Part shown: positions 1 to 64,000 of the stretch, piece by piece
Position numbering within the stretch: position 1 is the stretch's first letter
Layout of the letters: each line of letters starts with the position of its first letter
Notes under the pieces: generated by a model
What the model was told of the DNA's origin: nothing
Seen by the model: only the letters and a program-made list of their open reading frames with translations
Database searches by the model: none
Translations under genes and position numbers: made by a program
Origin: Hyphomicrobiales bacterium
GTDB taxonomy: Bacteria; Pseudomonadota; Alphaproteobacteria; Rhizobiales; NORP267
Assembly (NCBI GenBank): GCA_021775875.1
Contig: JAJFHA010000003.1
Location: 1-64,000, forward strand
Direction: 5' to 3'
Length of the DNA: 64,000 bases

Positions 1-122
1 GGCAGGATGTGTTCGATTACATTGAGATGTTCTACAATCCCAAACGCAAACACGCTAACAACGGGCTGCTGTCACCCGCCGACTTCGAATTGCAGCAAAA
101 ACTGAAACCGCAAGGTGTCTAG
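1..122 (+). CDS. IS3-family transposase (OrfB/InsF-type), C-terminal fragment
   Basis: Only the last 39 codons are visible, in the frame starting at base 3 and ending with TAG at 120-122. The peptide contains YIEMFYNPKRKHANNG followed by LLSPADFE, the characteristic C-terminal signature of the DDE integrase domain (rve) of IS3-family OrfB transposases. In intact elements this protein catalyses copy-out transposition from a -1 frameshift fusion with OrfA. The N-terminal catalytic DDE residues are outside the window, so activity cannot be judged. Identification is firm; the IS subgroup is not resolved. Confidence 0.9.
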   Translation, partial: QDVFDYIEMFYNPKRKHANNGLLSPADFELQQKLKPQGV

Positions 123-140
123 AAAACGCGGGGCTATTCA
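1..140 (+). mobile_element. Right end of an IS3-family insertion sequence
   Basis: The left edge of the window is the 3' part of an IS3-family element: a transposase C-terminus followed by about 18 bases ending at position 140. Read on the minus strand, the terminus begins TGAATAGCCCCGCG, which resembles the terminal inverted repeats of IS3-family elements as I remember them. The other end and any target duplication lie outside the window. The last three bases (138-140, TCA) also form the stop codon of the retron effector on the opposite strand, so the IS appears to have landed inside that gene. Confidence 0.8.
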
Positions 141-932
141 ATCGGAGATATCAGGCATCACAAAATAGAAAGTTTGAGACGACCTCTTTTCGCCATCGAT
201 AAGGCCAAATTTCTTAAGAATGTATAGAGACGAATTAACGACTTTTTTGGACAATGAGATGCCAAGTTTGCTTAGAAAATATTCAACTTCAGCGGCCGTT
301 AGGATTGTAAAGAGATCTATAATTTGAAAGATAAGAAAAATTAGATGTCCGTGGTTGTTTTGGTCAAAACTCGTAGTGTGTTTTATTTTGTCAGACATTT
401 CCCAAACTTCGTTTACGATCTCTTCCACCTCTGTTTCTTCGACGCTATCGATATCTCCACTGTCAATTTCGTAAACTAGTACCGCTTCGTCTTTCTTGCT
501 CTCAAGTGGGTTTAATAATCCAAATTTTATAAAAGACTCGGCTTTGTGGTGGTCGCTGTGTACGACGACCACCATCTTCTGGCGAAGCTGTTTGTTCGCA
601 AAGAACAGGCCAAGCTCAGCGAGTGCACCAGGACTCTCGAGGATGATCACAATAATTGACGAAAGAGAAGCAATATCGTTTTCAAAGTCGGAAAGGTTAG
701 AATAACCAGACTGCCAATCTTTGAAGTTTTCCGCCAGAGTGAAACCTTCAGACTTATCTGGCATCCGAGCCGACAAGTTCATAAACATATTTCTAATCGA
801 ATGATTGGTTACCGCTTCATCGTCCACTGGCCCCCCGCAAATGAAGGTAATGTGAGGAGCCAGCAAAACTCTACAATTTTGCAATTCAATCAAATCTATA
901 AATTTATTTCTCAGATCGTCACGATGAATCAT
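138..932 (-). CDS. Retron St85/Ec86-family effector (nucleoside deoxyribosyltransferase-like plus wHTH), C-terminally truncated by an IS
   Basis: This 264-aa protein resembles the toxin/effector of type II-A retrons such as Ec86 (Eco1). Residues about 25-130 form an N-deoxyribosyltransferase-like Rossmann domain, with FICGG near residue 30 and ILESPGALAELGLFF near residue 97; the ESPG...ELG segment is the family hallmark and carries the catalytic glutamate region. Residues about 190-255 look like a winged helix. In characterised retrons the effector is held inactive by the RT-msDNA complex and depletes nucleotides on phage attack. The predicted ncRNA lies directly upstream. The stop codon TGA is the first three bases of the inserted IS3 end, and the protein is about 40 residues shorter than Ec86's effector, so the native C-terminus is probably lost. 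The reverse transcriptase usually encoded next would lie beyond the IS. Start ATG at 930-932. Confidence 0.82.
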   Translation of the reverse strand: MIHRDDLRNKFIDLIELQNCRVLLAPHITFICGGPVDDEAVTNHSIRNMFMNLSARMPDKSEGFTLAENFKDWQSGYSNLSDFENDIASLSSIIVIILESPGALAELGLFFANKQLRQKMVVVVHSDHHKAESFIKFGLLNPLESKKDEAVLVYEIDSGDIDSVEETEVEEIVNEVWEMSDKIKHTTSFDQNNHGHLIFLIFQIIDLFTILTAAEVEYFLSKLGISLSKKVVNSSLYILKKFGLIDGEKRSSQTFYFVMPDISD

Positions 933-943
933 TGGAGTGATCC

Positions 944-1146
944 GGAAATGAAAAGCTCAATACCTTTAAAGAAGCGATAAGAACCAAAAGCTCTTGTCGG
1001 TTCGAGTGCTCGCAGAAACGATAAGAGCTTTTGGTTCTTATCGCGCTTAAATGCGAACAATAAATTTGGGTCTGGCAGTACACCTGACCGTGCGTTGCCG
1101 CACATCCGCGTAAAGAGCAATCTCATCTTAGCTAAATTTGATTTCC
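944..1146 (-). ncRNA. Predicted retron ncRNA (msr-msd)
   Basis: Read on the minus strand, this interval has the expected retron layout. A candidate a1 segment (1137-1146, GGAAATCAAA) can pair with a candidate a2 (944-953, TTTCATTTCC) with one mismatch. Just after a1 is TTAGC, as around the priming G of Ec86. A compact msr hairpin follows, GTGCG-GCAA-CGCAC at about 1090-1103. The msd is a long stem: 1023-1044 pairs perfectly over 22 bp with 974-995, capped by a smaller stem-loop (CGAG-CA-CTCG). The a2 segment ends 11 bases before the effector start, the same order as Ec86 (ncRNA, effector, RT). An open frame crosses this interval (929-1246) but has no recognisable protein features. Exact ends and branch G are inferred. 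Confidence 0.75.
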
Positions 1147-1349
1147 TTCTCAATGTTAAATTGAACACTTGTATGTGAATTATTTCAAGGTGTTGCGTGG
1201 ATGAAGCTTCCGTGTCCGTTAATTTGCACGGTATCTTATCCATCATAAAAGTATCAAGAGGAATGTCTGCTTAGGGAAAAAAATCGGACAATCTTCGGAT
1301 GATGCAATTTGATATCAAAAAATGCTTGGCTGCGTTCCTCCTTAACCCC

Positions 1350-2960
1350 TCACCCCACCAATTCCCCCGCCAACGCCCGGCTAATCAATTCACACGTTGC
1401 CGCCACCCCATACAGCGCCACAAAAGAGCCGAATCTTGGGCCTTGGCTTTGGCCTAGCAGGACTTCGTAGAGGGCTTTGAACCAGTCGCGGAGGTTCTCA
1501 AACTCGTGGGTTTTGCCGATCTCAAACACCAGAGTTTGCAGGTCTGATCCGGCGCTGTCTTGGGGCATTTCTGCCAGCCTTGTTGCCAGATCGGCCATTG
1601 CTTTGCGCTCTTGATCTGAGGCCAAGCGATAGGTGCGGGTGGGGGCTACGAAATCGTGGAAATAGTGGATGGCGTGCTGGACCATTTCTTCCAATTGGGG
1701 GTGGTTTTCCGCGTTTGCCTCTGGCGCATAGCCGCGGATAAAGCCCCACAATACCCCGGCATCTTCGGAATTTGAGGCGCTGACCAGATTGAGCAGCATG
1801 GAGAAGCTGATCGGGATATCGGCTGTTGGCGGGTTGCCCTTGTGGATATGCCAGACCGGGTTGCCGAGTTGTTCCTTGATTTCCTGCTCCGGGTATTTTT
1901 CCAAAAAGGTCTGATAATCATCGACCTGGCGCGGGATCACATCGAAATAGAGCCGCTTGGCCTTGCGCGGGCTTTGATACATGAATTGCGACAGGCTGGT
2001 GCGCGAGGCGTATCGCAACCATTCGTCGATGGTCAGGCCGTTGCCGCGCGACTTTGAAATTTTCTCGCCATTCTGGTCGAGGAACAATTCATAGTTGAAT
2101 CCGGCTGGCGGTTGCGCGCCCAGAATGCGGCAAATCGCGCCGGATAATTTCACGCTATCAATCAGGTCTTTGCCGGCCATTTCGTAATCAATTCCAAGCG
2201 CTGCCCAGCGCATGGCCCAGTCGGCCTTCCATTGCAGCTTACAATGGCCCCCGGTGACCGGCACGGTCACCTCGTCGCCGGTTTCCGGGTCGGCATAGCT
2301 GATGGTCCCTGCCGCCACATCGCGGCCCGTCAGCGGCACCTGAAGCACCACACCCGTGCGCGGACATAGCGGCAAAAACGGGCTGTAGGTGGCGCGGCGC
2401 TCGGCTCCGAGCGTTGGCAGGATCACACCTGTCACCTTGTCGTAAACCTCAAGCATATGGCGCAGGGTCTCATCGAACCGGCCCGAGCGATACGTCTGCG
2501 TAGCGCTGACAAATTCATAGTCGAAGCCGAACGCATCCAGGAATTGCTGCAACCGGTTATTATTGTGCTGGCCAAAACCTTCATGGGTGCCATAGGGGTC
2601 CGGGATCGAGGTCAGCGGTTTGCCCAGATGCGGCTCAAGCATTTCCTTGTTGGGCACGTTGTCTGGAATTTTGCGCAGGCCATCCATATCGTCGGAAAAA
2701 CAGATCAGCCGGGTCGCTACTTTATTCTCGGTCAGCACATGAAAGGCGTGGCGCACCATGGAGGTGCGCGCGACTTCACCAAAAGTTCCGATATGCGGCA
2801 GGCCGCTTGGGCCATAGCCGGTCTCGAAAATTATGGTGCGCCCGTCCAGCCCTTTATCCTTGTAGCGATCCAGTATTTTGCGCGCCTCTTCAAACGGCCA
2901 GGCGCGGCTCTCGGTGGCCTCGGCAAGAAGGGCTGCAGCATTATTTGTTTCATGCGTCAT
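1350..2960 (-). CDS. lysS: Lysine--tRNA ligase, class I
   Basis: A 536-aa class I lysyl-tRNA synthetase (also called LysK), which charges tRNA-Lys with lysine in the cytoplasm. Class I LysRS replaces the usual class II enzyme in archaea and most alphaproteobacteria. The HIGH-type motif is PHIGTFGE at residues 55-62 and the KMSKS-type motif is KISKSRG near residue 300; the Rossmann catalytic core lies between them and a helical anticodon-binding region fills the last 200 residues. Length fits the family. The gene stands alone, with a short gap to the retron ncRNA downstream and a divergent TerB-like gene upstream. Start ATG at 2958-2960. Confidence 0.96.
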
Positions 2961-3150
2961 TGAATATCAATTCTATCTGGCCAAGTATCTGGTTTGGGCC
3001 GGAACCTAAGAATATCGGCTCATGGCGTCAATCCGGCAAAGCCTATAAAAAGTATCGATAGGCGCTTGAAGCAGCGTGCGCAAAACCCTAGATTCGAGCA
3101 AGACATATATACACCGATTTACATTCGGAATCTTGAAACAGGAGAACTGC

Positions 3151-3561
3151 ATGAGCCAGACGATCAGTCACCAGGAAGCCCTGATCTACGTGATGGTCAC
3201 CATGTCGGCGGTTGACCGCTCGATGGATGACGCCGAATTGCAGAAGATCGGACAGATGGTCGAGACTTTGCCTGTGTTTGAGGATTTTGACAGCGAAAAA
3301 CTTGTTGCCGTGTCGCAAGCATGCGGAGATCAGATTTCCGCAGAAAACGGGCTTGAAGATACCCTCGATCTGATCCGCGCGTCTTTGCCCGAACGCCTCC
3401 GCGAAACCGCTTACGCTATGGCCGTTGAAGTGGCTGCGGCTGATTTGCATGTGGAACAGGAAGAATTGCGGTTCCTGCAATTGCTGCGCGACCGGCTTGA
3501 TCTGGACAAGCTTGCAGTTGCCGCGATCGAGCGTGGTGCCAGGGCGCGTTACCAGACCTGA
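3151..3561 (+). CDS. TerB-family (tellurite-resistance-like) protein
   Basis: A 136-aa all-helical soluble protein with the TerB/DjlA-N fold signature: two related helical halves with acidic loops, SAVDRSMDDAELQKIGQMV near residue 15 and ADLHVEQEELRFLQ near residue 100. Stand-alone TerB proteins are common in alphaproteobacteria; the domain binds metal ions and sits at the membrane in Ter systems, but the role of the single-domain form is unknown. The start at 3151 was chosen because AGGAGAAC precedes it at good spacing; an upstream ATG at 3076 lacks this. The next gene begins 10 bases after the stop, so the two are probably cotranscribed. Confidence 0.85.
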   Translation: MSQTISHQEALIYVMVTMSAVDRSMDDAELQKIGQMVETLPVFEDFDSEKLVAVSQACGDQISAENGLEDTLDLIRASLPERLRETAYAMAVEVAAADLHVEQEELRFLQLLRDRLDLDKLAVAAIERGARARYQT

Positions 3562-3571
3562 GGACAGACCG

Positions 3572-4402
3572 ATGTTGCCGGACGGCTTTGCCTTGAATGT
3601 CGCAGACCCCTCTGAAAGCGGGTTGCTGCGATTGTCCGTTTTTATCGCCATGCTGGTCTTGATGGGAATTCTGGAAACGCTTGCGCCACGCCGCAAACGC
3701 TCGTTCGAGCGGCCCGCGCGCTGGTTCACAAATCTCGGCATGGTGGTTATCAGCAGCCTTGCGATCCGGCTTATTTTTCCAGGCGCCGCCGCGATTGGCG
3801 TCGCGATATGGGCAAGCGCTGAAGGTTACGGGTTGTTGGCGCTGACCGACTGGCCTTTTTGGCTGGAGACACTGATCGCCGTCATTTTGCTCGATATGGC
3901 GATTTACGGGCAGCATGTTGCGTCTCATAAAATCCCTGTTCTATGGCGCCTGCATCAGGTTCATCATGCAGACCCAGACATTGACGCCACCACCGGCATC
4001 CGGTTTCACCCGGTCGAGATTGTTCTCAGCATGGCCTACAAGATGGTCATCGTGATTTTGCTTGGTGCACCCGCTGTTGCGGTTTTCATTTTCGAAGTGG
4101 TGCTGAACGGGTCGGCGCTGTTCAACCATGCCAATCTGCGGTTGCCGCTGCTGATTGACCGTATCATCCGAAGCATTTTTGTTACCCCCGATATGCACCG
4201 GGTGCATCATTCGGTTATCAGCGAAGAGACCGATTCCAATTACGGGTTTAATCTCTCCATTTGGGATCGGGTGTTTGGCACTTATATAGCTCAGCCACGC
4301 GAGGGGCATATTGGCATGGAAATTGGCCTGCCGGCATATCGCGACGGTTCACCACGGTTTCTCACCTGGTGTCTGGCGCTGCCGTTCCGCAGCAAAAAAT
4401 AA
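3572..4402 (+). CDS. Sterol desaturase / fatty acid hydroxylase superfamily protein
   Basis: A 276-aa membrane di-iron enzyme. About four hydrophobic helices surround the histidine clusters that ligate iron: HVASH near residue 115, HQVHHAD near residue 128, a further FHP, and HRVHHS near residue 213. This H-x(3-4)-H / HxxHH / HxxHH pattern defines the FA_hydroxylase family, which inserts hydroxyl groups or double bonds into lipids using O2. The substrate cannot be predicted. The start ATG at 3572 follows the TerB-like stop by 10 bases; a much longer open frame back to 3425 overlaps that gene and is not the likely start. Confidence 0.9.
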   Translation: MLPDGFALNVADPSESGLLRLSVFIAMLVLMGILETLAPRRKRSFERPARWFTNLGMVVISSLAIRLIFPGAAAIGVAIWASAEGYGLLALTDWPFWLETLIAVILLDMAIYGQHVASHKIPVLWRLHQVHHADPDIDATTGIRFHPVEIVLSMAYKMVIVILLGAPAVAVFIFEVVLNGSALFNHANLRLPLLIDRIIRSIFVTPDMHRVHHSVISEETDSNYGFNLSIWDRVFGTYIAQPREGHIGMEIGLPAYRDGSPRFLTWCLALPFRSKK

Positions 4403-4423
4403 AGTCCGGGCTTATGGCGGGGG

Positions 4424-5305
4424 CTAGTAAAAACTCATGGGGAAGTAACGCAGATAAACCTCAAGATATTTGCCACTCTCAAAAAGCTGAAACAGGCCGT
4501 AATCAAGAACCTCGCGAATTTCGTCATTGCCCTTCGGGATCATGATCCCGATACCTTCGCCGAAATAATGGCTTTCCTGAAACGCGCCACCAACAAACTT
4601 GCAACAATCCTCCGATCCGGTTCCGTTGAGCCAGAACATCAGAGAAACACCATCATCGAACAAATATTCGATGTCACCGCTCATCAAGGCTGTGCGGGCG
4701 CTGTCCCTGTCGTCAAATCCGGTCACATTGGCTTCACTGAAAAATGCAGCCAGATAAGCGGCATGGGCTGTGCCACGAACAACGCCGACCTTGTGCCCAG
4801 ATAAAAGCTCGGGCGTAATTTGTGGATTACCTGGTTGGTTGGCGCTGACAAAGCGAGCCGGTGAAAAATGGTATCTTGCGCTGAAATCAAACCGCGCCCG
4901 ATTATTTGGAGTCATCGCAATAGATGCAATCACCGCATCGCCATTGCCGCTATCAAGTCTCTCCGGGAGCGCCGCCCATTCTTCCGCCGTGATGGTACAT
5001 TCGATCTCCATGACGATGCAGATTTCGCGGGCAATATCGATATTGAATCCAACAAGGCCGCCGCTGGCGTCGACAAAATTAAAAGGCGGAAAATCTGTCG
5101 TTGTCAAAAACCGGATCCGGGTAACCGCACCAATTGCTGGCTTTGGCGGACGCAGGTCCGGCGCACCAAAACCAGGAACACGAACAAGGTCTCCCGGGAT
5201 GACAGGTTCCTGGGCAGCCCCGGATGAAATTCCGAACAGGACCAATAGAAAAACGGAGATCAGGCGGATGGACCTGGGGAACCCTGTATTTTTACTCAAC
5301 CGCAT
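4424..5305 (-). CDS. Periplasmic solute-binding protein family 3 (amino-acid-type)
   Basis: A roughly 293-aa exported protein of the SBP_bac_3 family. The N-terminus (charged residues, then LISVFLLVLFGISSGAAQ) is a signal peptide cleaved near AAQ. The mature domain starts around residue 65 with the typical FLTTTDFPPFNFVD strand, followed by GFNIDIAREIC and the aspartate-rich hinge regions of PBPb proteins. Such proteins usually feed polar amino acids to ABC importers, but no permease or ATPase gene is adjacent, so it may act with a distant transporter or as a sensor. ATG at 5305 is preferred over an upstream in-frame TTG at 5323 because of the AGGAA before it. Confidence 0.85.
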   Translation of the reverse strand: MRLSKNTGFPRSIRLISVFLLVLFGISSGAAQEPVIPGDLVRVPGFGAPDLRPPKPAIGAVTRIRFLTTTDFPPFNFVDASGGLVGFNIDIAREICIVMEIECTITAEEWAALPERLDSGNGDAVIASIAMTPNNRARFDFSARYHFSPARFVSANQPGNPQITPELLSGHKVGVVRGTAHAAYLAAFFSEANVTGFDDRDSARTALMSGDIEYLFDDGVSLMFWLNGTGSEDCCKFVGGAFQESHYFGEGIGIMIPKGNDEIREVLDYGLFQLFESGKYLEVYLRYFPMSFY

Positions 5306-5424
5306 TTTCTGCAATTCCTGCAATTCCTGCCATTTCGACTTTCAGCCATCTGGCTATAATATGTTCGGATCGACAAAGCTACCGCCGCGCCCATACCCAC
5401 AAGGCCCGCCGAACGGAGATTGAA

Positions 5425-7380
5425 TTGCATAATCCTCATCAGTTACCGGCCTCCAAAGGCGATGACAAACAATTGACGGGCGACCTCGTGCTGTCACCCG
5501 AAATCCGGTTTCTGGCTGGGCGGCATCTGGAGATTGCTGAATTGGAGAATGCGGAAAGGCTTGCCCGTCTATGGGGCACAACTGCAGAACAGGTATTGTT
5601 TTCAACCGGTAAAATCTCGGAACGCGATTATTATCAAGCGCTTGCCGCCCATGCCGGACTGAATTTTACAGACCTTGAAAATCATCCCCCGGATTGGACA
5701 TATTTCAAACGCATTGCCAGCCGCGCTCTCGGTCAGGGTGATATAGCACCGCTTGGAACCGGGGTGGGCGGATTGCAAATCGCTTATGCGCCGCGCGGGA
5801 CACCAGCGAGACGGCTGGCCAGAATGGCCGATAGCCCCGAGCTAGGGCAGAAGCTGCGGCAAAACATTTTTGTCACAACACCCGGCGCGATCCGCCGCGC
5901 TATGTTGAGCCGGTTTCGCCGCGCTTTCACCAATATAGCGGTTAGCCGCCTAGCGCGGCAAAACCCGGAAATGAGCGCCCGTTATCATGTTTCGCCCGGT
6001 CAGAAAGTCGCAATATTCGGGCTGGTGCTGATCACTGCGCTATTGTTGGTGTGGCAACCGTTGGGTACTTTTGCCGGATGGAATCTGGCTCTTTCCGCGA
6101 TTTTCCTGGCAGTTACCAGCTTGCGACTATTTGCCGTATTTCGCTCCATCATGCACGGCTTCAAAAACGCGCACCCGCGGGAACCGGACATTCCCGATCA
6201 GGATTTGCCGGTCTACACAATTCTTGTGCCGCTATACAGGGAAGCGAATGTACTACCGGCGCTGGTGCGCGCCCTCAAGGAACTCGATTATCCGCTAGCG
6301 AAACTTGATATCAAATTGATTCTGGAAGAAAGCGATCCTGAAACCCAGGCCAAAGCAGAAAGTCTGAACCTGCCACATGCTTTCGACGTTATCGTGGTGC
6401 CAGCCTCAAATCCCCAAACCAAGCCAAAAGCTCTCAACTTTGCTATGCAGTTTGCACGCGGCAAATATGTGGTGATTTATGATGCTGAAGATCGGCCGGA
6501 ACCAGACCAGTTAAAAAAAGCAATTGCCGCTTTCATAAACGGTCCACGTGATCTGGCCTGCGTCCAGGCTCGTCTTGGCATTTACAACCAAAAACAAAAT
6601 TGGCTGACCAGCCAGTTCACGATTGAATATTCCGCTTTGTTCCACCTTTTGTTACCGGCGCTAGACGCCCTTGGCGCTCCCCTTCCGCTTGGCGGCACGT
6701 CCAACCATTTCAGACGCGACCGGTTGGAGGAAGTAGGATCATGGGATCCCTATAACGTGACCGAAGACGCCGACCTCGGCATGCGCCTGTCACGCTTTGG
6801 CTATCGAAGCCAGATGCTGGATTCAACCACTTTTGAGGAAGCATGCAGTGAATTCGGCAATTGGCTGGGGCAGCGGACCCGCTGGTTCAAGGGCTGGATC
6901 CAGACCTATGCAGTGCATATGCGGGCGCCAATCAAGGCATGGCAGGAATTGGGTTTTGGCGGGTTTTTGACCCTTCAATTGATGATGGGCGGGATTTTGG
7001 TGTCTGCGCTGGTGTATCCAATTTTTCTGGCATTGCTGGTGACCAACAGTTTTTTCGAGATATTGTTTCACCTTCCTGCTGGCGGCTTTGGAGAAATGCT
7101 ACTGGTTTTGAATATCTGGAACCTATCTGCTGGATATATTGGCGGAATCGCCCTTGGATTATGCGGGCTCAAAGTTGCAGCGGTTAAAGGGCTATACGGT
7201 AAAACCGTATTCATTCCGGTCTATTGGCTGCTGGTATCTCTGGCCGCATACAGAGCCGTCTGGCAGTTTGTCTGGAACCCTTTTTACTGGGAAAAAACAA
7301 AGCACGGGCAAATGAAGGCCAAAAATCAGGCCCCGACATCAGCTGTGAAAAAACTCGTGTCGGCGCGAAATATTCGTTAA
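5425..7380 (+). CDS. Family 2 glycosyltransferase with N-terminal MshEN/T2SSE_N-like domain
   Basis: A roughly 651-aa inner-membrane processive-type glycosyltransferase. Residues about 20-120 resemble the N-terminal domain of type II secretion ATPases (MshEN), a cyclic-di-GMP-binding fold in several proteins. Two membrane helices follow near residues 200-250, then a GT2 domain with VLVPLYREANV-type nucleotide-binding strand, DAED (metal/UDP site), TEDADLG and the QRTRW motif of cellulose-synthase-like enzymes. Three or four C-terminal helices complete the channel. The frame stays open back to 5224, but that part overlaps the divergent gene; TTG at 5425 with GGAG six bases upstream is the best start. 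The product is probably an exopolysaccharide. A response regulator gene follows closely. Confidence 0.85.
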   Translation: MHNPHQLPASKGDDKQLTGDLVLSPEIRFLAGRHLEIAELENAERLARLWGTTAEQVLFSTGKISERDYYQALAAHAGLNFTDLENHPPDWTYFKRIASRALGQGDIAPLGTGVGGLQIAYAPRGTPARRLARMADSPELGQKLRQNIFVTTPGAIRRAMLSRFRRAFTNIAVSRLARQNPEMSARYHVSPGQKVAIFGLVLITALLLVWQPLGTFAGWNLALSAIFLAVTSLRLFAVFRSIMHGFKNAHPREPDIPDQDLPVYTILVPLYREANVLPALVRALKELDYPLAKLDIKLILEESDPETQAKAESLNLPHAFDVIVVPASNPQTKPKALNFAMQFARGKYVVIYDAEDRPEPDQLKKAIAAFINGPRDLACVQARLGIYNQKQNWLTSQFTIEYSALFHLLLPALDALGAPLPLGGTSNHFRRDRLEEVGSWDPYNVTEDADLGMRLSRFGYRSQMLDSTTFEEACSEFGNWLGQRTRWFKGWIQTYAVHMRAPIKAWQELGFGGFLTLQLMMGGILVSALVYPIFLALLVTNSFFEILFHLPAGGFGEMLLVLNIWNLSAGYIGGIALGLCGLKVAAVKGLYGKTVFIPVYWLLVSLAAYRAVWQFVWNPFYWEKTKHGQMKAKNQAPTSAVKKLVSARNIR

Positions 7381-7429
7381 TATCTTTGTGTCAAATATGA
7401 CCTATCATTACCTAGGGTCAACTAGCAAT

Positions 7430-7984
7430 ATGAACGAATATACAAGACTGTCTGCACTGCTTGTAGAAAACAGCCCGATGATGCGTAGTATCATATCAGA
7501 AATGCTCCGACAGTTTGGTGTTCGTAGCGTTGTAAAAGTCGTGAATGCGGAAGAAGCAATCAAAGTGACTGCAAATCAGCGCTTTGATTTTATCATTCTG
7601 GATTTCTTCCTCGGGTCAATGGATGGCGGTGATTTCACCCGCCAATTGCGCATGGACGAAAGCAACCGGAACCGGCGTATCCCGATCCTGCTGGTGACCG
7701 CTCAACCTGATCATGAGAAAGTTTTAAAATCACGCGATTGCGGCATCAACGAAATACTTGCCAAACCACTTTCGGCGAAGGGGCTTTTTACCCGCCTGAA
7801 CGCCATGTTGGCACAGGCCCGCCCATTCATAGTTTCGCGAGACTATACCGGCCCCTGCCGCAGACGCCGCACATTGCCGCCGCCGCATGGTAAAGACCGG
7901 CGGCGCGGCACACTGGTTCTTAAACAGACGTCTCCTGCAAAACCGGCGGAACCTCAAATCAGCAGAGAAGTCGTTAAAATCTAG
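7430..7984 (+). CDS. Response regulator with basic C-terminal tail
   Basis: A roughly 184-aa CheY-like receiver. The acidic pocket lies near the N-terminus (LLVENSPMMR), the phospho-acceptor aspartate is in FIILDFFLGSMDGG near residue 53, the conserved Thr/Ser in LLVTAQ, and the conserved Lys in LAKPLS near residue 105. After residue 125 an arginine-rich, low-complexity tail replaces any output domain, so the protein probably works by protein-protein contact. It begins about 50 bases after the glycosyltransferase and may modulate it; no histidine kinase is nearby. GTG at 7388 and ATG at 7397 are alternative in-frame starts. Confidence 0.82.
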   Translation: MNEYTRLSALLVENSPMMRSIISEMLRQFGVRSVVKVVNAEEAIKVTANQRFDFIILDFFLGSMDGGDFTRQLRMDESNRNRRIPILLVTAQPDHEKVLKSRDCGINEILAKPLSAKGLFTRLNAMLAQARPFIVSRDYTGPCRRRRTLPPPHGKDRRRGTLVLKQTSPAKPAEPQISREVVKI

Positions 7985-8006
7985 AGTTCTTGGAAACTGG
8001 AATTTT

Positions 8007-8071
8007 TGGAGCGGGCTACCGGAAAAGAACCATACAATTGAACAATAAGAAATATCAAAATGGTAGCTAGA
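8007..8071. repeat. Degenerate attachment-site scar (copy A)
   Basis: Bases 8007-8023 match the tRNA-Gly 3' end (29451-29467) at 16 of 17 positions. About 20 bases later comes an arm, CAATTGAACAATAAGAAA...AAATGGTAGC, related to the arms at 12223-12257 and 13413-13457. I read it as the left end of an old element integrated at the same tRNA target. It bounds the DUF1326-DUF2182-amidase cassette. The rest of 7985-8575 has no convincing gene apart from a start-less open frame at 8233-8508. Confidence 0.6.
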
Positions 8072-8232
8072 GTTGGGAACGCTCAATCTCCCGCAATTAT
8101 TTGATTTTAAATGTATTATATTGCTTGCACCATAACAAATAATACCAGGAGAAAGTACCACAAATTGTAGCCGGCTTAGGTGCCGCTAACATACGAAAAT
8201 CAACTCGCTAAACAGAGCCTCTAAATTCTATC

Positions 8233-8508
8233 TGATCAGTCCGTTTTGCCGTTGGTCTCGGACTAGAATTCGATAAAATCGCACTTCCGCTTCTGACCAC
8301 GGACAGAACTGATGATACTTTTCCGCAATTACCAGCGACACCTAAGAGCTTGAAATTGCAACAGCAGCAACCTGTTGCAAAACGACCTTTTTTGCGGCTG
8401 AACTCATTTAAATCACAGACACAACAGAGTTTCCGACCTGCGGCTACGCGCATACCAAACGCCGTCGAATTGAAAAATGGAACCGTTTATGCTCTTATGG
8501 ATATGTAA
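8233..8508 (+). pseudogene. Possible 5'-truncated gene remnant
   Basis: A frame of about 91 codons is open from just after a TGA to TAA at 8506-8508 but has no ATG at its beginning. The translation is Q/P-rich in the middle and ends in a plausible strand-turn segment (IPNAVELKNGTVYALMDM). No family is recognised. It may be the 3' remnant of a gene cut by rearrangement beside scar A, or a chance open frame. Confidence 0.2.
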
Positions 8509-8575
8509 AATCTCACAATCTAGGTCCAGTCTGGGGTAATTGGACAATTGGACACTCGGGCTAGGGAGATGGAAT

Positions 8576-9214
8576 ATGTCTGACAAATGGTCAATCAAAA
8601 GTCACACCTTTGGAAATTGCAACTGTGCATCAAACTGTGGGTGTCAATTCAATTTGCCATCGACAAACGGGTTTTGTCAGTTCGTGGAAGCAGGCCACCT
8701 GGAAGAAGGGCATTTCAACGGTGTTTCACTTGCCGGCCTGAATTGGGCCTTCATGATAATCTGGCCCGGCGAAATTGCCGAGGGTAATGGTCGTGAGCTG
8801 ATTATCATTGACGAACGAGGTGATGATGAGCAGCGTGAGGCCCTTCGTAAAATTATGCTCGGTGAGGTTGGAGAACCTGGGTCAAACCATTTTTCCGTCT
8901 TCAACAGCACATGCAGCGAGGTCCTCGAACCGGTATTTGCACCCATTAATTTTGAAATTGATATTGATGGACGAACCGCCAGTCTGGAAGTTCCTGGAAT
9001 GATCAAGGCCTCCGGAGTTCCCATCGTCAACGCATTCGACGGAGAACCATTTCATATAGGGATCGGCCGCCCTTCAGGTAGCTTTGAATTTACATACGCT
9101 GAAATTGGCGCCGGAACGGCCTCAGTTACCGGAGACCTCCCAATGGAACTCGACGGAACCTACGCTCAGTACTGTATCCACCATTATGATCAGGACGGGC
9201 TTGTCGCTGCCTGA
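8576..9214 (+). CDS. DUF1326 domain-containing protein
   Basis: A 212-aa soluble protein of the DUF1326 family. The N-terminus carries the family hallmark cysteine cluster GNCNCASNCGCQF (residues 13-25), which suggests metal binding, followed by beta-rich sequence including VPGMIKASGVPIVNAFDG. Members are commonly encoded next to DUF2182 membrane proteins, as here, with only 8 bases between the genes. The function is not established; a role in metal handling is inferred from the cysteines and the partner. The ATG at 8576 has AGGGAGA upstream and is preferred to an in-frame TTG at 8540. Confidence 0.9.
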   Translation: MSDKWSIKSHTFGNCNCASNCGCQFNLPSTNGFCQFVEAGHLEEGHFNGVSLAGLNWAFMIIWPGEIAEGNGRELIIIDERGDDEQREALRKIMLGEVGEPGSNHFSVFNSTCSEVLEPVFAPINFEIDIDGRTASLEVPGMIKASGVPIVNAFDGEPFHIGIGRPSGSFEFTYAEIGAGTASVTGDLPMELDGTYAQYCIHHYDQDGLVAA

Positions 9215-9222
9215 TACAGCTA

Positions 9223-10005
9223 ATGGGTTCAGGACGACATAAGCCCGGCAGCTTGGCCCGGCGCGATTTGTTCGTGCTTTTCTCTGCATTGATAATGTTA
9301 GTGATTGTCTGCTGGTGGTACTTGGTTACCATATCTCGTAACATGGACAGCATGGCTTCTTCCATGCCCACCATGGGCGTGAAATCCTGGGCTGCATCCG
9401 ACTTTTCCATGATGTTTATCATGTGGACCATCATGATGATCGCCATGATGGTTCCAACTGCGATGCGCAGCATTCTGATTTTTTCCAAAATCGCCGGACA
9501 ACGAGTAAAACGTGGCCGTTCCTTCGTGTCGGGTTACTGGTTTGCTGCGGGATATATTGTCATTTGGACAGTCTTCAGCGTTGTGGCAACCGTTCTGCAA
9601 TGGAGCCTCGATCAGGCAGCGCTTCTGTCACCCTGGATGGTGATTTACAGCCCGTTTATTGGAGCAACGATATTTATCATGGCCGGCGCTTGGCAATTGA
9701 CACCGCTTAAGAATGCCTGCCTCAGACACTGCCGTTCCCCACTCGTATTCCTGTCGCAAAATTTCCGCGCTGGAAAATTCGGAGCTGTGCGTCTGGGGGT
9801 TCGACATGGCCTGTATTGCCTTGGTTGCTGCTGGATGTTGATGGGACTGTTGTTCGTCGGTGGCATTATGAACCTGGCCTGGATTTTGGTGATAACAATC
9901 TTCGTGCTTGTTGAGAAGCTTTTGCCAGTCACCTCACGAACATCGCGGATAACCGGAACGCTGATGATGTTGGTGGGCGTAGGTTACCTCGTGTGGTTTG
10001 AATAG
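9223..10005 (+). CDS. DUF2182 integral membrane protein (predicted metal-binding)
   Basis: A 260-aa polytopic inner-membrane protein with about six or seven helices. It has the methionine-rich segment typical of DUF2182 (SMMFIMWTIMMIAMMVPTA near residues 60-80) and a conserved CLRHCRSPL cysteine/histidine loop near residue 165. The family is described as predicted metal-binding, and methionine/cysteine clusters of this kind often bind copper(I). It probably works with the DUF1326 protein encoded 8 bases upstream. A 9-bp inverted repeat follows the stop. Confidence 0.9.
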   Translation: MGSGRHKPGSLARRDLFVLFSALIMLVIVCWWYLVTISRNMDSMASSMPTMGVKSWAASDFSMMFIMWTIMMIAMMVPTAMRSILIFSKIAGQRVKRGRSFVSGYWFAAGYIVIWTVFSVVATVLQWSLDQAALLSPWMVIYSPFIGATIFIMAGAWQLTPLKNACLRHCRSPLVFLSQNFRAGKFGAVRLGVRHGLYCLGCCWMLMGLLFVGGIMNLAWILVITIFVLVEKLLPVTSRTSRITGTLMMLVGVGYLVWFE

Positions 10006-10022
10006 CCCTAGAACTATAGACA

Positions 10023-10049
10023 CCTTGTCTCCTAAAAGATGAGACAAGG
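10023..10049. terminator. Inverted repeat, possible terminator after DUF2182
   Basis: CCTTGTCTC (10023-10031) and GAGACAAGG (10041-10049) form a perfect 9-bp stem with a 9-base loop, 17 bases after the DUF2182 stop. No T-run follows directly, so termination is possible but not certain. Confidence 0.45.
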
Positions 10050-10294
10050 AGATCAATATAGGCAAATTTTTTTCAGCGAGACCATCTATGACTCTCGATT
10101 TCGCACCCCGGTGTAATTGTCATACTTCCTCCAACGCCAATGTTAGATAAACCACAGCCCGGCTAAATCCCACCCGAATTGTCTCAAATCCGTGGAAGAA
10201 AGGCCAGATACAGCGCCGAACCGAAATAGAACTGGAAAAGGAACAGCCCATAATAGTATCATTCTGTAAATCAATCCCATCTGAGGAATTTCAG

Positions 10295-10492
10295 TTGAAG
10301 GAGAAAATCGCAAAATGCCTGAAATATATTGCTGATGCGGCGATGATGGCCGACACCAGTGCGACCGAAGATTGCGAACCGTGGCCACGGGGTGTTGCCG
10401 CTGAAAATGTCGGCGAGTTTTCGTTTGCTCTTGGCCAATTCCGGATTCGCGGCACAGTGCAGGTGATCATCAACCCTGCTGCAATCTACTAA
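10295..10492 (+). CDS. Small hypothetical protein (65 aa)
   Basis: A short frame starting with TTG at 10295, preceded by GAGGA at suitable spacing, and ending just before a strong hairpin (10504-10527). The peptide has a helical N-terminal half (KEKIAKCLKYIADAAMMAD) and a strand-like C-terminal half rich in V, I and F. No family is recognised. Being bracketed by a plausible ribosome site and a terminator argues that it is expressed, but the TTG start and small size keep confidence modest. An ATG at about 10343 would give a shorter product. Confidence 0.4.
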   Translation: MKEKIAKCLKYIADAAMMADTSATEDCEPWPRGVAAENVGEFSFALGQFRIRGTVQVIINPAAIY

Positions 10493-10503
10493 TACAAAGC
10501 AGA

Positions 10504-10533
10504 GGTTGGATTGCATCCGATCCAACCCCGTTT
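10504..10533 (+). terminator. Rho-independent-type terminator
   Basis: GGTTGGAT (10504-10511) pairs with ATCCAACC (10520-10527) around an 8-base loop, and CCGTTTT follows. It closes the small ORF upstream and separates it from the amidase. Confidence 0.6.
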
Positions 10534-10566
10534 TACAGATTTTATAAATACTTCAGGGAGTTTTCC

Positions 10567-12015
10567 ATGAATCTCAGCGAATATGCAGGCTTTGATGCCC
10601 TTGGCTTGGCGGCGCTCGTCAAAAACGGTGATGTGACCCCCAAAGAACTTGCCGAGACGGCGAAGGCAGCGATTGACGCTATCGACGGTGAAGTTGGCGC
10701 GGTGGTGGAAACTTACGATGACAGGATCGCTGGCCTCGATGAGGCGGCCTGTGGCGACGGCCCGTTTCGCGGCGTCCCATTCCTCATCAAAGATGTATTC
10801 GGTCACGAAAAGGGGCGCCTCATCGAATTCGGCTCACGGCTTTGCCAGGGCATGACGGTCGATCAGGACACCCATTTCGCCGAGCTGCTGCGGGCATCTG
10901 GCGTTAACATTCTCGGGCGCTCCAACGCACCGGAATATTCCATGGCCGGCACCGCTGAAAATGCGATTTACGGCAACACCTCGACGCCCTGGAAAAAAGG
11001 CTATTCGGCGGGCGGCTCCACCGGCGGAGGTGCGGCCGCTGTGGTCGCGGGCATCGTCCCCATCGCCCATGGCACCGATATCGCTGGCTCGATCCGCATC
11101 CCGGCAAGTTATTGTGGCGGTGTCGGGCTGAAGCCTTCGCGCGGGCGCATGTCGTTTGGCCCCGGCATTGATGAACACGGCTTTGGCCTCGCCGCTACCC
11201 TGGTCCAGACCAAGACCGTGCGCGATGCCGCTGCCATGCTCGATTGCCTCGCGGTCCCGCAAACCGGCGATCCGTTTCTCATCCCGACCCCGGATGAGCC
11301 TTTCGCTACCTACGCTGGAATACCTGCGAAAAAACTGAAAATCGGCTGGTCGGTGGACACGCTCATGGGCGTACCCGTTGACAGCGAAGTCGCCAAGGCG
11401 GTTGAGGAAACTGCTGCGCTGCTCAGCACTATGGGCCACGATGTGAGCGAAGCCGGACCCGCCTATGATGGCATCGAAGCGGTGCGCAAATTTGCCGATC
11501 TGTGGTTTTTCGGTTTCGACCTGCGGCTCGAAATGTATGCCTCGAAAACCGGTAACAAGATCGGCCTGGATACCCTGGAACCCGTGATCCAGAAAATCTA
11601 CGAATATTCCCTGGGGCTAAAGACAGCTGATTTCTTTGCCGCAACTGGCGCACTGAACACCGCGCGCCGCCAGCTCGCCCGCTTTTACGATCAATACGAC
11701 ATCTGGTTGAGCCCGACAACAGCGACGGTCTCCGTTCCTCACGGAACAATAAACCTTGGACGAACCGACGTGGATATGCGCAATCTGGTCGAAGAAATCC
11801 TCGCCCCACCCTGCCAGTTCACAATACCCCATAATATTATGGGGACGCCGGCCATTTCTTTACCGCTGGCGATGCACTCATCCAACCTCCCGATCGGGAT
11901 CCAACTGGGTGCCCGACCGGCCAAGGAGCATCAATTGATCCAGCTCGCCAGCGCTTTGGAAGAAGCCCTGCCCTGGATCGACCGCATCCCACCACTGCAT
12001 GTGTCTAATGTGTAG
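10567..12015 (+). CDS. Amidase (amidase-signature family)
   Basis: A 482-aa hydrolase of the amidase-signature superfamily, which cleaves carboxamides through a Ser-cisSer-Lys triad. The catalytic lysine is in FLIKDVFG near residue 78, the signature glycine/serine stretch GGSTGGGAAAVVAG lies near residue 155, and the nucleophile is in GTDIAGSIRIPA near residue 178. Length and motifs are complete. It may hydrolyse small amides or be a GatA paralogue; the lack of GatB/GatC neighbours favours a free-standing amidase. RBS AGGGAG precedes the ATG. It is the last gene of the cassette bounded by scars at 8.0 and 12.1 kb. Confidence 0.92.
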   Translation: MNLSEYAGFDALGLAALVKNGDVTPKELAETAKAAIDAIDGEVGAVVETYDDRIAGLDEAACGDGPFRGVPFLIKDVFGHEKGRLIEFGSRLCQGMTVDQDTHFAELLRASGVNILGRSNAPEYSMAGTAENAIYGNTSTPWKKGYSAGGSTGGGAAAVVAGIVPIAHGTDIAGSIRIPASYCGGVGLKPSRGRMSFGPGIDEHGFGLAATLVQTKTVRDAAAMLDCLAVPQTGDPFLIPTPDEPFATYAGIPAKKLKIGWSVDTLMGVPVDSEVAKAVEETAALLSTMGHDVSEAGPAYDGIEAVRKFADLWFFGFDLRLEMYASKTGNKIGLDTLEPVIQKIYEYSLGLKTADFFAATGALNTARRQLARFYDQYDIWLSPTTATVSVPHGTINLGRTDVDMRNLVEEILAPPCQFTIPHNIMGTPAISLPLAMHSSNLPIGIQLGARPAKEHQLIQLASALEEALPWIDRIPPLHVSNV

Positions 12016-12128
12016 CGTTTGTTCGTGGTCAGGGTATTTAAGACTGAAGATTGTCTGATTTAAGAGAGTGTCTGGCTAACATGATTGTTGATATAAAGCA
12101 GCATTTTATCGGCACCACTACATTGTAC

Positions 12129-12257
12129 CGGGCGACCGGATGGAACGGGCGACCGAAAACGGTCCGCTAAGTGAAAAACCGCACAAAAGCCGCCCTTTTT
12201 TTGTCCGTTACACCTCATCATGTAGCAATTGTACAATTACAAAGACAAAATATGATA
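12129..12257. repeat. Attachment-site scar (copy B) with doubled core
   Basis: CGGGCGACCGGA (12129-12140) is followed directly by TGGAACGGGCGACCG (12141-12155), so the tRNA-Gly 3'-end core is present twice. The arm to the right (GTGAAAAACCGCACAAA..., ending ACAATTACAAAGACAAAATATGATAGCGG) closely matches 13339-13457. This marks the left end of the 1.2-kb mini-element. The rest of 12016-12476 has no gene that I can support. Confidence 0.65.
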
Positions 12258-12476
12258 GCGGGATAGTGAAACATCCTATTTGTTCTTAAGTTATTGATAT
12301 TAAACGCCTTAGCGAAGGAAAACCGTACCAAAGAGTGCCAAATAAGCGATTGGTATTCGAAGGACTAGCCCATGCGTATAATTAGTCCGCAAGCGCCAGC
12401 ATGTTCGCTAACTTTAACAAGGTGACGGTGCGGATAACTAAACCCTAAAAATGGATGCGTTGCGTGCTTTGTGACC

Positions 12477-12845
12477 TTAGTGAGAGCGGCACGAGGCAGT
12501 GGTTGTGTCTTCGCGGTCGCCATCATCATAATATATCCGAAGACCTGTATTTCCCCACATGCTATTTATTGTGCCCGGGTACCAATCCCCGGCATTATTA
12601 AAATTGCATTCTACCCGTGAGCCAACATGCCAATCGTACACTCTGACTTGATTTATGGGGCGGGTATCGACATCTCCATCGTCGTATCGAATGGTAATCG
12701 AATTGCCTTTCATCGCAGCTACAACGCCGGGGAAAAAGTAAGCCCCACCTTGCCATCGTGCCAATACCCAGTCACCAATTTCCAAAGCTGAAGCTGGTGA
12801 AGTAATAAAAACCAGCAGCGCTAGGCTTAATATTGATTTTGACAT
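12477..12845 (-). CDS. Secreted protein with two Tudor/SH3-like repeats
   Basis: A 122-aa protein with a clear signal peptide (MSKSILSLALLVFITSPASA, cleaved after ALA/ASA near residue 20). The mature part holds two beta-barrel-like repeats of about 45 residues, each with an aromatic strand, a glycine turn and a YDDGD motif (IRYDDGDVDTRP and IYYDDGDREDT). This is the pattern of Tudor/Agenet-type domains, unusual in an exported bacterial protein. Ligand and role are unknown. It is the only gene in the 1.2-kb segment between scars B and C and so looks like the sole cargo of a mini-element. Confidence 0.75.
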   Translation of the reverse strand: MSKSILSLALLVFITSPASALEIGDWVLARWQGGAYFFPGVVAAMKGNSITIRYDDGDVDTRPINQVRVYDWHVGSRVECNFNNAGDWYPGTINSMWGNTGLRIYYDDGDREDTTTASCRSH

Positions 12846-12995
12846 GAATAATAACCCCTTTTGCTGCCAATTCCTGATCGGCCCCGATTGATTGGTCCAG
12901 TATGAATGTTAGTTCATGATTGGTGGCGGGAGAGGGAAACGTCCCCATAGTCCCTAAGGCATTGATTTTAAACGCCTCGGTGAATGGCAATGCTA

Positions 12996-13016
12996 CCAAA
13001 AGGTACCAGAGAAAGG
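12996..13016. repeat. 21-base repeat, copy 1
   Basis: CCAAAAGGTACCAGAGAAAGG here is identical to 15075-15095. A weaker relative, including the preceding ATTGATNTTAAACGCCT, occurs at about 12293-12350. The meaning is unknown; the copies sit near element boundaries. Confidence 0.6.
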
Positions 13017-13266
13017 CGCTAAATAATATCGCACGTGATGTTACCCTATCTAGAAGACTAAATCGAGATCAACCCCGATTTGATTTTCGGGCAGGGAATG
13101 GGGCAATATGCGAGCGCGTGTAAATTTCTCTAAACCTTTCCTTTGAACTTTCCGTGTCTTGCGCCGGATGTCTTTCACCGCCCGATCAGCCGCATCAGTA
13201 TGGCGTTCGGATGTATGTCTCATTCTTCACTCCTAGGTGGTGAAGATGAGCAAGGTGGTGAAGATG

Positions 13267-13457
13267 AGCAAAATCGCTAAAAAACCTCTGTTTCCAGCGA
13301 TTTCAATCACTTGCATTGAATTGGAGCGGGCGACCGGAAACGGTCCCGCAAGTGAAAAACCGCACAAACGCTGCTATTTTTTAATCCGTTCCGCCCTATT
13401 ATGTAGCACGTTTATGTAGCAAATGAACAATTACAAAGAAAAAAATATGGTAGCGGA
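13267..13457. repeat. Attachment-site scar (copy C): left boundary of the 16-kb island
   Basis: Bases 13267-13338 match 29396-29467, the segment between the integrase gene and the tRNA 3' end, over 72 bases; the last 19 (13320-13338) are identical to the tRNA-Gly 3' end and adjoining bases. Bases 13339-13457 match the arm of scar B. The interval therefore joins the int-proximal arm of an earlier element, a core, and the distal arm of the present island. The rest of 12846-13637 holds no supported gene. Confidence 0.75.
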
Positions 13458-13637
13458 GGCATTGTCTGAGGAACTTAAACTAGCCAAATGAACCCCTGTA
13501 ATCGTCGTATATCAGGCAGCCAGATCATGCCTCTCAGTTAGTGCGGCCGCTCGATTAACTTGAAGTCGCAACGATTGCATGCGGCGACAGCCATATGCCA
13601 AACCCATTGCATCACATTTACAGTGTTCTTGGCACCA

Positions 13638-14516
13638 TTAGCCATCGGAACGGCTATGCATATGCTTGGCAATTTCCGCCGCAACGGCCGTGGGGTCGAC
13701 ACCTGACAAAATCTCACCGTTACTCGCGAGTTTGTACATTGCAAATTGGTTCAAAATTGCTTGTTCGATCTCACGGGCAACGTCTTCGCTTGCAGTCGGC
13801 TGCTTGGCATCAACCTTCCAGTGCAAGCCCGTAACTTCATACGCGATCGGCGTATTATAGGCTGTTTCACGAGCACTTGGGGCGCTCGAATAGCCGACCT
13901 TTAGAGCGAGCACCTTCTGTCGGGTGTCTCGCAGAACCAACGTATAGACATACCAGATATCGTGGTCTCCAAATGTTCCGGTGAAGCTCCCTTTGTGCTT
14001 GGGTGCAAGCTTGCTGTTCTTCTGCGCGACCCGTCCTTTGGCAAACTCGTTCTGCGGCAGAGCAAGCCGAACGTCGCGAAGATCGAGTGCCAATAGAGGT
14101 TCAGCGGTAACAGGGGCCAGCTCGACTACCTTGGCCTGCGCTTGAAGATGATGGTGCGGGGTCAGTGGCCCCACCAGTTCAGCAAATACGTTGTCATTCG
14201 AAGTAATTTCCCAAACCGCAACCGGGTGCAGAGAATAGGGAAAGCGGGTGATGTCATCGATTTCGCTCTGGTCGTGCCTGCCGGAAATCACGTAATCTAG
14301 AGTGTTGACCTCAAGATCGGAGACCCGGTAGAGGCCCAGCACGCGCCCCTTAAATTCCTTTTCGGTCGGTTCTCCTTTGGTCCCAACGGTGAAAACCAAA
14401 TCACCTTCAGTCAACACCTTCAGCGCGTGCGAACGCGCGCCCTTGTTGGCAAACATCATTGGCCAAGCCGGGTCTCCGGGGGGGCCCCAGACGTAGGTGA
14501 AAAAAACTTTAGGCAT
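13638..14516 (-). CDS. Predicted EVE/PUA-like plus GIY-YIG (T5orf172-like) protein
   Basis: A 292-aa protein not recognised as a named family. Residues 1-80 look like a PUA/EVE-type barrel (FFTYVWGPP..., then EGDLVFTVGTKGEP and GRVLGLYRVS). Residues about 185-265 fit a divergent GIY-YIG/T5orf172 nuclease: WYVYTLVL for the GIY strand, LKVGYS for the YIG strand, a following Arg and Asn (ARETAYN), and a later glutamate (VAREIEQAIL). EVE or PUA-like readers fused to nucleases are typical of modification-dependent restriction, so this may be a type IV-like defence enzyme; that is inference. It stands alone near the left end of the island. Start ATG at 14514-14516. Confidence 0.55.
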   Translation of the reverse strand: MPKVFFTYVWGPPGDPAWPMMFANKGARSHALKVLTEGDLVFTVGTKGEPTEKEFKGRVLGLYRVSDLEVNTLDYVISGRHDQSEIDDITRFPYSLHPVAVWEITSNDNVFAELVGPLTPHHHLQAQAKVVELAPVTAEPLLALDLRDVRLALPQNEFAKGRVAQKNSKLAPKHKGSFTGTFGDHDIWYVYTLVLRDTRQKVLALKVGYSSAPSARETAYNTPIAYEVTGLHWKVDAKQPTASEDVAREIEQAILNQFAMYKLASNGEILSGVDPTAVAAEIAKHMHSRSDG

Positions 14517-14740
14517 ACCCGATCAGCTAGTCCTCAACATCTCTACATTGTCGCTCGCCTCATATAACAGAGGAACCGCCTCACGATTGTTCTCATTATT
14601 TTGCGTTGATCGTGATATGTTCATGCGACAAAATTGGGCTTGTTGTGGGGCAGTATGTCAAGGACATACTGAACTATCTTTTCATCAAGCGCCTTGTTCA
14701 CCGCAGCTCTAAAGTCGACAATAGTGTTGAGCTTATCCTT

Positions 14741-15055
14741 TCATGCCTCTCGACGCCATGAGAGCTTTGTTCCCTCAGGTTGGTGCCAGTCGAGCGATCG
14801 AACGAGTGCCGTGTGAGCGAATTGCATGCCTTCTTCACCGGCCACATACCTTTGCCAAAAATGGTCGTCAGCGTGCTCTTCGTGTGTTTCAAGGTCCCAG
14901 GTTGTAAACAGCGACTGAACATCGGAGGATAGATCTGTCACTGGTTCACCACCTCGTCCAGTAAATGTGACCTCAGTTATGCGCGCTTTCCAATTTTCTT
15001 TTATCGTTTCACCAGCCTCCTCAACCGAAAGAAGTTCCTCTTTGTCGAAGCGCAA
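14741..15055 (-). CDS. Hypothetical protein (104 aa)
   Basis: An acidic, probably soluble protein with no recognised domain. The start would be TTG at 15053-15055; the frame stays open upstream through the 21-base repeat at 15075-15095 without an ATG, so the N-terminus may have been altered by recombination there. It contains a W/H-rich middle (HEEHADDHFWQRYVAGEEG). It could be a gene fragment. Low confidence that it is expressed as drawn. Confidence 0.35.
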   Translation of the reverse strand: MRFDKEELLSVEEAGETIKENWKARITEVTFTGRGGEPVTDLSSDVQSLFTTWDLETHEEHADDHFWQRYVAGEEGMQFAHTALVRSLDWHQPEGTKLSWRREA

Positions 15056-15074
15056 ATGGATGCCGGCACCTGTG

Positions 15075-15095
15075 CCAAAAGGTACCAGAGAAAGG
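15075..15095. repeat. 21-base repeat, copy 2
   Basis: Identical to 12996-13016. It lies inside the upstream extension of the hypothetical gene ending at 14741. Confidence 0.6.
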
Positions 15096-15250
15096 TACCA
15101 TAAAGACGGTGTGAAAAGTATCGAAGCTCCTAGCAGATCATGCAGTCCATCTATTGGGCACTCAAATTCGATGATAACGGTTCGTCATTCGCATGGCAGG
15201 TTTGATGTGATGAAGGTTGAACCATGTTGAAAGTGTTTGCAAAAGCGCGG

Positions 15251-15766
15251 CTAAACTTTCACTTCTTGATGCCTCATTAATAGCAACAATGTGTGCTGTG
15301 CCCATGTTGCTGTAGGGTCATCTCGGTCACCAGTATCTAAATCCAATAATTCGCAAAATAGGCCTATATGAGCATGGGCATGATGTTTGCTTCCTTGGCC
15401 ATCGCAGGTACACTCGTCCACAATCAGAAAACAGCGGGCATCATGCCCATTCATTATATAACGCATGCTGCGAATACATTCTGCGTTAGCGCGAAGAACT
15501 GAATAGAGGCAATTGTCATTAAATTTTTTAGCCGCATCTGAAAGTAATTCTTTTATAATATGAAAATCTATTCCTTTTGCACCTCCCTCTCTCCAAACAG
15601 AGAGGTTACAATTCCTCAAATGGCTAAGCGCAATCACTTTCGGTCGAATTTGTTTATCTTGGCCTAGATGCACAGGGCTGAATGCACCTCGACAAAGGTT
15701 TTCGTCCATTCCAACAGGGCCAGGCGATACCTCTGGGTCTTGCGAAATGCTTTCTCTGTCACTCAC
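15251..15766 (-). CDS. Hypothetical protein, third gene of the TIGR04255-type operon
   Basis: A 171-aa soluble protein of unknown family. Visible points are a cysteine/histidine-containing stretch (DECTCDGQGSKHHAHAHIG near residue 118) and an otherwise mixed alpha/beta composition. It lies 36 bases downstream of the preceding gene on the same strand and is probably cotranscribed with it. No catalytic motif is evident. The conserved-looking His/Cys patch could bind metal. Confidence 0.6.
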   Translation of the reverse strand: MSDRESISQDPEVSPGPVGMDENLCRGAFSPVHLGQDKQIRPKVIALSHLRNCNLSVWREGGAKGIDFHIIKELLSDAAKKFNDNCLYSVLRANAECIRSMRYIMNGHDARCFLIVDECTCDGQGSKHHAHAHIGLFCELLDLDTGDRDDPTATWAQHTLLLLMRHQEVKV

Positions 15767-15802
15767 GGTAGGCCAATAAATTCAATGATTTGAACCCTAA
15801 AA

Positions 15803-16429
15803 TTATTTTTTAACCAGAGCCTCAATTGCATGTTCCTGAAGGTGACCCAGTATTTGCCTTTCCCGGTCAACATTCACTCGCCATGCAGAATTTTCGCCGT
15901 CTACAAGAGATACTAATGTACCGACTACTCGCTTTGTCCCTCGAAAGGTCAAAGAAAATTCTGACCGCATTTCACGATCATGCCAAAATAAAGATACACC
16001 GCCTTCTTCTTCAATTTCAATGTTGGGTAATCTATACTTTCCAAGTAAGTGTATAATCTTGGCAAAATCTTCCAATGCATTCGGAGATGGAGCACATGTG
16101 TCACCGCCATCCCATCCATCTGTTAGCCTTTTTAAATGATCGAGCTTGGCATCGATCTCGCTTTTTACAGACCTCATAAACGGGCGTCTTTGTATATTCA
16201 GGCAAGTATTTTTTGTATCAATGTAATGCACTTTTTTTGTAGAGTGGGAATAGCACGTATCGTAGAAATCATTCCCAGTTGTACCAAAATCGTGATCTAA
16301 AGCACTAATAATGCCTAATCCAACATGTGGTTCGCTCGTCGTTCCCTGTGGCTTTCTCAACCTATTTATTACTTGGTTGAAAACTGGCGGGGGATAGGTG
16401 TTTTTTTCTTCAACTTCAATGGTGCTCAT
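15803..16429 (-). CDS. Hypothetical protein with WDG-type motif, second gene of operon
   Basis: A 208-aa soluble protein. The centre carries LKRLTDGWDGGDTCAPSPNA (residues about 98-117), a motif seen in many uncharacterised accessory proteins, followed by IEEEGGVSLFWHD and a strand-rich C-terminus. Its start codon overlaps the stop of the upstream TIGR04255-like gene by 4 bases, which indicates translational coupling and joint function. No enzyme activity can be predicted. Codon usage and AT content match the rest of the island rather than the core genes. Confidence 0.65.
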   Translation of the reverse strand: MSTIEVEEKNTYPPPVFNQVINRLRKPQGTTSEPHVGLGIISALDHDFGTTGNDFYDTCYSHSTKKVHYIDTKNTCLNIQRRPFMRSVKSEIDAKLDHLKRLTDGWDGGDTCAPSPNALEDFAKIIHLLGKYRLPNIEIEEEGGVSLFWHDREMRSEFSLTFRGTKRVVGTLVSLVDGENSAWRVNVDRERQILGHLQEHAIEALVKK

Positions 16430-17262
16430 TTGCTCCCTTCCTGGTTCAAGCTAATCCGCTTCTGAATATCTTCTACAAGAATTCGATTTAAGAAACTTTT
16501 ATTCTCGTCGTGAAGTCTATTCATCTGTTCGCTCAAGCTAATTCGGTCTTCAGCTTTCAAGTCAGCAATTTTCATCGTCTCCGTCGGGCGAAGTCGTTGC
16601 ACATGTCGAATGCTAACGAGGTCAATTTCAGCATTTGGCATCGCACCTATTTGGGTGGTTTTTCTAGCGTCAAAATTTATCTGATTAAGTCGGCGAAAAT
16701 CGTCGTCCCAATCATCATACCAACCACTATGTTGATGCCACAAAGCTCCTACCTCAAACAACGTTGGAGAAAGTTCATGGGCTCCCATGTTTAGAAGCTG
16801 GCTTAAATCGTACGCTTCACCTCGGTTAACAAAAGTATCAACGACCTCAAACACAATTTCTTGCAATCCAATTTCTTGTTCCGATTTGCAAATAACGTCT
16901 ATCACTTGACTAATGATGGTGTGAGCTTGAGACCAAATCTTATCCCATCTTGTATAAAGATGACATGATACAGCAATTTGATCAGCCTCAACATTTAACG
17001 ACCAAGTAGGTGATCCATCCGGCCTTAAATGTGAAAATCGGGCGGACGGCGTAAACGTATTTGTATCAACAACGCCTCGCGTCGGGTCAACGTTCACCAC
17101 GGCAGTTTGGCCGGATTGTAAGGCAGGTAGTTCTTCTCTCCAAAGATGATGGTGATCGACTATATTCTGGAAAACGTTTCCAGTAATTTGATCTCGCAAT
17201 AGAAATGCAAAACCCACGATTTCTATGGAATGATCATCATTTTTTGGATGAAACGGCATCAA
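16426..17262 (-). CDS. TIGR04255-like protein, first gene of operon
   Basis: A 278-aa protein with the layout of the sporadically distributed TIGR04255 family: alternating strands and helices with conserved aromatic positions, a helical W-x-Q...VI segment near residue 105, then a lone strand, and the characteristic end in which a short helix reads MNRLHDENKSFLNRIL followed by a final I. The family is spread by horizontal transfer and its function is unknown. It leads a three-gene operon (overlap 4 bases with the next) in a defence-rich island. A perfect palindrome lies 42 bases before the ATG. Confidence 0.65.
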   Translation of the reverse strand: MMPFHPKNDDHSIEIVGFAFLLRDQITGNVFQNIVDHHHLWREELPALQSGQTAVVNVDPTRGVVDTNTFTPSARFSHLRPDGSPTWSLNVEADQIAVSCHLYTRWDKIWSQAHTIISQVIDVICKSEQEIGLQEIVFEVVDTFVNRGEAYDLSQLLNMGAHELSPTLFEVGALWHQHSGWYDDWDDDFRRLNQINFDARKTTQIGAMPNAEIDLVSIRHVQRLRPTETMKIADLKAEDRISLSEQMNRLHDENKSFLNRILVEDIQKRISLNQEGSK

Positions 17263-17303
17263 ATATACAATTCAGCTTTCTGGACTATGCAAAATCTATA
17301 TCA

Positions 17304-17321
17304 TCGTACAAATATGTACGA
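17304..17321. promoter_or_regulatory. Palindromic candidate operator
   Basis: TCGTACA and TGTACGA (7-bp arms) flank AATA, 42 bases upstream of the TIGR04255-like gene and about 290 bases before the divergent restriction gene. It could be the binding site of a dimeric regulator for the operon. The rest of 17263-17608 shows no gene. Confidence 0.4.
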
Positions 17322-17608
17322 AAGCAAAAATAATCAAATTGGTTGCCAAAAATTTTGAAACTAAATCGAGCGCTACATATTACTGGAAAGACAAAATGCG
17401 GCAAACTGAAGCCCGACCGATTGATAGACGCTTGGCAATATCCGTTGCCCAAATGTCCTCACCACGAAGCCTTAGAACCTCCTCAGCATTGGCCAATTCT
17501 AGCGCTATTCAGGTGTGTCTTTTCACATAGCAAATTTTGCCGTTTTCATCCATGCTTCCAGTCACTTCCCATCATCAAATGACGATCTAAACGAGGGGCA
17601 AAAATACG

Positions 17609-18517
17609 ATGCAAGTAATTGAACGTAGGAGGCCAAACCTCGGTGTTCCCAATCTTGAAGAGAAGGTCTTCAGGGATGTCGAAGCGGCATTGCACTCAGT
17701 TGCGACGCGCAAAAAGCAATTCGTTGTGAACGATACGGATTGGTATTGGGTCAACCCTGCGGGCAAGGTGATGCCGACCGTCGTCAACTCCGCCTACTAC
17801 ATCACCTCAAAATTTCAATCTCATTTAGCGTCACTTGGGTGGACGAAAGAAAAAACTATCAATAAGCAAACAATAGATGGGTATATCGAATTTGTGGCAA
17901 CCCAGGACGCTTGGTTCTGTAGCTCGGTATCATTCGTAGAGCTGCTGACTGATATAGAACATTTAACGCGGTCAAGCAGCGGACCATTTGCCACCGAAAT
18001 CTACCAGCGATTTTTCTTGAAAGGGTCGCCCACACTCGATGGAGTGCCAGGAAAATTACATCAACTATTTTCTCGTCGGCAACTCGAAAATGTTATCCGG
18101 CTTGGGTTGGAATTTGAGACCGGAAACATCGCTAGTTCATTTCGAGCAACAACCAAACTTGAAAATTTGTTTCGGGCAGGAACGATTGATGCTGGAGTTT
18201 TTATCACATCAATTGACAAGCGAAACGCGGCAACTCGAATTTGGCCAACCTCTAACCGGAATGGAAGTTTTGAGGAGTTGGACAATCGGAATTTTCGCGA
18301 TGAGCTTTCAATTCCATTGTGGGAAATTGGTTTCGCGCCAGACAGCTTTGATCAATCGGCCCCATATCTCGGGAATAATGGTACGCTTTATGAAATGGAA
18401 GATACCGGCCGGGTGGTGGACACTAGTCAGGGCAGCTTTAGAGTATTTCGGGATTACAAACATCAGGAAAAATTACTTCCGGATGTTCTAACCGGCTTTG
18501 TTCCGATAGATGATTGA
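17609..18517 (+). CDS. Putative type II restriction endonuclease, BglII/BstYI-like
   Basis: A 302-aa protein placed tail to tail with a DNA C5 methyltransferase. Residues about 165-205 contain LEFETGN, a following ATTKLENLF, then GTIDAGVFITSI, the E...GN...K...iDxGV pattern I associate with the BglII/BstYI group of PD-(D/E)XK restriction enzymes. The acidic residues there would bind catalytic Mg2+. It should cut unmodified DNA at a short site protected by the neighbouring enzyme; the recognition sequence cannot be deduced. The last 80 bases overlap the methyltransferase 3' end on the other strand. Length is family-like. Confidence 0.68.
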   Translation: MQVIERRRPNLGVPNLEEKVFRDVEAALHSVATRKKQFVVNDTDWYWVNPAGKVMPTVVNSAYYITSKFQSHLASLGWTKEKTINKQTIDGYIEFVATQDAWFCSSVSFVELLTDIEHLTRSSSGPFATEIYQRFFLKGSPTLDGVPGKLHQLFSRRQLENVIRLGLEFETGNIASSFRATTKLENLFRAGTIDAGVFITSIDKRNAATRIWPTSNRNGSFEELDNRNFRDELSIPLWEIGFAPDSFDQSAPYLGNNGTLYEMEDTGRVVDTSQGSFRVFRDYKHQEKLLPDVLTGFVPIDD

Positions 18518-20249
18518 TGTAGAAATTGAAAGTCTCTTCGTTTGCGTCAATTCCGGATGGACTACCGCTTTGATTTTCCCGATTGGTTGCGCTGGCAATG
18601 TAGGCAGCAGCGATTAGGCCAGCCACTATTCTAACTCTAGTTCCAATTCGCGGGGCTATCGTTAAATGCCCTTGTGGCAGCAACCGCGTCCGCTCAAATC
18701 TCTCCTTAGGCAAGGTGTTATTTATGACTGTCGCAGCTTTCTCGACCAACTCAGCGGGCCCCAATTCATTGCCGCGAGCTTCCTCAACCCATCTGCTTTG
18801 AAGCGTCGCAGCATCTACAATTAAATCTTTAAATGCTGACCTCATTTGTACAAGGAAGTTGATTGCCATTTCCGTAGGAACAATGTGCGGACACCCCGTG
18901 ATGAATTCTTCCAAAGCAGCCTGCAAGGTTACCTCAGTGCTTTGAACTGAGCGTCCTTCGCCAGCATAGAACTTTGCTGTCCATACAACAGCGCTTTTTG
19001 GATGTTTTCTATTTCGGCCCGAAGCATCAGTTCCGCACCCTCTATTGTCCAATTCTGCTCTGCAACCACGCATCTCTTTTCCCGGAACAAGTTCCGAGAA
19101 CTTTCGGTCGGCGCGCATTGTCTTCTTGCGCGCACCCGAGGAAAGCACATCGCCAAGCTGAGGAGGGAACACGTTCACCATCTTCTCAATTCTTGGCTCA
19201 TTAAGTACTGGCATGCCCTCGGCAAACCGAATTTTCTCTCCAATCGCATATGATAATATCGGCGGAACCGCATTCCCAACCAGCGAATATCTCTTGTTGT
19301 AACTGGTCCCAAAAAACTGGAATGTAATTGGAAACGTTTGCAAAGTGGCACATTCCCTTACTGTTAATCTGCGCTTAATTTTCTCTCCATTTTTTTGATC
19401 ATCAACAATGATTGTTTCCCGGCCCAACTGTGTTGCTACAATAGTTCGTGCTGGCCGATCTAGAGCATCAGGAAATGGCAAAAAACCCATATATGGATGC
19501 GCCTGTTTTGCCTTCTCAATACTGCGGCTTTCTTGTTTCGACAGGCTTGGGTCATAAAAGTGATCAGTCAATTCTGCCTCAGGTAATTCAAAGCCGAAAT
19601 TGAAATCTCTAACTATGCCTTTGCGGTGGGCTTTATATGGGTTCGGCAAAGAAGCGAGCGCTTCTCCAAATGTACGCCACCTTTTCATGCTAGACTTCAA
19701 GGTCAATTGCGGAACATTTTTGACATTGCCGTGGCTCGCCTCAGGAGTTGGATAATCTCCAACTAAGTAGCGTTTTCTCAACTGAGGAGCACCAAAATCT
19801 GCTGCAACGAAAAAGTTCTTTTGAGGGACATCAAGGAAGCCATCTTCGTCAACACCGAACCATCTATAAGGAATTTCATCTGGAAGATACTTAGAGAGCC
19901 TTGGAATATTCTCCATAATCCAATATTTTGGCTTAAGATGATGTACCGCCCTTAAGAACGATTGCACCAAAAGCAATCCAGCTATCACGTTTCGGTTTGC
20001 TTCTGGCTTTGATGTGGAGAACTCGACACAAGGAGGCCCGCCAACAAGTATGTCACAGTCCGGTAGGCCCTCAGGATTAAAATCCCGCAAGTCCATTTTT
20101 ATCGCGTCTGCTTCTGGGTGATTGGCCCTAAACGTCTCTACAGCCCACTTGTCGTTGTCTATGCCCAAAATGACATCGAACCCTGCATGCTGCAGTCCAG
20201 CGCTCAATCCACCACCGCCACAAAAAAGATCAATTACTTTCAGTGTCAT
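18438..20249 (-). CDS. DNA (cytosine-5-)-methyltransferase with long C-terminal extension
   Basis: A 603-aa C5 methyltransferase, transferring methyl from SAM to cytosine. The motifs run in canonical order: I (DLFCGGGGLSAGL, residues 7-19), IV with catalytic Cys (GGPPCVEFS, near 73), VI (ENIPRL, near 112), VIII (QLRKRYLVGDY), IX (RPARTIVATQ) and X (GNAVPPILSYAIG, near 325). Typical enzymes end about there; here some 260 more residues follow with no recognised domain. It pairs with the convergent BglII-like endonuclease as a type II system. The serine recombinase gene upstream overlaps its start by 20 bases. Confidence 0.92.
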   Translation of the reverse strand: MTLKVIDLFCGGGGLSAGLQHAGFDVILGIDNDKWAVETFRANHPEADAIKMDLRDFNPEGLPDCDILVGGPPCVEFSTSKPEANRNVIAGLLLVQSFLRAVHHLKPKYWIMENIPRLSKYLPDEIPYRWFGVDEDGFLDVPQKNFFVAADFGAPQLRKRYLVGDYPTPEASHGNVKNVPQLTLKSSMKRWRTFGEALASLPNPYKAHRKGIVRDFNFGFELPEAELTDHFYDPSLSKQESRSIEKAKQAHPYMGFLPFPDALDRPARTIVATQLGRETIIVDDQKNGEKIKRRLTVRECATLQTFPITFQFFGTSYNKRYSLVGNAVPPILSYAIGEKIRFAEGMPVLNEPRIEKMVNVFPPQLGDVLSSGARKKTMRADRKFSELVPGKEMRGCRAELDNRGCGTDASGRNRKHPKSAVVWTAKFYAGEGRSVQSTEVTLQAALEEFITGCPHIVPTEMAINFLVQMRSAFKDLIVDAATLQSRWVEEARGNELGPAELVEKAATVINNTLPKERFERTRLLPQGHLTIAPRIGTRVRIVAGLIAAAYIASATNRENQSGSPSGIDANEETFNFYINHLSEQSRLEHPEVIFPDVCNPEIL

Positions 20250-20889
20250 ATTCAGCCCGCTGCCTTTTTAATGCATTTTGGATTGACCCTACGGACAAGC
20301 CAACTTTTTTTGATATCTGTCTGTACGAACAGCCCTGCTCCCTCGCACCTGAAATTAATTTTATCACCGCTTCGTTCAGCTTCGCTGGTCGACCATGCGC
20401 CTTCTTACCTTGCCGCCTGCGTTTTCGTAGCCCGTTTGGGTCCTGCTCTTCAAGCCTTGCTCGCTCTATCCCCGCGATCACCCTTTCGCGGATCATCGAT
20501 CTTTCAAATTCAGCAAACACCCCCATCATCTGAAATAGAGCCTTCCCAGCTGGTGTAGTTGTATCCACGCCCTGCTGGTGCAGGTACAGATCTACACCAG
20601 CGCCGTTCAGCTCACCCAGGAACGCCACAAGGTCCTGTAGGGAGCGCCCTAGTCTGTCCACGCTCCACGACATCACAACGTCAATCTCACGCCTGACTAC
20701 AGCCTTACAGAGATTGTCGAATTCGGGGCGTTGACCTCGACCTTTCGCACCACTAATCCCCGCATCCACAAACTCGTGGGAGATTTGCCAACCCGAACGT
20801 TCCGCCACTTCCCGAAGCGACTTGGTCTGATTGTCTACGGTTTGGTCGCGGGTACTCACCCGCGCATAAATAGCTACCCTTTTTGTCAT
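20230..20889 (-). CDS. Serine recombinase (resolvase/invertase family)
   Basis: A 219-aa small serine recombinase. The catalytic serine is in YARVSTRDQT (residue about 12), with the conserved SWSVDRLGRS near residue 78 and FAEFERSMIRERV near residue 128; a C-terminal Hin-type helix-turn-helix (CSYRQISKKVGLSVGSIQNAL) binds the crossover site. It makes double-strand breaks and rejoins DNA for resolution or inversion. Its 3' end overlaps the methyltransferase start by 20 bases, so the two are expressed together; this may link spread or rearrangement of the module with protection. Confidence 0.92.
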   Translation of the reverse strand: MTKRVAIYARVSTRDQTVDNQTKSLREVAERSGWQISHEFVDAGISGAKGRGQRPEFDNLCKAVVRREIDVVMSWSVDRLGRSLQDLVAFLGELNGAGVDLYLHQQGVDTTTPAGKALFQMMGVFAEFERSMIRERVIAGIERARLEEQDPNGLRKRRRQGKKAHGRPAKLNEAVIKLISGAREQGCSYRQISKKVGLSVGSIQNALKRQRAEYDTESN

Positions 20890-21119
20890 GCATTTAAATT
20901 AGCATATTGTATAAAAATTACTAGTTTTTTGTACACGTGACCCACGAAACTTAGGCTTTGTTTTTCTTTAGAAATTTCCATTAGAATTGCGACGGGTTAT
21001 TTGTACGGTCTGAGATTTCAGAAAAACCCGTCTCACATTGTCAAAAGGGCGATAACGAATACTGCTCTCAAATCGCTCAGTTACAATTAGCGAAACGACA
21101 GAGAACGGCCCAATGAGTT

Positions 21120-21827
21120 TTACTCATCATCTTGTTCCTCTGACCTGGCCTTCGAAAGGGCGGATGCCATCATACCGGCAGGAACGGCAACAATCCCCAA
21201 ACCTAACATCAGTATGACAAAGGAAAATATCTTGCCCCCGATTGTTACGGGAAACATATCTCCGTATCCAACAGTGGTCAGAGTAGTGACGGCCCACCAA
21301 AGTGAGTGAAAAACGCTCTTGAAGGCATCAGGCTGGGCTTCATTTTCAAAATAATAAATCCCGACAGAAGCAAGGAACAACATCATCATTGTGGCCGTGA
21401 AAAATAATACAATCTCTTCTTTCGCAATTGTAAAGGCCCGTGAAAAGCGCCGCGTGGCCCGACTGTATCGCACTAATTTAAGTATGCGAAATAGACGCAG
21501 CAATCTGAATACGCGTAACGACCTCAGATCAACGCCAGATGAAATGTAAAAGGGTATGATCGCTACAACGTCGATGATGCCATAAAAACTAAAAATGTAG
21601 CTGACTTTTTTCTCCGCAAAATACAGCCGCAAAAAATACTCCAGCGTGAAAATCGCAACGATCACGATTTCAGCAATGCGGAGTGCAGTTTTCGTTTCGG
21701 GAGAAAGATCGGGAATTGTTTCAATTGAAAAAGTGACAATCGATACAATGATTAGAGCTTGTATGACAAAATCAAAAGCCCTGCCACCCGGAGTGTCGTT
21801 CTGCTCAACAATCCTTTTCAAATTCAT
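21120..21827 (-). CDS. Voltage-gated-type potassium channel (ion transporter)
   Basis: A roughly 235-aa six-helix Kv-like channel subunit that would assemble as a tetramer in the inner membrane. Helices S1-S3 occupy about residues 20-100, an arginine-rich S4 follows (SLRVFRLLRLFRILKLVRYSR), and the pore helix with selectivity filter TTVGYGD lies near residue 185 before S6. The motif is intact, so K+ selectivity is expected. ATG at 21827 is preferred to an in-frame TTG at 21851. It is cargo of the tRNA-Gly island with no obvious operon partner. Confidence 0.92.
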   Translation of the reverse strand: MNLKRIVEQNDTPGGRAFDFVIQALIIVSIVTFSIETIPDLSPETKTALRIAEIVIVAIFTLEYFLRLYFAEKKVSYIFSFYGIIDVVAIIPFYISSGVDLRSLRVFRLLRLFRILKLVRYSRATRRFSRAFTIAKEEIVLFFTATMMMLFLASVGIYYFENEAQPDAFKSVFHSLWWAVTTLTTVGYGDMFPVTIGGKIFSFVILMLGLGIVAVPAGMMASALSKARSEEQDDE

Positions 21828-21890
21828 GCGGTCATTCCAAAAACCAAACAATCATTAAAAGTGACAGAATATGTTTCATCGGCATTTATA

Positions 21891-22325
21891 TTACCTGCCG
21901 ATTTGCTTTTCTCCGCATTCACTCAGCACAACGGTATCGATGTCGCATTCCCAGAGTGTGGCTTCGATGCCATAATGCGCCAGAGTAGCCTCTGTCATCA
22001 AACCACGTTTCAAACAAAGCGCTGCATCGTTTGCCGGGTCCTTGCAGACTAGAATGATGCCCGGCTCCAACCCAACCTCATAGGCATAGTAAAGCGCCTG
22101 ACCGATGGCTTCGTCCCAGTTTTTGGTCCAGTCAACTTCAATTGCGTGAGTAGCGCTTAGGCAGTCAATCCGCGCTCCCGTTGATGGAATATACCATTCC
22201 AACTCCATTCCCATGCATAAACGCGCCTGCGCCTCACGCTCTCTTGGTCCAGCAACAGCGGTCCAAGTGGCGCAATTGCACGCCATCAAGCCAAAAACGA
22301 ACCAGAATTTCATTTTTGATTGCAT
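21891..22325 (-). CDS. Exported hypothetical protein (144 aa)
   Basis: The N-terminus is a signal peptide (KMKFWFVFGLMACNCATWTAVAG, cleavage near residue 26). The mature domain carries IEVDWTKNWDEAIGQALYYAYEVG, followed by PGIILVC, a pattern seen in a family of small exported alphaproteobacterial proteins whose fold somewhat resembles nuclease-like alpha/beta cores; no function is established. Five cysteines in the mature part could form disulfides. It lies 63 bases downstream of, and on the same strand as, the next small exported gene. Confidence 0.6.
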   Translation of the reverse strand: MQSKMKFWFVFGLMACNCATWTAVAGPREREAQARLCMGMELEWYIPSTGARIDCLSATHAIEVDWTKNWDEAIGQALYYAYEVGLEPGIILVCKDPANDAALCLKRGLMTEATLAHYGIEATLWECDIDTVVLSECGEKQIGR

Positions 22326-22365
22326 AGGGTAATAGAGAACGCCGATTTTAATTGAGGCCTAAAAA

Positions 22366-22575
22366 TTACCGGTGACAGTGATACGGTACCGAGGCGTTGT
22401 GACATCCCCTGCTATCCAATCCACCGCTATGCTGTGGTGCGCCAGTTGTATCCCCTCCTTCATGCGTATGGCCTGAAAAATAGGCGACCGGTTCAGGATG
22501 TTTCCAATAACCCCAAGCAGTCCACGAAGTTAGAACAGCTATTGCTGCAGCGAGTGCAATGACTTTTTTTGACAT
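22366..22575 (-). CDS. Small membrane-anchored Cys/His protein (YHYH-type C-terminus)
   Basis: A 69-aa protein starting at ATG 22575, preceded by GGGGGA. One N-terminal hydrophobic segment (KKVIALAAAIAVLTSWTAWGYW) is an uncleaved anchor or signal. The C-terminus, GGLDSRGCHNASVPYHCHR, is the short Cys/His motif (GCH...YHCH) common to small exported proteins and likely binds metal. It seems part of a run of small exported genes at 21.9-22.9 kb. Confidence 0.6.
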   Translation of the reverse strand: MSKKVIALAAAIAVLTSWTAWGYWKHPEPVAYFSGHTHEGGDTTGAPQHSGGLDSRGCHNASVPYHCHR

Positions 22576-22663
22576 CTTGTCCCCCAATTAAATTTGCGAA
22601 AAAGTGGCTACTAACTTGTTGTGGATACTGGAGGGTTTTATTGATGAAGGCAAATTTGAATAA

Positions 22664-22894
22664 TCAGATGCTTGCAATCACTGCAGCGAACTGAGCATAA
22701 GCAAAAGAAAAAATCAGACCAAAAATCAGGACGCCCAACCAACGATAGCTTTTTTCCGCTTCTTCTATCGTGGGTGGAATGCGCACCTCGTAGGTGCCAT
22801 CTGAGCGCTGATAGGTTTCAAGATGCTGCATGCATAAATCCTGCAGTTGATTTGCCTCGTCCGCCGTGCACCCGGTGCACGAAAGTTCGGCCAA
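22664..22894 (-). CDS. Small hypothetical membrane protein
   Basis: 76 aa from a TTG at 22894, or 55 aa from an ATG at 22831. A C-terminal hydrophobic helix (LGVLIFGLIFSFAYAQFAAVIA) would anchor it in the membrane with the N-terminus in the cytoplasm. No family is recognised. The stretch 22895-23044 upstream shows nothing further. Confidence 0.4.
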   Translation of the reverse strand: MAELSCTGCTADEANQLQDLCMQHLETYQRSDGTYEVRIPPTIEEAEKSYRWLGVLIFGLIFSFAYAQFAAVIASI

Positions 22895-23044
22895 TTTTAA
22901 AGCCTGTATAGCACGGTTTTTTCCCAGACATACTTCGCTAGCTCAAATCACCGGAACAACGCTGTAGGCCTATTTGTGGGCCGTATAGGCACCGTCAGAT
23001 TGCGAGCAGCCATGAGTGCTTGGCTAAAACAAACAACCCACCGA

Positions 23045-23460
23045 TTAAATATCCTGCGTTGAAGTTCTACACCACAGTTTTTCAATATCAGTTATTTTGT
23101 GGTCCAGTCGTGCCGACTGTCTCTTTCCATCCAGACGCCTCTTGCTCTGGACTACTACTTCCTCTGAAATCTTTTCGAGGGTTCGGCGCGGGCTTGTCCC
23201 GCTAGGGTACTCGGTTATTTGTATCTTGTTATCTGTATTATATATGTTACCCCGCTTTGGGGGGAACCGTTCCCCTGCTTTGGGGGTAACCGTTCCCCTG
23301 CTTTGAGGGGAACCGGATTGCTTCTTGGGGCGTCTCAGAAGTCCTGTTTTCTCCTCTTCTGGCATTTCCCACTCCGCATTTATCTTGTAACTGTTGCCGT
23401 TATCGTGGCGTTTAACCTCTATAACTCCAACCTCCGTCCATGACCCTCCACGATTTGACC
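23045..23460 (-). pseudogene. Remnant of a phage-type winged-helix protein
   Basis: A frame open from 23500 down to 23045 reads SWTEVGVIEVKRHDNGNSY and KINAEWEMPEEEKTG at its beginning, which is the usual end of a phage replication/HTH domain (recognition helix, wing, then YKIN). It then runs through the three 23-base repeats and ends in low-complexity basic sequence. It has no proper start: its upstream part overlaps the ParB-like frame in another register. The arrangement suggests a deletion that joined two genes. Confidence 0.45.
23246..23314. repeat. Three tandem 23-base palindromic repeats
   Basis: Units 23246-23268, 23269-23291 and 23292-23314 follow each other without spacers. Each reads GTTNCCC(C/T)GCTTTG(G/A)GGG(G/T)AACC and can fold into a hairpin with GTTNCCCC/GGGGNAAC arms. 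They could be protein-binding iterons or hairpin repeats of a phage-like element. There are no spacers, so this is not a CRISPR array. Confidence 0.85.
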
Positions 23461-23658
23461 ATCTGGCCTGACCCCAATCGGGTCGTTGAAGCCGAACTCC
23501 TCAATGGACTTCGCGACTGTTGATATTTGGAAGTCTGTGTGCAGCTTGGCGTTCAACGGGTCTTCTTTCAAAAGAGCGATATCCCATGTGTCTAGTTCTA
23601 GTCTCCGCTCTGATTTGGAAGCCTGCTTTCTAGTTCTTTTCCTTGCTGCTTTTGCCAT
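23419..23658 (-). pseudogene. Truncated ParB/Srx-domain protein
   Basis: Basic N-terminus, then a ParB N-terminal domain: EDPLNAKLHTDFQISTVAKSIEEFGFNDPIGVRPDGQIVEGHGR. Intact domains continue after GHGR with about 100 or more residues, but here a TAG stops the frame at codon 80 and a TAA follows 12 codons later. The gene is therefore broken just after the conserved GHGR motif. Such domains occur in phage ParB-like nucleases and in methyltransferase fusions. It starts at the end of the duplicated leader at 23656-23790. Confidence 0.65.
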
Positions 23659-23790
23659 TCTCTTCTCCGTTCGTTGTTGAAGCCCTCAAAAGTAAACACC
23701 AAACACCACGTTTTTGAGGGTCGGTATCTGAAATCATTGAGTTATTTCTTCTGCGGTGTTTTGGGATAACACGGAGTTATGTCCGTATTT
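23656..23790 (-). repeat. Duplicated 135-base leader, copy 1
   Basis: Closely similar to 24503-24637 and likewise ends at a start codon on the minus strand. It contains CCCTCAAAA/TTTTTGAGGG hairpin arms around an A/C-only loop, GTGTT/AACAC arms, and ACGGA/TCCGT arms. It probably carries the promoter and leader for the ParB-like gene. Confidence 0.8.
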
Positions 23791-23815
23791 ACTCTATGTA
23801 TGTGTCCCTATGTCT

Positions 23816-23995
23816 CTACAGTCGTATCCATGGTCCGTACCCAATCCATATGCCGGGGAATATCTCTTTGGCCTTCCGCACTTTCCATGGAGACATTGAT
23901 CTCTGGAAGAATGATGTCATCCATGGTTCGTATTTAATGATGTCGTACCTCCACTGTCCTACCTGCATCACCTTTGGAAATATGTAGATCATCAT
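23816..23995 (-). CDS. Small hypothetical protein (59 aa), phage-like
   Basis: A short frame starting with ATGATG at 23990-23995 after AGGGAGACATACAACAG, a good ribosome site. The peptide is rich in W, Y, I and K (VGQWRYDIIKYEPWMTS, GIWIGYGPWIRL) and looks protein-like, but no family is recognised. It ends at TAG, and the frame then stays open 8 codons to TAA. It lies between the two duplicated leaders in a phage-like cluster. Confidence 0.4.
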   Translation of the reverse strand: MMIYIFPKVMQVGQWRYDIIKYEPWMTSFFQRSMSPWKVRKAKEIFPGIWIGYGPWIRL

Positions 23996-24040
23996 CTGTT
24001 GTATGTCTCCCTATAGAGTGTTCTGGTTCCCCGCGATTTT

Positions 24041-24505
24041 TTAGTAGATATCAAAGCAGGCTTGTAACGCTTCTGCTGCTTCTGTTGACCCGCGTGCGTT
24101 CATCAACATTGGTCTGGTGACTGCATTGGTTTGGACTGCCACTTGTTCCTGCGCCGCGCCGAATGCTGTCACCCAGTTCCTTGCGTCTTCCGTGAACATG
24201 TGAACGTCCAGTGCAAGTTTCCCACTGGTCAGGCTCTCCGCCTTGGCTGGCCATGTCCTCGTTCCCTAGACCACCCTGTCGAATGCGAAGCGTGCCCTGA
24301 ACCGTGTGCCCTCGTAACTCTCCCGCCATGTGAACCCGTTAGCGATGCGTACTGTCAGTTCATTGCTGTCTTCCACACAGAGGATGAACATGCCGCTCCT
24401 TGCCGTTCCGTACATGGCACCGATCTTGTCCCCGCCGAATGGGTCTGCCGTCACTGGGTATTCCATATCCCCGACCGGGGTTTCTTTTCTCACCGCATCT
24501 ACCAT
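24041..24505 (-). pseudogene. Phage-like gene with in-frame amber codon
   Basis: From ATG at 24503-24505 the frame gives 79 codons (strand-rich, e.g. GDKIGAMYGTARSGMFILCVED), a TAG at 24266-24268, then 74 further codons of protein-like sequence (LALDVHMFTEDARNWVTAF...) to TAA. Without the amber it would encode a 154-aa protein. The family is not recognised. Either a nonsense mutation or amber readthrough explains it; mutation is simpler. The gene is preceded by the second copy of the duplicated leader. Confidence 0.6.
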
Positions 24506-24637
24506 TGATTTCTCTGTTCGTTTTTAAGGCCCTCAAAAGTGAACACCAAACACCATGTTTTTGAGGGTCGGTATTTGAAATCATTGGGTTATTCGCGCTG
24601 CGGTGTTTTGGGATAACACGGAGTTATCTCCGTATTT
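24503..24637 (-). repeat. Duplicated 135-base leader, copy 2
   Basis: Second copy of 23656-23790, ending at the ATG of the amber-containing gene. The same three inverted repeats are present. The remainder of 24638-24910 holds no convincing gene. Confidence 0.8.
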
Positions 24638-24910
24638 TCCTGATCATTGATTGTTTGGAACTGGTGCAACAGCGCTCGGGCGTCCGTAATGCACCCGGGT
24701 GCACCGTCTCCGACCTTGTCATTCCGGGTGCAATCGCAGGTATCATTCTCGCGTCGGAACTTGATCGTCACTAATGTTGAATGGTGAGATTTGATATTGA
24801 TGGTCACAAATCAACGTTCAACGAATACGTTTCGGACCATCCTTATTGCGATACATTTGTCGTTCTCGTAGCTTGGCAATCAATGGTCTTGGGTCAGCGA
24901 ATACAGCTCA

Positions 24911-25387
24911 TCAAATGGAAATGGATTGGATGACGTTGTGGGACTTGGAAAGTCCGGGATGTCTTCCCCCTTCTCTGCTCGCAGTTTGCCCGCCATGTCG
25001 ATTTTTTTGATTTGATAAGGCAAGCACCCACGCGGCTTCTGTTCGCCGCGCTGCCCGCTTCCTTAGGGTAGCTAGCGCATTTCCATTTCGAAACCGGGTA
25101 TGGAGCAGATAATGGCAAGACTTACAGACCAGCTTGGCCGTCCAGGGGGTGTAATAGTTCTCGTTGTGATACGAGACGTTTTTGAGTAACCCGCAAATTG
25201 AACAATGGCAGGCATTCTGTGTTGGGTCGATCAATTGTCCTGTGGCCAGCAGCCAATGGCTCACCTGCCAACCTCGAACGCGCTCTTGTGGGGAGAACCC
25301 ATTGTACCATTTCGTGAGCGGCCAATTCCACTTTCTCAGTGAGATCGTTTTGTTGGTGACCTCCGCCACTTGTTGATCAAGCATCAT
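24911..25387 (-). CDS. HNH-type zinc-binding protein, second of tandem pair
   Basis: A 158-aa protein from ATG at 25387, which overlaps the stop of the preceding gene as ATGA. The middle carries CHCSICGLLKNVSYHNENYY...LVCKSCHYLLHTRF: two Cys pairs plus H-E-N-Y and CH..LH, the pattern of small HNH-like proteins common in alphaproteobacterial mobile elements. The C-terminal 50 residues are in a frame that looks less constrained. Nuclease activity is possible but unproven. It is related to its upstream neighbour. Confidence 0.6.
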   Translation of the reverse strand: MMLDQQVAEVTNKTISLRKWNWPLTKWYNGFSPQERVRGWQVSHWLLATGQLIDPTQNACHCSICGLLKNVSYHNENYYTPWTAKLVCKSCHYLLHTRFRNGNALATLRKRAARRTEAAWVLALSNQKNRHGGQTASREGGRHPGLSKSHNVIQSISI

Positions 25388-25938
25388 TGGTGCTGGACGA
25401 TGCCCTTTGCATCCGCGTATTCCGGCCATGTCTTTTTGGCGCATGGCAATCCATCTGGATAAATATCATCGTACGGTCGGTACATGTCCCACACATCCAT
25501 GGTCAGGAATGTGAACCATGCCCCATGCACGTAATGTTTTGCCACAAAGCGCATCCATTTATCCGGTTCAATAAACCGTCTATGCAGAAGCGTGTGGGCA
25601 TATTTGCTCATCGGGTACCAATCCAGTGGCGCTCGGTAATCTTCCAGATGGGTGAATTGGTATCCATTGCCTTTGAGATCATCAGGCCGGGTAAACCCGG
25701 TTATGCAACATACGGATGGATTATTGCCGCGCTTATATCGTTCCTCTCTTTGTGGAGCGATTGATGCATATCTCATGCGGTTGTCGAAACCGTTATAGGT
25801 CCGGTCGCGATAGTTTTCAGCAGCCACTATTTCTGTGCGTACCGGAGTTATTTTTTGTTTGGGAAACCGTGGCGCGTATCTTTTATGGAGCAATTGATTG
25901 TTTGCCTTCGTCGAGAGCCAATTCCTTGTTCTTCTCAA
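25384..25938 (-). CDS. HNH-type protein, first of tandem pair
   Basis: A 184-aa protein with a basic N-terminus and, around residues 82-130, VCCITGFTRPDD...YQFTHLEDYRAPLDWYP and KYAHTLLHRRF. Similar proteins have CSICG...HLEDY...CKTCHxxLHxRF; here the second Cys pair is replaced by KYAH, so the zinc site is degenerate while the H-LEDY and LHRRF elements remain. It appears to be a diverged paralogue of the next gene, to which it is translationally coupled. A role as phage-type endonuclease or its inactive partner is inferred. Confidence 0.55.
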   Translation of the reverse strand: MRRTRNWLSTKANNQLLHKRYAPRFPKQKITPVRTEIVAAENYRDRTYNGFDNRMRYASIAPQREERYKRGNNPSVCCITGFTRPDDLKGNGYQFTHLEDYRAPLDWYPMSKYAHTLLHRRFIEPDKWMRFVAKHYVHGAWFTFLTMDVWDMYRPYDDIYPDGLPCAKKTWPEYADAKGIVQHQ

Positions 25939-25944
25939 GCCTGA

Positions 25945-26979
25945 TCATCGCAACAAATATTCACGATATTCGTTTCTGAACTGCGAGCAATTCATCAGGC
26001 TTTCGGGACCAAGGCGGAACATGGCTTCATTCAGTATTGGAGCGGTATGCCTATCGGCAGCGGCGTTCCACTCGCTATCCATACCTAACGCTTCCCTTCT
26101 GGCTTGGTCATTGTCCTCGTCATACTGAATGTTGCATCGAAACGACCCAAAATAAGCGGCGGTCATTTTGATTTCTTCTTCCAGTTTTGCCCGGGTCATG
26201 CCTTCGGTAACCTCAGGCCTTCTTATCCATGGTTCAATATTCGGGTACCGCCCGCCTGAGCCAAAAAATTCACCGCCCGGACCAAACACATTATAAATTG
26301 CGGTTCCGCAGAAATACCGCCAATCGCTGGCATTCCGCAGTTCGGTCATTGTAGGTCCGCTGAACCTTCTGACATGGAGCTGAAAGTCGTGCCCGTGGAC
26401 CCCGTATTGCTCTACAAATTCAATGATCGGGTTATTGCCTGGCCGGTAGCTATAATTGCAGTAATTCATCATGGTCATGAACTTTGCTGCCAAGCCCACG
26501 ATCACGTGCTGTTGGTCATCCAACTGCCGGATTGTCTGCCCGGTCGCTTCGCTTGCAGACTGGGGGTCGTATGTCGCAACCCTTTCGTTGGTTTCAGCTT
26601 CTTCAGCGGCATTTGCACGGGCTATGGCTCTTGCGCGAAGTGTGGCTCTTGCTCGGTCCGCAGTTTCTTCAGCCGACCTTTCACGAGCTGCAGCTTGTTC
26701 AGCGGCCCTTGCTCGTTCACGGGCTTCGGTTTCTTCAAAGGCCTTCGCACTGCTATCCAATTGGCTTGACCGTAGCTCCGAACGTTCGGCATGCCACGCA
26801 TAATTATCCAAGACGAAGGGGTACAATATAAAAGCGCCCACAGCTAATGCGGGTAACCCTACCTTCGCCGCATCAAGACGGCGGCGGAAGGGCGGGACTG
26901 TGACGAAAAACGAGACGATAAAATACACAAGCGCTAGGCCGTAAAATAGCGTGAATACAGGCATTACAATGTCAGTCAT
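25945..26979 (-). CDS. Membrane-anchored protein with Ala/Arg/Glu-rich coiled coil
   Basis: A 344-aa protein. Two hydrophobic segments (residues about 7-28 and 41-60) are followed by a long A/R/E-rich helix (residues 72-140, repeats such as ARERARAAEQAAARER) that should form a coiled coil. The C-terminal 190 residues form a globular domain with cysteines (NYCNYSY, RYFCGTAIYNVFG, SFRCNIQYDE). The order suggests an inner-membrane protein projecting a coiled-coil stalk and head. No family is recognised. It lies 6 bases upstream of the HNH pair and divergent from an XRE regulator. Confidence 0.6.
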   Translation of the reverse strand: MTDIVMPVFTLFYGLALVYFIVSFFVTVPPFRRRLDAAKVGLPALAVGAFILYPFVLDNYAWHAERSELRSSQLDSSAKAFEETEARERARAAEQAAARERSAEETADRARATLRARAIARANAAEEAETNERVATYDPQSASEATGQTIRQLDDQQHVIVGLAAKFMTMMNYCNYSYRPGNNPIIEFVEQYGVHGHDFQLHVRRFSGPTMTELRNASDWRYFCGTAIYNVFGPGGEFFGSGGRYPNIEPWIRRPEVTEGMTRAKLEEEIKMTAAYFGSFRCNIQYDEDNDQARREALGMDSEWNAAADRHTAPILNEAMFRLGPESLMNCSQFRNEYREYLLR

Positions 26980-27130
26980 TTTTATCTAATTCCCTCGAAA
27001 AGTTTTTCCAGAACCCTAATTTAAAGTCTGTTTTGCACTATTATTACTCAGACTTTAGATACGAAATTATAGCATAAAAACGTATTCATTGTCAGTTTTA
27101 TTTTCCCCTATCCGGGTGGAAAATCCGGGT

Positions 27131-27475
27131 ATGGACATCAAGAAAGCACTTGGAAATCGGGTGCGCACTCTGCGCACGCAACGCAACCTTACCCAGGACG
27201 AATTATCGGAAATGATTGAGAGGTCGGTAGATGGGCTTTCGCTAATCGAAAGAGGTCAAAACTGGCCATCTGCAGATACTGTCGAAAGGCTTGCCGACGC
27301 GTTCAATATTGACCCCACAGACTTATTTGATGGGCTATCAATTTCACAAGGCGGGAAACATCCAGACGCGTTCGCTGTGGCGAACGATACGCTTCGACGG
27401 ATTTCGAAAAAAGACCTGCCCTTTGCTGCTGAGCTACTTGAAGCGTTAGAACGCAAAGGAAGAGGGGTTCATTAA
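27131..27475 (+). CDS. XRE-family helix-turn-helix regulator
   Basis: A 114-aa DNA-binding protein. Residues 5-60 form a Cro/CI-type helix-turn-helix (LGNRVRTLRTQRNLTQDELSEMI...SLIERGQNWPSADTVERLADAF), and a short helical tail follows. Single-domain XRE proteins commonly repress genes of their own element, here perhaps the divergent coiled-coil gene or the integrase. ATG at 27131 is preferred; the upstream TTG extension to 27089 has no family-like residues. Confidence 0.88.
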   Translation: MDIKKALGNRVRTLRTQRNLTQDELSEMIERSVDGLSLIERGQNWPSADTVERLADAFNIDPTDLFDGLSISQGGKHPDAFAVANDTLRRISKKDLPFAAELLEALERKGRGVH

Positions 27476-27607
27476 TTTATTCGTATTTTCAATTCGTTTT
27501 ATTTTAATTTTCCGCATTGAAAATTCTAGTGAACCGGGGTGCACGATGTAATTGAACCGGAATTATGAGACATTCCAGAAAACTGGAGCGACAATTTCAA
27601 CGGTAAT

Positions 27608-29368
27608 TCAGGTTTCAATCACCTGCTCATTCCAATCAATTACCTTTATCATGCTGAAATCTACCGCAGGATATTTGATCAGAGCAATTGCCTTAGCTTT
27701 TTCGAACATATTGATACCAGAACCATAAATTGCATCGGTTCCGTTTCCATTCCCCCAACCTCCGATTGCCTGAACTCTATCTTCTGGAACTTGGCAATTT
27801 CTGCCGGCATCCCGAAATGTGTGACGAAAAGAATGAAATGAAGTTTTGTCCGTCTTAATCGCCACCCTAATGAGATACGCGGAATAACGTTTAGAAAAAA
27901 TTGAACCGAATTTCCCTTCTGACCCCCTTTTTACATCAGGAAAAAACCTTCCATCGGCACGCTGCTCGGCTGCGTTCATTAATGTGCCAAACCCAAATTC
28001 GTCCATTTTTGGGTGGATAGGAACATTGCGGTGGGCGTTGGGATTTTTCAGATGATTGTCGCCCTCGCTATGCAAACGAAAAAATTTGGCACCGTCTTCC
28101 ACTTGCACATCATGCCATGTCAGTTGAAGAATTTCCTCCATGCGCATGCCATGAAATAGTGAGAACAGAGGTGCCCAATAATATGAAGGTTTAGCAACAT
28201 CTGGTGATCGATACACGTCTTCTGCAAAAATACTGTTTAGCGCCTCCATTGTGAAAGGATCTTTTGCATCCTTACCACTTGGTGCACCGTCTGTCGGCAC
28301 CCGCAAATCATCTGCCAAATTTTCTTTAACTAGCGGCTCTTTAACTGCCCATTTCATCAAAGCGGCTATGCGCGATACATTTTTATTTACTGTCCTAGGG
28401 TGGAGCGTTTGCTCTCCCGCTATTTCTGTTTCCCGCGCTATTTCAGAAAGTGTTTTGTTTTGCCGTGCTTTTCCTTTGATCGCGTTCGGGGGTAGACGCT
28501 GAATTAGATCACGCACCTCTCGAAATTGAGCGCGGCTAATGTCTCGAATGAGCGCGTCAGGACCCAAAACTTCCAACATTGGTCGAAAAGCTGCGCGCAT
28601 ATCCAAAATCGTTCGCTTGCTGCGAGTTTTATCGGCGGCTAAATATAATTCAATTAGCTCACTCAATGTGACTTGATTTTGATCAGTTTCCTGATCGTTT
28701 ACTGTATCCAATTCAGAAAAAGCGTTGTCGTAAACTGAAGCCGGTTCACCTTTTAGAACAGCTATCTGACGCCTAACACCTTCCAAATAACCCCTGCGAA
28801 CCATATTTATCAACGACCAATAACCGTCAGAACTTTTATCCACATTGGCCTGTTTCGTTCTTCGTTTTTTGTTCGCTCCAGAGCCAAATTTCCTGATAGC
28901 GAGAAACCCATTTGCAACCAGAATTTTATCAGCAATTGCTTGAAGGCTTGGCATTACCTCTTCAGTGCGTCCAGACATTAATTGACGTTCTTCTTCCTCC
29001 AATTCTCCCTTCAATTCGCCTAAACGCTCAAGGGAAATCTCTTCCTCCAAAATTTCAAATATTTCATCAGCCGACCGATCAAGGTCAGTAGCGAACCATG
29101 ATTTCGCAAACTTTATTGCCATCTCTTTGGTCAATTTTTCTGGGTCTTGCGGTGAGAGGCTCCGTCTAGCCTGCCCAAATTCTGTTTCAATTTCTGCATT
29201 GATTTGGGCAAACAGTTCCTTCGCCAGATTTAGATCGCCTGTCCCGAGGCTTTTTAAAATCTCTGTCTTTCCGATGATATGGCGAATTTCGTCGGGCACG
29301 CGCCTTCGCACCTGCCAAACATTGCCCCTACGTTGGAGGCCAGGTGGCTTTTTTCCCATGTCCTGCAT
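27608..29368 (-). CDS. Tyrosine-type integrase of the tRNA-Gly island
   Basis: A 586-aa site-specific recombinase with a DUF6538-type N-terminus (LQRRGNVWQVRRRVPDEIR), a core-binding domain around residues 235-330 and a C-terminal catalytic domain. The conserved residues seen are R in FHGMRMEEIL, H-x-x-R in SFHSFRHTFRDAG, and the probable nucleophile Tyr in DAIYGSG. It integrates by crossover within the tRNA-Gly 3' end, whose last base is 82 bases upstream of its start. It has a long N-terminal arm typical of chromosomal island integrases of alphaproteobacteria. Confidence 0.94.
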   Translation of the reverse strand: MQDMGKKPPGLQRRGNVWQVRRRVPDEIRHIIGKTEILKSLGTGDLNLAKELFAQINAEIETEFGQARRSLSPQDPEKLTKEMAIKFAKSWFATDLDRSADEIFEILEEEISLERLGELKGELEEEERQLMSGRTEEVMPSLQAIADKILVANGFLAIRKFGSGANKKRRTKQANVDKSSDGYWSLINMVRRGYLEGVRRQIAVLKGEPASVYDNAFSELDTVNDQETDQNQVTLSELIELYLAADKTRSKRTILDMRAAFRPMLEVLGPDALIRDISRAQFREVRDLIQRLPPNAIKGKARQNKTLSEIARETEIAGEQTLHPRTVNKNVSRIAALMKWAVKEPLVKENLADDLRVPTDGAPSGKDAKDPFTMEALNSIFAEDVYRSPDVAKPSYYWAPLFSLFHGMRMEEILQLTWHDVQVEDGAKFFRLHSEGDNHLKNPNAHRNVPIHPKMDEFGFGTLMNAAEQRADGRFFPDVKRGSEGKFGSIFSKRYSAYLIRVAIKTDKTSFHSFRHTFRDAGRNCQVPEDRVQAIGGWGNGNGTDAIYGSGINMFEKAKAIALIKYPAVDFSMIKVIDWNEQVIET

Positions 29369-29395
29369 ACACTTTCTTGTGTAGCAGTTTTGTGT

Positions 29396-29450
29396 AGCAA
29401 AATCGCTAAAAAACTTAGGTTTTCTGCGATTTCAATCACTTGCTTTGGAT

Positions 29451-29467
<17 letters not shown>
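29396..29467. repeat. Right attachment site of the island
   Basis: 72 bases matching 13267-13338, made of an island arm (29396-29450) and the tRNA-Gly 3' end (29451-29467). It marks the int-proximal junction. Confidence 0.8.
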
Positions 29468-29526
<59 letters not shown>

Positions 29527-29700
29527 ACCAAGTATGAGACTAGCGCTCATGGTGACCCAGCCACAACCAAAACCTAGGACTAACCACACGTATTTCCAAT
29601 CGGCGATCAATTCCGCGTTATAGACGCCATCCACACCATTGTGATTGCGGCCTATGCAGAATAGTCTCCGCGTAATTATGAAACTTCAGGAATGATTTTT

Positions 29701-30708
29701 ATGGATCGACTGACCCAGGAGCAGGATGCTGTATTTCCGTCGCTTGACGAGAATAAATTTTGCACCCCCGCCACTACCCTGACAGGTGAGACCCGCGCCG
29801 AAGTAGCCCTGACAAAATTGGAAACGCTCTGGTTCAATACCGGGACGTTGTGCAATATTGCCTGCATCAATTGCTATATCGGGTCGAGCCCCACCAACGA
29901 TGCGCTCAGCTATATCAGCGCAGTGGAAGCTGGTCGTTATCTTGACGAAATTGCCAGTCTTGAATTGGGCACCAAGGAAATCGGTTTTACCGGCGGCGAA
30001 CCGTTTATGAACCCGGACATGATCGCGATGGCTGAAGATGCCCTGTCGCGCGGGTTCGAAGTTTTGATTTTAACCAATGCCATGCAGCCGATGCAGCGAA
30101 AAGCAGTCAGCGAAAAATTGCTCAATCTGCAACAGAAGTATGGCGATCGGTTAACCATGCGGGTCAGCCTTGATCATCATGGCCAGGCGTTTCATGAGGT
30201 GGAACGCGGGGCCAATACCTGGAATGTTGCCCTGAAAGGTCTGGACTGGCTATCCGAACACGGGTTCATGCTTGCGGTTGCGGGCCGGACCTGCTGGAGC
30301 GAAGCTGAAGATGAAGCCCGTCTCGGGTATCAGAAATTATTTGCCCGGCGCGGTTACAAGATCGATGCCAACGACCCGGCGGCGCTGGTACTCTTTCCTG
30401 AAATGGATACCCGGCTGGACATTGCTGAAATTACAACATCCTGCTGGTCGATCCTGAATGTGGACCCTGCCGGTATCATGTGCGCGACGAGCCGCATGGT
30501 AGTGAAACGGCGCGGTGAAGACAGACCCGGTATTTTACCCTGTACCGTTTTGCCGTTTGACGGCGATTTCCATATGGGCACGACTTTAAGCGAATCGCTT
30601 CAGGTGGATGGCGGCAATTTTCATAACGGCGCGGTGCGTCTCAACCACCCCCATTGCGCCCGCTTTTGTGTGCTTGGCGGCGGGTCATGCTCGCAGGCCA
30701 CTGATTAG
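29701..30708 (+). CDS. Radical SAM protein
   Basis: A 335-aa radical SAM enzyme. The CxxxCxxC motif that holds the [4Fe-4S] cluster is CNIACINC (residues about 50-57), followed by GFTGGEPFMNPD for SAM binding. Conserved cysteines at the C-terminus (HPHCARFCVLGGGSC) and around CSWSILNVDPAGIMC suggest an auxiliary cluster. Substrate is unknown; this form is frequent in alphaproteobacteria without a clear partner. ATG at 29701 with AGGAA upstream is preferred to ATG 29692. Confidence 0.88.
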   Translation: MDRLTQEQDAVFPSLDENKFCTPATTLTGETRAEVALTKLETLWFNTGTLCNIACINCYIGSSPTNDALSYISAVEAGRYLDEIASLELGTKEIGFTGGEPFMNPDMIAMAEDALSRGFEVLILTNAMQPMQRKAVSEKLLNLQQKYGDRLTMRVSLDHHGQAFHEVERGANTWNVALKGLDWLSEHGFMLAVAGRTCWSEAEDEARLGYQKLFARRGYKIDANDPAALVLFPEMDTRLDIAEITTSCWSILNVDPAGIMCATSRMVVKRRGEDRPGILPCTVLPFDGDFHMGTTLSESLQVDGGNFHNGAVRLNHPHCARFCVLGGGSCSQATD

Positions 30709-30732
30709 CACTCATGGCGTCGCCGTCAAATT

Positions 30733-31845
30733 TCAGCGAAAATGCTTGGAAAGTTTCAAACCCTGCTTTTGATAGTTTGAGCCAATATCCGTACCGTATA
30801 GCTGATCTGGGCGACCGGTCAGGGGCTCGTAAATCAACCTGCCGATAATCTGACCATGTTCGAGAATGAACGGCACTTCATGGGAGCGCACTTCGAGAAC
30901 GGCACGACTGCCCTCGCCGCCAGCCGCTGAATGGCCAAAGCCAGGGTCAAAAAATCCGGCATAGTGAACCCGAAATTCACCTACAAGCGGATTATAAGGC
31001 GTCATTTCAGCGGCATATTCCGGGGGGACATGAACCGCTTCCCGCGACGCCAGAATATAAAACTGGTCAGGGTCAAGGATCAGGCCGCTACCGGATCTAA
31101 TGTGAATTGGCTCCCAATAATCAAGCACATTGCAAGCGCCCGGCACATCAACATCAACCAATGCTGTATGGCGTTTGGCCCGGTAGCCGATCAACCCGTC
31201 GGGTCCGTCGCCACCCGCAAGATCAACGCTGAGGGCAAGCCCGCCATCGATATTGGGTGTGCCGCCGGTGACCAATTGTTGCGCTTCATGCAAAGCTTTC
31301 AGATTGTCGTCGCTGCAAAGCGCGATGCCACGGCGAAATCTGATCTGACTCAACCGACTGCCTTCGCGCGCCAAAATCGGGAATGTGCGCGGACTGACTT
31401 CAAGAAAAAGCTGGCCATTGTATCCGGCCGCGATCAGATCAAATTCCTGACAATTGTCAGATATAACCCGGGTGAAAATATCAAGCCTACCGGTGGAGCT
31501 TTTCGGGTTGGCGGCGGCGGCGATTTCTTTCGGCAGCGCCAGGGCTTCCAGCAATGGCACAATGTAGACGCAGCCGGTTTCCAGCACCGCGCCTTCGCGC
31601 AGGTCAATTTCATGCAAGGAAAGCTGCGCAAGCTTTTCCATAATGGTCGCGTTGGAGCCTGGCAAAAAACTGGCCCGGACCCGATACGCGACCGGGCCCA
31701 AACGGAGGTCCAAACTGGCGGGCTGGACCTGCCCATCGGCCAACGGGCGCGTTGGCAATATCGCTCCGGCCGCGACCAGATCCTGTATTTCGCCAAAGGG
31801 AAGAATTCCCTGTCTGATATCAGTCACATCGTTCAACCGTCGCAT
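30733..31845 (-). CDS. dcd: 2'-deoxycytidine 5'-triphosphate deaminase, long form
   Basis: A 370-aa dCTP deaminase, converting dCTP to dUTP for thymidylate synthesis. It is the tandem-domain form of alphaproteobacteria, about twice the usual 190 aa. The first half contains PASLDLRLG and the second PKSSTGRLDIFTRV, the conserved segments of the dUTPase-like fold; VHYAGFFDPGFGHSAAGGEG is the substrate loop in the C-terminal half. It converges with the radical SAM gene and diverges from metZ. Confidence 0.93.
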   Translation of the reverse strand: MRRLNDVTDIRQGILPFGEIQDLVAAGAILPTRPLADGQVQPASLDLRLGPVAYRVRASFLPGSNATIMEKLAQLSLHEIDLREGAVLETGCVYIVPLLEALALPKEIAAAANPKSSTGRLDIFTRVISDNCQEFDLIAAGYNGQLFLEVSPRTFPILAREGSRLSQIRFRRGIALCSDDNLKALHEAQQLVTGGTPNIDGGLALSVDLAGGDGPDGLIGYRAKRHTALVDVDVPGACNVLDYWEPIHIRSGSGLILDPDQFYILASREAVHVPPEYAAEMTPYNPLVGEFRVHYAGFFDPGFGHSAAGGEGSRAVLEVRSHEVPFILEHGQIIGRLIYEPLTGRPDQLYGTDIGSNYQKQGLKLSKHFR

Positions 31846-31893
31846 CCTGCTGGTTCTGTCTCGAATTCCCCCCTTGCCTAGCCGATCATCCGG

Positions 31894-31922
31894 TTGACGC
31901 CAAGGGGTGGGTACGGTAAATC
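31894..31922 (+). promoter_or_regulatory. Promoter of the metZ transcript
   Basis: TTGACG (31894-31899), 17 bases, then TAAATC (31917-31922). A start near 31930 would place the SAM-II aptamer at the very 5' end of the transcript. Confidence 0.6.
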
Positions 31923-31933
31923 TGTGGGCATCG

Positions 31934-31994
31934 AAGTGGTAATTTGAGCCGGCCGGCTTGCAGCCACGTTAAACAATTCGCTAAAAGGCCGGGG
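31934..31994 (+). ncRNA. SAM-II riboswitch (metZ leader)
   Basis: The aptamer closely follows the SAM-II pattern: P1 arms GTGG (31936-31939) and CCAC (31963-31966), an AATTTGAG segment, then GTTAAACAATTCGCTAAA, and GGCC (31987-31990) able to form the pseudoknot with CCGGCC in the loop. SAM-II is known in alphaproteobacteria upstream of methionine genes, and binding of S-adenosylmethionine turns expression off. A terminator hairpin follows. Confidence 0.88.
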
Positions 31995-32003
31995 TAGACG
32001 AAA

Positions 32004-32039
32004 CCCGGTCTGGCATTAAGCCGCGCCGGGAATTTTTTT
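32004..32039 (+). terminator. Intrinsic terminator, likely riboswitch expression platform
   Basis: CCCGG...GGC-ATTAA-GCC...CCGGG (32004-32030) followed by AA and seven T residues. It lies between the SAM-II aptamer and the metZ ribosome site, as expected for premature termination when SAM is bound. Confidence 0.8.
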
Positions 32040-32059
32040 GTCTATTGAGGTTTATTGTC

Positions 32060-33259
32060 ATGTCCGAAAATTCAAACGCTCCCACCTTGGAGAATGGCCT
32101 CGCCACAGACCTGATCCATGACGGCATATTGCGCAGCCAGTTTGGCGAAACGTCTGAAGGCCTCTACCTGACATCGGGCTATGTGTATGACAGCGCCGAA
32201 CAGGCCGAAGCCCGCTTCAAGGGCAAGGATGATGGCTTCATATATAGCCGCTATGCCAACCCGACCGTTGCCATGTTTGAATCCCGCATGTGTGCGCTTG
32301 AAGGCGCTGAAATGGCGCGCGCCACCGCTAGCGGAATGGCAGCAGTGACGGCAACAATGTTGTGCCAGTTGAGTGCCGGTGATCATGTGGTCGCCGCCAA
32401 GGCGCTGTTTGGCTCATGCCGTTATGTAATCGAAGATCTGTTGCCACGCTTTGGCATTGGCATGACCCTGGTTGATGGCAAGGACCTTGGCCAATGGGAA
32501 GCCGCGATGCGGCCCAACACCAAGATTTTGTTTCTTGAATCTCCCACCAACCCGACCCTTGAAGTTGTGGATATCGAAGGCGTTGCGAAAATCGCCAATG
32601 CCGGAGATGCCCTACTGGTTGTTGATAATGTGTTTGCCACCCCTCTGCACCAGCGCCCGCTCGCATTGGGGGCACATATCGTCGTCTATTCAGCGACCAA
32701 GCATATTGACGGCCAGGGGCGATGCCTTGGCGGCGTGGTGCTTGGCAGCGAAGAATTTATCATGGGAAAGTTGCATAATTTCCTCCGCCAGACCGGGCCG
32801 AGTATCAGCCCGTTCAATGCCTGGGTGATGCTGAAAGGGTTGGAGACCCTGCCGCTCCGGGTTGCCCGGCATGTGGAAACTGCCAGCCAGATCGCGGAAT
32901 ATCTGCACAATGAAGCAAAGATCACGCGCGTACTTTACCCCGGGCACAAGTCCCATCCCCAGCATGATCTGGCGATGCAACAAATGGGGTCCGGCGGACC
33001 AATGGTCGCGTTCGAAGTGGCAGGCGGCAAAGCGGCTGCGTTCAAATTCTCCAACGCGCTTCGCATTATCCGGATTTCAAATAATCTGGGCGATGCCAAA
33101 AGTCTGATCACGCATCCTTCTACTACAACCCATCAGCGGCTTTCGGAAGAAGCCCGTCTCGAACTTGATATTACGGACGCCCTGTTGCGGATTTCCGTGG
33201 GGCTGGAAGATACAGCCGACCTGATCCGCGACATTGACGCCGGGCTCGCCGCGATCTAG
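32060..33259 (+). CDS. metZ: O-succinylhomoserine sulfhydrylase
   Basis: A 399-aa PLP enzyme of the Cys/Met metabolism family that makes homocysteine from O-succinylhomoserine and sulfide. The PLP lysine is in VVYSATKHIDGQGRCLGG near residue 213; upstream ASGMAAVTATML, LFLESPTNPTLEV and VVDNVFATP are standard active-site segments. The SAM-II riboswitch upstream supports a methionine-pathway role. ATG at 32060 is preceded by TTGAGG; the TTG at 32045 is not needed. Confidence 0.93.
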   Translation: MSENSNAPTLENGLATDLIHDGILRSQFGETSEGLYLTSGYVYDSAEQAEARFKGKDDGFIYSRYANPTVAMFESRMCALEGAEMARATASGMAAVTATMLCQLSAGDHVVAAKALFGSCRYVIEDLLPRFGIGMTLVDGKDLGQWEAAMRPNTKILFLESPTNPTLEVVDIEGVAKIANAGDALLVVDNVFATPLHQRPLALGAHIVVYSATKHIDGQGRCLGGVVLGSEEFIMGKLHNFLRQTGPSISPFNAWVMLKGLETLPLRVARHVETASQIAEYLHNEAKITRVLYPGHKSHPQHDLAMQQMGSGGPMVAFEVAGGKAAAFKFSNALRIIRISNNLGDAKSLITHPSTTTHQRLSEEARLELDITDALLRISVGLEDTADLIRDIDAGLAAI

Positions 33260-33294
33260 AGCTTTCCCGGAAGCCTTTTGATCAGGAAAGACAC

Positions 33295-33687
33295 ATGTAC
33301 CAAGCTACAACGAAGTCGATCCTGGTTACGGTCGAGCCGCAATATTTGCCGGAACGGTCGTCTGAAGAGACATCGTCGTTTTTCTGGGCCTATACGATTG
33401 AAATTTCCAATCAGGGCGAAGAACCGGTGCAAATTGTCTCACGGCGCTGGGTCATTGTGGACGCCATTGGTCGCGAAGAAATTGTTGAGGGGATGGGCGT
33501 TGTCGGCGAACAACCGTTGCTGGCACCGGGGCAATCGTTTGAATATACCAGCGGCGTGCCGCTATCCACATCAACCGGCATCATGTCCGGTACTTATCAG
33601 GTAGAGGCACAGGACGGGCATTCGTTTGATATTGAAATTCCGACTTTCTCGCTGGACAACCCGCATCTGAAACCCACCCTCAATTAA
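33295..33687 (+). CDS. apaG: ApaG protein
   Basis: A 130-aa beta-sandwich protein of the ApaG/DUF525 family. It shows FFWAYTIEISNQGEEPVQIVSRRWVI near residue 30, then GVVGEQPLLAPGQSFEYTSGVPL with the family GxxxP turn. In enterobacteria it is linked to Co2+ resistance and Mg2+ efflux; the biochemical function is unclear. Full length. It follows metZ by 35 bases and may share its transcript. Confidence 0.95.
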   Translation: MYQATTKSILVTVEPQYLPERSSEETSSFFWAYTIEISNQGEEPVQIVSRRWVIVDAIGREEIVEGMGVVGEQPLLAPGQSFEYTSGVPLSTSTGIMSGTYQVEAQDGHSFDIEIPTFSLDNPHLKPTLN

Positions 33688-33800
33688 TCTTCTAATCCGT
33701 GATTTCCCGAAAAGAATTCGCGCCCGACTCCTGCGTTGAGTGCAACGCGGTAATCACTCTATAGTGGTAGAAATTTTGCAAAGACGGGGCGAGCCAAACC

Positions 33801-35249
33801 TTGATTGATCTCCGGCCGGTTATTTTCATCGTCGGACTGCTATTGTCGACGCTTGGCTGCGCCATGCTGTTGCCGGCGATTGTCGACCTTGCCTTTGGCA
33901 ACGAAGACTGGATTGCTTTTGCCGGCGCTGCAGCGACCACGCTGTTTGCCGGCATGGGCATGTCGCTTGCGACCCGCACCGACGATGCCCGTCTGACAAC
34001 GCGCTCGGCCTTCCTGCTAACCACAATTGCCTGGATCGCGCTGGCAGCATTCGCGGCGTTGCCGTTTTTGTGGACCGATCCGGGGTTCAATTATACCGAT
34101 GCGTTTTTTGAATCCATGTCGGGTCTGACCACAACCGGGGCAACGATTGTGCTCGGGCTGGATTTCCGCCCGCCCGGATTATTGTTGTGGCGTGCGCTGT
34201 TGCAATGGCTTGGCGGGATCGGGATCATCGTTATGGCGATTGCCGTATTGCCGATGCTGCAGGTTGGCGGCATGCAATTGTTCCGAATGGAATCTTCCGA
34301 TACGTCGGAAAAAATATTGCCCCGCGCCGCCCAGATCGCCGGGTCAATCAGCCTGATCTATGTGGGCCTGACAGCCATTTGCATGCTCGGATATTATGTT
34401 GCCGGGATGCGGCTGTTTGATGCCCTCACCCACGCCATGACTACAATTGCCACCGGCGGTTTTTCAACCCATGATGCGTCATTCGCGTTTTTCGACAGCA
34501 CCTCGATTGAAATGCTTTCGGTGCTTTTCATGATCTTGGGAAGTTTGCCATTTGTGCTTTATTTACGGGCAATGCGCGGCAATGCAGGCGCGTTATACAA
34601 AGATACCCAGGTCCGCTGGTTCTCGATCACACTTGTTGTTTTCATCATTATCTTGGGCCTGTTTGCCTGGGGCAACCCGGAAGTTGACCCGGAGCGAGGG
34701 TGGCGACACGTCATTTTCAACGTGGTTTCGATCATGACCGGCACCGGCTATGCCTCAACCGGTTATGATAATTGGGGACCGTTCGCGATTGCCTTCTTCT
34801 TCATGATCGCCTTCGTTGGTGGCTGCGCCGGGTCAACGTCTTGCGGCATCAAAATATTCCGGTTCCAGGTGATTTTCACCAACATCACCCAACATGCCAA
34901 CCGGATCATTTATCCCAACGGGGTATTTGTGAACCGCTATAATGGCAACGTGCTGCCGGACCATGTGTCAGCCTCGGTGATGGGCTTCATGTTCCTGTTT
35001 TTTCTGGTCTTTGGCCTGCTCTCGGCGGGGCTCAGCCTGACAGGGCTGGATACCCTTGCCGCTTTATCCTCAGCGGCGAGCGCGATCGCCAATGTGGGGC
35101 CGGGCCTTGGTGAACTTGTGGGGCCGGCGAGCAACTTCAAAAACATTCCCGATAGCGCAAAATGGATCATGAGCATCGGCATGCTGCTCGGGCGGCTTGA
35201 ATTATTTACAGTGCTGGTGCTGTTCAACCCGCATTTCTGGCGTAGCTAA
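33801..35249 (+). CDS. trkH: TrkH-family potassium uptake protein
   Basis: A 482-aa inner-membrane K+ transporter subunit built from four M1-P-M2 repeats. Filter-like glycine segments are visible, e.g. ESMSGLTTTGATIV near residue 105, TIATGGFSTHDA near 218, SIMTGTGYASTGYDNWG near 310 and SAIANVGPGLGELVGPA near 430. It normally pairs with cytosolic TrkA, which is not in the window. The start codon is TTG or a nearby alternative at about 33801; the N-terminus LRPVIFIVGLLLS matches the family. Confidence 0.93.
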   Translation: MIDLRPVIFIVGLLLSTLGCAMLLPAIVDLAFGNEDWIAFAGAAATTLFAGMGMSLATRTDDARLTTRSAFLLTTIAWIALAAFAALPFLWTDPGFNYTDAFFESMSGLTTTGATIVLGLDFRPPGLLLWRALLQWLGGIGIIVMAIAVLPMLQVGGMQLFRMESSDTSEKILPRAAQIAGSISLIYVGLTAICMLGYYVAGMRLFDALTHAMTTIATGGFSTHDASFAFFDSTSIEMLSVLFMILGSLPFVLYLRAMRGNAGALYKDTQVRWFSITLVVFIIILGLFAWGNPEVDPERGWRHVIFNVVSIMTGTGYASTGYDNWGPFAIAFFFMIAFVGGCAGSTSCGIKIFRFQVIFTNITQHANRIIYPNGVFVNRYNGNVLPDHVSASVMGFMFLFFLVFGLLSAGLSLTGLDTLAALSSAASAIANVGPGLGELVGPASNFKNIPDSAKWIMSIGMLLGRLELFTVLVLFNPHFWRS

Positions 35250-35257
35250 AAACCTGA

Positions 35258-38200
35258 TTATTCAGCCGGCACCATTTTTTCTTTACGCCCAAATATCCAG
35301 CGGCTGAATTTCCCCATATCCGCTCCAATGCCGACAAAGGCCGGGACCAGGAACAGAACCAAAGCTGTTGCTATGGCGAGACCAAAAACAAGCGTGATTG
35401 CCATGGGAAGCAAGAACTGGGCCTGAAGGCTTCGCTCGAACAATAGCGGCGTTAACCCGCCAATCGTTGTCAGCGATGTGAGCAGAACCGCGCGGAGGCG
35501 ATCTTGCGATGCGCCAACGGCGGCAGATTCAATATCTTCTCCTTCGGCTAAACGCTCGTCTAGGCGGATCACCAGAATGATTGAATCGTTGACCAGAATT
35601 CCGGTCAGACCAAGCAACCCCATGAAGCTCAAAATGGTAAGCGGAAAGCCCATGACATAATGGCCGACAATGGCACCGATGACCCCAAACGGGATGATCA
35701 GCATGACCACCAGCGGTCGGGCATAACCACCAAGGACCCAGGCCAGCACAAGATAGATAAGACCAAGCGCGACTATGAGCCCCAATTTCAGGTCGACAAA
35801 GGCTTTGGCCCGTTCCTGTTCCCGTCCGGCAAATTCATAATCAATATTGTAGCGTTGGGTAATGGCATCAATCGGCCCACTCCCCAGAGCCTCTACCAGC
35901 TCGCGGTTGTTGCTCACCAGATTGTCCACTTCTGCCGTGACCGAAACCGTATTGCTGCCGTCGCGGCGCTGGATGATTGAGAAACCAACATTTTCTCGGA
36001 TGCTGGCTATTTCCGTCAGGGGGACCTGGCGGCCCGACGGAGATTCCAGATATAATTGCTGCAATCCTTCGAGGCCGCGATTATCTTCATCGTGCAGAAC
36101 CCGGACCGTAATTTCTTCATCACCTCTGGCAAAGCGCCGCGCGATGGCGCCCTGGAAGGTATTGCGCACTTGCGACCCTACATCCTGAATCGTGAATCCA
36201 AGCGCTTTGCCGCGCGGCGTCAATTCCAGAACAAGTTCCTGCTTGCCATAGGGCAGATCATCATCGATCGATGAAACCCCGCCGTACCGGGTCAGCAACT
36301 CCCGCACTTCCAGCGCGACCTGTTTCAAAATTTCAGACGGCGCGTTCATCAACCGAATATCGAGATCACGGCCCGGGGTACCACCACGGCGCCCGGTAAT
36401 CACAACCCGGTCCACACCGGGCAGACCAGGCAGAGCGTTACGCCAGGCGCCAAGCACCGCACGGGTGCGGATGTCACGACCCTCTGACGCAGACAATTGC
36501 GCATTGACCGACGCAACACTGTCATCCTGTGTCCGACCAGATTGCCCAAGAACGGAGAATGTGTTGGTTACAAGTCCTCCTTCGCCATCGGTAAGCTCGG
36601 CCTCAGCCACAAGAAGAGCCGCTTCCACCTGTTCCAGAGCATATGCCGCTTCGTCTTCCGGCGTGCCCGCACCAAAAACGATTCCCGCCACGATATTTTC
36701 CGGTTCCGGCGACGGGAAAAACTGAAACTTGACCCGGCCACCAGAAAAGAGGCCGAACGCGATTACCAATATAGCGATTGAAAGAGCTACGGTTGTATAG
36801 CGCCAATTGAATGCGAGCCTGGCCAATGCCTGAAATGGCTTGTCCCGGAACCAGTCAAAGCCCGCGTTAAAAGCCCGCCTGAACCGGCTTGGACGATATT
36901 CCTTGCCTTTCAGAGCATGATACAGGTGGCCCGGCAGAATCAGAAAACTCTCAACGAGAGAAGCAACCAGAACAGCGATCACCACTAACGGCAAGGCCAG
37001 CATGATCTGGCCGATCACATCGCTGATCAGGAACATCGGCAAGAATGCGGCCATGGTAGTGAGGGTGGCGGCAGTGACCGGAATCAGCATGCGACCGGCA
37101 CCAATTTCGGACGCATCGATCGCCGACATGCCTCTTTGTCGCAAAGTTGCGGTATGCTCGCCGACGACTATCGCGTCATCAACGATGATCCCTAAAGTCA
37201 AAATAAGTGCAAATAGCGAGACCATGTTGATGGACTGTCCGGTGATCCACATCACCGCCAGGGTCATCATCATGGCGACAGGAATTCCAGCCGCCACCCA
37301 AATGGCGATGCGGGCATCGAGGAACAGAAACAGCACGATCAATACAATTGCCAGACCGCCAATGCCGTTCCGGAGCAACAAATCAATCCGCTGCTGAAGT
37401 CTGGCAGCGCGTACATCATATTTGGTTACAACCAGATTTGGCGGCAGGGTTGGCAGCAACTCAGCCAGATATTCATCCACTACCCGCGATGACGTCAGGG
37501 TATCCGCAGCCGCAGCCCGCTGGATCGCCAATTCCACCGCTGGCCCGCCCGCACGAAACCCGCGCGGCGCGTCATCATCAAAACGGGCTTCGACGGTGGC
37601 GATATCCCGCAGCAATACTTTCTCACCGGACGACAATGACCGGATTTCGATATTGGCAAATGACTCAGGGGTTTCCGCTTCAGCCAGCGCACGCACTTGC
37701 TGCTCGACCGCGCCTTCTATGGTTCCGGACGGCAGGTCGCGACTAGAGTTCGCAATCCGCGCTGCTATTTCGGCAAGGCTGAGATCAAGGCGGCGGATTG
37801 CTTCAGGCCGCACCTCGACCCAGATTTCTTCATCGCGAACCCCGTTGATCAGAACCCGGTCGACGCCCTTGCTCAAAAGGTCGTCGCGGATGCGTTTGGC
37901 AAATTCCTTCAGCGCCTGTTCGCTGTAGGGACCGGAAATGGATAATTTTGCAATACCTTCATAAAAATTCCGGCGTCTGATTACAGGTTCTTCTGATTCT
38001 TCGGGAAAGGTGGTGATCCCGTCAATTGCCTGCTCGACTTCGGCTTGCGCCTTTTGCATGTCGGCATCAGGGTTAAATTCGATCGTGACAATCGCGGACC
38101 CTTCGCGAGCAATCGCTATAACCTGATCCACATCGTCGAGAAACCGCACTTCGGGTTCTATGGCTTCAAGAATATTGTCGGAAACATCAGTAGGACTGGC

Positions 38201-38395
38201 GCCGGGCCAAATAATGGCCACCGTAATATTTGGAATTTCGACGGTCGGCAAAAACTGGGTGTTGATGCGCGGCAGGCCGAAAATGCCCGCGATCAGCATC
38301 AACAGCATCAACAGATTGGCGGCGACCGGATGGCGCGTAAACGCCCGGATCAGGCCTATACCGGTTGCGGGGGCGCTGGCGGGACTGGTATTCAC
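35258..38395 (-). CDS. RND efflux transporter permease
   Basis: A 1045-aa AcrB/HAE1-type permease with 12 predicted helices and two large periplasmic loops. Helix 4 carries the proton-relay pair in GIIVDDAIVVGEHT near residue 403, and the helix 10-12 region ends GLTGILVNDSIILV. It exports drugs or metabolites in exchange for protons together with the adaptor encoded upstream. The GTG start overlaps the adaptor stop by 4 bases. No outer-membrane channel gene is nearby. Confidence 0.94.
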   Translation of the reverse strand: MNTSPASAPATGIGLIRAFTRHPVAANLLMLLMLIAGIFGLPRINTQFLPTVEIPNITVAIIWPGASPTDVSDNILEAIEPEVRFLDDVDQVIAIAREGSAIVTIEFNPDADMQKAQAEVEQAIDGITTFPEESEEPVIRRRNFYEGIAKLSISGPYSEQALKEFAKRIRDDLLSKGVDRVLINGVRDEEIWVEVRPEAIRRLDLSLAEIAARIANSSRDLPSGTIEGAVEQQVRALAEAETPESFANIEIRSLSSGEKVLLRDIATVEARFDDDAPRGFRAGGPAVELAIQRAAAADTLTSSRVVDEYLAELLPTLPPNLVVTKYDVRAARLQQRIDLLLRNGIGGLAIVLIVLFLFLDARIAIWVAAGIPVAMMMTLAVMWITGQSINMVSLFALILTLGIIVDDAIVVGEHTATLRQRGMSAIDASEIGAGRMLIPVTAATLTTMAAFLPMFLISDVIGQIMLALPLVVIAVLVASLVESFLILPGHLYHALKGKEYRPSRFRRAFNAGFDWFRDKPFQALARLAFNWRYTTVALSIAILVIAFGLFSGGRVKFQFFPSPEPENIVAGIVFGAGTPEDEAAYALEQVEAALLVAEAELTDGEGGLVTNTFSVLGQSGRTQDDSVASVNAQLSASEGRDIRTRAVLGAWRNALPGLPGVDRVVITGRRGGTPGRDLDIRLMNAPSEILKQVALEVRELLTRYGGVSSIDDDLPYGKQELVLELTPRGKALGFTIQDVGSQVRNTFQGAIARRFARGDEEITVRVLHDEDNRGLEGLQQLYLESPSGRQVPLTEIASIRENVGFSIIQRRDGSNTVSVTAEVDNLVSNNRELVEALGSGPIDAITQRYNIDYEFAGREQERAKAFVDLKLGLIVALGLIYLVLAWVLGGYARPLVVMLIIPFGVIGAIVGHYVMGFPLTILSFMGLLGLTGILVNDSIILVIRLDERLAEGEDIESAAVGASQDRLRAVLLTSLTTIGGLTPLLFERSLQAQFLLPMAITLVFGLAIATALVLFLVPAFVGIGADMGKFSRWIFGRKEKMVPAE

Positions 38396-39714
38396 GGTGT
38401 AATTTCCCTGACCCTCACCCCTTCGCCAATTTCTGAGATGCGCGTCACAACAACATTTTCACCTTCACCAAGGGTGCCGCGAACCAGCACTTCGCCGCCG
38501 AATGTGCGTAAAATTTCAACATCGCGTTTTTCAAGCCGCTCGTCATCGCCAACGACAAAAACATTTTCCTGGCCGTAAATCGCAGTGACCGGCAAGCGAA
38601 CCACATTGTCGTAAACCAGGCCGCTGACATCCACCTCTACAAAGGCCCCAGCGCGAAGCGGCCTGTCTTGTGGGGTCAAATCAACACGCGCATAAACCTC
38701 AACACCACCACTTTCAGAATCAACCTCCGCGGCCACACGCTCGATTTTACCGCCATATTCCAACGGCGTCGCGCCAACCCCCCAGCGCACTGTTACCGGG
38801 CGACCGGCAACGGTTCCATCCTGTTCGATGATCCGGCCATATTGCCGGTCGGACAGGGTTACGCGAACCTCAATCCATTGGCTGTCGAGAAGCGTGGCGG
38901 CGACGTCGTTGATGCCAAGGGTGCGACCAATTTCAACACCGGCGCTGCTGACATAGGCGTCAAACGGCGCTGTTGTTCGGGTATAGGCCAAATCGCGTTC
39001 CGCTTTGCGCACGCGCCATTCCAGGCGCGTCTGGACAGCACGCTGCTGTGCTGCCCTGGATAATTCAATCTGCAAATTATTTTCGCGCTGCTCAACGCCT
39101 TGTTGTCGCTGACTGACGATTACCGCACGGTCATCAACGGATTTTTCCGACAAGGTGCCACGGGCGACCAATTGCTCCGCACGTTCAAGATCACGCCGCG
39201 CCAGTTCAAGTTGCTCTTTGGCATGACCCAGCGCATCACGCTCCAGTTCGGCGCGTGCTTCAAGCTCAGCTATCTTAGCGACCGATTCACTTAAATTGGC
39301 GTTGGCTTCATCTAACGTTCCCTGATATTCGAATTTATCAATTTCGAACAGCAAATCTCCGGCTTTCACCTCGCCGCCTTCGCGCAGTCCAGGGCCCACA
39401 TTAACGACTTCTCCGGCGACACGGGTGCGCATTTCAACGCGCCGCCCCGTGACCGTTTCACCATAAAGGGTCAGGACCGGTTGATGGGACGAATAGATAG
39501 CTGGCACAATGCGCACCGCCCAGATTTTTTCCTGAGCCTGTCGTTGCACCACAACCGGTTTGGTTGAGACGAAATATTTAAATGCAAAAAATGCACCTGT
39601 TAATATCAGGAGTGGCAGTAAGGTCCGAAACATCCACAGAAGATAGATCTTCGCCCGGGAGCGCTGTCCCACCGGTAATTTGACCTTGTCTACCTGAACG
39701 TCCATCGGCTTCAT
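38392..39714 (-). CDS. RND efflux periplasmic adaptor subunit
   Basis: A 440-aa membrane-fusion protein. One N-terminal helix (LLWMFRTLLPLLILTGAFFAF, residues about 26-46) anchors it; then come barrel-sandwich segments (GEVVNVGPGLREGGEVKAGDLLFEID), a long coiled-coil hairpin of about 100 residues rich in E/R/A, and the beta-barrel and membrane-proximal domains. It bridges the downstream RND permease to an outer-membrane channel. Upstream, about 130 bases separate it from the Hsp33 gene end. Confidence 0.93.
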   Translation of the reverse strand: MKPMDVQVDKVKLPVGQRSRAKIYLLWMFRTLLPLLILTGAFFAFKYFVSTKPVVVQRQAQEKIWAVRIVPAIYSSHQPVLTLYGETVTGRRVEMRTRVAGEVVNVGPGLREGGEVKAGDLLFEIDKFEYQGTLDEANANLSESVAKIAELEARAELERDALGHAKEQLELARRDLERAEQLVARGTLSEKSVDDRAVIVSQRQQGVEQRENNLQIELSRAAQQRAVQTRLEWRVRKAERDLAYTRTTAPFDAYVSSAGVEIGRTLGINDVAATLLDSQWIEVRVTLSDRQYGRIIEQDGTVAGRPVTVRWGVGATPLEYGGKIERVAAEVDSESGGVEVYARVDLTPQDRPLRAGAFVEVDVSGLVYDNVVRLPVTAIYGQENVFVVGDDERLEKRDVEILRTFGGEVLVRGTLGEGENVVVTRISEIGEGVRVREITP

Positions 39715-39849
39715 TACCTATCGGTTTCAGTCACCGCATTTGCAATGCATATGGCGCAAGACAAAATGTCGTGCTGCGGAGGATATATGTAAGGCATCTG
39801 TCGTCCATCTACCAGTTATTGCAAAAATATCGCGGAATTGTGATAGCGG

Positions 39850-40842
39850 TCACTTGTTGTCAGGCTCGAGAGACACCGGGTCATAATCATAGCGTGTTGA
39901 ACAAAACTGGCAGACAACAAATATACCGCCATCGACGACCATGTCGGCGCGTTCCTCGGCAGTAAAATTCTTGAGCATTTGGCCAACGCTCTGTTCCGTG
40001 CACCGACATTGTTCCTTGAGCGTTGATTTTTCAAAAACCCGCACATCGTTCTCGTGGAACAGACGGTATAAAAGTCGCTCTGTCGCGAGGTCCGGATCGA
40101 CCAGTTCGTGGTCTTCGATAGTCGCCGCAAGCGCGCGGGCTTCGACCCATTGATCGGCTTCTTCGAATTCCGGCAAGGAGGCCTGGCCTTCCGGCACATC
40201 GCCAGGGGCCAGATCACGATGGGCAACAGCCATGCCGACTTCTGGCAAATGCTGGACCAGAAGCCCGCCTGCCCGCCATTTTCGTTCGTCCCCGATCATG
40301 CTTTCGGCGACCGCCAGTCGCACGAATGTCGGGATTTGTTCCGATTGCGCAAAATACAAATCAGCGGCTTCAGAAAGGTTGGCATTTACCAGTGGCACCA
40401 AACCTTGATAGCGATTTTGCTGAAGGCCGCTATCAATGGTCAGGGCCAGATGTCCATTCCCCAAAAGCACCGCTGGATTAAAGGCCGCATCTATATCAAT
40501 CGCTGCCAGAGCGGTTTCATCATATTGCGCCCAGGCGCGCACCCTGTCCGGGGTTTCAAAATCCACCACAATTGCAGATACCGGGCCGTCGGTGCTGGTT
40601 TGCAAAATAAATCGGCCTTCGAATTTGAGTGATGTACCGAGCAAAATACCAAGGGTAATCGCTTCGCCTAAAAGCCTTGAGACAGATTCCGGATAATCAT
40701 GACGGCGCAAAATCCGGTCGACTGTGTCGCCAAGACGAATTACCCGGCCACGGACCTGGAGCAGGTCGGCTGCAAATGGCAGGACGATATCGTCAACCGT
40801 GCTGTCGGATTCGTCGGGTATGAGATCTAGAATTTCTGTCAT
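39850..40842 (-). CDS. hslO: Hsp33 redox-regulated chaperone
   Basis: A 330-aa holdase activated by oxidative unfolding. The N-terminal substrate-binding domain carries LPFAADLLQVRGRVIRLG; the C-terminal redox switch has the zinc-binding cysteines CRC (near residue 278) and CQFC (near 311). ATG at 40842 was chosen because it lies 2 bases after the argF stop; a longer frame to 40878 would overlap argF. It is the last gene of argD-argF-hslO. Confidence 0.94.
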   Translation of the reverse strand: MTEILDLIPDESDSTVDDIVLPFAADLLQVRGRVIRLGDTVDRILRRHDYPESVSRLLGEAITLGILLGTSLKFEGRFILQTSTDGPVSAIVVDFETPDRVRAWAQYDETALAAIDIDAAFNPAVLLGNGHLALTIDSGLQQNRYQGLVPLVNANLSEAADLYFAQSEQIPTFVRLAVAESMIGDERKWRAGGLLVQHLPEVGMAVAHRDLAPGDVPEGQASLPEFEEADQWVEARALAATIEDHELVDPDLATERLLYRLFHENDVRVFEKSTLKEQCRCTEQSVGQMLKNFTAEERADMVVDGGIFVVCQFCSTRYDYDPVSLEPDNK

Positions 40843-40844
40843 GA

Positions 40845-41795
40845 TCAACTGCTCGTCGAGCCACCAACAAGACACCAACGGAGAATGGCTTTCTGGGCGT
40901 GTAACCGGTTCTCGGCTTCGAGAAAAACGACCGAAGCTGGACCATCGATAACATCCGCTGTCACTTCCTCACCGCGATGGGCGGGCAAACAATGCATAAA
41001 TATGGCGTCAGGTTTTGCTGCCGCCATCATGTCTGTTGTTACCTGATAGGGCGCAAGCGCCGCACGCCGCGTGACAGCTTTATCGTCACCCATGGAAATC
41101 CATGTGTCGGTGACAACGCATTCAGCATTCTCGATAGCGGCAATCGGATCGCGGTGGATATGGATCGACGCGCCTTCTGCTTTTGCCCATTCGATCTGGT
41201 CAGGATCAGGGTCAAACCCTTCAGGGACCGCAAGCGTCAGTTCAAAATCAAACAGGGCCGCTGCCTGAATCCATGAATGGGCAACATTGTTGCCATCGCC
41301 AATCCATGCGATTTTTGTTCCGGAAACCGGGCCGCGTACTTCTTCATATGTCAGGATATCGGCCATTAATTGGCAAGGATGGGACACATCCGTCAAACCG
41401 TTGATAACCGGGATGCTGGCATGGTGGGCAAGGTCCACCACGTCTTCATGGTCGGACGAGCGGATCATAACCGCGTCGACATAGCCAGATAGAATACGCG
41501 CCGTATCGGCGATGGTTTCGCCGCGACCAAGTTGTAATTCCTGAGCGTGAAGCACGATGGCAGCGCCGCCCAGATCGCGGATCGCGACTTCAAATGAAAT
41601 CCGCGTCCGGGTCGAAGGCTTCTGGAAAATCATGGCGAGCACAAGGCCTTCGAACATCGCACGCTGGGGCGCACGAATGCCTGCTTTCCAGTCCCGTTTC
41701 ATCTGGCTGGCATCATCCAGCATCTGGCGCAGGGTCGCCGGGGAATGATCCTTGAGATCAAGAAAATGCCGAGGAGCAGCTTTATCCGTGTTCAT
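40845..41795 (-). CDS. argF: Ornithine carbamoyltransferase
   Basis: A 316-aa enzyme of arginine synthesis that joins carbamoyl phosphate and ornithine to citrulline in the cytoplasm. FQKPSTRTRISFE (residues about 56-68) holds the carbamoyl phosphate site, HPCQLMAD near residue 140, and FMHCLPAHRGEEV near 275 supplies the ornithine-loop cysteine. It starts 3 bases after argD and ends 2 bases before hslO, so the three form a tight operon. Confidence 0.95.
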   Translation of the reverse strand: MNTDKAAPRHFLDLKDHSPATLRQMLDDASQMKRDWKAGIRAPQRAMFEGLVLAMIFQKPSTRTRISFEVAIRDLGGAAIVLHAQELQLGRGETIADTARILSGYVDAVMIRSSDHEDVVDLAHHASIPVINGLTDVSHPCQLMADILTYEEVRGPVSGTKIAWIGDGNNVAHSWIQAAALFDFELTLAVPEGFDPDPDQIEWAKAEGASIHIHRDPIAAIENAECVVTDTWISMGDDKAVTRRAALAPYQVTTDMMAAAKPDAIFMHCLPAHRGEEVTADVIDGPASVVFLEAENRLHAQKAILRWCLVGGSTSS

Positions 41796-41798
41796 AAC

Positions 41799-42992
41799 TC
41801 AATTCCCGGACTTGGTCGCAGTTTCCCGGATCGCAGTACAGGCCCCCGACAAACGCCCCAAAGCGTCGTCAATTTCTTCATCCGACACGATCAGTGGCGG
41901 CAACAGCCGGATGACATTTTCACCGGCCGCCACAACCAGCAATTTCTGGTCCCGGCATGCCCCGACCATTTCGGCCAGATCGCCCTTGATTTTAAGACCA
42001 AGCATCAGGCCTTCGCCGCGCACTTCTTCAAAGATGTCCGGGTTTTCATCACAAAGCTGCGCCAGTTTCTGGCGAAGCTTCAATCCCTTTTTACGAACAG
42101 TTGGGAGAAAATCCGGCTCCAATACAATATCAAGAACCGCGTTCCCGACCGCCATCGCCAACGGATTGCCACCATAGGTCGATCCGTGGGTGCCCTTGAC
42201 CATGCAGGTGCCAACTTCTTCGGTTGTCAGACACGCGCCCATTGGGAAGCCGCCGCCGATACCTTTGGCGACCGCCATGATGTCAGGCTCGATGCCGGAC
42301 AATTCGTGAGCGAACAATTGCCCCGAACGGCCAACACCGGTCTGCACTTCGTCCAGCACGATAAGAAGATCATGTTCGTCGGCCAGTTTGCGCAGAGCGC
42401 GCAGGAACGAAACATCAAACGCCCGAATGCCGCCTTCGCCCTGAACCGGCTCCAGCAGAAACCCTGCAGTCTCTTCGTCGATTGCGGCTTCGGCGGCTTC
42501 CAGATCGCCAAACGGCACCTGGGGGAAGCCCGGCACCCGAACCCCGAACCCATCGAGATAGGCGTCGCGCCCACCCGCCGAAATGGCGGCCAGGCTGCGG
42601 CCATGAAAAGCACCTTCAAACGTGACCAATTTATATTTTTCCGGGTGGCCTTTTGAGGCAAAATATTTACGTGCCGTCTTGAAAGCACATTCAAGCGCCT
42701 CGGTGCCGGAATTGGTGACAAAAACCAGATCAGCAAAGGTTACCTCTGCAAGGCGGTCAGCGAAGCGTTCCTGATCCGGAATGCGGAACATGTTTGAGGT
42801 GTGCCACAATTTCCCGGCCTGGGTGTTAAGGGCTTCCACCAGATGAGGATGATTATGCCCCAGTGAGCAAACGGCGATGCCAGCAGCAAAATCCAGATAT
42901 GGCGTACCGTCCGGCGTATATAGCCAGACACCGTCGCCGCGCTCAAATTCCAGGTCCGCCCGGGCGTATGTTGGGTAAAGATGGGATTTCAT
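41799..42992 (-). CDS. argD: Acetylornithine aminotransferase (class III PLP transaminase)
   Basis: A 397-aa class III aminotransferase converting N-acetylglutamate semialdehyde to N-acetylornithine. [16 protein letters not shown] (near residue 96) and [15 protein letters not shown] (near 215) bind PLP, and the Schiff-base lysine is in [16 protein letters not shown] near residue 245. The arginine assignment follows from coupling to argF. It is preceded by a leader with a promoter and hairpin at 43076-43140. Confidence 0.94.
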
Positions 42993-43075
42993 TTCTCAAT
43001 AGTCTCTCAAACAGAGGTATAAACAGGCCGCTTATAGCTCAAAACTGGCTGATAAGTGCTCGTAAAAATCAAAAC

Positions 43076-43140
43076 CGCCGCCTGAAAAACTTTCCGGCGG
43101 CGCTATATCCGGATTCTAGGCCCTTCATGGCCGGTGTCAA
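43076..43140 (-). promoter_or_regulatory. argD promoter and leader hairpin
   Basis: On the minus strand TTGACA (43135-43140), 16 bases, TAGAAT (43113-43118) form a good promoter. Transcription from about 43106 would begin with CGCCGCC (43096-43102) pairing with GGCGGCG (43076-43082), then GGTTTTGATTTTT. This terminator-like hairpin lies at the very start of the arg transcript. The remainder of 42993-43414 has no gene. Confidence 0.55.
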
Positions 43141-43242
43141 TGTCCATTCCAACAGGCGTACGGGGTATAAAAAGGCCAGCCAGGCGGCTGTTGCAAAAAA
43201 TATCAGTAATTTATGGGGAAAATTACCGGCTTTATGGGGTCA

Positions 43243-43385
43243 GACTCTTGCGGGAGAGTCCTTCGATAATGTAGAGTTGAATTTGTTCGCTACTAGATTT
43301 TGTATTTCAAGGTCTTGCAACCCCAAGTGAGTGTATGCCGTGAGTATTTGCGGGACGTTTCGTCCTGCGACACGCTCTCGGATTC
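43243..43385 (+). promoter_or_regulatory. GANTC sites upstream of gcrA
   Basis: GACTC at 43243, GAGTC at 43256 and GATTC at 43381 are CcrM methylation sites, placed 34-172 bases before the gcrA start. GcrA-dependent promoters in alphaproteobacteria respond to methylated GANTC, so autoregulation is possible. Confidence 0.45.
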
Positions 43386-43414
43386 TGTTTGCGGCTAGGA
43401 ATTTGGAGACGGCA

Positions 43415-43951
43415 ATGAGCTGGACTGATGAGAGGGTAGAAACACTCAAGAAATTATGGACCGACGGACTCACCGCACGGCAAATTGCCGATATGATGGG
43501 CGGCGGCGTGACGCGCAATGCAATTATTGGTAAAGTGCACCGGCTTGGATTGTCCGGGCGGCCCAAAACCATCCGTGTTGCACGTCCAAAGCCACGTAAA
43601 CCACGGGTCTCCACTGGAGGTCGTGGCGGACGTAGCGGCGGTTATGTAAGCGTTGGGGCAACCGCCCTGAAAATGGACCCAGAAGCTGATGCCGTCGCGG
43701 CGGTCGAGATTGCGCCGGTTCCGGTGGCTGATCTGGTAATCCCTATTTCAGAGCGGAAAACCATTTTGGAGCTGGATACCAAGTCCTGTCATTGGCCCTA
43801 TAATGACCCACGTGATGAGGATTTTCATTTTTGCGGACGCGAAACTGCGCCCGACAAGCCTTATTGCACCCACCATTGTGGTCTGGCCTATCAACCTATG
43901 AATGAGCGAAGGCGGACACGCCGGACGACCCAACGCATCCAGCGCGGTTAG
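43415..43951 (+). CDS. gcrA: GcrA cell-cycle regulator
   Basis: A 178-aa sigma70-associated regulator of the alphaproteobacterial cell cycle. The N-terminal helix-turn-helix is diagnostic (SWTDERVETLKKLW, then DGLTARQIADMMG, then TRNAIIGKVHRLGL). A variable linker and a C-terminal cysteine segment (SCHWPYNDP..FHFCGRE..YCTHHCGLAYQP) follow. It binds methylated GANTC promoters and holds RNA polymerase there. ATG at 43415 fits the family N-terminus; the frame extends further upstream without meaning. Confidence 0.95.
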   Translation: MSWTDERVETLKKLWTDGLTARQIADMMGGGVTRNAIIGKVHRLGLSGRPKTIRVARPKPRKPRVSTGGRGGRSGGYVSVGATALKMDPEADAVAAVEIAPVPVADLVIPISERKTILELDTKSCHWPYNDPRDEDFHFCGRETAPDKPYCTHHCGLAYQPMNERRRTRRTTQRIQRG

Positions 43952-44077
43952 GGTTTCGGAAAATTTCCGGTTATCCGGTTTTGAATGCTTCCACGGTAGC
44001 TCTCGCTATAAACGTGTGGAAACTGGTTGCCGTCGCGCTATGATACCGGCTTCCAGTCATCCTGGCGGAGATTAATT

Positions 44078-44977
44078 GTGGCAACCAGAAGCAGTTCATG
44101 GAAAGCATCAGGTAAACCGATAGCCGGGTCTGATCCGGTAAGGTCTTTTTCGCTGGATAATCCGGATTTGCCCACAAGCCTTGCAGATATGGCCCTGCCG
44201 GCAAACAGCTATCCGTACACACGCCGCATGAAGCGCAAACTATATGATGCCCACCTGCTCGCGCTCCAGGTGGAATTGGTGAAGCTTCAGGTCTGGTGTC
44301 GCGAAAACGGCAAACGGATCGCGATTGTATTTGAGGGCCGGGACGCCGCTGGCAAAGGCGGCACGATCAACCGGCTGACCCAGCATCTTAATCCGCGTCA
44401 TGCCAAGGTGATCGCGCTTTCCAAGCCAACCGAAACCGAGCGCGGGGAATGGTATTTCCAGCGCTATATCGACCATCTGCCGACAGCGGGTGATATAGCG
44501 ATTTTTGACCGGTCCTGGTATAACCGCGCTGGGGTTGAGCGGGTCATGGGGTTTGCCACACCAGAACAGGTCCAGCATTTTCTAAAAGACGTTCCACGGT
44601 TCGAGCAAATGCTGATCGATGACGGCATCATGCTATTCAAGTTCTGGCTGACAATTGGCCGCGAAACCCAGCTTGTCCGGTTTCATCAACGCCGCCACGA
44701 TCCGTTGAAATTCTGGAAATTGTCACCGATTGACATTGCCAGCCTCGACAAGTGGGATGATTATAGCGCGGCCAAAGAAGACATGTTCCGCCACACCCAC
44801 AGAAAAGTAACGCCCTGGACAATTGTCCGCGCCAACGACAAGCGCAGGTCGCGGATCGGGGTCATGCAGCATTTATTGCGCGCACTGGATTATGATAGTC
44901 GGGATTTGGAAAAAATCGGTCCGCCAGACCGCAAAATTGTCGGTAGCAGCAAAGCTTTTATGTTCGATCGGGATTAA
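44078..44977 (+). CDS. ppk2: Polyphosphate kinase 2 family protein
   Basis: A 299-aa PPK2 enzyme, transferring phosphate between polyphosphate and nucleotides. The Walker A-like loop is FEGRDAAGKGGT (near residue 88) and the Walker B region AIFDRSWYNRAGVERVMGF near 146, with a lid module following. It is a single-domain class I-type length. The start is GTG at 44078 after GGCGGAG; the frame upstream has no RBS-supported start. Confidence 0.93.
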   Translation: MATRSSSWKASGKPIAGSDPVRSFSLDNPDLPTSLADMALPANSYPYTRRMKRKLYDAHLLALQVELVKLQVWCRENGKRIAIVFEGRDAAGKGGTINRLTQHLNPRHAKVIALSKPTETERGEWYFQRYIDHLPTAGDIAIFDRSWYNRAGVERVMGFATPEQVQHFLKDVPRFEQMLIDDGIMLFKFWLTIGRETQLVRFHQRRHDPLKFWKLSPIDIASLDKWDDYSAAKEDMFRHTHRKVTPWTIVRANDKRRSRIGVMQHLLRALDYDSRDLEKIGPPDRKIVGSSKAFMFDRD

Positions 44978-45038
44978 ACTCCCTCCCGGATTGCCATGCG
45001 CCGACCCGAGACAACCAAGCCCGTTCCCAATGAAATAA

Positions 45039-45071
45039 TTGACATTCATTGTTTTATGTGCATATACACAT
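45039..45071 (+). promoter_or_regulatory. marR promoter with MarR-type operator
   Basis: TTGACA (45039-45044), 18 bases, TATACA (45063-45068). The near-palindrome ATGTGCATATACACAT (45056-45071) covers the -10 element. The same 16 bases recur at 45557-45572. Confidence 0.6.
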
Positions 45072-45098
45072 TTAATGCTATTTCAATGGACCAGGAAA

Positions 45099-45539
45099 AT
45101 GGATCTGACATCGCCGGAAAATTGTATGTGCTTCAATCTGCGCCAGGCAACGCGAGCCATTACGCAAGCCTATGATGCTGCGCTTAAGCCGATTGGCATT
45201 ACGGGGCCGCAATTCACAATGTTGAGCGTGATGGCAAGTTCCAAGCCGCTTACGATGCTGGAACTGGCAGCAGCCCTCAAGATGGACCGCACAACGCTGA
45301 CCCGAAATCTGAAGCCCCTTCTCCGGGAAGGACTTGTTGAAGTGCAAACCGGAACTGACCAACGTCAACGGATGATCAAGCTTACTCGCAAAGGTATCAC
45401 TCGACGGAAGCGGGCGGAGAAGAACTGGCGATCCGTGCAGGATAAGATCGTTGGTTTGTTTGGAAAAAAGGAATCGACAGCGTTACTGCAGGCGTTAACG
45501 GAATTTGGGAAAACAGCAAACAGCCCTATTTCAGGTTAG
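45099..45539 (+). CDS. MarR-family transcriptional regulator
   Basis: A 146-aa winged-helix dimer. The reading helix region is LTMLELAAALKMDRTTLTRNLKPLLREGLVEVQ (residues about 54-86), followed by a wing with TGTDQRQRMIKLT. The ATG at 45099 has CAGGAA upstream; the longer frame includes the operator and is not coding. Operators before this gene and before the next suggest autorepression and control of the downstream membrane protein. Confidence 0.9.
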   Translation: MDLTSPENCMCFNLRQATRAITQAYDAALKPIGITGPQFTMLSVMASSKPLTMLELAAALKMDRTTLTRNLKPLLREGLVEVQTGTDQRQRMIKLTRKGITRRKRAEKNWRSVQDKIVGLFGKKESTALLQALTEFGKTANSPISG

Positions 45540-45556
45540 AAAAATTTTGCCATTTT

Positions 45557-45572
45557 ATGTGCATATACACAT
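45557..45572 (+). promoter_or_regulatory. Second MarR-type operator
   Basis: Identical 16 bases to 45056-45071, located 27 bases before the membrane protein start. Shared operators imply that the MarR protein controls both units. Confidence 0.6.
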
Positions 45573-45598
45573 TAATACCAACCCCAAGGAAACCAATC

Positions 45599-46264
45599 AT
45601 GAACACGATGCCCGATACGAATAACCCAGCAGAGGCAACCCATGCCCGCTCACCTGGTCTGCATCTGCCACCATCATATATAATTATTTTGCTGGCATGG
45701 TCTGCCAGCGTGATTGCCCTGAGTATGAATGGCGTCTTCTTGCCAATTGACAGCATGCCACCACCGGCCATGCCGGTTGCCATTCTGTTGCCTCCGGCAA
45801 TTTTTTTAACTGCTTACCGGTTGATGCCCAGCGTACGCGCCTGGGTCGCATCACTTGATCTCGCTGCTGTGACGGCGCTGCAATCGTGGCGCATCCTGGG
45901 CGGTGTTTTCATGATGCTCTGGTTTTACGACCTCTTGCCTGCCCTGTTTGCCTGGCCGGCAGGCCTTGGCGACGTTCTGGTTGGCCTGGCAGCACCATGG
46001 GTCACCGCAGCGGTCATTCACAAAAGTCCTGGATGGCGACGCAAATCCATGGCGCTGATCACTGCAGGATTACTGGACTTTGTCCTTGCTGTCACAAGCG
46101 GCATCCTGACCGTTGCTGGCGGTCCGCTGGCGCTTGAAGGGGAAATCGGCTCGAACCTTGTCAACGCATATCCGTTGGTACTGATCCCGGCATTGATTGT
46201 GCCGATATTCATTATTTTCCACCTGATCGCCTGGATCAAAATAAGCCGCGAATTCCGCGATTAA
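45599..46264 (+). CDS. Hypothetical polytopic membrane protein
   Basis: A 221-aa protein with about six hydrophobic helices (e.g. IIILLAWSASVIALSM, VLVGLAAPWVTAAVI, ALIVPIFIIFHLIAWI). No family or functional motif is recognised. The MarR-type operator upstream suggests induction by a small molecule sensed by the MarR protein. ATG at 45599 follows CCAAGGA. A small gene begins 70 bases later. Confidence 0.75.
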   Translation: MNTMPDTNNPAEATHARSPGLHLPPSYIIILLAWSASVIALSMNGVFLPIDSMPPPAMPVAILLPPAIFLTAYRLMPSVRAWVASLDLAAVTALQSWRILGGVFMMLWFYDLLPALFAWPAGLGDVLVGLAAPWVTAAVIHKSPGWRRKSMALITAGLLDFVLAVTSGILTVAGGPLALEGEIGSNLVNAYPLVLIPALIVPIFIIFHLIAWIKISREFRD

Positions 46265-46333
46265 GACCATTCACCAGCGGCCCGGCACCACATGCCGGGC
46301 CCCCAAATTTACCCACCAACAAAGGATATCATC

Positions 46334-46543
46334 ATGACTATGAACAATAGCCAACGCCCATCAGATCCTGGAATTTTGACCCGCACATGGAACTGGTTGC
46401 GAGATATGGATGACGCCATAAATTATGATCCGATTGAAGTTCTGCACAACAGGATTACGCGCCTGGAAAAGCAGATCAAAATTTCTCAGGAAATTGGCGT
46501 CACTGAAGTTGAAAATGCCAGGTTTCAGGAAAGCATCAAATAA
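46334..46543 (+). CDS. Small hypothetical protein (69 aa)
   Basis: A hydrophilic protein starting at ATG 46334 after AAAGGA. Residues 15-45 (TRTWNWLRDMDDAINYDPIEVLHNRI) and the following RLEKQIKI look like short helices with coiled-coil potential. The family is not recognised. It probably belongs to the MarR-controlled unit. Confidence 0.6.
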   Translation: MTMNNSQRPSDPGILTRTWNWLRDMDDAINYDPIEVLHNRITRLEKQIKISQEIGVTEVENARFQESIK

Positions 46544-46551
46544 AGCGAGCC

Positions 46552-47037
46552 CTAAATCCAGCGTCGAACTTTTGCTTTGTACGCAAGATATTCGTCGCTA
46601 AATTTAGCCTCCAAATACCGCTCTTCGCGGCCGATCACATAAACCCGTATCACCAGAATTGCGGGCGCAAGCGCAACCAGAGCGGCAAGAGAACCGCCAC
46701 AGATTGCAAGACCTGCATGGGTGATGGCCATGCCCAGATAGATCGGATTGCACGACCAGCCATAAATGCCATCGGTCATTATCGTGGTGGTGGGCTTCCA
46801 GGGTTCCACATTAGAATCCACCGCCTTATGGCGTAGCGCACCTTTAAGGATCAAGGCAAATCCTACTGCCGCGATCGAGCCACCAACAATTGTCATCCAG
46901 GCCTCTGCCAATTGGGAATTGAACCAGGGAGAGTCGATCCAGAGCCCGACCAGCAGAAAAAAGAGAAAGATCAGGGGTGGCGGAATACGAACGCCTGCTT
47001 CATCCGGCGCACCATTTGCCGAATTGTCTTCAGCCAT
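46552..47037 (-). CDS. Isoprenylcysteine carboxyl methyltransferase-like (ICMT/PEMT) protein
   Basis: A 161-aa membrane methyltransferase with about four helices. The family signature is in the C-terminal half: GIYGWSCNPIYLGM (variant of the RNPxY motif) and later REERYLEAKFSDEYLAYKAKVRRWI, the SAM-binding tail. Bacterial members methylate lipids or unknown small molecules. It converges with the MarR-locus genes. Confidence 0.88.
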   Translation of the reverse strand: MAEDNSANGAPDEAGVRIPPPLIFLFFLLVGLWIDSPWFNSQLAEAWMTIVGGSIAAVGFALILKGALRHKAVDSNVEPWKPTTTIMTDGIYGWSCNPIYLGMAITHAGLAICGGSLAALVALAPAILVIRVYVIGREERYLEAKFSDEYLAYKAKVRRWI

Positions 47038-47144
47038 TAGAATTTTTTCCTTTTCGCCCCAAGCCGCTCAATAGAGCCATGCCGCACAGTCCTCAAGGCC
47101 GTCTTTCATCCGCTTCAGGGGTATAAACCACTTACCGTAACCCG

Positions 47145-47834
47145 TCATTTTTGATTTTCCTGTTCTTCCAGCCGCCAGCGCGAAAGCAATTTATCGCGGC
47201 GTTCTGGAATTCGCTCATCCATTGGCGAGAGCGTCATCATTCTGTCAACGCGGAAATGCCTGAAACCGCTCCGCAATTCACACCAGGCAATCACCAACCG
47301 GACACCGCTCATATAGGCAAGCCCGATCGGCCAGATAATACGATCACTGATGACACCGTTGGCATCGCTATATTCGATTTGCAATTTGTGGCGAGACCGG
47401 ATCGCGATACGGATAAAACCGGCATCAACCCGATCAACAACACAATTGGAATTAGTTGGCGCAAAAAGCGGAGCGTCCAGCAAAACCGGACGCAAATCTT
47501 CCGGCACAATAGCAGCGATCTTGGCGATGGCATCGTCGGCCGAACGGCTGAGATTGGAATCGCCCTGGCCGGAGACCAGCCGCGCTCCCAGCATCAGCGC
47601 TTCCAGTTCATCGGCGCTGAACATCAATGGCGGCAAATCGTAGCCCTCATCCATGACATACCCGATACCGGCTTCACCGCGAATCGGAACACGGCTTGCC
47701 ATCAAAGCGGCGATGTCTCGGTAGATTGTGCGTTGGGTCACTTCCAGCTCGCCAGCCATATAGGCGGCGGTCACCGGTCCGCGCTGACGGCGAAAAAGCT
47801 GGATGATTTGCAGCAACCTGTCAGCCCGACGCAT
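47145..47834 (-). CDS. YafY-type HTH-WYL transcriptional regulator
   Basis: A 229-aa regulator. Residues 1-55 form a winged helix (RADRLLQIIQLFRRQRGPVTAAYMAGELEVTQRTIYRDI) and residues about 135-205 a WYL domain (QIEYSDANGVISDRIIWPIGLAYM), a ligand-sensing SH3-like fold. It diverges from the YciI gene, and the intergenic palindrome is the likely operator for both. Confidence 0.9.
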   Translation of the reverse strand: MRRADRLLQIIQLFRRQRGPVTAAYMAGELEVTQRTIYRDIAALMASRVPIRGEAGIGYVMDEGYDLPPLMFSADELEALMLGARLVSGQGDSNLSRSADDAIAKIAAIVPEDLRPVLLDAPLFAPTNSNCVVDRVDAGFIRIAIRSRHKLQIEYSDANGVISDRIIWPIGLAYMSGVRLVIAWCELRSGFRHFRVDRMMTLSPMDERIPERRDKLLSRWRLEEQENQK

Positions 47835-47875
47835 GATACTCCCCTTCGGATCATTTATGCTGATAACAAAACCAT

Positions 47876-47910
47876 ACTGACACTTATTGTCAGTAGAATG
47901 TCAGTATAAT
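47876..47910. promoter_or_regulatory. Operator and promoter between the WYL regulator and YciI genes
   Basis: ACTGACA (47876-47882) and TGTCAGT (47888-47894) form a 7-bp palindrome; a third TGTCAGT (47899-47905) abuts TATAAT (47905-47910), the -10 of the YciI gene. The likely ligand is the WYL regulator. Confidence 0.6.
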
Positions 47911-47966
47911 CTCGCCAAATCCCAAGGCAACAATTCCTTGGGCTGATCGACAGGAGGAAAACCCAG

Positions 47967-48254
47967 ATGTTCGTAGTACTTCTGAAATTTTCGGACAACA
48001 AAGGCAGTGCCGGCCAATTCATGGAAGGTCACAATGAGTGGATCAAACGCGGATTTGAAGACGGCGTGTTTTTGCTGGCCGGTAGTTTACAGCCTAAATT
48101 GGGTGGTTCGGTTATGGCGCACAATACCACACTGGCAGACCTGCAAAGTCGCGTGGATGCTGATCCATTTGTGGTTGAAAATGTGGTGAAATCCGAAATT
48201 CTGGAAATCATGCCAGCAAAGGCCGACCCACGATTGAATTTTTTGCTCGATTGA
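47967..48254 (+). CDS. YciI family protein
   Basis: A 95-aa ferredoxin-like fold protein (YciI/YCII). The conserved positions seen are FVVLLKFSDNK, HNEWIKRGFEDGVFLLAGSL and the C-terminal DPFVVENV. Family members act as small dehydratase-like or binding proteins; the substrate is unknown. RBS GGAGGA precedes the ATG. It is transcribed from the WYL-regulated promoter. Confidence 0.9.
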   Translation: MFVVLLKFSDNKGSAGQFMEGHNEWIKRGFEDGVFLLAGSLQPKLGGSVMAHNTTLADLQSRVDADPFVVENVVKSEILEIMPAKADPRLNFLLD

Positions 48255-48321
48255 GGCTTCAAGGAAAAACTGGAACGAAAAGCTCCATTCGCCACGGCCC
48301 CATCAAGTCAAAACTGCACCC

Positions 48322-48372
48322 ATGAACATGGCGCGCTCATGAACATGGCGCGCTCATGAGCGCCATGACTCC
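48322..48372. repeat. 17-base tandem duplication in intergenic region
   Basis: ATGAACATGGCGCGCTC occurs twice in direct succession near 48322-48355, followed by a partial inverted copy (ATGAGCGCCATG). The other bases of 48255-48470 show no gene. Confidence 0.6.
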
Positions 48373-48470
48373 GGTGTGGCGGGTGCTGGATAAGAACGCG
48401 ACAACACAAAGAAATTCAGTTTAGACGCGCAATTCCTCCTGGACCAGCGCAAGAATGAAAGATTATCCGA

Positions 48471-49169
48471 ATGATCACGCTCTATAAATTTGGCCCGAAT
48501 TTTGGCCTGCCTGACGCCAGTGTTTTTTGTGTCAAAGCTGAAATATTGTTGAAAATGGCAGGCCTCAATTACGAAATTGACCTAAACGGCTTTAAAAATT
48601 CTCCGAAAGGCAAGCTCCCGTATATCAATGATGACGGAAAATTTGTTGCTGATTCAACTTTCATCCGTCTGCACATAGAAGAGAAATATGGCTTTGATTT
48701 TGACGCGGGACTGAATTCCAGGGCAGCCGGTATTGCATGGGCAGCCGAAAAAATGTGTGAAGATCATCTCTATTGGGTGATCCTCAACGAACGCTGGAAC
48801 AATGACGAAAATTTTAACCGGGGACCGCGCATATTCTTCCAGGCCGCACCTGCCCTGATCCGTCCGTTCATTATTCGCTCGATCAGAAAACAGGTTGCCA
48901 AAGGGATCAAGAGCCACGGCCTTGGCAGGCATAGCGACGCAGAAATTCACACCCTTGCAGGACGAGCTATCACCGCATTAGCCGATATTTTGGGCGATAA
49001 TGAATATCTGATGGGGGATAAAATCTGTGGAGCTGATGCGACCGTGTTTGCCTTTATCGATTCAATTTCCTGCACCCATTTCAATAGTCCGGTCATTGCC
49101 ATGGTAGAGGGACACAAGAACCTTGCCGCCTATTGCGACCGCCTGCGCGTAAAATGGTTTTCCGAATAA
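48471..49169 (+). CDS. Glutathione S-transferase family protein
   Basis: A 232-aa GST-fold protein. The N-terminal thioredoxin-like domain (residues 1-75) has ITLYKFGPNFGLPDASVFCVKAEILLKM and GKLPYINDDGKFVADS, with the cis-Pro in KLPYI; the C-terminal helical domain carries the GxxxxGADATVFAFIDS element. The arrangement resembles the FAXC/metaxin-like subgroup. Substrate unknown. Confidence 0.88.
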   Translation: MITLYKFGPNFGLPDASVFCVKAEILLKMAGLNYEIDLNGFKNSPKGKLPYINDDGKFVADSTFIRLHIEEKYGFDFDAGLNSRAAGIAWAAEKMCEDHLYWVILNERWNNDENFNRGPRIFFQAAPALIRPFIIRSIRKQVAKGIKSHGLGRHSDAEIHTLAGRAITALADILGDNEYLMGDKICGADATVFAFIDSISCTHFNSPVIAMVEGHKNLAAYCDRLRVKWFSE

Positions 49170-49185
49170 AGCGAACTGAGTTTCC

Positions 49186-50319
49186 TCAAGCTGTAAGGAT
49201 GGCGGCGGCGATGTAACCGCGTAGCCATTCGAGACTTTTGGCCGGTAATCCGGCACCGATTGCGATAGTGGCATGATCGCCAGCGACAACGATGTTTTGC
49301 CCCCGGCCGTTTGCATCGCGGCGTACGTAAACTTCTTCAACGGAACCGAACGGTATGGTTTTGGGAGGCGTTTTTCCGCCGGCCAGGCCCGCCTCTCCAG
49401 TGATGGAATTGCGATTGATGCGCACAATTCTTGGCGTTCGCCTGTCGCGTAGAATCGCCAAAATAGCAGCGACCAGAACCACCAACCCGATCCCGAGCGG
49501 GATAAGGCTGTTGTTGCCGAGGGACGCAACGCCGCCAAACAGAACCGGGATAATAATCATTGCAAATTGCAGCGCACGCGGAATGCGGGGTGCCAAAATG
49601 GTGATCTTCAATTCAGCATCTTCACCGCTTCCTGACGTTAAAATTTTTAACGTTGGCGGTATTGGTGAATTTGGATCAAACCGATTTTCAAATTTACCTT
49701 CTGCGCTCAGTTCGCGGATGGATTTATCCAGATCGTCCGCGTGGCGCGCGGCCTGGCCGGTACCGCCCATGACGGATAATTCGAGTGCGCTGGCATAGTC
49801 TTCGATTTTCTGACGTGGCATCTTCATACCCGGCTGCACGAATAAAGGAACTGCGCGTGCCGGGTTCTGGTGCGCCAGTTCCACGATCTGATAGGTGGTG
49901 GAGCTGTTCTTACTTTTGATCACACGGGTATAATGGCGGATCCCTTTATACGCCGATAAAGGCTCCTGCCAGTTACGTCGGCCAAGGGGCGTGCGCTCGC
50001 CAAAGCTGACTCGGGTGCGGGTAATGTTCAATGTGCGACGAACCGTGAGCTGATACAGACCACCCAAAATCAAACCCAATCCGATCAGGGGGAAAATGAT
50101 TATAAAGACCCAGATTATGGGTTCGGACGCGCCTCCACCGAATATCATCGGGGCAAGAAATCCGGAGGTGATAGCGAGCCAGACGACACCGAAAATGATC
50201 AGAAAAAACGTCTGAAATTTACTCTGCTTCAGATTTATTTCAACCGGCAGACGGGAAAGGTCTGCGACAACACGAACATTGCGCCAAAGATTTTCGAGCG
50301 ATTTTTCCGATTTTGACAA
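49186..50319 (-). CDS. Hypothetical membrane protein (377 aa)
   Basis: It has four hydrophobic helices in two pairs (residues about 36-58 and 68-90; 242-262 and 268-290) separated by soluble regions that look like two related beta domains (e.g. VSFGERTPLG...and IVRINRNSITGEAGL, PH-like). No family name can be given with certainty. It starts 8 bases after the zinc metallopeptidase stop and is cotranscribed with it. Confidence 0.7.
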   Translation of the reverse strand: MSKSEKSLENLWRNVRVVADLSRLPVEINLKQSKFQTFFLIIFGVVWLAITSGFLAPMIFGGGASEPIIWVFIIIFPLIGLGLILGGLYQLTVRRTLNITRTRVSFGERTPLGRRNWQEPLSAYKGIRHYTRVIKSKNSSTTYQIVELAHQNPARAVPLFVQPGMKMPRQKIEDYASALELSVMGGTGQAARHADDLDKSIRELSAEGKFENRFDPNSPIPPTLKILTSGSGEDAELKITILAPRIPRALQFAMIIIPVLFGGVASLGNNSLIPLGIGLVVLVAAILAILRDRRTPRIVRINRNSITGEAGLAGGKTPPKTIPFGSVEEVYVRRDANGRGQNIVVAGDHATIAIGAGLPAKSLEWLRGYIAAAILTA

Positions 50320-50327
50320 AATACCGT

Positions 50328-51338
50328 CTAAATCTGGCTGGCGTTAAACGTATCGCAATCGCGCAGGTTTCCGCTTTCCAGACCACGCGAAAACCAGCGC
50401 ATGCGTTGTTCTGACGATCCATGGGTAAACGAATCCGGCACAACCCGCCCCTGGGCCTGGCGCTGGAGGCGATCATCGCCGATCGCCTCTGCCGCGTTCA
50501 TGGCTTCTTCCACGTCACCATCTTCCAAAATTTGGCGGGCATTATCAGCGTGATGGGCCCAGATGCCAGCAAAGCAGTCTGCCTGCAATTCCATACGCAC
50601 CTGGATGGCGTTGGATTGACTTTGGCCAGCACCCGATTGGGCAGCGCGGACACGTTCGGACACCCCAAGCAGGGTCTGGACATGATGCCCGATCTCGTGG
50701 GCAATCACATAAGCCTGGGCAAAATCGCCCGGTGCGCCAAAACGGTTACTCAGATCGTTGAAGAAAGAGAGGTCGATATAAACCTTCTGGTCGCCCGGAC
50801 AATAAAACGGCCCCATCGCAGATTGCGCGGTGCCGCAGGCTGAACGCACAACGCCTTCAAACAAGACCAAGCGCGGTTCGCGGTAATCCTGACCAAATTG
50901 CTGGAACAGCGCGTTCCAGGTATCTTCGGTATCGGCCAAGACGACAGAAATAAATGCCGCAGCATCGTCGCTGCTTTGCTGTGTACTTGTCTGACTGGTC
51001 CGACCCGGCTGGTTGTCGCGGCCCTGAACATCCGGCAATTGCGGGAAAGTCTGGCCGCTTGGATTATTGCCCGACGGGGTATTTACCGGCGACTGATCAA
51101 ACAGGCTACCAAGATCACCACCAAATAACAGCACCAGCACAATGACGATAATCATGCCAATGCCGCTTATGCCACCACGGCGCACCGGTTGGCGACCGCC
51201 GCCGGGGAGACGGAACCCACCGCCGCCCCCACGACCACCACGGGGGAATGGAAATCTGAACCCACCGCTGCCGCCGCCCGAACTGGAACCCCGGCGGTCT
51301 TCAACATTCTGACTTCGTCTACCGCCGCGCCAACGCAT
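50328..51338 (-). CDS. ypfJ: YpfJ-type neutral zinc metallopeptidase
   Basis: A 336-aa membrane-anchored metalloprotease. An R/G-rich N-terminus is followed by one helix (GISGIGMIIVIVLVLLFGG) and a periplasmic domain with the zinc motif HEIGHHVQ near residue 213 and a downstream glutamate region (RMELQADCFAGIWAHHA). It is the KPN_02809/YpfJ family; the physiological substrate is unknown. Length is typical. Confidence 0.93.
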   Translation of the reverse strand: MRWRGGRRSQNVEDRRGSSSGGGSGGFRFPFPRGGRGGGGGFRLPGGGRQPVRRGGISGIGMIIVIVLVLLFGGDLGSLFDQSPVNTPSGNNPSGQTFPQLPDVQGRDNQPGRTSQTSTQQSSDDAAAFISVVLADTEDTWNALFQQFGQDYREPRLVLFEGVVRSACGTAQSAMGPFYCPGDQKVYIDLSFFNDLSNRFGAPGDFAQAYVIAHEIGHHVQTLLGVSERVRAAQSGAGQSQSNAIQVRMELQADCFAGIWAHHADNARQILEDGDVEEAMNAAEAIGDDRLQRQAQGRVVPDSFTHGSSEQRMRWFSRGLESGNLRDCDTFNASQI

Positions 51339-51427
51339 TTACGTCTCCTGTAATCTATTCAGGGCCGAAAACCCGCTTGTTTCAAAGAATATAGTGCGGC
51401 AATCCTTCATGGTCCAGATTTAGCGGC

Positions 51428-51973
51428 CTAATCTTTCAGCGCGGCAAGCAAAGGTTCATAGCCGCCTTCTGCCAACGCTTTCCCGCGCGCTTCATAAAGC
51501 GCCGGGTTTCCTATTACCCCGTGCCCTTCCAGAAGCCGGTTCATGAAATTGAAGGTACAGGCCACAAGGATGGCATTGTGCAATGCGTCTTCGCTCCACC
51601 CGGCTGCATACACTGCCTGGGCGTCTTCTTCTGAAATCGCTGTCATGTCTTGGGTCAGGATGCCTGCATATTTAAGCAGCGGCACCATTTTTGGCTCCAC
51701 GCCGGATGTCTCCAGATTTTCGAACATCGCGTCCAGCACCTCCCGCTTGACGCCATAATCAACAACGCAGGCCGAATGGGTGCCGTAACAATATTTACAG
51801 CCATTCAGTCCCGATACATATGTCGCGATCAATTCGCGCTCCGCGGCCGTCAGGGGACCAGGGGCACGAAGCACCTCGTGATGATAATTCGTCAGATGGC
51901 GCGCCGCAGCCTTGTTCAATTCAAAAATACTCAGTGCCGTGGGCCGTTTCCCCAAGCTTTCAAAAAATGCCAT
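51428..51973 (-). CDS. Carboxymuconolactone decarboxylase-type peroxidase-related protein
   Basis: A 181-aa AhpD-like helical protein. The redox pair is CKYCYGTHSA near residue 58, with glutamate and histidine in the proper positions, so peroxidase activity is likely. The family name peroxidase-related enzyme fits the length. It diverges from the cupin gene. Confidence 0.9.
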   Translation of the reverse strand: MAFFESLGKRPTALSIFELNKAAARHLTNYHHEVLRAPGPLTAAERELIATYVSGLNGCKYCYGTHSACVVDYGVKREVLDAMFENLETSGVEPKMVPLLKYAGILTQDMTAISEEDAQAVYAAGWSEDALHNAILVACTFNFMNRLLEGHGVIGNPALYEARGKALAEGGYEPLLAALKD

Positions 51974-52105
51974 TTCAATTCCTCTCGCTATTTTCTGTTG
52001 GGCAAAGCATCACCGAAAAATCCGTTCTAGGCAAATCTTGATTTATTGATCCGGATCGTGGACGATTGTCCGTGAACCAACAAAATCAATCATGTGGAGG
52101 CGGGA

Positions 52106-52555
52106 ATGACAATTCTAACACCAGGGATTACCCCGGATGGGGAAAGCATAGACGGCGATATCTGGAATGTTCTCGGACAGACTTATATTCCGAAGGAAGT
52201 GACGGAAGAAAGCTTTTCCTGGCACGCCACTTTTCCGCCCGGCACCTTTGTGCCACCGCATATTCATCCAACCCAGGATGAATTTATCCTGATGCTGGAT
52301 GGCCGCTTCGATCTCGTTCTCGGTGGTGAAGAAGTGGTTGCCAATAGCGGCGACCTGATCCGTCTGCCGCGCAATATCCCTCACGGCATTTTCAACAAGT
52401 CGGAAAGCGATGTGACCTGCTTCTTCTGGGTAACACCAACCCGGAAGCTTTATACTTTGTTCCAGAAAATCCACAATGTGGATGACCCAAACGAAGTTGT
52501 TCGTATCGCAGCAGATCACGAAATCGAATTTCTGCCGCCTCCAGCAGGGGCATAA
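52106..52555 (+). CDS. Cupin domain protein
   Basis: A 149-aa single cupin barrel. The first motif PPHIHPTQDEFILMLDGRFDL gives the H-x-H and E metal ligands (near residues 53-60), and the second is RLPRNIPHGIFN. It begins with GGAGGCGGG before ATG 52106. It is followed by an ABM protein gene 26 bases later and may act in the same pathway as the nearby monooxygenase and nitroreductase. Confidence 0.9.
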   Translation: MTILTPGITPDGESIDGDIWNVLGQTYIPKEVTEESFSWHATFPPGTFVPPHIHPTQDEFILMLDGRFDLVLGGEEVVANSGDLIRLPRNIPHGIFNKSESDVTCFFWVTPTRKLYTLFQKIHNVDDPNEVVRIAADHEIEFLPPPAGA

Positions 52556-52581
52556 GGCGGGGTTCACCGGGTCTCTGAAGC

Positions 52582-52917
52582 ATGCCTTCCATCAAAGCCG
52601 ACAATGAATTGTGCACCGTAATTGTAACTGTGGACGGTACTGCAGAAGCGATTGCAAGAATTCTCGATCACGCGACCGAAGGGCTTTCCGCCTTTGCTGG
52701 CTTTAAGGGTTTTCGCGGCGGCGCCACTCACCGCTCATCGGATGGCAGGCGCCTGGTTCAATATCTGCAATGGGATAGCGAGGCCGACCACCTGGCTTGC
52801 ATTGGCGATCCTTGTTGGGACAAATCTCCGTCTAGTCGGCAATTCAAGGATATGATGGAAGTTGGCGATATCGCCGTTGACATGCGGACCTATTTGATCG
52901 AGCGGAGCACGGATTAG
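52582..52917 (+). CDS. Antibiotic biosynthesis monooxygenase-like (ABM) protein
   Basis: A 111-aa ferredoxin-like fold protein. The beta-strand start CTVIVTVDGTAEAIARIL and GFKGFRGGATHRSSDGRRLVQYLQWDS fit the ABM pattern. Usually dimeric; the function is unknown. It follows the cupin closely. Confidence 0.82.
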   Translation: MPSIKADNELCTVIVTVDGTAEAIARILDHATEGLSAFAGFKGFRGGATHRSSDGRRLVQYLQWDSEADHLACIGDPCWDKSPSSRQFKDMMEVGDIAVDMRTYLIERSTD

Positions 52918-52964
52918 TAGTCCCTCTTTTAGGGAGCGGATGTCGATCGAAGAGATTTCAGAAT

Positions 52965-54206
52965 TTATCTGTTCACCTGTGTTTTCTCATACCCGGCGAG
53001 TGTCGAATAGCCTTTTACAATGGCTTCGCGCTCTTCAAAGCTTGCCACATCATCGATATTTTCAAAGCCATCAGGGGCGCGTTCTTCGATAACGTCAATA
53101 ACCCGCTCCGGTCCGCCGCCACGGTTTTGGCGAACAATCTCGGTTGTCGCCCGTACCCGCTCGGTGGAATAGTCTTTCAAAACCTGGACTATATCGTTGC
53201 TGGCCCCAAGCATATCGGACAGACAGCGCGCATCGAGAATAGCCTGCGAAGCCCCGTTTGAGCCGACCGGATACATCGGGTGAGCAGCGTCTCCCAACAG
53301 GGTCACACGGCCAAAGGTCCAGTTTGTCAGGGGATCGCGGTCGCACATGGGATATTCGTAAAATTCCGGGGTCGATTTGATCACGGCGACCGGGTCAACT
53401 TCGTCCAGTTCAAACACCCCTTCCACATGGGCGAGCAATTCATCAAGTTTACCCTTACGGTTCCAGTCTTCTCGGTTCGGCATCGGGGTTGAACCATCGC
53501 CAAGCTTGGCGGCAACCGCCCAATTGAGCAAATTTGTATCGTCCGACCCGGTATTGTTTGAAATCGGGTAGAGCACCAATTTTGCCTTCATGCCGCCAGC
53601 AATGATCATCGAGCGGCCGGTCAGGAATTTTTTATGCTCTACAGCGCCGCGCCACAACAGAATGCCATTCCATGTTGGCGGTCCCTGATCCGGGTAAAAA
53701 GACGCCCGCACATTTGAATGGATACCGTCGCAGGCAATCATCAGGTCGCCGGTTGCGGTGGTTGTTGTCCCGTCACGCAAAGCGAATGTCGCGGTGACGC
53801 TATTCTCGTCCTGTTCAAAACTTGTGAGCTGGTGGCCCAAATGAATATGATTATCGCCGATCCGGGCGCGGGCGCCTTCATGAAGCACGCCCTGTAAATG
53901 GCCGCGATGGATCGAGAATTGCGGGAAATCGTATCCAGCATCGGTGCCGCGCGGTTCCTGCCATACGGTCTGGCCGAACCGGTTTTTATAGATCAGTTCA
54001 AAGGTACGGACGGCAACCTTGTCGAGGGCGTCCAGCAGACCAAGTTCTGCCAGTTCCTTGATGGCATGGGGCAATGTATTGATGCCAACGCCAAGCTCGC
54101 GCACTCCGGCCGATTGCTCAAAGACTTCGCATTCGATTCCGACGCGGTGAAGGCTCATAGCCATCACAAACCCGCCGATACCACCACCAATCACAAGCGC
54201 TTTCAT
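52965..54206 (-). CDS. FAD-dependent monooxygenase (aromatic-ring hydroxylase type)
   Basis: A 413-aa class A flavoprotein monooxygenase. It has the dinucleotide motif VIGGGIGG at residues 5-12, the DG motif ACDGIHSNVR near residue 160, and GDAAHPMYPVGSNGASQ near residue 295 for FAD ribityl binding. It should hydroxylate an aromatic or related substrate with NAD(P)H and O2. ATG at 54206 is preceded by GAGGG; the longer frame to 54227 is not needed. Confidence 0.92.
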   Translation of the reverse strand: MKALVIGGGIGGFVMAMSLHRVGIECEVFEQSAGVRELGVGINTLPHAIKELAELGLLDALDKVAVRTFELIYKNRFGQTVWQEPRGTDAGYDFPQFSIHRGHLQGVLHEGARARIGDNHIHLGHQLTSFEQDENSVTATFALRDGTTTTATGDLMIACDGIHSNVRASFYPDQGPPTWNGILLWRGAVEHKKFLTGRSMIIAGGMKAKLVLYPISNNTGSDDTNLLNWAVAAKLGDGSTPMPNREDWNRKGKLDELLAHVEGVFELDEVDPVAVIKSTPEFYEYPMCDRDPLTNWTFGRVTLLGDAAHPMYPVGSNGASQAILDARCLSDMLGASNDIVQVLKDYSTERVRATTEIVRQNRGGGPERVIDVIEERAPDGFENIDDVASFEEREAIVKGYSTLAGYEKTQVNR

Positions 54207-54351
54207 AACGTTCCCTCTATTCGGCATCGTAAATTTTCTTTATAGATAAAGAAATTCTAGCGGTTGAACTATCCCGGTCAAGCCCGGAAATGTTTCATGG
54301 GCAATTGCCAGGTCTGGGTTTACAATCAGAAAAACCATCAGGGAGACAGGT

Positions 54352-55107
54352 ATGACTGAGCAATCAGCCAATTACGACCAACGAGACCGCTATGATGCGT
54401 TGATGGATGTGATCCGTAACCGGATGACGGTTCGCGCGTTTGATGCGGAATACGAGGTGCCGGAAGAGCATTTTTCCCTGATCCTGGATGCCGCCCGCCA
54501 CGGGCCATCCGGTGCCAACGCCCAGCCCTGGCATTATATTGTGGTTACCGACCCAAAGATCAAACAGGGCATTGCGGATTATTTTGTCGCCGAGCAAAGG
54601 TTCCGCGCCAAGCTCAAAATGAAATTCCCGACGCCAAATTATTCAGGTCTCGCCACCGCGCCGGGGTTGATTGTGGTTGTCTCTGATTTCCGCTGGGTGC
54701 GGGCTTTCCCAACCCTCAAGGACGACACCTCCGAACTGAACGCCATGTATATTGAAAATGCCGAACGGATCCTGCTGCAAAGCGTTGCCGCTTCCACCAT
54801 GTCGGCGCATCTGGCAGCCGCTGCGCTTGGCTATAATGTCTGGTGGGTCACAGCGATCGGTCAGGAAAAAGCGCAGAACACCATGAAGCCCCTACTCGGG
54901 GTTCCCGATGATTTGTCGATCCTCGACATCATGTGTTTTGGCCCGCCGTTGAAAGCGCCTTACAAACGCTGGAAAAAGGAACTCGGCGATATCATGAGCG
55001 TCAACAAATTTGACATGGCGCAATATATGTCTGACGACGAGATGGAAGACTGGATCCAGAATCAACGCCACAAGGTGATGTATAAAGACGCCGAGAATGT
55101 GGACTAG
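54352..55107 (+). CDS. Nitroreductase family protein
   Basis: A 251-aa FMN-dependent NAD(P)H oxidoreductase fold. The FMN-binding start is RNRMTVRAFDAEYEVPEEHFSLILDAARHGPSGANAQPWHY (positions 23-60 approximately; shown in part by RMTVRAF and SGANAQPWHY), with GYNVWWVTAIG later. It diverges from the FAD monooxygenase and may use the same class of substrates. Confidence 0.92.
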   Translation: MTEQSANYDQRDRYDALMDVIRNRMTVRAFDAEYEVPEEHFSLILDAARHGPSGANAQPWHYIVVTDPKIKQGIADYFVAEQRFRAKLKMKFPTPNYSGLATAPGLIVVVSDFRWVRAFPTLKDDTSELNAMYIENAERILLQSVAASTMSAHLAAAALGYNVWWVTAIGQEKAQNTMKPLLGVPDDLSILDIMCFGPPLKAPYKRWKKELGDIMSVNKFDMAQYMSDDEMEDWIQNQRHKVMYKDAENVD

Positions 55108-55114
55108 GTGCCGC

Positions 55115-55282
55115 TCAGCACATCTGTTCGCCAACCACGTGATCACCACTCGTCTCTGCTGGATGGTTGATTAAATCCTGGATGATCCGCTGAAGACTTT
55201 CTTCAGTCGTTTCGGCATGCGCTACGGGCATGGCTGAAAACAGCACCATAGCCAACGAAACCCCGAAAATCATTTTCCGCAT
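55115..55282 (-). CDS. Small exported peptide (55 aa)
   Basis: ATG at 55280-55282 follows AGGAG with a 7-base spacer. The first 24 residues (KMIFGVSLAMVLFSAMPVAHA) are a strong signal peptide; the mature part is about 31 residues, ending GDHVVGEQMC. No family recognised. The signal peptide and good ribosome site support a real gene. Confidence 0.65.
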   Translation of the reverse strand: MRKMIFGVSLAMVLFSAMPVAHAETTEESLQRIIQDLINHPAETSGDHVVGEQMC

Positions 55283-55468
55283 TTTTATCTCCTAATATAG
55301 AAGGCTAACCCAATTCTCAGTTAGATGCACGTGGTCTGTGCTGGCTCTCGTCCCGTTTGAATGGATGTGAAACTTTCATGGCATATGCTGGAGAGAATTG
55401 TGGCCAAGGCAACTGAGCCCCTTGGCAGTGATTGCTTGTTCCCCAGCTAACGTGATAATTTTCTTGTC

Positions 55469-55933
55469 ATGAACGAAGACAAAATCAATTTCAGAAAAGC
55501 GGACAATGCAGACCTGTCCGCGATCGTTGCCATGCTCGCTGATGATGATTTGGGCCGATTGCGCGAAGCCCCTGAGCTTCCGCTCGCGGCGGCGTACAAA
55601 AGCGCATTTAAGGCTATCGAATCTGATCCAAATCAACTTCTTGGCGTTGCAATAGCAGGCGACCGGGTCGTTGGAACCCTCCAATTGTCCTTCATCCCGG
55701 GGATCGCACGCAAAGGAGCTTGGCGCGGACAGATCGAAGCCGTCAGAATCGTGAGTGACTATCGCAATTCAGGTCTCGGACAGCGCATGTTCGAGTGGGC
55801 TATTGCGCAATGTACGTCGCGTGAATGCACCCTTGTTCAACTAACGACGGACAAGGCCAGACCGGATGCGCATCGATTTTATGAGAAGCTTGGATTCAAG
55901 GCGACGCATGAAGGTTACAAGCTTGCGCTCTGA
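55469..55933 (+). CDS. GNAT-family N-acetyltransferase
   Basis: A 154-aa acetyltransferase. The acetyl-CoA motif A is VSDYRNSGLGQRMFEWAI (near residue 93), motif B ends RFYEKLGFKATHEGYKL. A single domain of standard length; the acceptor substrate is unknown. It stands alone, converging with the cysNC gene. Confidence 0.92.
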   Translation: MNEDKINFRKADNADLSAIVAMLADDDLGRLREAPELPLAAAYKSAFKAIESDPNQLLGVAIAGDRVVGTLQLSFIPGIARKGAWRGQIEAVRIVSDYRNSGLGQRMFEWAIAQCTSRECTLVQLTTDKARPDAHRFYEKLGFKATHEGYKLAL

Positions 55934-55965
55934 TAGTTCGCTTTCAACGCCCCGAAACGTACACC

Positions 55966-57867
55966 CTAACCAATATAGCCCCCGGCCTTGAGGTGATCGA
56001 GAATATCATCGGCCAATTCTTCTGCTGTACGTTCGGTGGTATCGATGCGAATTTCCGGATTTTCTGGAAATTCATATGGTGAATCGATGCCGGTGAAATT
56101 CTTGATTTCGCCAGCCATCGCTTTTTTATAAAGCCCCTTTGGGTCGCGCTCCGCACATACCTCAATTGGCGTTTCCACAAACACTTCCAGAAATTCACCC
56201 GTCTCGAGCAGGTCCCGCGCCATTTGGCGTTCGGAGCGGAATGGCGAGATGAACGAGACCAGCACGATCAGACCGGCATCGACAAACAGTTTGGTGGTCT
56301 CCCCGACCCTGCGGATATTTTCCACCCGGTCAGCATCGGTGAAGCCCAGGTCGCGGTTCAGGCCGTGACGCACATTATCACCGTCAAGCACATAAGTATG
56401 GCGGCCAAGGGCGTGCAGCTTCTTCTCGAGGATATTCGCCACAGTGGATTTGCCCGACCCGGAAAGGCCCGTGAACCAGAGGGCACAGGCGCGTTGCTGA
56501 TTTAGCTCAGAGCGTATCTTTTTGTTCACATCCATCGCCTGGACATGGATATTTGTAGCGCGGCGAAGGCCAAACGAAATCATTCCGGCGGCAACTGTGG
56601 CGTTGGTGAACCGATCGATCAGGATGAATGATCCGGTCTCGTGAATATCTTCATATGGATCGAACGCGACCGGTTCCGACAGAGACAGGTTACAGAATGC
56701 AACTTCGTTGAGATCAAGGGTCTTTGCCGCCAATTTGCGGAAATTGTTGATCCCGATTTTGTGCTTTAATTCGGTGACCGTGGCTGTGACGGTCCGGGTG
56801 CCGCTTTTCATCAGATAGGCCCTGCCGGGCAGCAGCTCCTCTTCCGCCATCCATACCAAATGGGCCGCGATCTGATCGCTTACTTCCGGTCGGTCATCCG
56901 CTGCGACCAACATATCGCCCCGGCTGATATCGATTTCATCTTCAAGGGTGATGGTGACCGCTTCCCCCGGTCCGGCTTGCGCCAGATTTCCATCAGCGGT
57001 CACGATTTCCTTGACAGCCGACGCTTTCCCGGTTTTCGCGACAACCAGTTTATCGCCGGGCGCGATTTGCCCCGACGCGATGGTCCCTGAAAAACCGCGA
57101 AAATCCAGATTGGGCCGATTGACCCACTGGACCGGCATCCGGAACGGGCCTTGTTCGCGGGTTGTGCCAACCTGAATATTTTCCAGATAATCCAGCAGAC
57201 AAGGCCCTTCATACCAGGGGGTGTGTTTGCTCCGCTCGATAACATTATCGCCGTAGCGCGCCGACATCGGAATCGGTTGCAGGGTTTTGAAACCGAAATC
57301 ATCGGCAAAGCTTTTATAGTCCGCGACAATTTCGTCGAACCGGCTTTGGGAATGGTCAACAAGATCAATTTTGTTGATCGCCAGTACCACATGCTTGATC
57401 CCGATCAAGGACGCGATAAACGAATGCCGCCGGGTCTGGGTCAGGACCCCTTTACGGGCATCGATCAGGATGATCGCAAGATCTGAATTCGACGCACCCG
57501 TCACCATGTTTCGGGTATATTGTTCGTGGCCAGGGGTATCGGCGATTGTGAATTTGCGCTTGTCAGTGGAGAAAAACCGATAGGCAACATCGATCGTGAT
57601 GCCCTGTTCGCGCTCGGCCTGAAGACCATCGACGAGCAACGCCAGATCAAATTCATCCTCACCTGTCGTGCCGTATTTTTTGGTGTCGGTGCGCAAAGAT
57701 GCGAGTTGGTCCTCAAACAGCAATTTGGTGTCGTAAAGCAGACGGCCGATCAGGGTTGATTTGCCGTCATCGACGCTGCCGCAGGTGAGCACCCGTAGAT
57801 AGCTCTTAGTTTCCTGATCGGCGAGGAATGCGCTGACCGCTGAGCCCTGTTGTGTTGGAGCATTCAT
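55966..57867 (-). CDS. cysNC: Bifunctional sulfate adenylyltransferase subunit 1 / adenylylsulfate kinase
   Basis: A 633-aa fusion (NodQ type). The N-terminal GTPase (residues about 25-440) has [25 protein letters not shown] and NKIDLVD motifs; the C-terminal APS kinase (from about 460) has [12 protein letters not shown]. With CysD it makes APS from sulfate and ATP, then phosphorylates it to PAPS for sulfation or reduction. It is downstream of cysD, separated by a repeat. Confidence 0.95.
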
Positions 57868-57904
57868 TCGATTTATTCCTCGCCCGGCATGAAAGCTGCC
57901 ATTT

Positions 57905-58042
57905 CGTCATCCCGGACAAGCCACGGCCCCAATGTGGCGCATGCTCCGATATTGACCCGTGGCGCGATCCGGGATCCAGACTTTAGCGATCTGGCTTTTA
58001 GCACACCCACACTGGATTCCAGCTTTCGCCGGAATGACAAAA
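57905..58042. repeat. Intergenic mobile-type repeat between cysD and cysNC
   Basis: The interval begins CGTCATCCCGGACAAG and ends TTTCGCCGGAATGACAA, so its ends are inverted relatives. GATCCGGGATCC and CTGGATTCCAGC lie inside. Sequences of this look are common dispersed palindromic repeats in alphaproteobacteria. It separates cysD from cysNC. Confidence 0.55.
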
Positions 58043-58058
58043 AGGGGAAAGTATTCAT

Positions 58059-58997
58059 CTAAAAATACCCCTCGCGCTTTTTCTTTTCCATCGAAGCGGA
58101 TTCGTCGACGTCGATCAGGCGGCCTTCGCGTTCAGATGATTTTACCGTGAGCATTTCTTCGACAATGGCTTCGAGAGTATCAGCGTCAGAATCCACCGCG
58201 CCTGTTAGCGGGTAACAGCCAAGGGTACGGAACCGCACCTGTCTGGTTTCCACCACCTCTTCGGGCGCCAACGGAAAGCGCTCATCATCGACCATGATCA
58301 GCGTTCCGTCCCGGGTGACGACGGGACGGGGGGCAGCAAAATAAAGCGGTACCATCGGGATTTTCTCGGTCAGTATATATTGCCATATATCCAGCTCGGT
58401 CCAGTTCGAGAGCGGGAAAACGCGGATCGATTCACCCTTGTTGACGCGGGTATTGAACAGGTTCCAAAGCTCGGGGCGCTGATTTTTCGGATCCCAGGCA
58501 TGGCTTTTGTTGCGAAAGGAAAAAATGCGCTCCTTGGCACGGGACTTTTCTTCGTCGCGCCGGGCACCGCCGAAAGCCGCATCAAAACCATGCTTGTCGA
58601 GGGCCTGTTTCAGCCCTTCGGTTTTCATCACGTGGGTGTAATTGGCGGACCCATGGTCGAACGGGTTCATGTTCCGGGCGACGCCCTCTTCATTGATATG
58701 AACGATCAGGTCGAGGCCGAGCCGCTTGGCGGTTTCATCGCGAAACTTGATCATCTCACCAAACTTCCAGGTGGTATCTACGTGAAGCAACGGAAATGGC
58801 GGTTTTGAAGGGTAAAACGCCTTCATCGCCAGATGCAGCATGACGGAGGAATCCTTACCGATCGAATAGAGCATGACCGGATTTTCAAACGCGGCTGCCA
58901 CTTCGCGGAAAATCTCGATTGCCTCGGCTTCAAGCCGCTTCAAATGTGTTTGTCGCGCAACAGGCACGGCCAACTCCCGGGTTAATTTCAATGCCAT
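58059..58997 (-). CDS. cysD: Sulfate adenylyltransferase subunit 2
   Basis: A 312-aa ATP-sulfurylase catalytic subunit of the PP-loop family ([14 protein letters not shown] near residue 44). [17 protein letters not shown] is a conserved substrate region. It forms a complex with CysN. Start ATG at 58997; an intergenic region of 227 bases separates it from galE. Confidence 0.95.
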
Positions 58998-59224
58998 AAA
59001 TAGAATTGTTCTTTATATAGTACGAAGAGATTGTTCTGCAAAATGTGATTTTCATTTACAACGATTTTTTCTTTCCAGCAAGCTTTGTAAATTTCTTTGC
59101 GTTCGTTATATCAAACATCAAATCCGCCGGTTACAAAATTGAAAGACTTGTTTGCTATGATTTACACCAAATAGTCGAAAACTCAGCGCCTTGGCGTAAA
59201 AACAAACAGCAAAGGCTATATCAA

Positions 59225-60214
59225 ATGAAAATTCTCGTGACAGGCGGTGCCGGATATATTGGCAGTCATATGGTGCTTGAATTGCTGGCCCGCGGCGACA
59301 AAGTTGTTGTGCTCGACAATCTTTCAACCGGGTTCCGGTCCAGCATCCCGAATGGTGTGAAACTGGTTGTCGGCGATGTGGGCGACGAGGCGCTTGTTGG
59401 GCAAACCTTGCTCGCTGAAAATATCCAGGCCGTCATTCATTTTGCCGGATCGATTGTGGTGCCGGATTCCGTCACCGACCCGCTCGGATATTATTTCAAC
59501 AATACGGTCAAATCCCGCTCTCTCATCGCTACTTGCATCAAACACGGCGTGAAGCAGTTTATTTTCTCATCCACCGCCGCTGTATACGGCAACCCGGAGA
59601 GCGTCCCTGTAAAAGAGGACGCCTTGCTGGCACCTATCTCCCCGTATGGCTCGTCCAAACTGATGACCGAAACCATGTTGCGTGACGCCAGTTTCGCTCA
59701 TGATTTTCGCTATGTGGCTTTGCGCTATTTCAATGTGGCCGGTGCGGACCCCAAGGGGCGCAGCGGCCAATCTACAGCACGCGCCACGCACCTGATCAAG
59801 GTGGCGTGCGAAGCCGCACTTGGAAAACGAAATCATCTGGATATTTTCGGCACCGATTATCCGACCCCTGATGGCACCTGCATCCGCGACTATATTCATG
59901 TGGCTGATTTGGCCCGGGCGCATGGGGAAGCCCTTACATATCTGGCTGACGGTGGCGAAAGCCTGGTGGCGAATTGCGGCTATAGCCACGGCTATTCGGT
60001 GCGGGATGTAATTGATTCCGTGAAACGCATCTCGGGCGTGGATTTCCCCGTAGTTGAGGTTCCACGCCGCGCTGGCGACCCGGCATCCCTTGTGGCAAAT
60101 TCCGCATGTGTCCGCTCGGTTCTGGGCTGGAAGCCCGAACTTGATGATCTGGACGCGATTGTCGCTCACGCTTTTGCCTGGGAACAACATCTTCTTGCCC
60201 ACCAGGCCGCTTGA
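59225..60214 (+). CDS. galE: UDP-glucose 4-epimerase
   Basis: A 329-aa extended-SDR enzyme, interconverting UDP-glucose and UDP-galactose. The Rossmann motif GGAGYIGSH is at residues 7-15, the catalytic Tyr-Lys pair in PYGSSKLMTE near 138-146, and FGTDYPTPDGTCIRDYIHV near 222 is diagnostic of GalE. The frame extends upstream to 59045 but ATG 59225 matches family N-termini. It supplies sugar for the nearby surface polysaccharide genes. Confidence 0.93.
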   Translation: MKILVTGGAGYIGSHMVLELLARGDKVVVLDNLSTGFRSSIPNGVKLVVGDVGDEALVGQTLLAENIQAVIHFAGSIVVPDSVTDPLGYYFNNTVKSRSLIATCIKHGVKQFIFSSTAAVYGNPESVPVKEDALLAPISPYGSSKLMTETMLRDASFAHDFRYVALRYFNVAGADPKGRSGQSTARATHLIKVACEAALGKRNHLDIFGTDYPTPDGTCIRDYIHVADLARAHGEALTYLADGGESLVANCGYSHGYSVRDVIDSVKRISGVDFPVVEVPRRAGDPASLVANSACVRSVLGWKPELDDLDAIVAHAFAWEQHLLAHQAA

Positions 60215-60308
60215 ATAAAATCCACGTGGTTTTTGTGTAAGGGTTTCCCGGCGCGAGCAGTCCAGCTAGGTTGCCTCTTCATCATGGTTAGTGCATGCCG
60301 GGGTGGTA

Positions 60309-61598
60309 ATGACTAAAACAACACAATGGCTGGAAATCTGGGGTGGTATTATGACCAATCCCCGGTTGTCGGCTGTGGCGGCATTTTTGGCGCCTTTGGT
60401 CACAATCATTTCGCCGCCAGCTTTCATGGCATATCTGACACTTATGGCAGCCGGTCTGGCAGTGCCGCTGTGGCTCGCCATTTATGAACCCGAAAGTCGA
60501 TTTTCGCGAGACCATTTGCCGGAAAAGGATCAGGTATTATTCTGGTTGAAATGGATAGCCGCAATTGCCGTCCTGTTTCTGATCGGCAATATCAACGCTG
60601 CCGACCATATGGACGCAATGGTCCGTACCATTCATGTGTTCGCAGCTTTTGCAGTCATCGCAATTTTCGCGTCCGGGATAAAGGTGCTGGACCGCAACAG
60701 CCGTGCAATCATATTTCGAGCCCTACTTTGGGGCGTGATCACCGCCGGAATCATACTGACCCTGATCGGGTTAGCGCACCCCTACCGGATTCCATTTTGG
60801 CGGGAGACGAAGCTGCTGGTTCCCCATGCTCCATTTTACAATCGTGCGCTCGTGGTGCTGGTATTTATGGGCGCTGTCGCCATAGCGCGCGCCATCATCG
60901 AGGGCCGGAAAAAGCTTTCATTTGCAGCTGCAGGTTTTATATTTTCAGCGACACTTTTATCTTCGAGCGAAAGCGCAAAGCTTGTGATTTTGATGTTGGC
61001 TTTCGTCGGATTCCTGGTGTGGAGAATGGGAAAATCGGCAATTTTATGCCTGACAGCATTGGCGTTGACATGGATATGGATGTCGCCCTGGATTGCCAGC
61101 TTTGCACACAATTTGGCTTCCGGCAGCGACTGGGTTGAACAAGCCCGACCTCTATCTTCCACATTGTTGACGTTGCTGGCACGGGTCGAGGTTTGGGCGG
61201 CTTCAGGCAATCAGATTTTACTGAACCCATTTGCCGGGTGGGGGCTAGATGGAATTGAACATCACGGCCTGCCGACTTTGCAGCACATTTTCTTTCCAAG
61301 CGACTATGTTCATCATCCCCACAATGGAGCGATCCAGGCATGGATCGATTTCGGCATCCTCGGGCCGGTAGTGTTTTCCGTGGCTTTGTCGCTGTTGGCT
61401 GGCCATATTTTGCGTACCCAAGACCGCTACCGTCCGTGGCTGGCTGCTTTGGCTTTTGGGGCAATCAGCCTGATTTTCGTCTCCCATGGGTTATGGGAAA
61501 CATGGTGGATAGGATTACTCGGTTATGTCTATGGCATGGTCGGGATTGCAACGATCATTGAAGCAAAAAATAGCTGTGGGCCATCACGCCTGCCGTAG
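60309..61598 (+). CDS. O-antigen ligase/polymerase-like membrane protein
   Basis: A 429-aa polytopic membrane protein with about ten helices. The Wzy_C/WaaL-like region lies around residues 230-400: a periplasmic loop (LARVEVWAASGNQILLNPFAGWGLDGIEHHG) with HHPHNGAIQAWIDFG, the H-x-N signature of O-antigen ligases. It is likely to polymerise or ligate surface glycans. ATG at 60309 after GGGGTGG is preferred to GTG 60291. Confidence 0.85.
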   Translation: MTKTTQWLEIWGGIMTNPRLSAVAAFLAPLVTIISPPAFMAYLTLMAAGLAVPLWLAIYEPESRFSRDHLPEKDQVLFWLKWIAAIAVLFLIGNINAADHMDAMVRTIHVFAAFAVIAIFASGIKVLDRNSRAIIFRALLWGVITAGIILTLIGLAHPYRIPFWRETKLLVPHAPFYNRALVVLVFMGAVAIARAIIEGRKKLSFAAAGFIFSATLLSSSESAKLVILMLAFVGFLVWRMGKSAILCLTALALTWIWMSPWIASFAHNLASGSDWVEQARPLSSTLLTLLARVEVWAASGNQILLNPFAGWGLDGIEHHGLPTLQHIFFPSDYVHHPHNGAIQAWIDFGILGPVVFSVALSLLAGHILRTQDRYRPWLAALAFGAISLIFVSHGLWETWWIGLLGYVYGMVGIATIIEAKNSCGPSRLP

Positions 61599-61655
61599 TT
61601 GATTTTTTACAAACGCAGTCCGGTTTCAATCCGAATTTCATAAGATTCTTCCCGT

Positions 61656-63119
61656 CTATTGGCAGTTTGATACCCGGTTCACCTGTTGCATCAACAAAGC
61701 TGGTCCGTGACCGTCGGTTCCGGCTGAATTGGTAAAAGTCAGCACAATCTTGTGCAACTGATTATCGGATGGCAGAGGAATGTCGATTGATTCAAGGACA
61801 TCCGGCCGGAAGCTCAACTCTGCTACCTCCTCATCGTCGACTGCAACTGTCATATTTTTTAAGCTCTTATTTGCACGGCCCGCAATCACGACAATATTCT
61901 CGCAACTATTGGGAGCGAAAATCTGGAAAGATGCTTCCGGGCCATTTGCCCAACGCACCATCGGTAAATTCTCCTGAGGGAATGGCCCCACCAACTCTCC
62001 GAGGTTTTCAGGTTCCACAAGTGCGGCAAGCAATGGGTACCCGACAGTAACCTCTCGCTCACGCTGCAGCGCTTGATCATCGCAATCTGACAATCGATTG
62101 CAGAGAGCGCTCGAAAGATGGGCGGTAGCCAATCTGCGACCATTGGCGTTAGCGTGATAAGGTGTATCCAGAACCATTTCAAATGGTATCTGGCCTTGGA
62201 TTTCTGTATTTATAAAACGGTCCCCGACGATATCTATGAGGGCTTGTTTCAAATTTTCTTCTGGGCCGAAGATTGAAGGTGGAATTGCAAAATATACGCT
62301 TGCACCTTTGTCTTCGATTAACTCAATTGCCCTTCTAATTGACGCAACGGTTGGCGCAGGGAAGTAGCTCCTGCAGTCAGACAAGATACCCGTTATTTCC
62401 AGGATGGAATAATCGGCAGGGCTTCCTATTGCATCACAATTACGGTCGGTTCCCGGGAGGTTGTCCAGTTGGTTGACAACACGTAAGAGCAATTGTTCAT
62501 TTCCGAGAATATCAGGCAGGTCGCCAAATTGCTGCAGTTCGTACGCCCAATAACCGTTTTCCCTGCGCCTGTAGGGAACCTCCCACATCCAGGCAGAGCG
62601 AATAATATCTTCCAGCCTGATGTGAGAAAGAAGTGATAGCTGCTCGTCAACCGATCCTGTCAGAAGAAAGCGGTTATCGGTGCCGTAAGTGACAGCAGAT
62701 GCGAATCTTGTGACAAATTGAGAAGGGTTATACATATTCAATAAGTAAGGAAGCACTACGACAACATCATCGTCTCGACTGATATTTATTGCCTGATTCA
62801 AAATCGAGGCGATGCCTACGCCACCATGCACACCCATGTTAAAGGCAGGACGCCCGGCAATTTGGGACAGGTGCCCCGCATCAATTCCGAACAAAACATC
62901 GGACCCCCCATAAATTAGAATGCGTGGTGATTGCATATTACTGGCGTTATTCTCTTTTTCCCTTGTTAGATAGGCAGTCCAGTAAGCCCCTGGATGTTCT
63001 GGCGGCACGCCCGGTGTCGCAATTATTGAACCGGCAAAGATGGCCAGGGCAATAAAAATTACCACTACAAATCCGACCACATATCTAAAACTGAAAGTAG
63101 ATAAACTCGACATAAGCAT
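61656..63119 (-). CDS. SGNH-hydrolase-like (AlgX/AlgJ-type) membrane-anchored protein
   Basis: A 487-aa protein with one N-terminal helix (YVVGFVVVIFIALAIFAGSII) and a periplasmic SGNH-type domain: the serine/aspartate block RILIYGGSDVLFGID near residue 68, and the D-x-x-H pair in LDTPYHANANGRRLAT near residue 320. A carbohydrate-binding-like C-terminus follows. It sits directly downstream of, and overlaps by about 35 bases, an MBOAT acyltransferase gene, the AlgI/AlgJ-type arrangement of polysaccharide O-acetylation. ATG 63113 is an alternative start. Confidence 0.75.
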   Translation of the reverse strand: MLMSSLSTFSFRYVVGFVVVIFIALAIFAGSIIATPGVPPEHPGAYWTAYLTREKENNASNMQSPRILIYGGSDVLFGIDAGHLSQIAGRPAFNMGVHGGVGIASILNQAINISRDDDVVVVLPYLLNMYNPSQFVTRFASAVTYGTDNRFLLTGSVDEQLSLLSHIRLEDIIRSAWMWEVPYRRRENGYWAYELQQFGDLPDILGNEQLLLRVVNQLDNLPGTDRNCDAIGSPADYSILEITGILSDCRSYFPAPTVASIRRAIELIEDKGASVYFAIPPSIFGPEENLKQALIDIVGDRFINTEIQGQIPFEMVLDTPYHANANGRRLATAHLSSALCNRLSDCDDQALQREREVTVGYPLLAALVEPENLGELVGPFPQENLPMVRWANGPEASFQIFAPNSCENIVVIAGRANKSLKNMTVAVDDEEVAELSFRPDVLESIDIPLPSDNQLHKIVLTFTNSAGTDGHGPALLMQQVNRVSNCQ

Positions 63120-64000
63120 CCGATCTTGAGATGATATACAGATCCATAGCCGCAATGGCTGCAATCACCAGCAGCCACCCAGCCGTTGGTCGCCAGGCCA
63201 TATTTGCAATTTTTTCAGGCTGGAAAAAATGCCTCATCGCTGCCACGCCCCTTCGCATTGGCATGTGTAGCACCGGCAGATAGCGCCGCATGATTTCGAG
63301 TGTATTCGGCATTGCCGCGACAACAAGAAAAGCTGCGACAAGAATCCAATAATCTGAAAAATGTATCGGCGCTGCAAACGCCCAGGAATACATTGAATCA
63401 TATATTGTCATGGCGGTTGTGAAATCCGGTGCCCGAAACAGCACCCAGCTATTGGTAACTGTAAAAAAAGTCAGGAACCAACCGAACAAGCCCAACCGAA
63501 TATCACCCCGCATTTGTCTCCAAAAATGATTTACAATTAAAAAGAGGCCATGCAGGCCGCCCCAGGCAACGAAGGTCCATGATGCACCGTGCCACAAACC
63601 ACCAATGAGCATGGTCGCCATGATATTTAAACGATGACGCGCCCAACCCGTTTGGTTCCCACCCAAAGGTATGTAGACATAGTCTCGAAGCCATCGCGAC
63701 AAAGTCATATGCCAGCGTCGCCAAAACTCTATAATGCTCCCCGACTTGTAAGGAGAAAAGAAATTCACGGGCAGCCTGATTCCAAACATGCGGGCGAGAC
63801 CGATTGCCATGTCTGAATAACCGGAAAAATCAAAATAAATCTGGAATGTATAGGCCAGTGTTCCGCCCCAGGCCGCGATCGTTTCAATATCTTTGCCGGT
63901 AGCAGCATCGCCAAACATCTGTGAAGCAATAATCGCACAATTGTCGGCAATACCTACTTTCTTGAAAAACCCGATTGTAAATATGGTGAGCCCAATCGCG
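63085..64000 (-). CDS. MBOAT-family O-acyltransferase (AlgI-like), 5' end outside window
   Basis: The visible C-terminal 304 residues are from a multi-helix membrane acyltransferase. It shows TFQIYFDFSGYSDMAIG, FWRRWHMTLSRWLRDYVYIP and the catalytic histidine in GGLWHGASWTFVAWGGLHG, all typical of AlgI/DltB-type MBOAT proteins. The frame is open through the right edge (GLTIFTIGFFKKVGIADN near it), so the ATG at 63918 is not the true start. It transfers acyl groups across the membrane to the substrate handled by the SGNH partner. Confidence 0.92.
   Translation of the reverse strand, partial: AIGLTIFTIGFFKKVGIADNCAIIASQMFGDAATGKDIETIAAWGGTLAYTFQIYFDFSGYSDMAIGLARMFGIRLPVNFFSPYKSGSIIEFWRRWHMTLSRWLRDYVYIPLGGNQTGWARHRLNIMATMLIGGLWHGASWTFVAWGGLHGLFLIVNHFWRQMRGDIRLGLFGWFLTFFTVTNSWVLFRAPDFTTAMTIYDSMYSWAFAAPIHFSDYWILVAAFLVVAAMPNTLEIMRRYLPVLHMPMRRGVAAMRHFFQPEKIANMAWRPTAGWLLVIAAIAAMDLYIISRSDAYVEFIYFQF

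Follow-up and report, generated by a model that had tools for sequence, protein, structure and literature searches.

Probable remnant of a type II-A retron at an IS3-family end beside lysS in a Hyphomicrobiales bacterium

The stretch of Hyphomicrobiales DNA analysed here (64,000 nucleotides, hereafter the window) begins at the first base of its contig (G000:C13) with the end of an insertion sequence (IS), next to which lie a gene resembling a retron effector and a stable stem-loop region. Is this a working retron or what is left of one? The first-pass annotation had read it as a retron disrupted by an IS3-family insertion, with no reverse transcriptase (RT) in view. Our analysis leads to the conclusion, at a probability of roughly 85%, that the locus is the remnant of a type II-A (St85/Ec86-like) retron which was recently broken, and is not a working member of that type.

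The locus and its IS3-family end

The features of the locus are collected in Table 1. After the IS end the minus strand carries the effector open reading frame, then the stem-loop region and then lysS. The GC content is approximately 42% over positions 1-1200, versus 52-59% over 1201-3000.

Table 1. Coordinates of the features discussed in the text, as positions in the window.
Feature	Position	Strand	Remarks
IS3-family right end, at the contig edge	1..140	+	orfB 3' end (stop 120-122); the terminal inverted repeat, GGGGCTATTCA, has its last base at 140
Shortened retron St85-family / NDT_II-A effector gene	138..932	-	264 codons kept; stop codon (138-140) from the IS inverted repeat
Retron ncRNA (msr-msd); its ends pair (a1/a2) and its msd forms a long hairpin	~955..1119	-	ends placed by eye from alignments
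msd hairpin	974..1044	-	30-nt arms 974-1003 and 1015-1044; inverted-repeat scan
Possible sigma-70 promoter	1125..1153	-	TTGAGA, 17 nt, TAAGAT; just before the ncRNA
lysS (lysine--tRNA ligase)	1350-2960	-	beside the probable retron remnant
Relic of an IS left end	9999-10065		86% identical
SAM_alpha riboswitch	31926-32004	+	71.9 bits

The first 140 bases are 100% identical to bases 1087-1226 of the 1226-bp IS copy that closes contig C18. Other copies in the genome likewise show 100% identity to this stretch, most matches ending at about base 140. The orfB of the C18 copy matches an IS3 family transposase with 335.9 bits (cut-off 160) and its orfA does so with 62.6 bits, which is under the cut-off. 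The element has the orfA/orfB arrangement, an rve (DDE) transposase domain (the transposase being that of the copy in L002), inverted repeats and 3-bp target duplications, and its assignment to the IS3 family was thus correct.

The effector gene, its ncRNA and their relatives

The 264 amino acid protein had been described as an effector of the St85/Ec86 type, and family searches bear this out. It matches the NCBIfam model NF038232 (retron St85 family effector protein) with 213.9 bits against a cut-off of 100, and the PADLOC model NDT_II-A (1.9e-74); no Pfam family was matched at E-values up to 0.001. Judged by these matches, it is an NDT-like effector of the St85 / II-A family. It is not full length, having 264 residues versus 309-337 in 11 relatives, and 14 of the 15 relatives collected here have a longer effector. 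Those of Celeribacter (L016) and Amylibacter (L017) extend 52 and 56 residues, respectively, beyond its last residue. Asp264 is followed by a TGA codon, which the IS repeat TGAATAGCCCC supplies with its first three bases; the last three bases of the reading frame (138-140) are already IS sequence, and the truncation point coincides exactly with the IS end, in line with the claim that the element had cut the effector.

All 17 columns that are invariant in 12 aligned effectors, E106 included, fall within the part that is kept. We take the Ec86 glutamate aligned with E106 to be catalytic. The aligned Ec86 position is Glu in PDB 7v9x and Ala in the 8qbl chain. The counts of private changes over the 264 shared codons (synonymous, then nonsynonymous) are 33 and 12 for the window, 33 and 12 for Amylibacter, and 37 and 6 for Celeribacter, and to judge from these codon changes no decay of the effector is visible. 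The calculation of dS among these three close effectors gave no value, so that the age of the insertion is bounded only by the lack of decay; an uncomputable dS is a sign of saturation. An AlphaFold2 model of the Celeribacter effector, from three alignment rows, had a mean pLDDT of 40.1 and was set aside.

As in type II-A retrons, an msr-msd ncRNA lies directly upstream of the effector on the same strand. A scan for inverted repeats with arms of at least 18 nt within 200 nt reported six in the 64 kb, among which the msd arms, at 93%, are the longest and the most complementary. The fold of a 228-nt stretch has an energy of -81.2 kcal/mol (z -6.22), with none of 200 shuffled sequences equally stable. 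The ncRNA aligns with the regions upstream of the Celeribacter and Amylibacter effectors at a mean column identity of 80%. In a fold of four close loci (the window, L016, L017 and L073) a compensatory change is present in nine of the 48 predicted pairs, others among the remaining pairs being broken or gapped in one row; this fold replaced a covariance model (R1) of 12 diverse loci in which only seven pairs were kept. The window and all 11 relatives scanned over 300 nt have the msr start motif, TTACGCG or TTACGTG, at the same place upstream of the effector. In the window and nine of the 11, hairpin arms that match exactly over 17-26 nt are found between this motif and the gene. The exceptions are L067, with arms of 11 nt, and L069, in which the best exact arms (11 nt) are those of another hairpin and the long stem is imperfect. 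The msr core GCTCTTTACGCG has its sole exact occurrence in the window here; with up to two mismatches there are eight matches versus 4.57 expected, which is near chance. Promoter patterns such as the one before the ncRNA occur in a number at chance level, and a -10-like hexamer is seen by eye at an equal distance before the ncRNA in L016 and L017.

The proposal of a retron ncRNA ahead of the effector is therefore upheld by fold stability, compensatory changes and column identity. Where covariance is concerned, the compensatory changes of the four loci speak for it, but the Rfam msr model (RF00170) reached only 23.9 bits in the window versus a gathering score of 52. This is below the scores of several unrelated hairpin families, all of those being under their own cut-offs, and in a search with more sequence RF00170 was not listed for the window at E-values up to 1. 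Relatives also score below 52 (L016 29.2, L066 31.2 and L017 40.5), and L064 and L065 are not listed for this model.

The sample of 15 relatives comprises two from genome contigs, three found at the level of the order, three at that of the class, four plasmid records (two of them the plasmid of one E. coli strain) and three phage records. Among genome contigs, 110 stretches matched a pattern and two of these encode a relative, namely Celeribacter baekdonensis B30 (70% identical to the window protein) and an Amylibacter MAG (66%); of 84 pattern matches among viral contigs, none encodes one. The effector is rare in the genomes sampled: the window's own genome is the only one of six in the family with a match, the other five having none, and with that genome included there are matches in four of 397 genomes of the order (protein search) and four of 385 of the class (family model). 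The Pf phages (L067, L088 and L089), which are filamentous Pseudomonas phages, have genes for an St85-family effector and an RT, which lie at one end of each record. The Celeribacter retron (L016 18-7248) is probably on a mobile element, since it is flanked by a phage-type integrase and a tRNA-Thr gene.

The missing reverse transcriptase

The expectation that an RT should follow the effector agrees with all 15 relatives, each of which has one downstream. In 11 of 11 the distance from the effector stop to the start of the RT match is -16 to +45 nt, the two being on the same strand, and in the other four it is also downstream; in L017 only the first 31 residues are present, as the sequence ends there. 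In Pseudomonas phage PfAC01b (L088, OR863250.1; positions 1-1900) the annotated effector has 266 codons, shorter than in the sister phages, and the RT match lies 182 nt beyond its stop. In the window, no RT stands directly downstream of the effector; the IS end is there instead.

Since the window starts at the first base of its contig, an RT beyond the IS was sought on the other contigs. None was found in the available assembly with PF00078 (RVT_1) at E-values up to 0.001, with NF038233 at E-values up to 10, or with the Celeribacter RT protein as query at E-values up to 10, a search without a positive control of its own. NF038233 itself detected an RT above its cut-off in six of six other effector-bearing genomes and none in this one. 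To the extent of the available assembly, the first-pass annotation was thus right that the RT is missing and an IS end is in its place. The assembly consists of 28 contigs, the smallest of 3,968 bp, and shorter pieces may be missing from it, so that an RT lying between two repeats might have escaped notice.

Exact IS ends were collected from the assembly, giving ten left and nine right ends at or near contig ends, a count which omits diverged or partial copies on C8, C9, C17, C18 (19051), C13 (9999), C24 (48867) and C3 (8214). Eight of the nine right flanks pair with a left flank by the same three bases; C14 and C15 have an identical 82-bp flank, and the paired cases are seven distinct ones and a repeat. 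Three left flanks end in GTT, which leaves one pairing ambiguous. The right flank in the window, ATC, is the sole one without a partner among the ten left flanks, the chance of a random partner there being about 15% (10/64). Such an unpaired flank fits the view that the far side was lost, and fits less well a simple insertion of which both sides had been assembled. A search of the ten left flanks for the effector tail yielded no match with an E-value below 0.18 and none at a junction, and no RT was found beside them; a search for the tail across the whole genome, without its own positive control, gave no match. As a control for the tail query, a search with the tail of L016 recovered L017 (1.8e-13) and L073 (4.4e-4).

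Contig C6 was considered as the missing far side and rejected, as the copy of the same IS at its end has the flank GTT instead of ATC, and no RT is encoded in the 15 kb of this contig. The stretch after lysS in three relatives (G001, G002 and G003) matches this contig. Near its end C6 carries a degenerate second lysS 3' end (L057:12869-13028), which is 75% identical to window positions 1346-1516 and matches exactly over 19 bp at the stop codon, and the genes neighbouring this copy follow lysS in the same three relatives. The copy looks like an integration scar, and the lysS 3' end may serve an island as integration site. At the end of C6, a FadX-like CoA-transferase reading frame (L057:13163-14866) runs into the same IS. 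The GTT flank matches the end of contig C10, and the FadX-like frame stays open for 53 codons across the joint; the joint is weak, however, since the family match does not extend past residue 509 of the 567, and GTT also stands at the end of two further left flanks.

Likely course of events and comparison with known retrons

How the RT came to be absent can be explained in more than one way. It is possible, though doubtful, that the retron was interrupted by a simple insertion and that the RT still lies just past the IS on a short piece absent from the available assembly. The window starts inside a repeat at a contig edge, the ten left and nine right exact IS ends lie at or near contig ends and no contig is smaller than 3,968 bp, all of which would suit such a piece; it would nevertheless require a second break within a few kb, and ATC is on no exact left flank. 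An unlikely sequence of events is that the RT was lost first, that the free effector was toxic, and that an IS cutting it was then selected. RcaT effectors are indeed described in a passage of PMC12405559 as toxins in an E. coli growth assay, including expression of the toxin only, but here a single IS accounts for both losses, PfAC01b has a short effector with an RT behind it, and the order of events is not readable from one genome.

Other readings concern function. We regard it as very improbable that the effector has stayed active despite its shortening, whether by itself or together with an RT encoded elsewhere: against the retention of all 17 invariant columns with E106, the similarly short effector beside an RT in PfAC01b, and a Retron-Bth1 that a passage of PMC12548924 describes as interrupted yet DNA-producing, stand the lack of any RVT_1 match in the available genome at E-values up to 0.001 and the longer effector of 14 of the 15 relatives. 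More improbable still is that the unit functions without an RT, the intact ncRNA alone checking the shortened NDT effector as an RNA antitoxin in place of msDNA; if this were true, the IS insertion would have made a two-part toxin-antitoxin unit of a three-part retron. As for the reading that this is no retron and that an unrelated NDT-like gene has a hairpin next to it by chance, for which the low Rfam msr score (23.9 versus 52) might be cited, its probability is practically negligible given an effector far over its family cut-off and an ncRNA conserved, with compensatory changes, in relatives that bear an RT. The first-pass annotation had held that the absence of an RT beyond the IS, joined to an unrelated protein family and no conservation of the ncRNA, would refute the retron reading. 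No RT is found in the available assembly, but the family is the expected one and the ncRNA is conserved, so that the retron reading stands. A disrupted retron is supported by the effector family, the conservation of the ncRNA, the position of the RT in 15 of 15 relatives, the exact truncation and the lack of an RT taken together.

For this disrupted retron we propose the following course. A horizontally acquired type II-A retron with the order ncRNA-effector-RT would have sat beside lysS. The sequence shows that the IS3-family element went in after effector codon 264, which took a C-terminal tail of some 52-56 residues off the protein and parted the operon from its RT. Because an RT is absent both beside the assembled IS ends and elsewhere in the available assembly, it was most likely removed in a second IS-associated step, by deletion or through recombination of IS copies with each other; of these, a deletion associated with the IS is the probable cause. 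In an intact unit the RT would make msDNA from the ncRNA, the complex would hold the NDT effector and a phage trigger would release it, as a passage of PMC13158370 describes for Ec86. With no RT there would be no msDNA, phage sensing would be lost, and the remnant is most likely dead as a defence system. The NDT domain with E106 is still encoded. That the cell survives with this remnant suggests either that activity requires the lost tail or that little of the protein is expressed. PfAC01b, with its short effector beside an intact RT, weakens the claim of an indispensable tail and is a reason for doubt; with all 17 invariant columns also lying in the kept part, the tail may not be essential.

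The locus would then be a clean and apparently recent case of breakage of an abortive-infection system, in which one IS trims the toxin and separates the RT. Together with PfAC01b it forms a natural pair bearing on the need for the C-terminal tail of the NDT effector. Otherwise this is ordinary turnover of defence genes, and effector plus ncRNA alone do not make a working retron. Breakage of defence systems by mobile elements has been treated before: the PADLOC authors, in a passage of PMC9252829, discuss both systems that mobile elements have split and remnants that are inactivated, and in a passage of PMC6053426 restriction systems are disrupted by mobile elements while the retrons there look intact. 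Our literature search, which covered titles and abstract openings and is not proof of absence, found no St85 retron cut by an IS.

Among known systems, the closest match is retron type II-A of the St85 family (effector NF038232, RT NF038233), of which Retron-Sen2 is presumably the type member, as RcaT-Sen2 presumably is the founding member of NF038232. The window shares with it the effector family, the same-strand upstream ncRNA and the gene order seen in relatives, but differs in that the effector is without its C-terminal tail and no RT was found. A passage of PMC12405559 describes RcaT-Sen2 as a toxin, the assay being the growth of E. coli. More distant is retron Ec86 / Eco1 (PDB 7v9x, 8qbk and 8qbl), for which NAD+ hydrolysis is stated in a passage of PMC12405507. 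Its NDT part aligns with the window protein (profile E-value 2.9e-27) and the Glu that is Ala in 8qbl is kept as E106, but the sequence match ends at Ec86 residue 194 and the window is without an RT. The Celeribacter baekdonensis B30 retron (NZ_AMRK01000002.1) has an effector 70% identical over the shared part and a collinear ncRNA; unlike the window it is complete, its RT matching NF038233 with 318.7 bits. The retron of Sulfitobacter faviae SCSIO W1865, likened here by its description, is an alphaproteobacterial msr-msd, NDT and RT that is complete as listed in Table 3 of PMC10221251, again unlike the window. The remark that such retrons are sparsely described in alphaproteobacteria thus agrees with the four effector matches among 385 genomes of the class, but has to be qualified by this retron in print. 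Going by that listing of a complete alphaproteobacterial NDT retron, the locus is the remnant of an already known family.

Follow-up and report, generated by a model that had tools for sequence, protein, structure and literature searches.

Numerous fusions of an EVE domain with a GIY-YIG nuclease domain were listed by Bell, Wolf, and Koonin in 2020 and proposed to be modification-dependent restriction enzymes, none of which is described there as tested (PMC7641849). The EVE-HNH enzyme VcaM4I, of about 300 amino acids, consists of a canonical N-terminal EVE reader with the pocket P24/W82/Y130, a helical linker, and a C-terminal HNH nuclease (PMC7897488). Two kinds of type IV enzyme with a GIY-YIG nuclease are also on record: CMoRE (PD-T4-3; PDB 9u7u), which is encoded by a single gene, acts on phages with 5hmC or 5ghmC, and has a sensing domain reported to be without fold homologues (PMC12923530), and the wH-GIY-YIG enzymes Ahi29725I and Apa233I, in which the modified-base reader is a winged helix for Gm6ATC (PMC11037411). 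A reader that swaps its nuclease partner is a habit of modification-dependent restriction enzymes (PMC7641849, PMC7897488, PMC11037411). The DnmA-YeeB-YeeC cluster, in which YeeC ends in a T5orf172 domain, is already known as well (PMC9973331). In the searchable literature, no EVE/YTH-GIY-YIG enzyme is described as characterized.

P0001 is the product of a mobile-element gene of 292 codons in a 64,000-nucleotide (nt) window (the whole stretch of DNA that was analyzed). It follows the same two-domain logic as the fusions of Bell et al., and differs from them in that its reader lies below Pfam EVE and is equally near YTH by fold. With VcaM4I it shares the N-terminal reader, the helical linker, the C-terminal nuclease, and the approximate length, whereas the nuclease type and the canonical EVE domain of VcaM4I set the two apart. 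Like CMoRE, it is a single-gene GIY-YIG protein, with a proposed type IV character; however, CMoRE has the nuclease first, with a GIYxY-YIG motif, whereas in P0001 the nuclease is C-terminal and other family members do not share Y189 of the corresponding Y189-V-Y191 as a conserved residue. It resembles Ahi29725I and Apa233I in joining a GIY-YIG nuclease to a putative modified-base reader, which in P0001 is a predicted PUA-superfamily barrel instead of a winged helix. The design is thus known in outline, and GIY-YIG enzymes of type IV are precedented by CMoRE (PMC12923530) and wH-GIY-YIG (PMC11037411); the initial annotation, which had called the architecture uncommon, overstated the case in view of the many fusions already listed (PMC7641849). 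Three points are new: the reader has diverged (it is EVE/YTH-like and lies outside Pfam EVE), nucleases are swapped inside a single family, and the genes repeatedly come to lie in restriction-modification (R-M) operons.

We consider it probable that P0001 is a single-gene, type IV-like, modification-dependent restriction endonuclease carried by an integrative element in a tRNA-Gly gene (Table 1), and we infer that it most likely guards against viruses with disguised (modified) DNA. As such, P0001 would be a compact modification-dependent nuclease from Alphaproteobacteria, might serve to map modified bases, and would exemplify a modified-base reader obliged to coexist with several resident methyltransferases (MTases).

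Table 1. Features of the P0001 gene and of the element that carries it (window coordinates)
Feature	Position	Strand	Basis
P0001 gene, two-domain protein, 292 aa	13638..14516	-	ATG at 14516, stop 13638-13640; full-length homologues
Residues 1-152, YTH/EVE-like (PUA superfamily) putative modified-base reader	14061..14516	-	AF2, Foldseek, and profile
Residues 153-185, helical, then low-confidence linker	13962..14060	-	Helix 157-169; pLDDT < 50 at 169-182
Residues 186-292, GIY-YIG nuclease domain, T5orf172 type	13641..13961	-	Pfam, AF2, Foldseek, hhalign
Codon Y191, predicted general base (GIY tyrosine)	13944..13946	-	Invariant (n = 20); equals invariant Y4 of T5orf172 set
Codon K206 (K-V-G replaces YIG)	13899..13901	-	Invariant; K17-I-G19 invariant in T5orf172 set
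Codon R216, predicted catalytic arginine	13869..13871	-	Invariant
Codon E251, predicted metal-binding glutamate	13764..13766	-	Invariant
Codon E268, [GN][GN]E near C terminus	13713..13715	-	Invariant; matches E69 of T5orf172 set
Left attachment core, copy of tRNA-Gly 3' end, in 83-bp repeat 13267-13349	13321..13338	+	
Right attachment core, tRNA-Gly 3' end	29450..29467	+	Empty site in congeners
tRNA-Gly (CCC), integration site	29451..29526	-	
Tyrosine-recombinase integrase of the element, at the tRNA end	27608..29368	-	PHROG integrase, E = 3e-33
C5-cytosine methyltransferase, same element	18438..20249	-	Pfam DNA_methylase, E = 3.6e-44
Type II restriction endonuclease (REase), BglII/BamHI-like	17609..18517	+	PADLOC REase_II, 8.1e-7; Pfam BglII/BamHI subthreshold

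The P0001 gene and its homologues

The open reading frame (ORF) is located exactly where the initial annotation had placed it, and the plus strand across the same interval is broken by in-frame stops and holds no ORF. Since full-length homologues are present in other genera and orders, the frame is more than a chance ORF. These homologues are about 30% identical to P0001 (for example, 30% identity over residues 7 to 283 of 292). An HMM search of genomes of the same order found them in 9 of 298, the genome of the window counted, and a whole-genome HMM search of a class sample of alphaproteobacterial genomes found them in about 3%; a few more lie on plasmids of Sinorhizobium, Thioclava, and Limimaricola. 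Peptide-pattern scans for close relatives gave no match in genome contigs, viral contigs, or phage records, because the family is too divergent for such scans, whereas the whole-genome HMM search succeeded; an alignment of the family likewise held no stretch sufficiently conserved for a pattern. In sequence terms P0001 is nearly an orphan: PADLOC, NCBIfam, and PHROGs yield no match to its family, a PDB sequence search with P0001 alone returned zero matches, and the only Pfam match is T5orf172, at 18.1 bits against a curated cutoff of 20.

In the tree, P0001 groups with the homologues L029, L021, and L057 (support 99/98), a nearest clade that has no fixed MTase partner. L021 and L057 are 79% identical despite coming from genomes of different orders, and the gene therefore moves horizontally. 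L021 is inserted like a moron on the opposite strand between prophage head and tail genes, and L057 lies near an antirestriction gene and an apparent relaxase gene (the relaxase recognized by eye). Three other homologues (L020:8969-10288, L031:8813-10231, and L017:8530-9963) begin with an additional conserved domain, about 115 residues long (LAAKA...TYQQV...GWNHPTGRGLG...), which has no Pfam match above the cutoff.

The C terminus is a predicted GIY-YIG domain of the T5orf172 type

The initial annotation had compared the C terminus to a T5orf172/GIY-YIG domain, and the structure prediction bears this out. The AlphaFold2 (AF2) secondary structure, E188-196, E202-210, H213-221, E232-241, H244-257, has the beta-beta-alpha-beta-alpha order, and Foldseek matches T5orf172 proteins with a probability of 1.00. 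Pfam T5orf172 (PF10544) is found in 10 of 20 family members, with 30.3 bits, above the cutoff, for homologue L002 (29% identical to P0001), and hhalign relates the C-terminal part to T5orf172 proteins at 74% (E = 2.8e-5).

In a conservation alignment of 20 sequences, with identities to P0001 as low as 14%, Y191, K206, G208, R216, A247, E251, and E268 are invariant, and G11, F22, R28, G57, W92, R100, and W233 nearly so. Nine T5orf172 proteins of related genomes have invariant Y4, K17-I-G19, R27, E54, and E69, and the invariant residues of the P0001 family, A247 apart, read as the GIY-YIG signature in its T5orf172 form. The arginine and glutamates of the series "R, N, and E in order" in the initial annotation thus correspond to the invariant R216, E251, and E268, and the asparagine is not conserved.

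T5orf172 domains are often annotated merely as DNA binding, a label that several databases also give to proteins among the Foldseek matches, and P0001 might accordingly bind DNA without cutting it and regulate or mark its element. We give this little credence: the residues expected for GIY-YIG catalysis are all invariant even at such low identities, and relatives carry other nucleases in place of the GIY-YIG part.

The N terminus is a putative reader with a predicted, divergent YTH/EVE-like fold

Full-length AF2 modeling, with a 17-row alignment from which the plasmid rows were left out, gave a mean pLDDT of 80, and residues 1 to 152 alone (21 rows) were modeled with a pLDDT of 84.6 and a pTM of 0.82. 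In Foldseek searches of the PDB, this part matches the YTH structure 4u8t (1.00), the EVE structures 2ar1 (1.00), 2p5d (0.99), and 2g2x (0.96), the N-terminal domain of McrB (6n0s, 0.97), and THYN1 with 5mC DNA (5j3e, 0.77), with moderate TM-scores of about 0.4 to 0.58 against the YTH and EVE structures. The EVE/PUA-like N terminus of the initial annotation is therefore found in the model, which holds both a PUA-like barrel and the GIY-YIG sheet. The chain of CMoRE (9u7u) was aligned to residues 1 to 152 as a weak match (143 columns, probability 0.60, E = 0.094).

Sequence profiles alone do not suffice to establish this fold. Pfam EVE (PF01878) has no match in P0001 and matches 4 of 20 family members, all below the threshold (best E = 0.0092); the best PDB match of a profile search with the reader is PH1033 (UPF0310, E = 0.13); and hhalign of the reader against canonical proteobacterial EVE proteins gave a nonsignificant 1.6%, perhaps due to the very uniform EVE profile (Neff 2.3). 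By the models, residues 1 to 152 fall within the EVE/YTH branch of the PUA superfamily as a divergent member, no nearer to EVE than to YTH.

RNA is a further ligand of EVE and YTH domains. The strongest fold matches include YTH domains bound to m6A RNA (4u8t, Mmi1, YTHDC1), and EVE domains in toxin-antitoxin settings have been discussed (PMC7641849), so that the reader might bind modified RNA, either tRNA or phage mRNA, with the GIY-YIG domain cutting nucleic acid as a toxin in abortive infection. However, the homologues lie among DNA R-M genes and not generally with toxin-antitoxin pairs, and the alternative partners of the reader, HNH and PLD, are DNA-type nucleases. To our knowledge, moreover, every characterized GIY-YIG domain is a DNA nuclease, and we regard an RNA-directed effector as unlikely.

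Whole-chain Foldseek searches of the PDB are led by the EVE structures 2g2x, 2ar1, and 1zce, followed by the GIY-YIG nuclease Slx1 (7cq2). The match to Slx1 would suit a repair or recombination nuclease, with a reader that senses damaged or oxidized bases and a GIY-YIG domain that incises like UvrC or Slx1, but the patchy accessory distribution (about 3% of genomes), the mobile-element site, and the R-M neighbors speak against a housekeeping role and make this reading quite improbable.

The reader is exchanged between nucleases and lodges among R-M genes

In most relatives the reader is joined to a GIY-YIG domain. Two relatives (L054 and L056) have the same N-terminal domain with an HNH-like C terminus, as in VcaM4I (Pfam HNH is subthreshold only), and in L018 the reader is a separate gene directly before a PLDc-type nuclease gene, in the slot between dnmA and yeeB. 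In these homologues, the N-terminal reader is modular and exchanged between nucleases. A separate protein of 578 amino acids (L059:8603-10339), with DUF3427 followed by a T5orf172-like GIY-YIG domain of the P0001 type, adjoins a resolvase-like gene and is another candidate for a reader-plus-nuclease protein.

R-M genes are nearby in 13 of 25 loci, the window counted, which is a raw count and not a formal enrichment. In L029, the gene lies within a type I operon, hsdM-hsdS-[gene]-GmrSD-hsdR, with all genes in the same direction. At four alphaproteobacterial loci (L022, L025, L026, and L051), it is located between a DnmA/YeeA-like MTase (PADLOC type IIG, 867 bits) and a YeeB-like helicase, with a YeeC-like T5orf172 protein next where the contig extends far enough; unlike these loci, the window has no DnmA-YeeB-YeeC cluster. 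Further neighbors are a C5-MTase, Vsr, and a type II REase upstream of L058, an Mrr nuclease and a TIR protein (L005), hsdS (L016), a protein of the HEC-05 (GmrSD-like) kind (L052), and a type I MTase (L054). The type IV-like role proposed in the initial annotation fits this range of contexts (type I, DnmA/type IIG-like, C5-MTase with Vsr, Mrr, and GmrSD), with the dependence on modification as the conjectural part.

The dnmA-yeeB gap also holds other contents: the reader alone with another gene (L018 and L027), an Mrr-N-like protein with 34% identity over 116 amino acids to the Mrr adjoining the Sinorhizobium meliloti homologue (L116), another ORF (L115), or nothing long (L117 and L118). In Alphaproteobacteria this gap is a variable cargo slot, and a P0001-type protein is only one of its optional contents. 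A role for this protein as an integral fourth component of DnmA-YeeB-YeeC was discarded, as the slot in L115 to L118 holds another gene or none.

Proposed mechanism

As a modification-dependent endonuclease, P0001 would bind DNA through its YTH/EVE-like domain, flip a modified base, and hold it in a putative pocket, a step modeled on VcaM4I (PMC7897488) and on YTH structures. The flexible linker may then let the GIY-YIG domain reach and cut nearby DNA. In the predicted active site, Y191 would act as general base, K206 and R216 would sit at the phosphate, and E251 would bind a metal ion; cleavage probably involves a dimer or paired sites. Modification dependence, cleavage, DNA as the substrate, and the identity of the base are what we infer here. 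The host has a CcrM homologue and four C5-MTase hits, including the one on the island; therefore, resident Gm6ANTC and some 5mC contexts must be tolerated, and the target has to be a base or context outside the products of these enzymes. Candidates would be 5hmC, a hypermodified base, or modification in a narrow sequence context.

Besides the RNA binding of EVE and YTH domains and the DNA-binding label of T5orf172 domains, two observations count against the type IV reading. The reader is divergent from canonical EVE, with a putative pocket, and several of the homologues lie in DnmA-type or type I operons whose predicted product is m6A, a setting in which promiscuous cleavage at m6A would be suicidal. 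A broader proposal, which we offer tentatively and think doubtful, treats the divergent YTH/EVE-like reader as an exchangeable anti-modification module whose nuclease may be GIY-YIG, HNH, or a separate PLD protein and which has entered R-M operons again and again (dnmA/yeeB, hsdS/hsdR). A single operon would then attack DNA that is unmodified as well as DNA that is wrongly modified, and the reader would pass over the methyl mark made by that operon.

The gene lies in an array of elements integrated at tRNA-Gly

Four copies of the tRNA-Gly 3' end are present, at about 8006, 12123-12157, 13321, and 29450. In two congeners with an empty site, the left flank (the window to ∼8031 in G541) is joined straight to the tRNA, and hence about 21.4 kb was inserted; the insertion from 8006 to 29467 is an apparent tandem array of integrated elements. 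The P0001 gene is located just inside the left, tRNA-distal end of the 16-kb unit at 13.3 to 29.45 kb, which also holds a TIGR04255 protein and a resolvase. The description as a defense-rich island in the initial annotation is fair, with the qualification that the best-supported defense content is one type II R-M pair, whose convergent genes overlap by 80 bp.

As P0001 and the C5-MTase are on the same element, P0001 could be a conventional type II component that cuts unmodified sites shielded by this MTase. However, the MTase already has the adjoining BamHI/BglII-like REase, and P0001 was set aside as its restriction partner on this account. The closest homologues (L021, L057, and L029), moreover, are near other MTases or none, and the N-terminal domain has a base-reader fold and not that of a target-recognition domain, so that we hold this very unlikely. 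As a type IV-like enzyme, P0001 would instead complement the neighboring pair by destroying phage DNA that its modification protects from ordinary restriction.

About 260 residues at the C terminus of the C5-MTase form an extension that matches no family. The TIGR04255 gene (16426-17262, minus strand) is followed by a gene at 15803-16429 (minus strand) with a partial match (E = 1.5e-6) to PDC-M32A, a candidate defense family, and the two are possibly a further defense pair. A gene at 12477-12845 (minus strand), which encodes a protein of 122 amino acids that probably has a signal peptide and contains two Tudor/Agenet-like repeats, stands alone between two attachment cores, as though it were its own mini-element.
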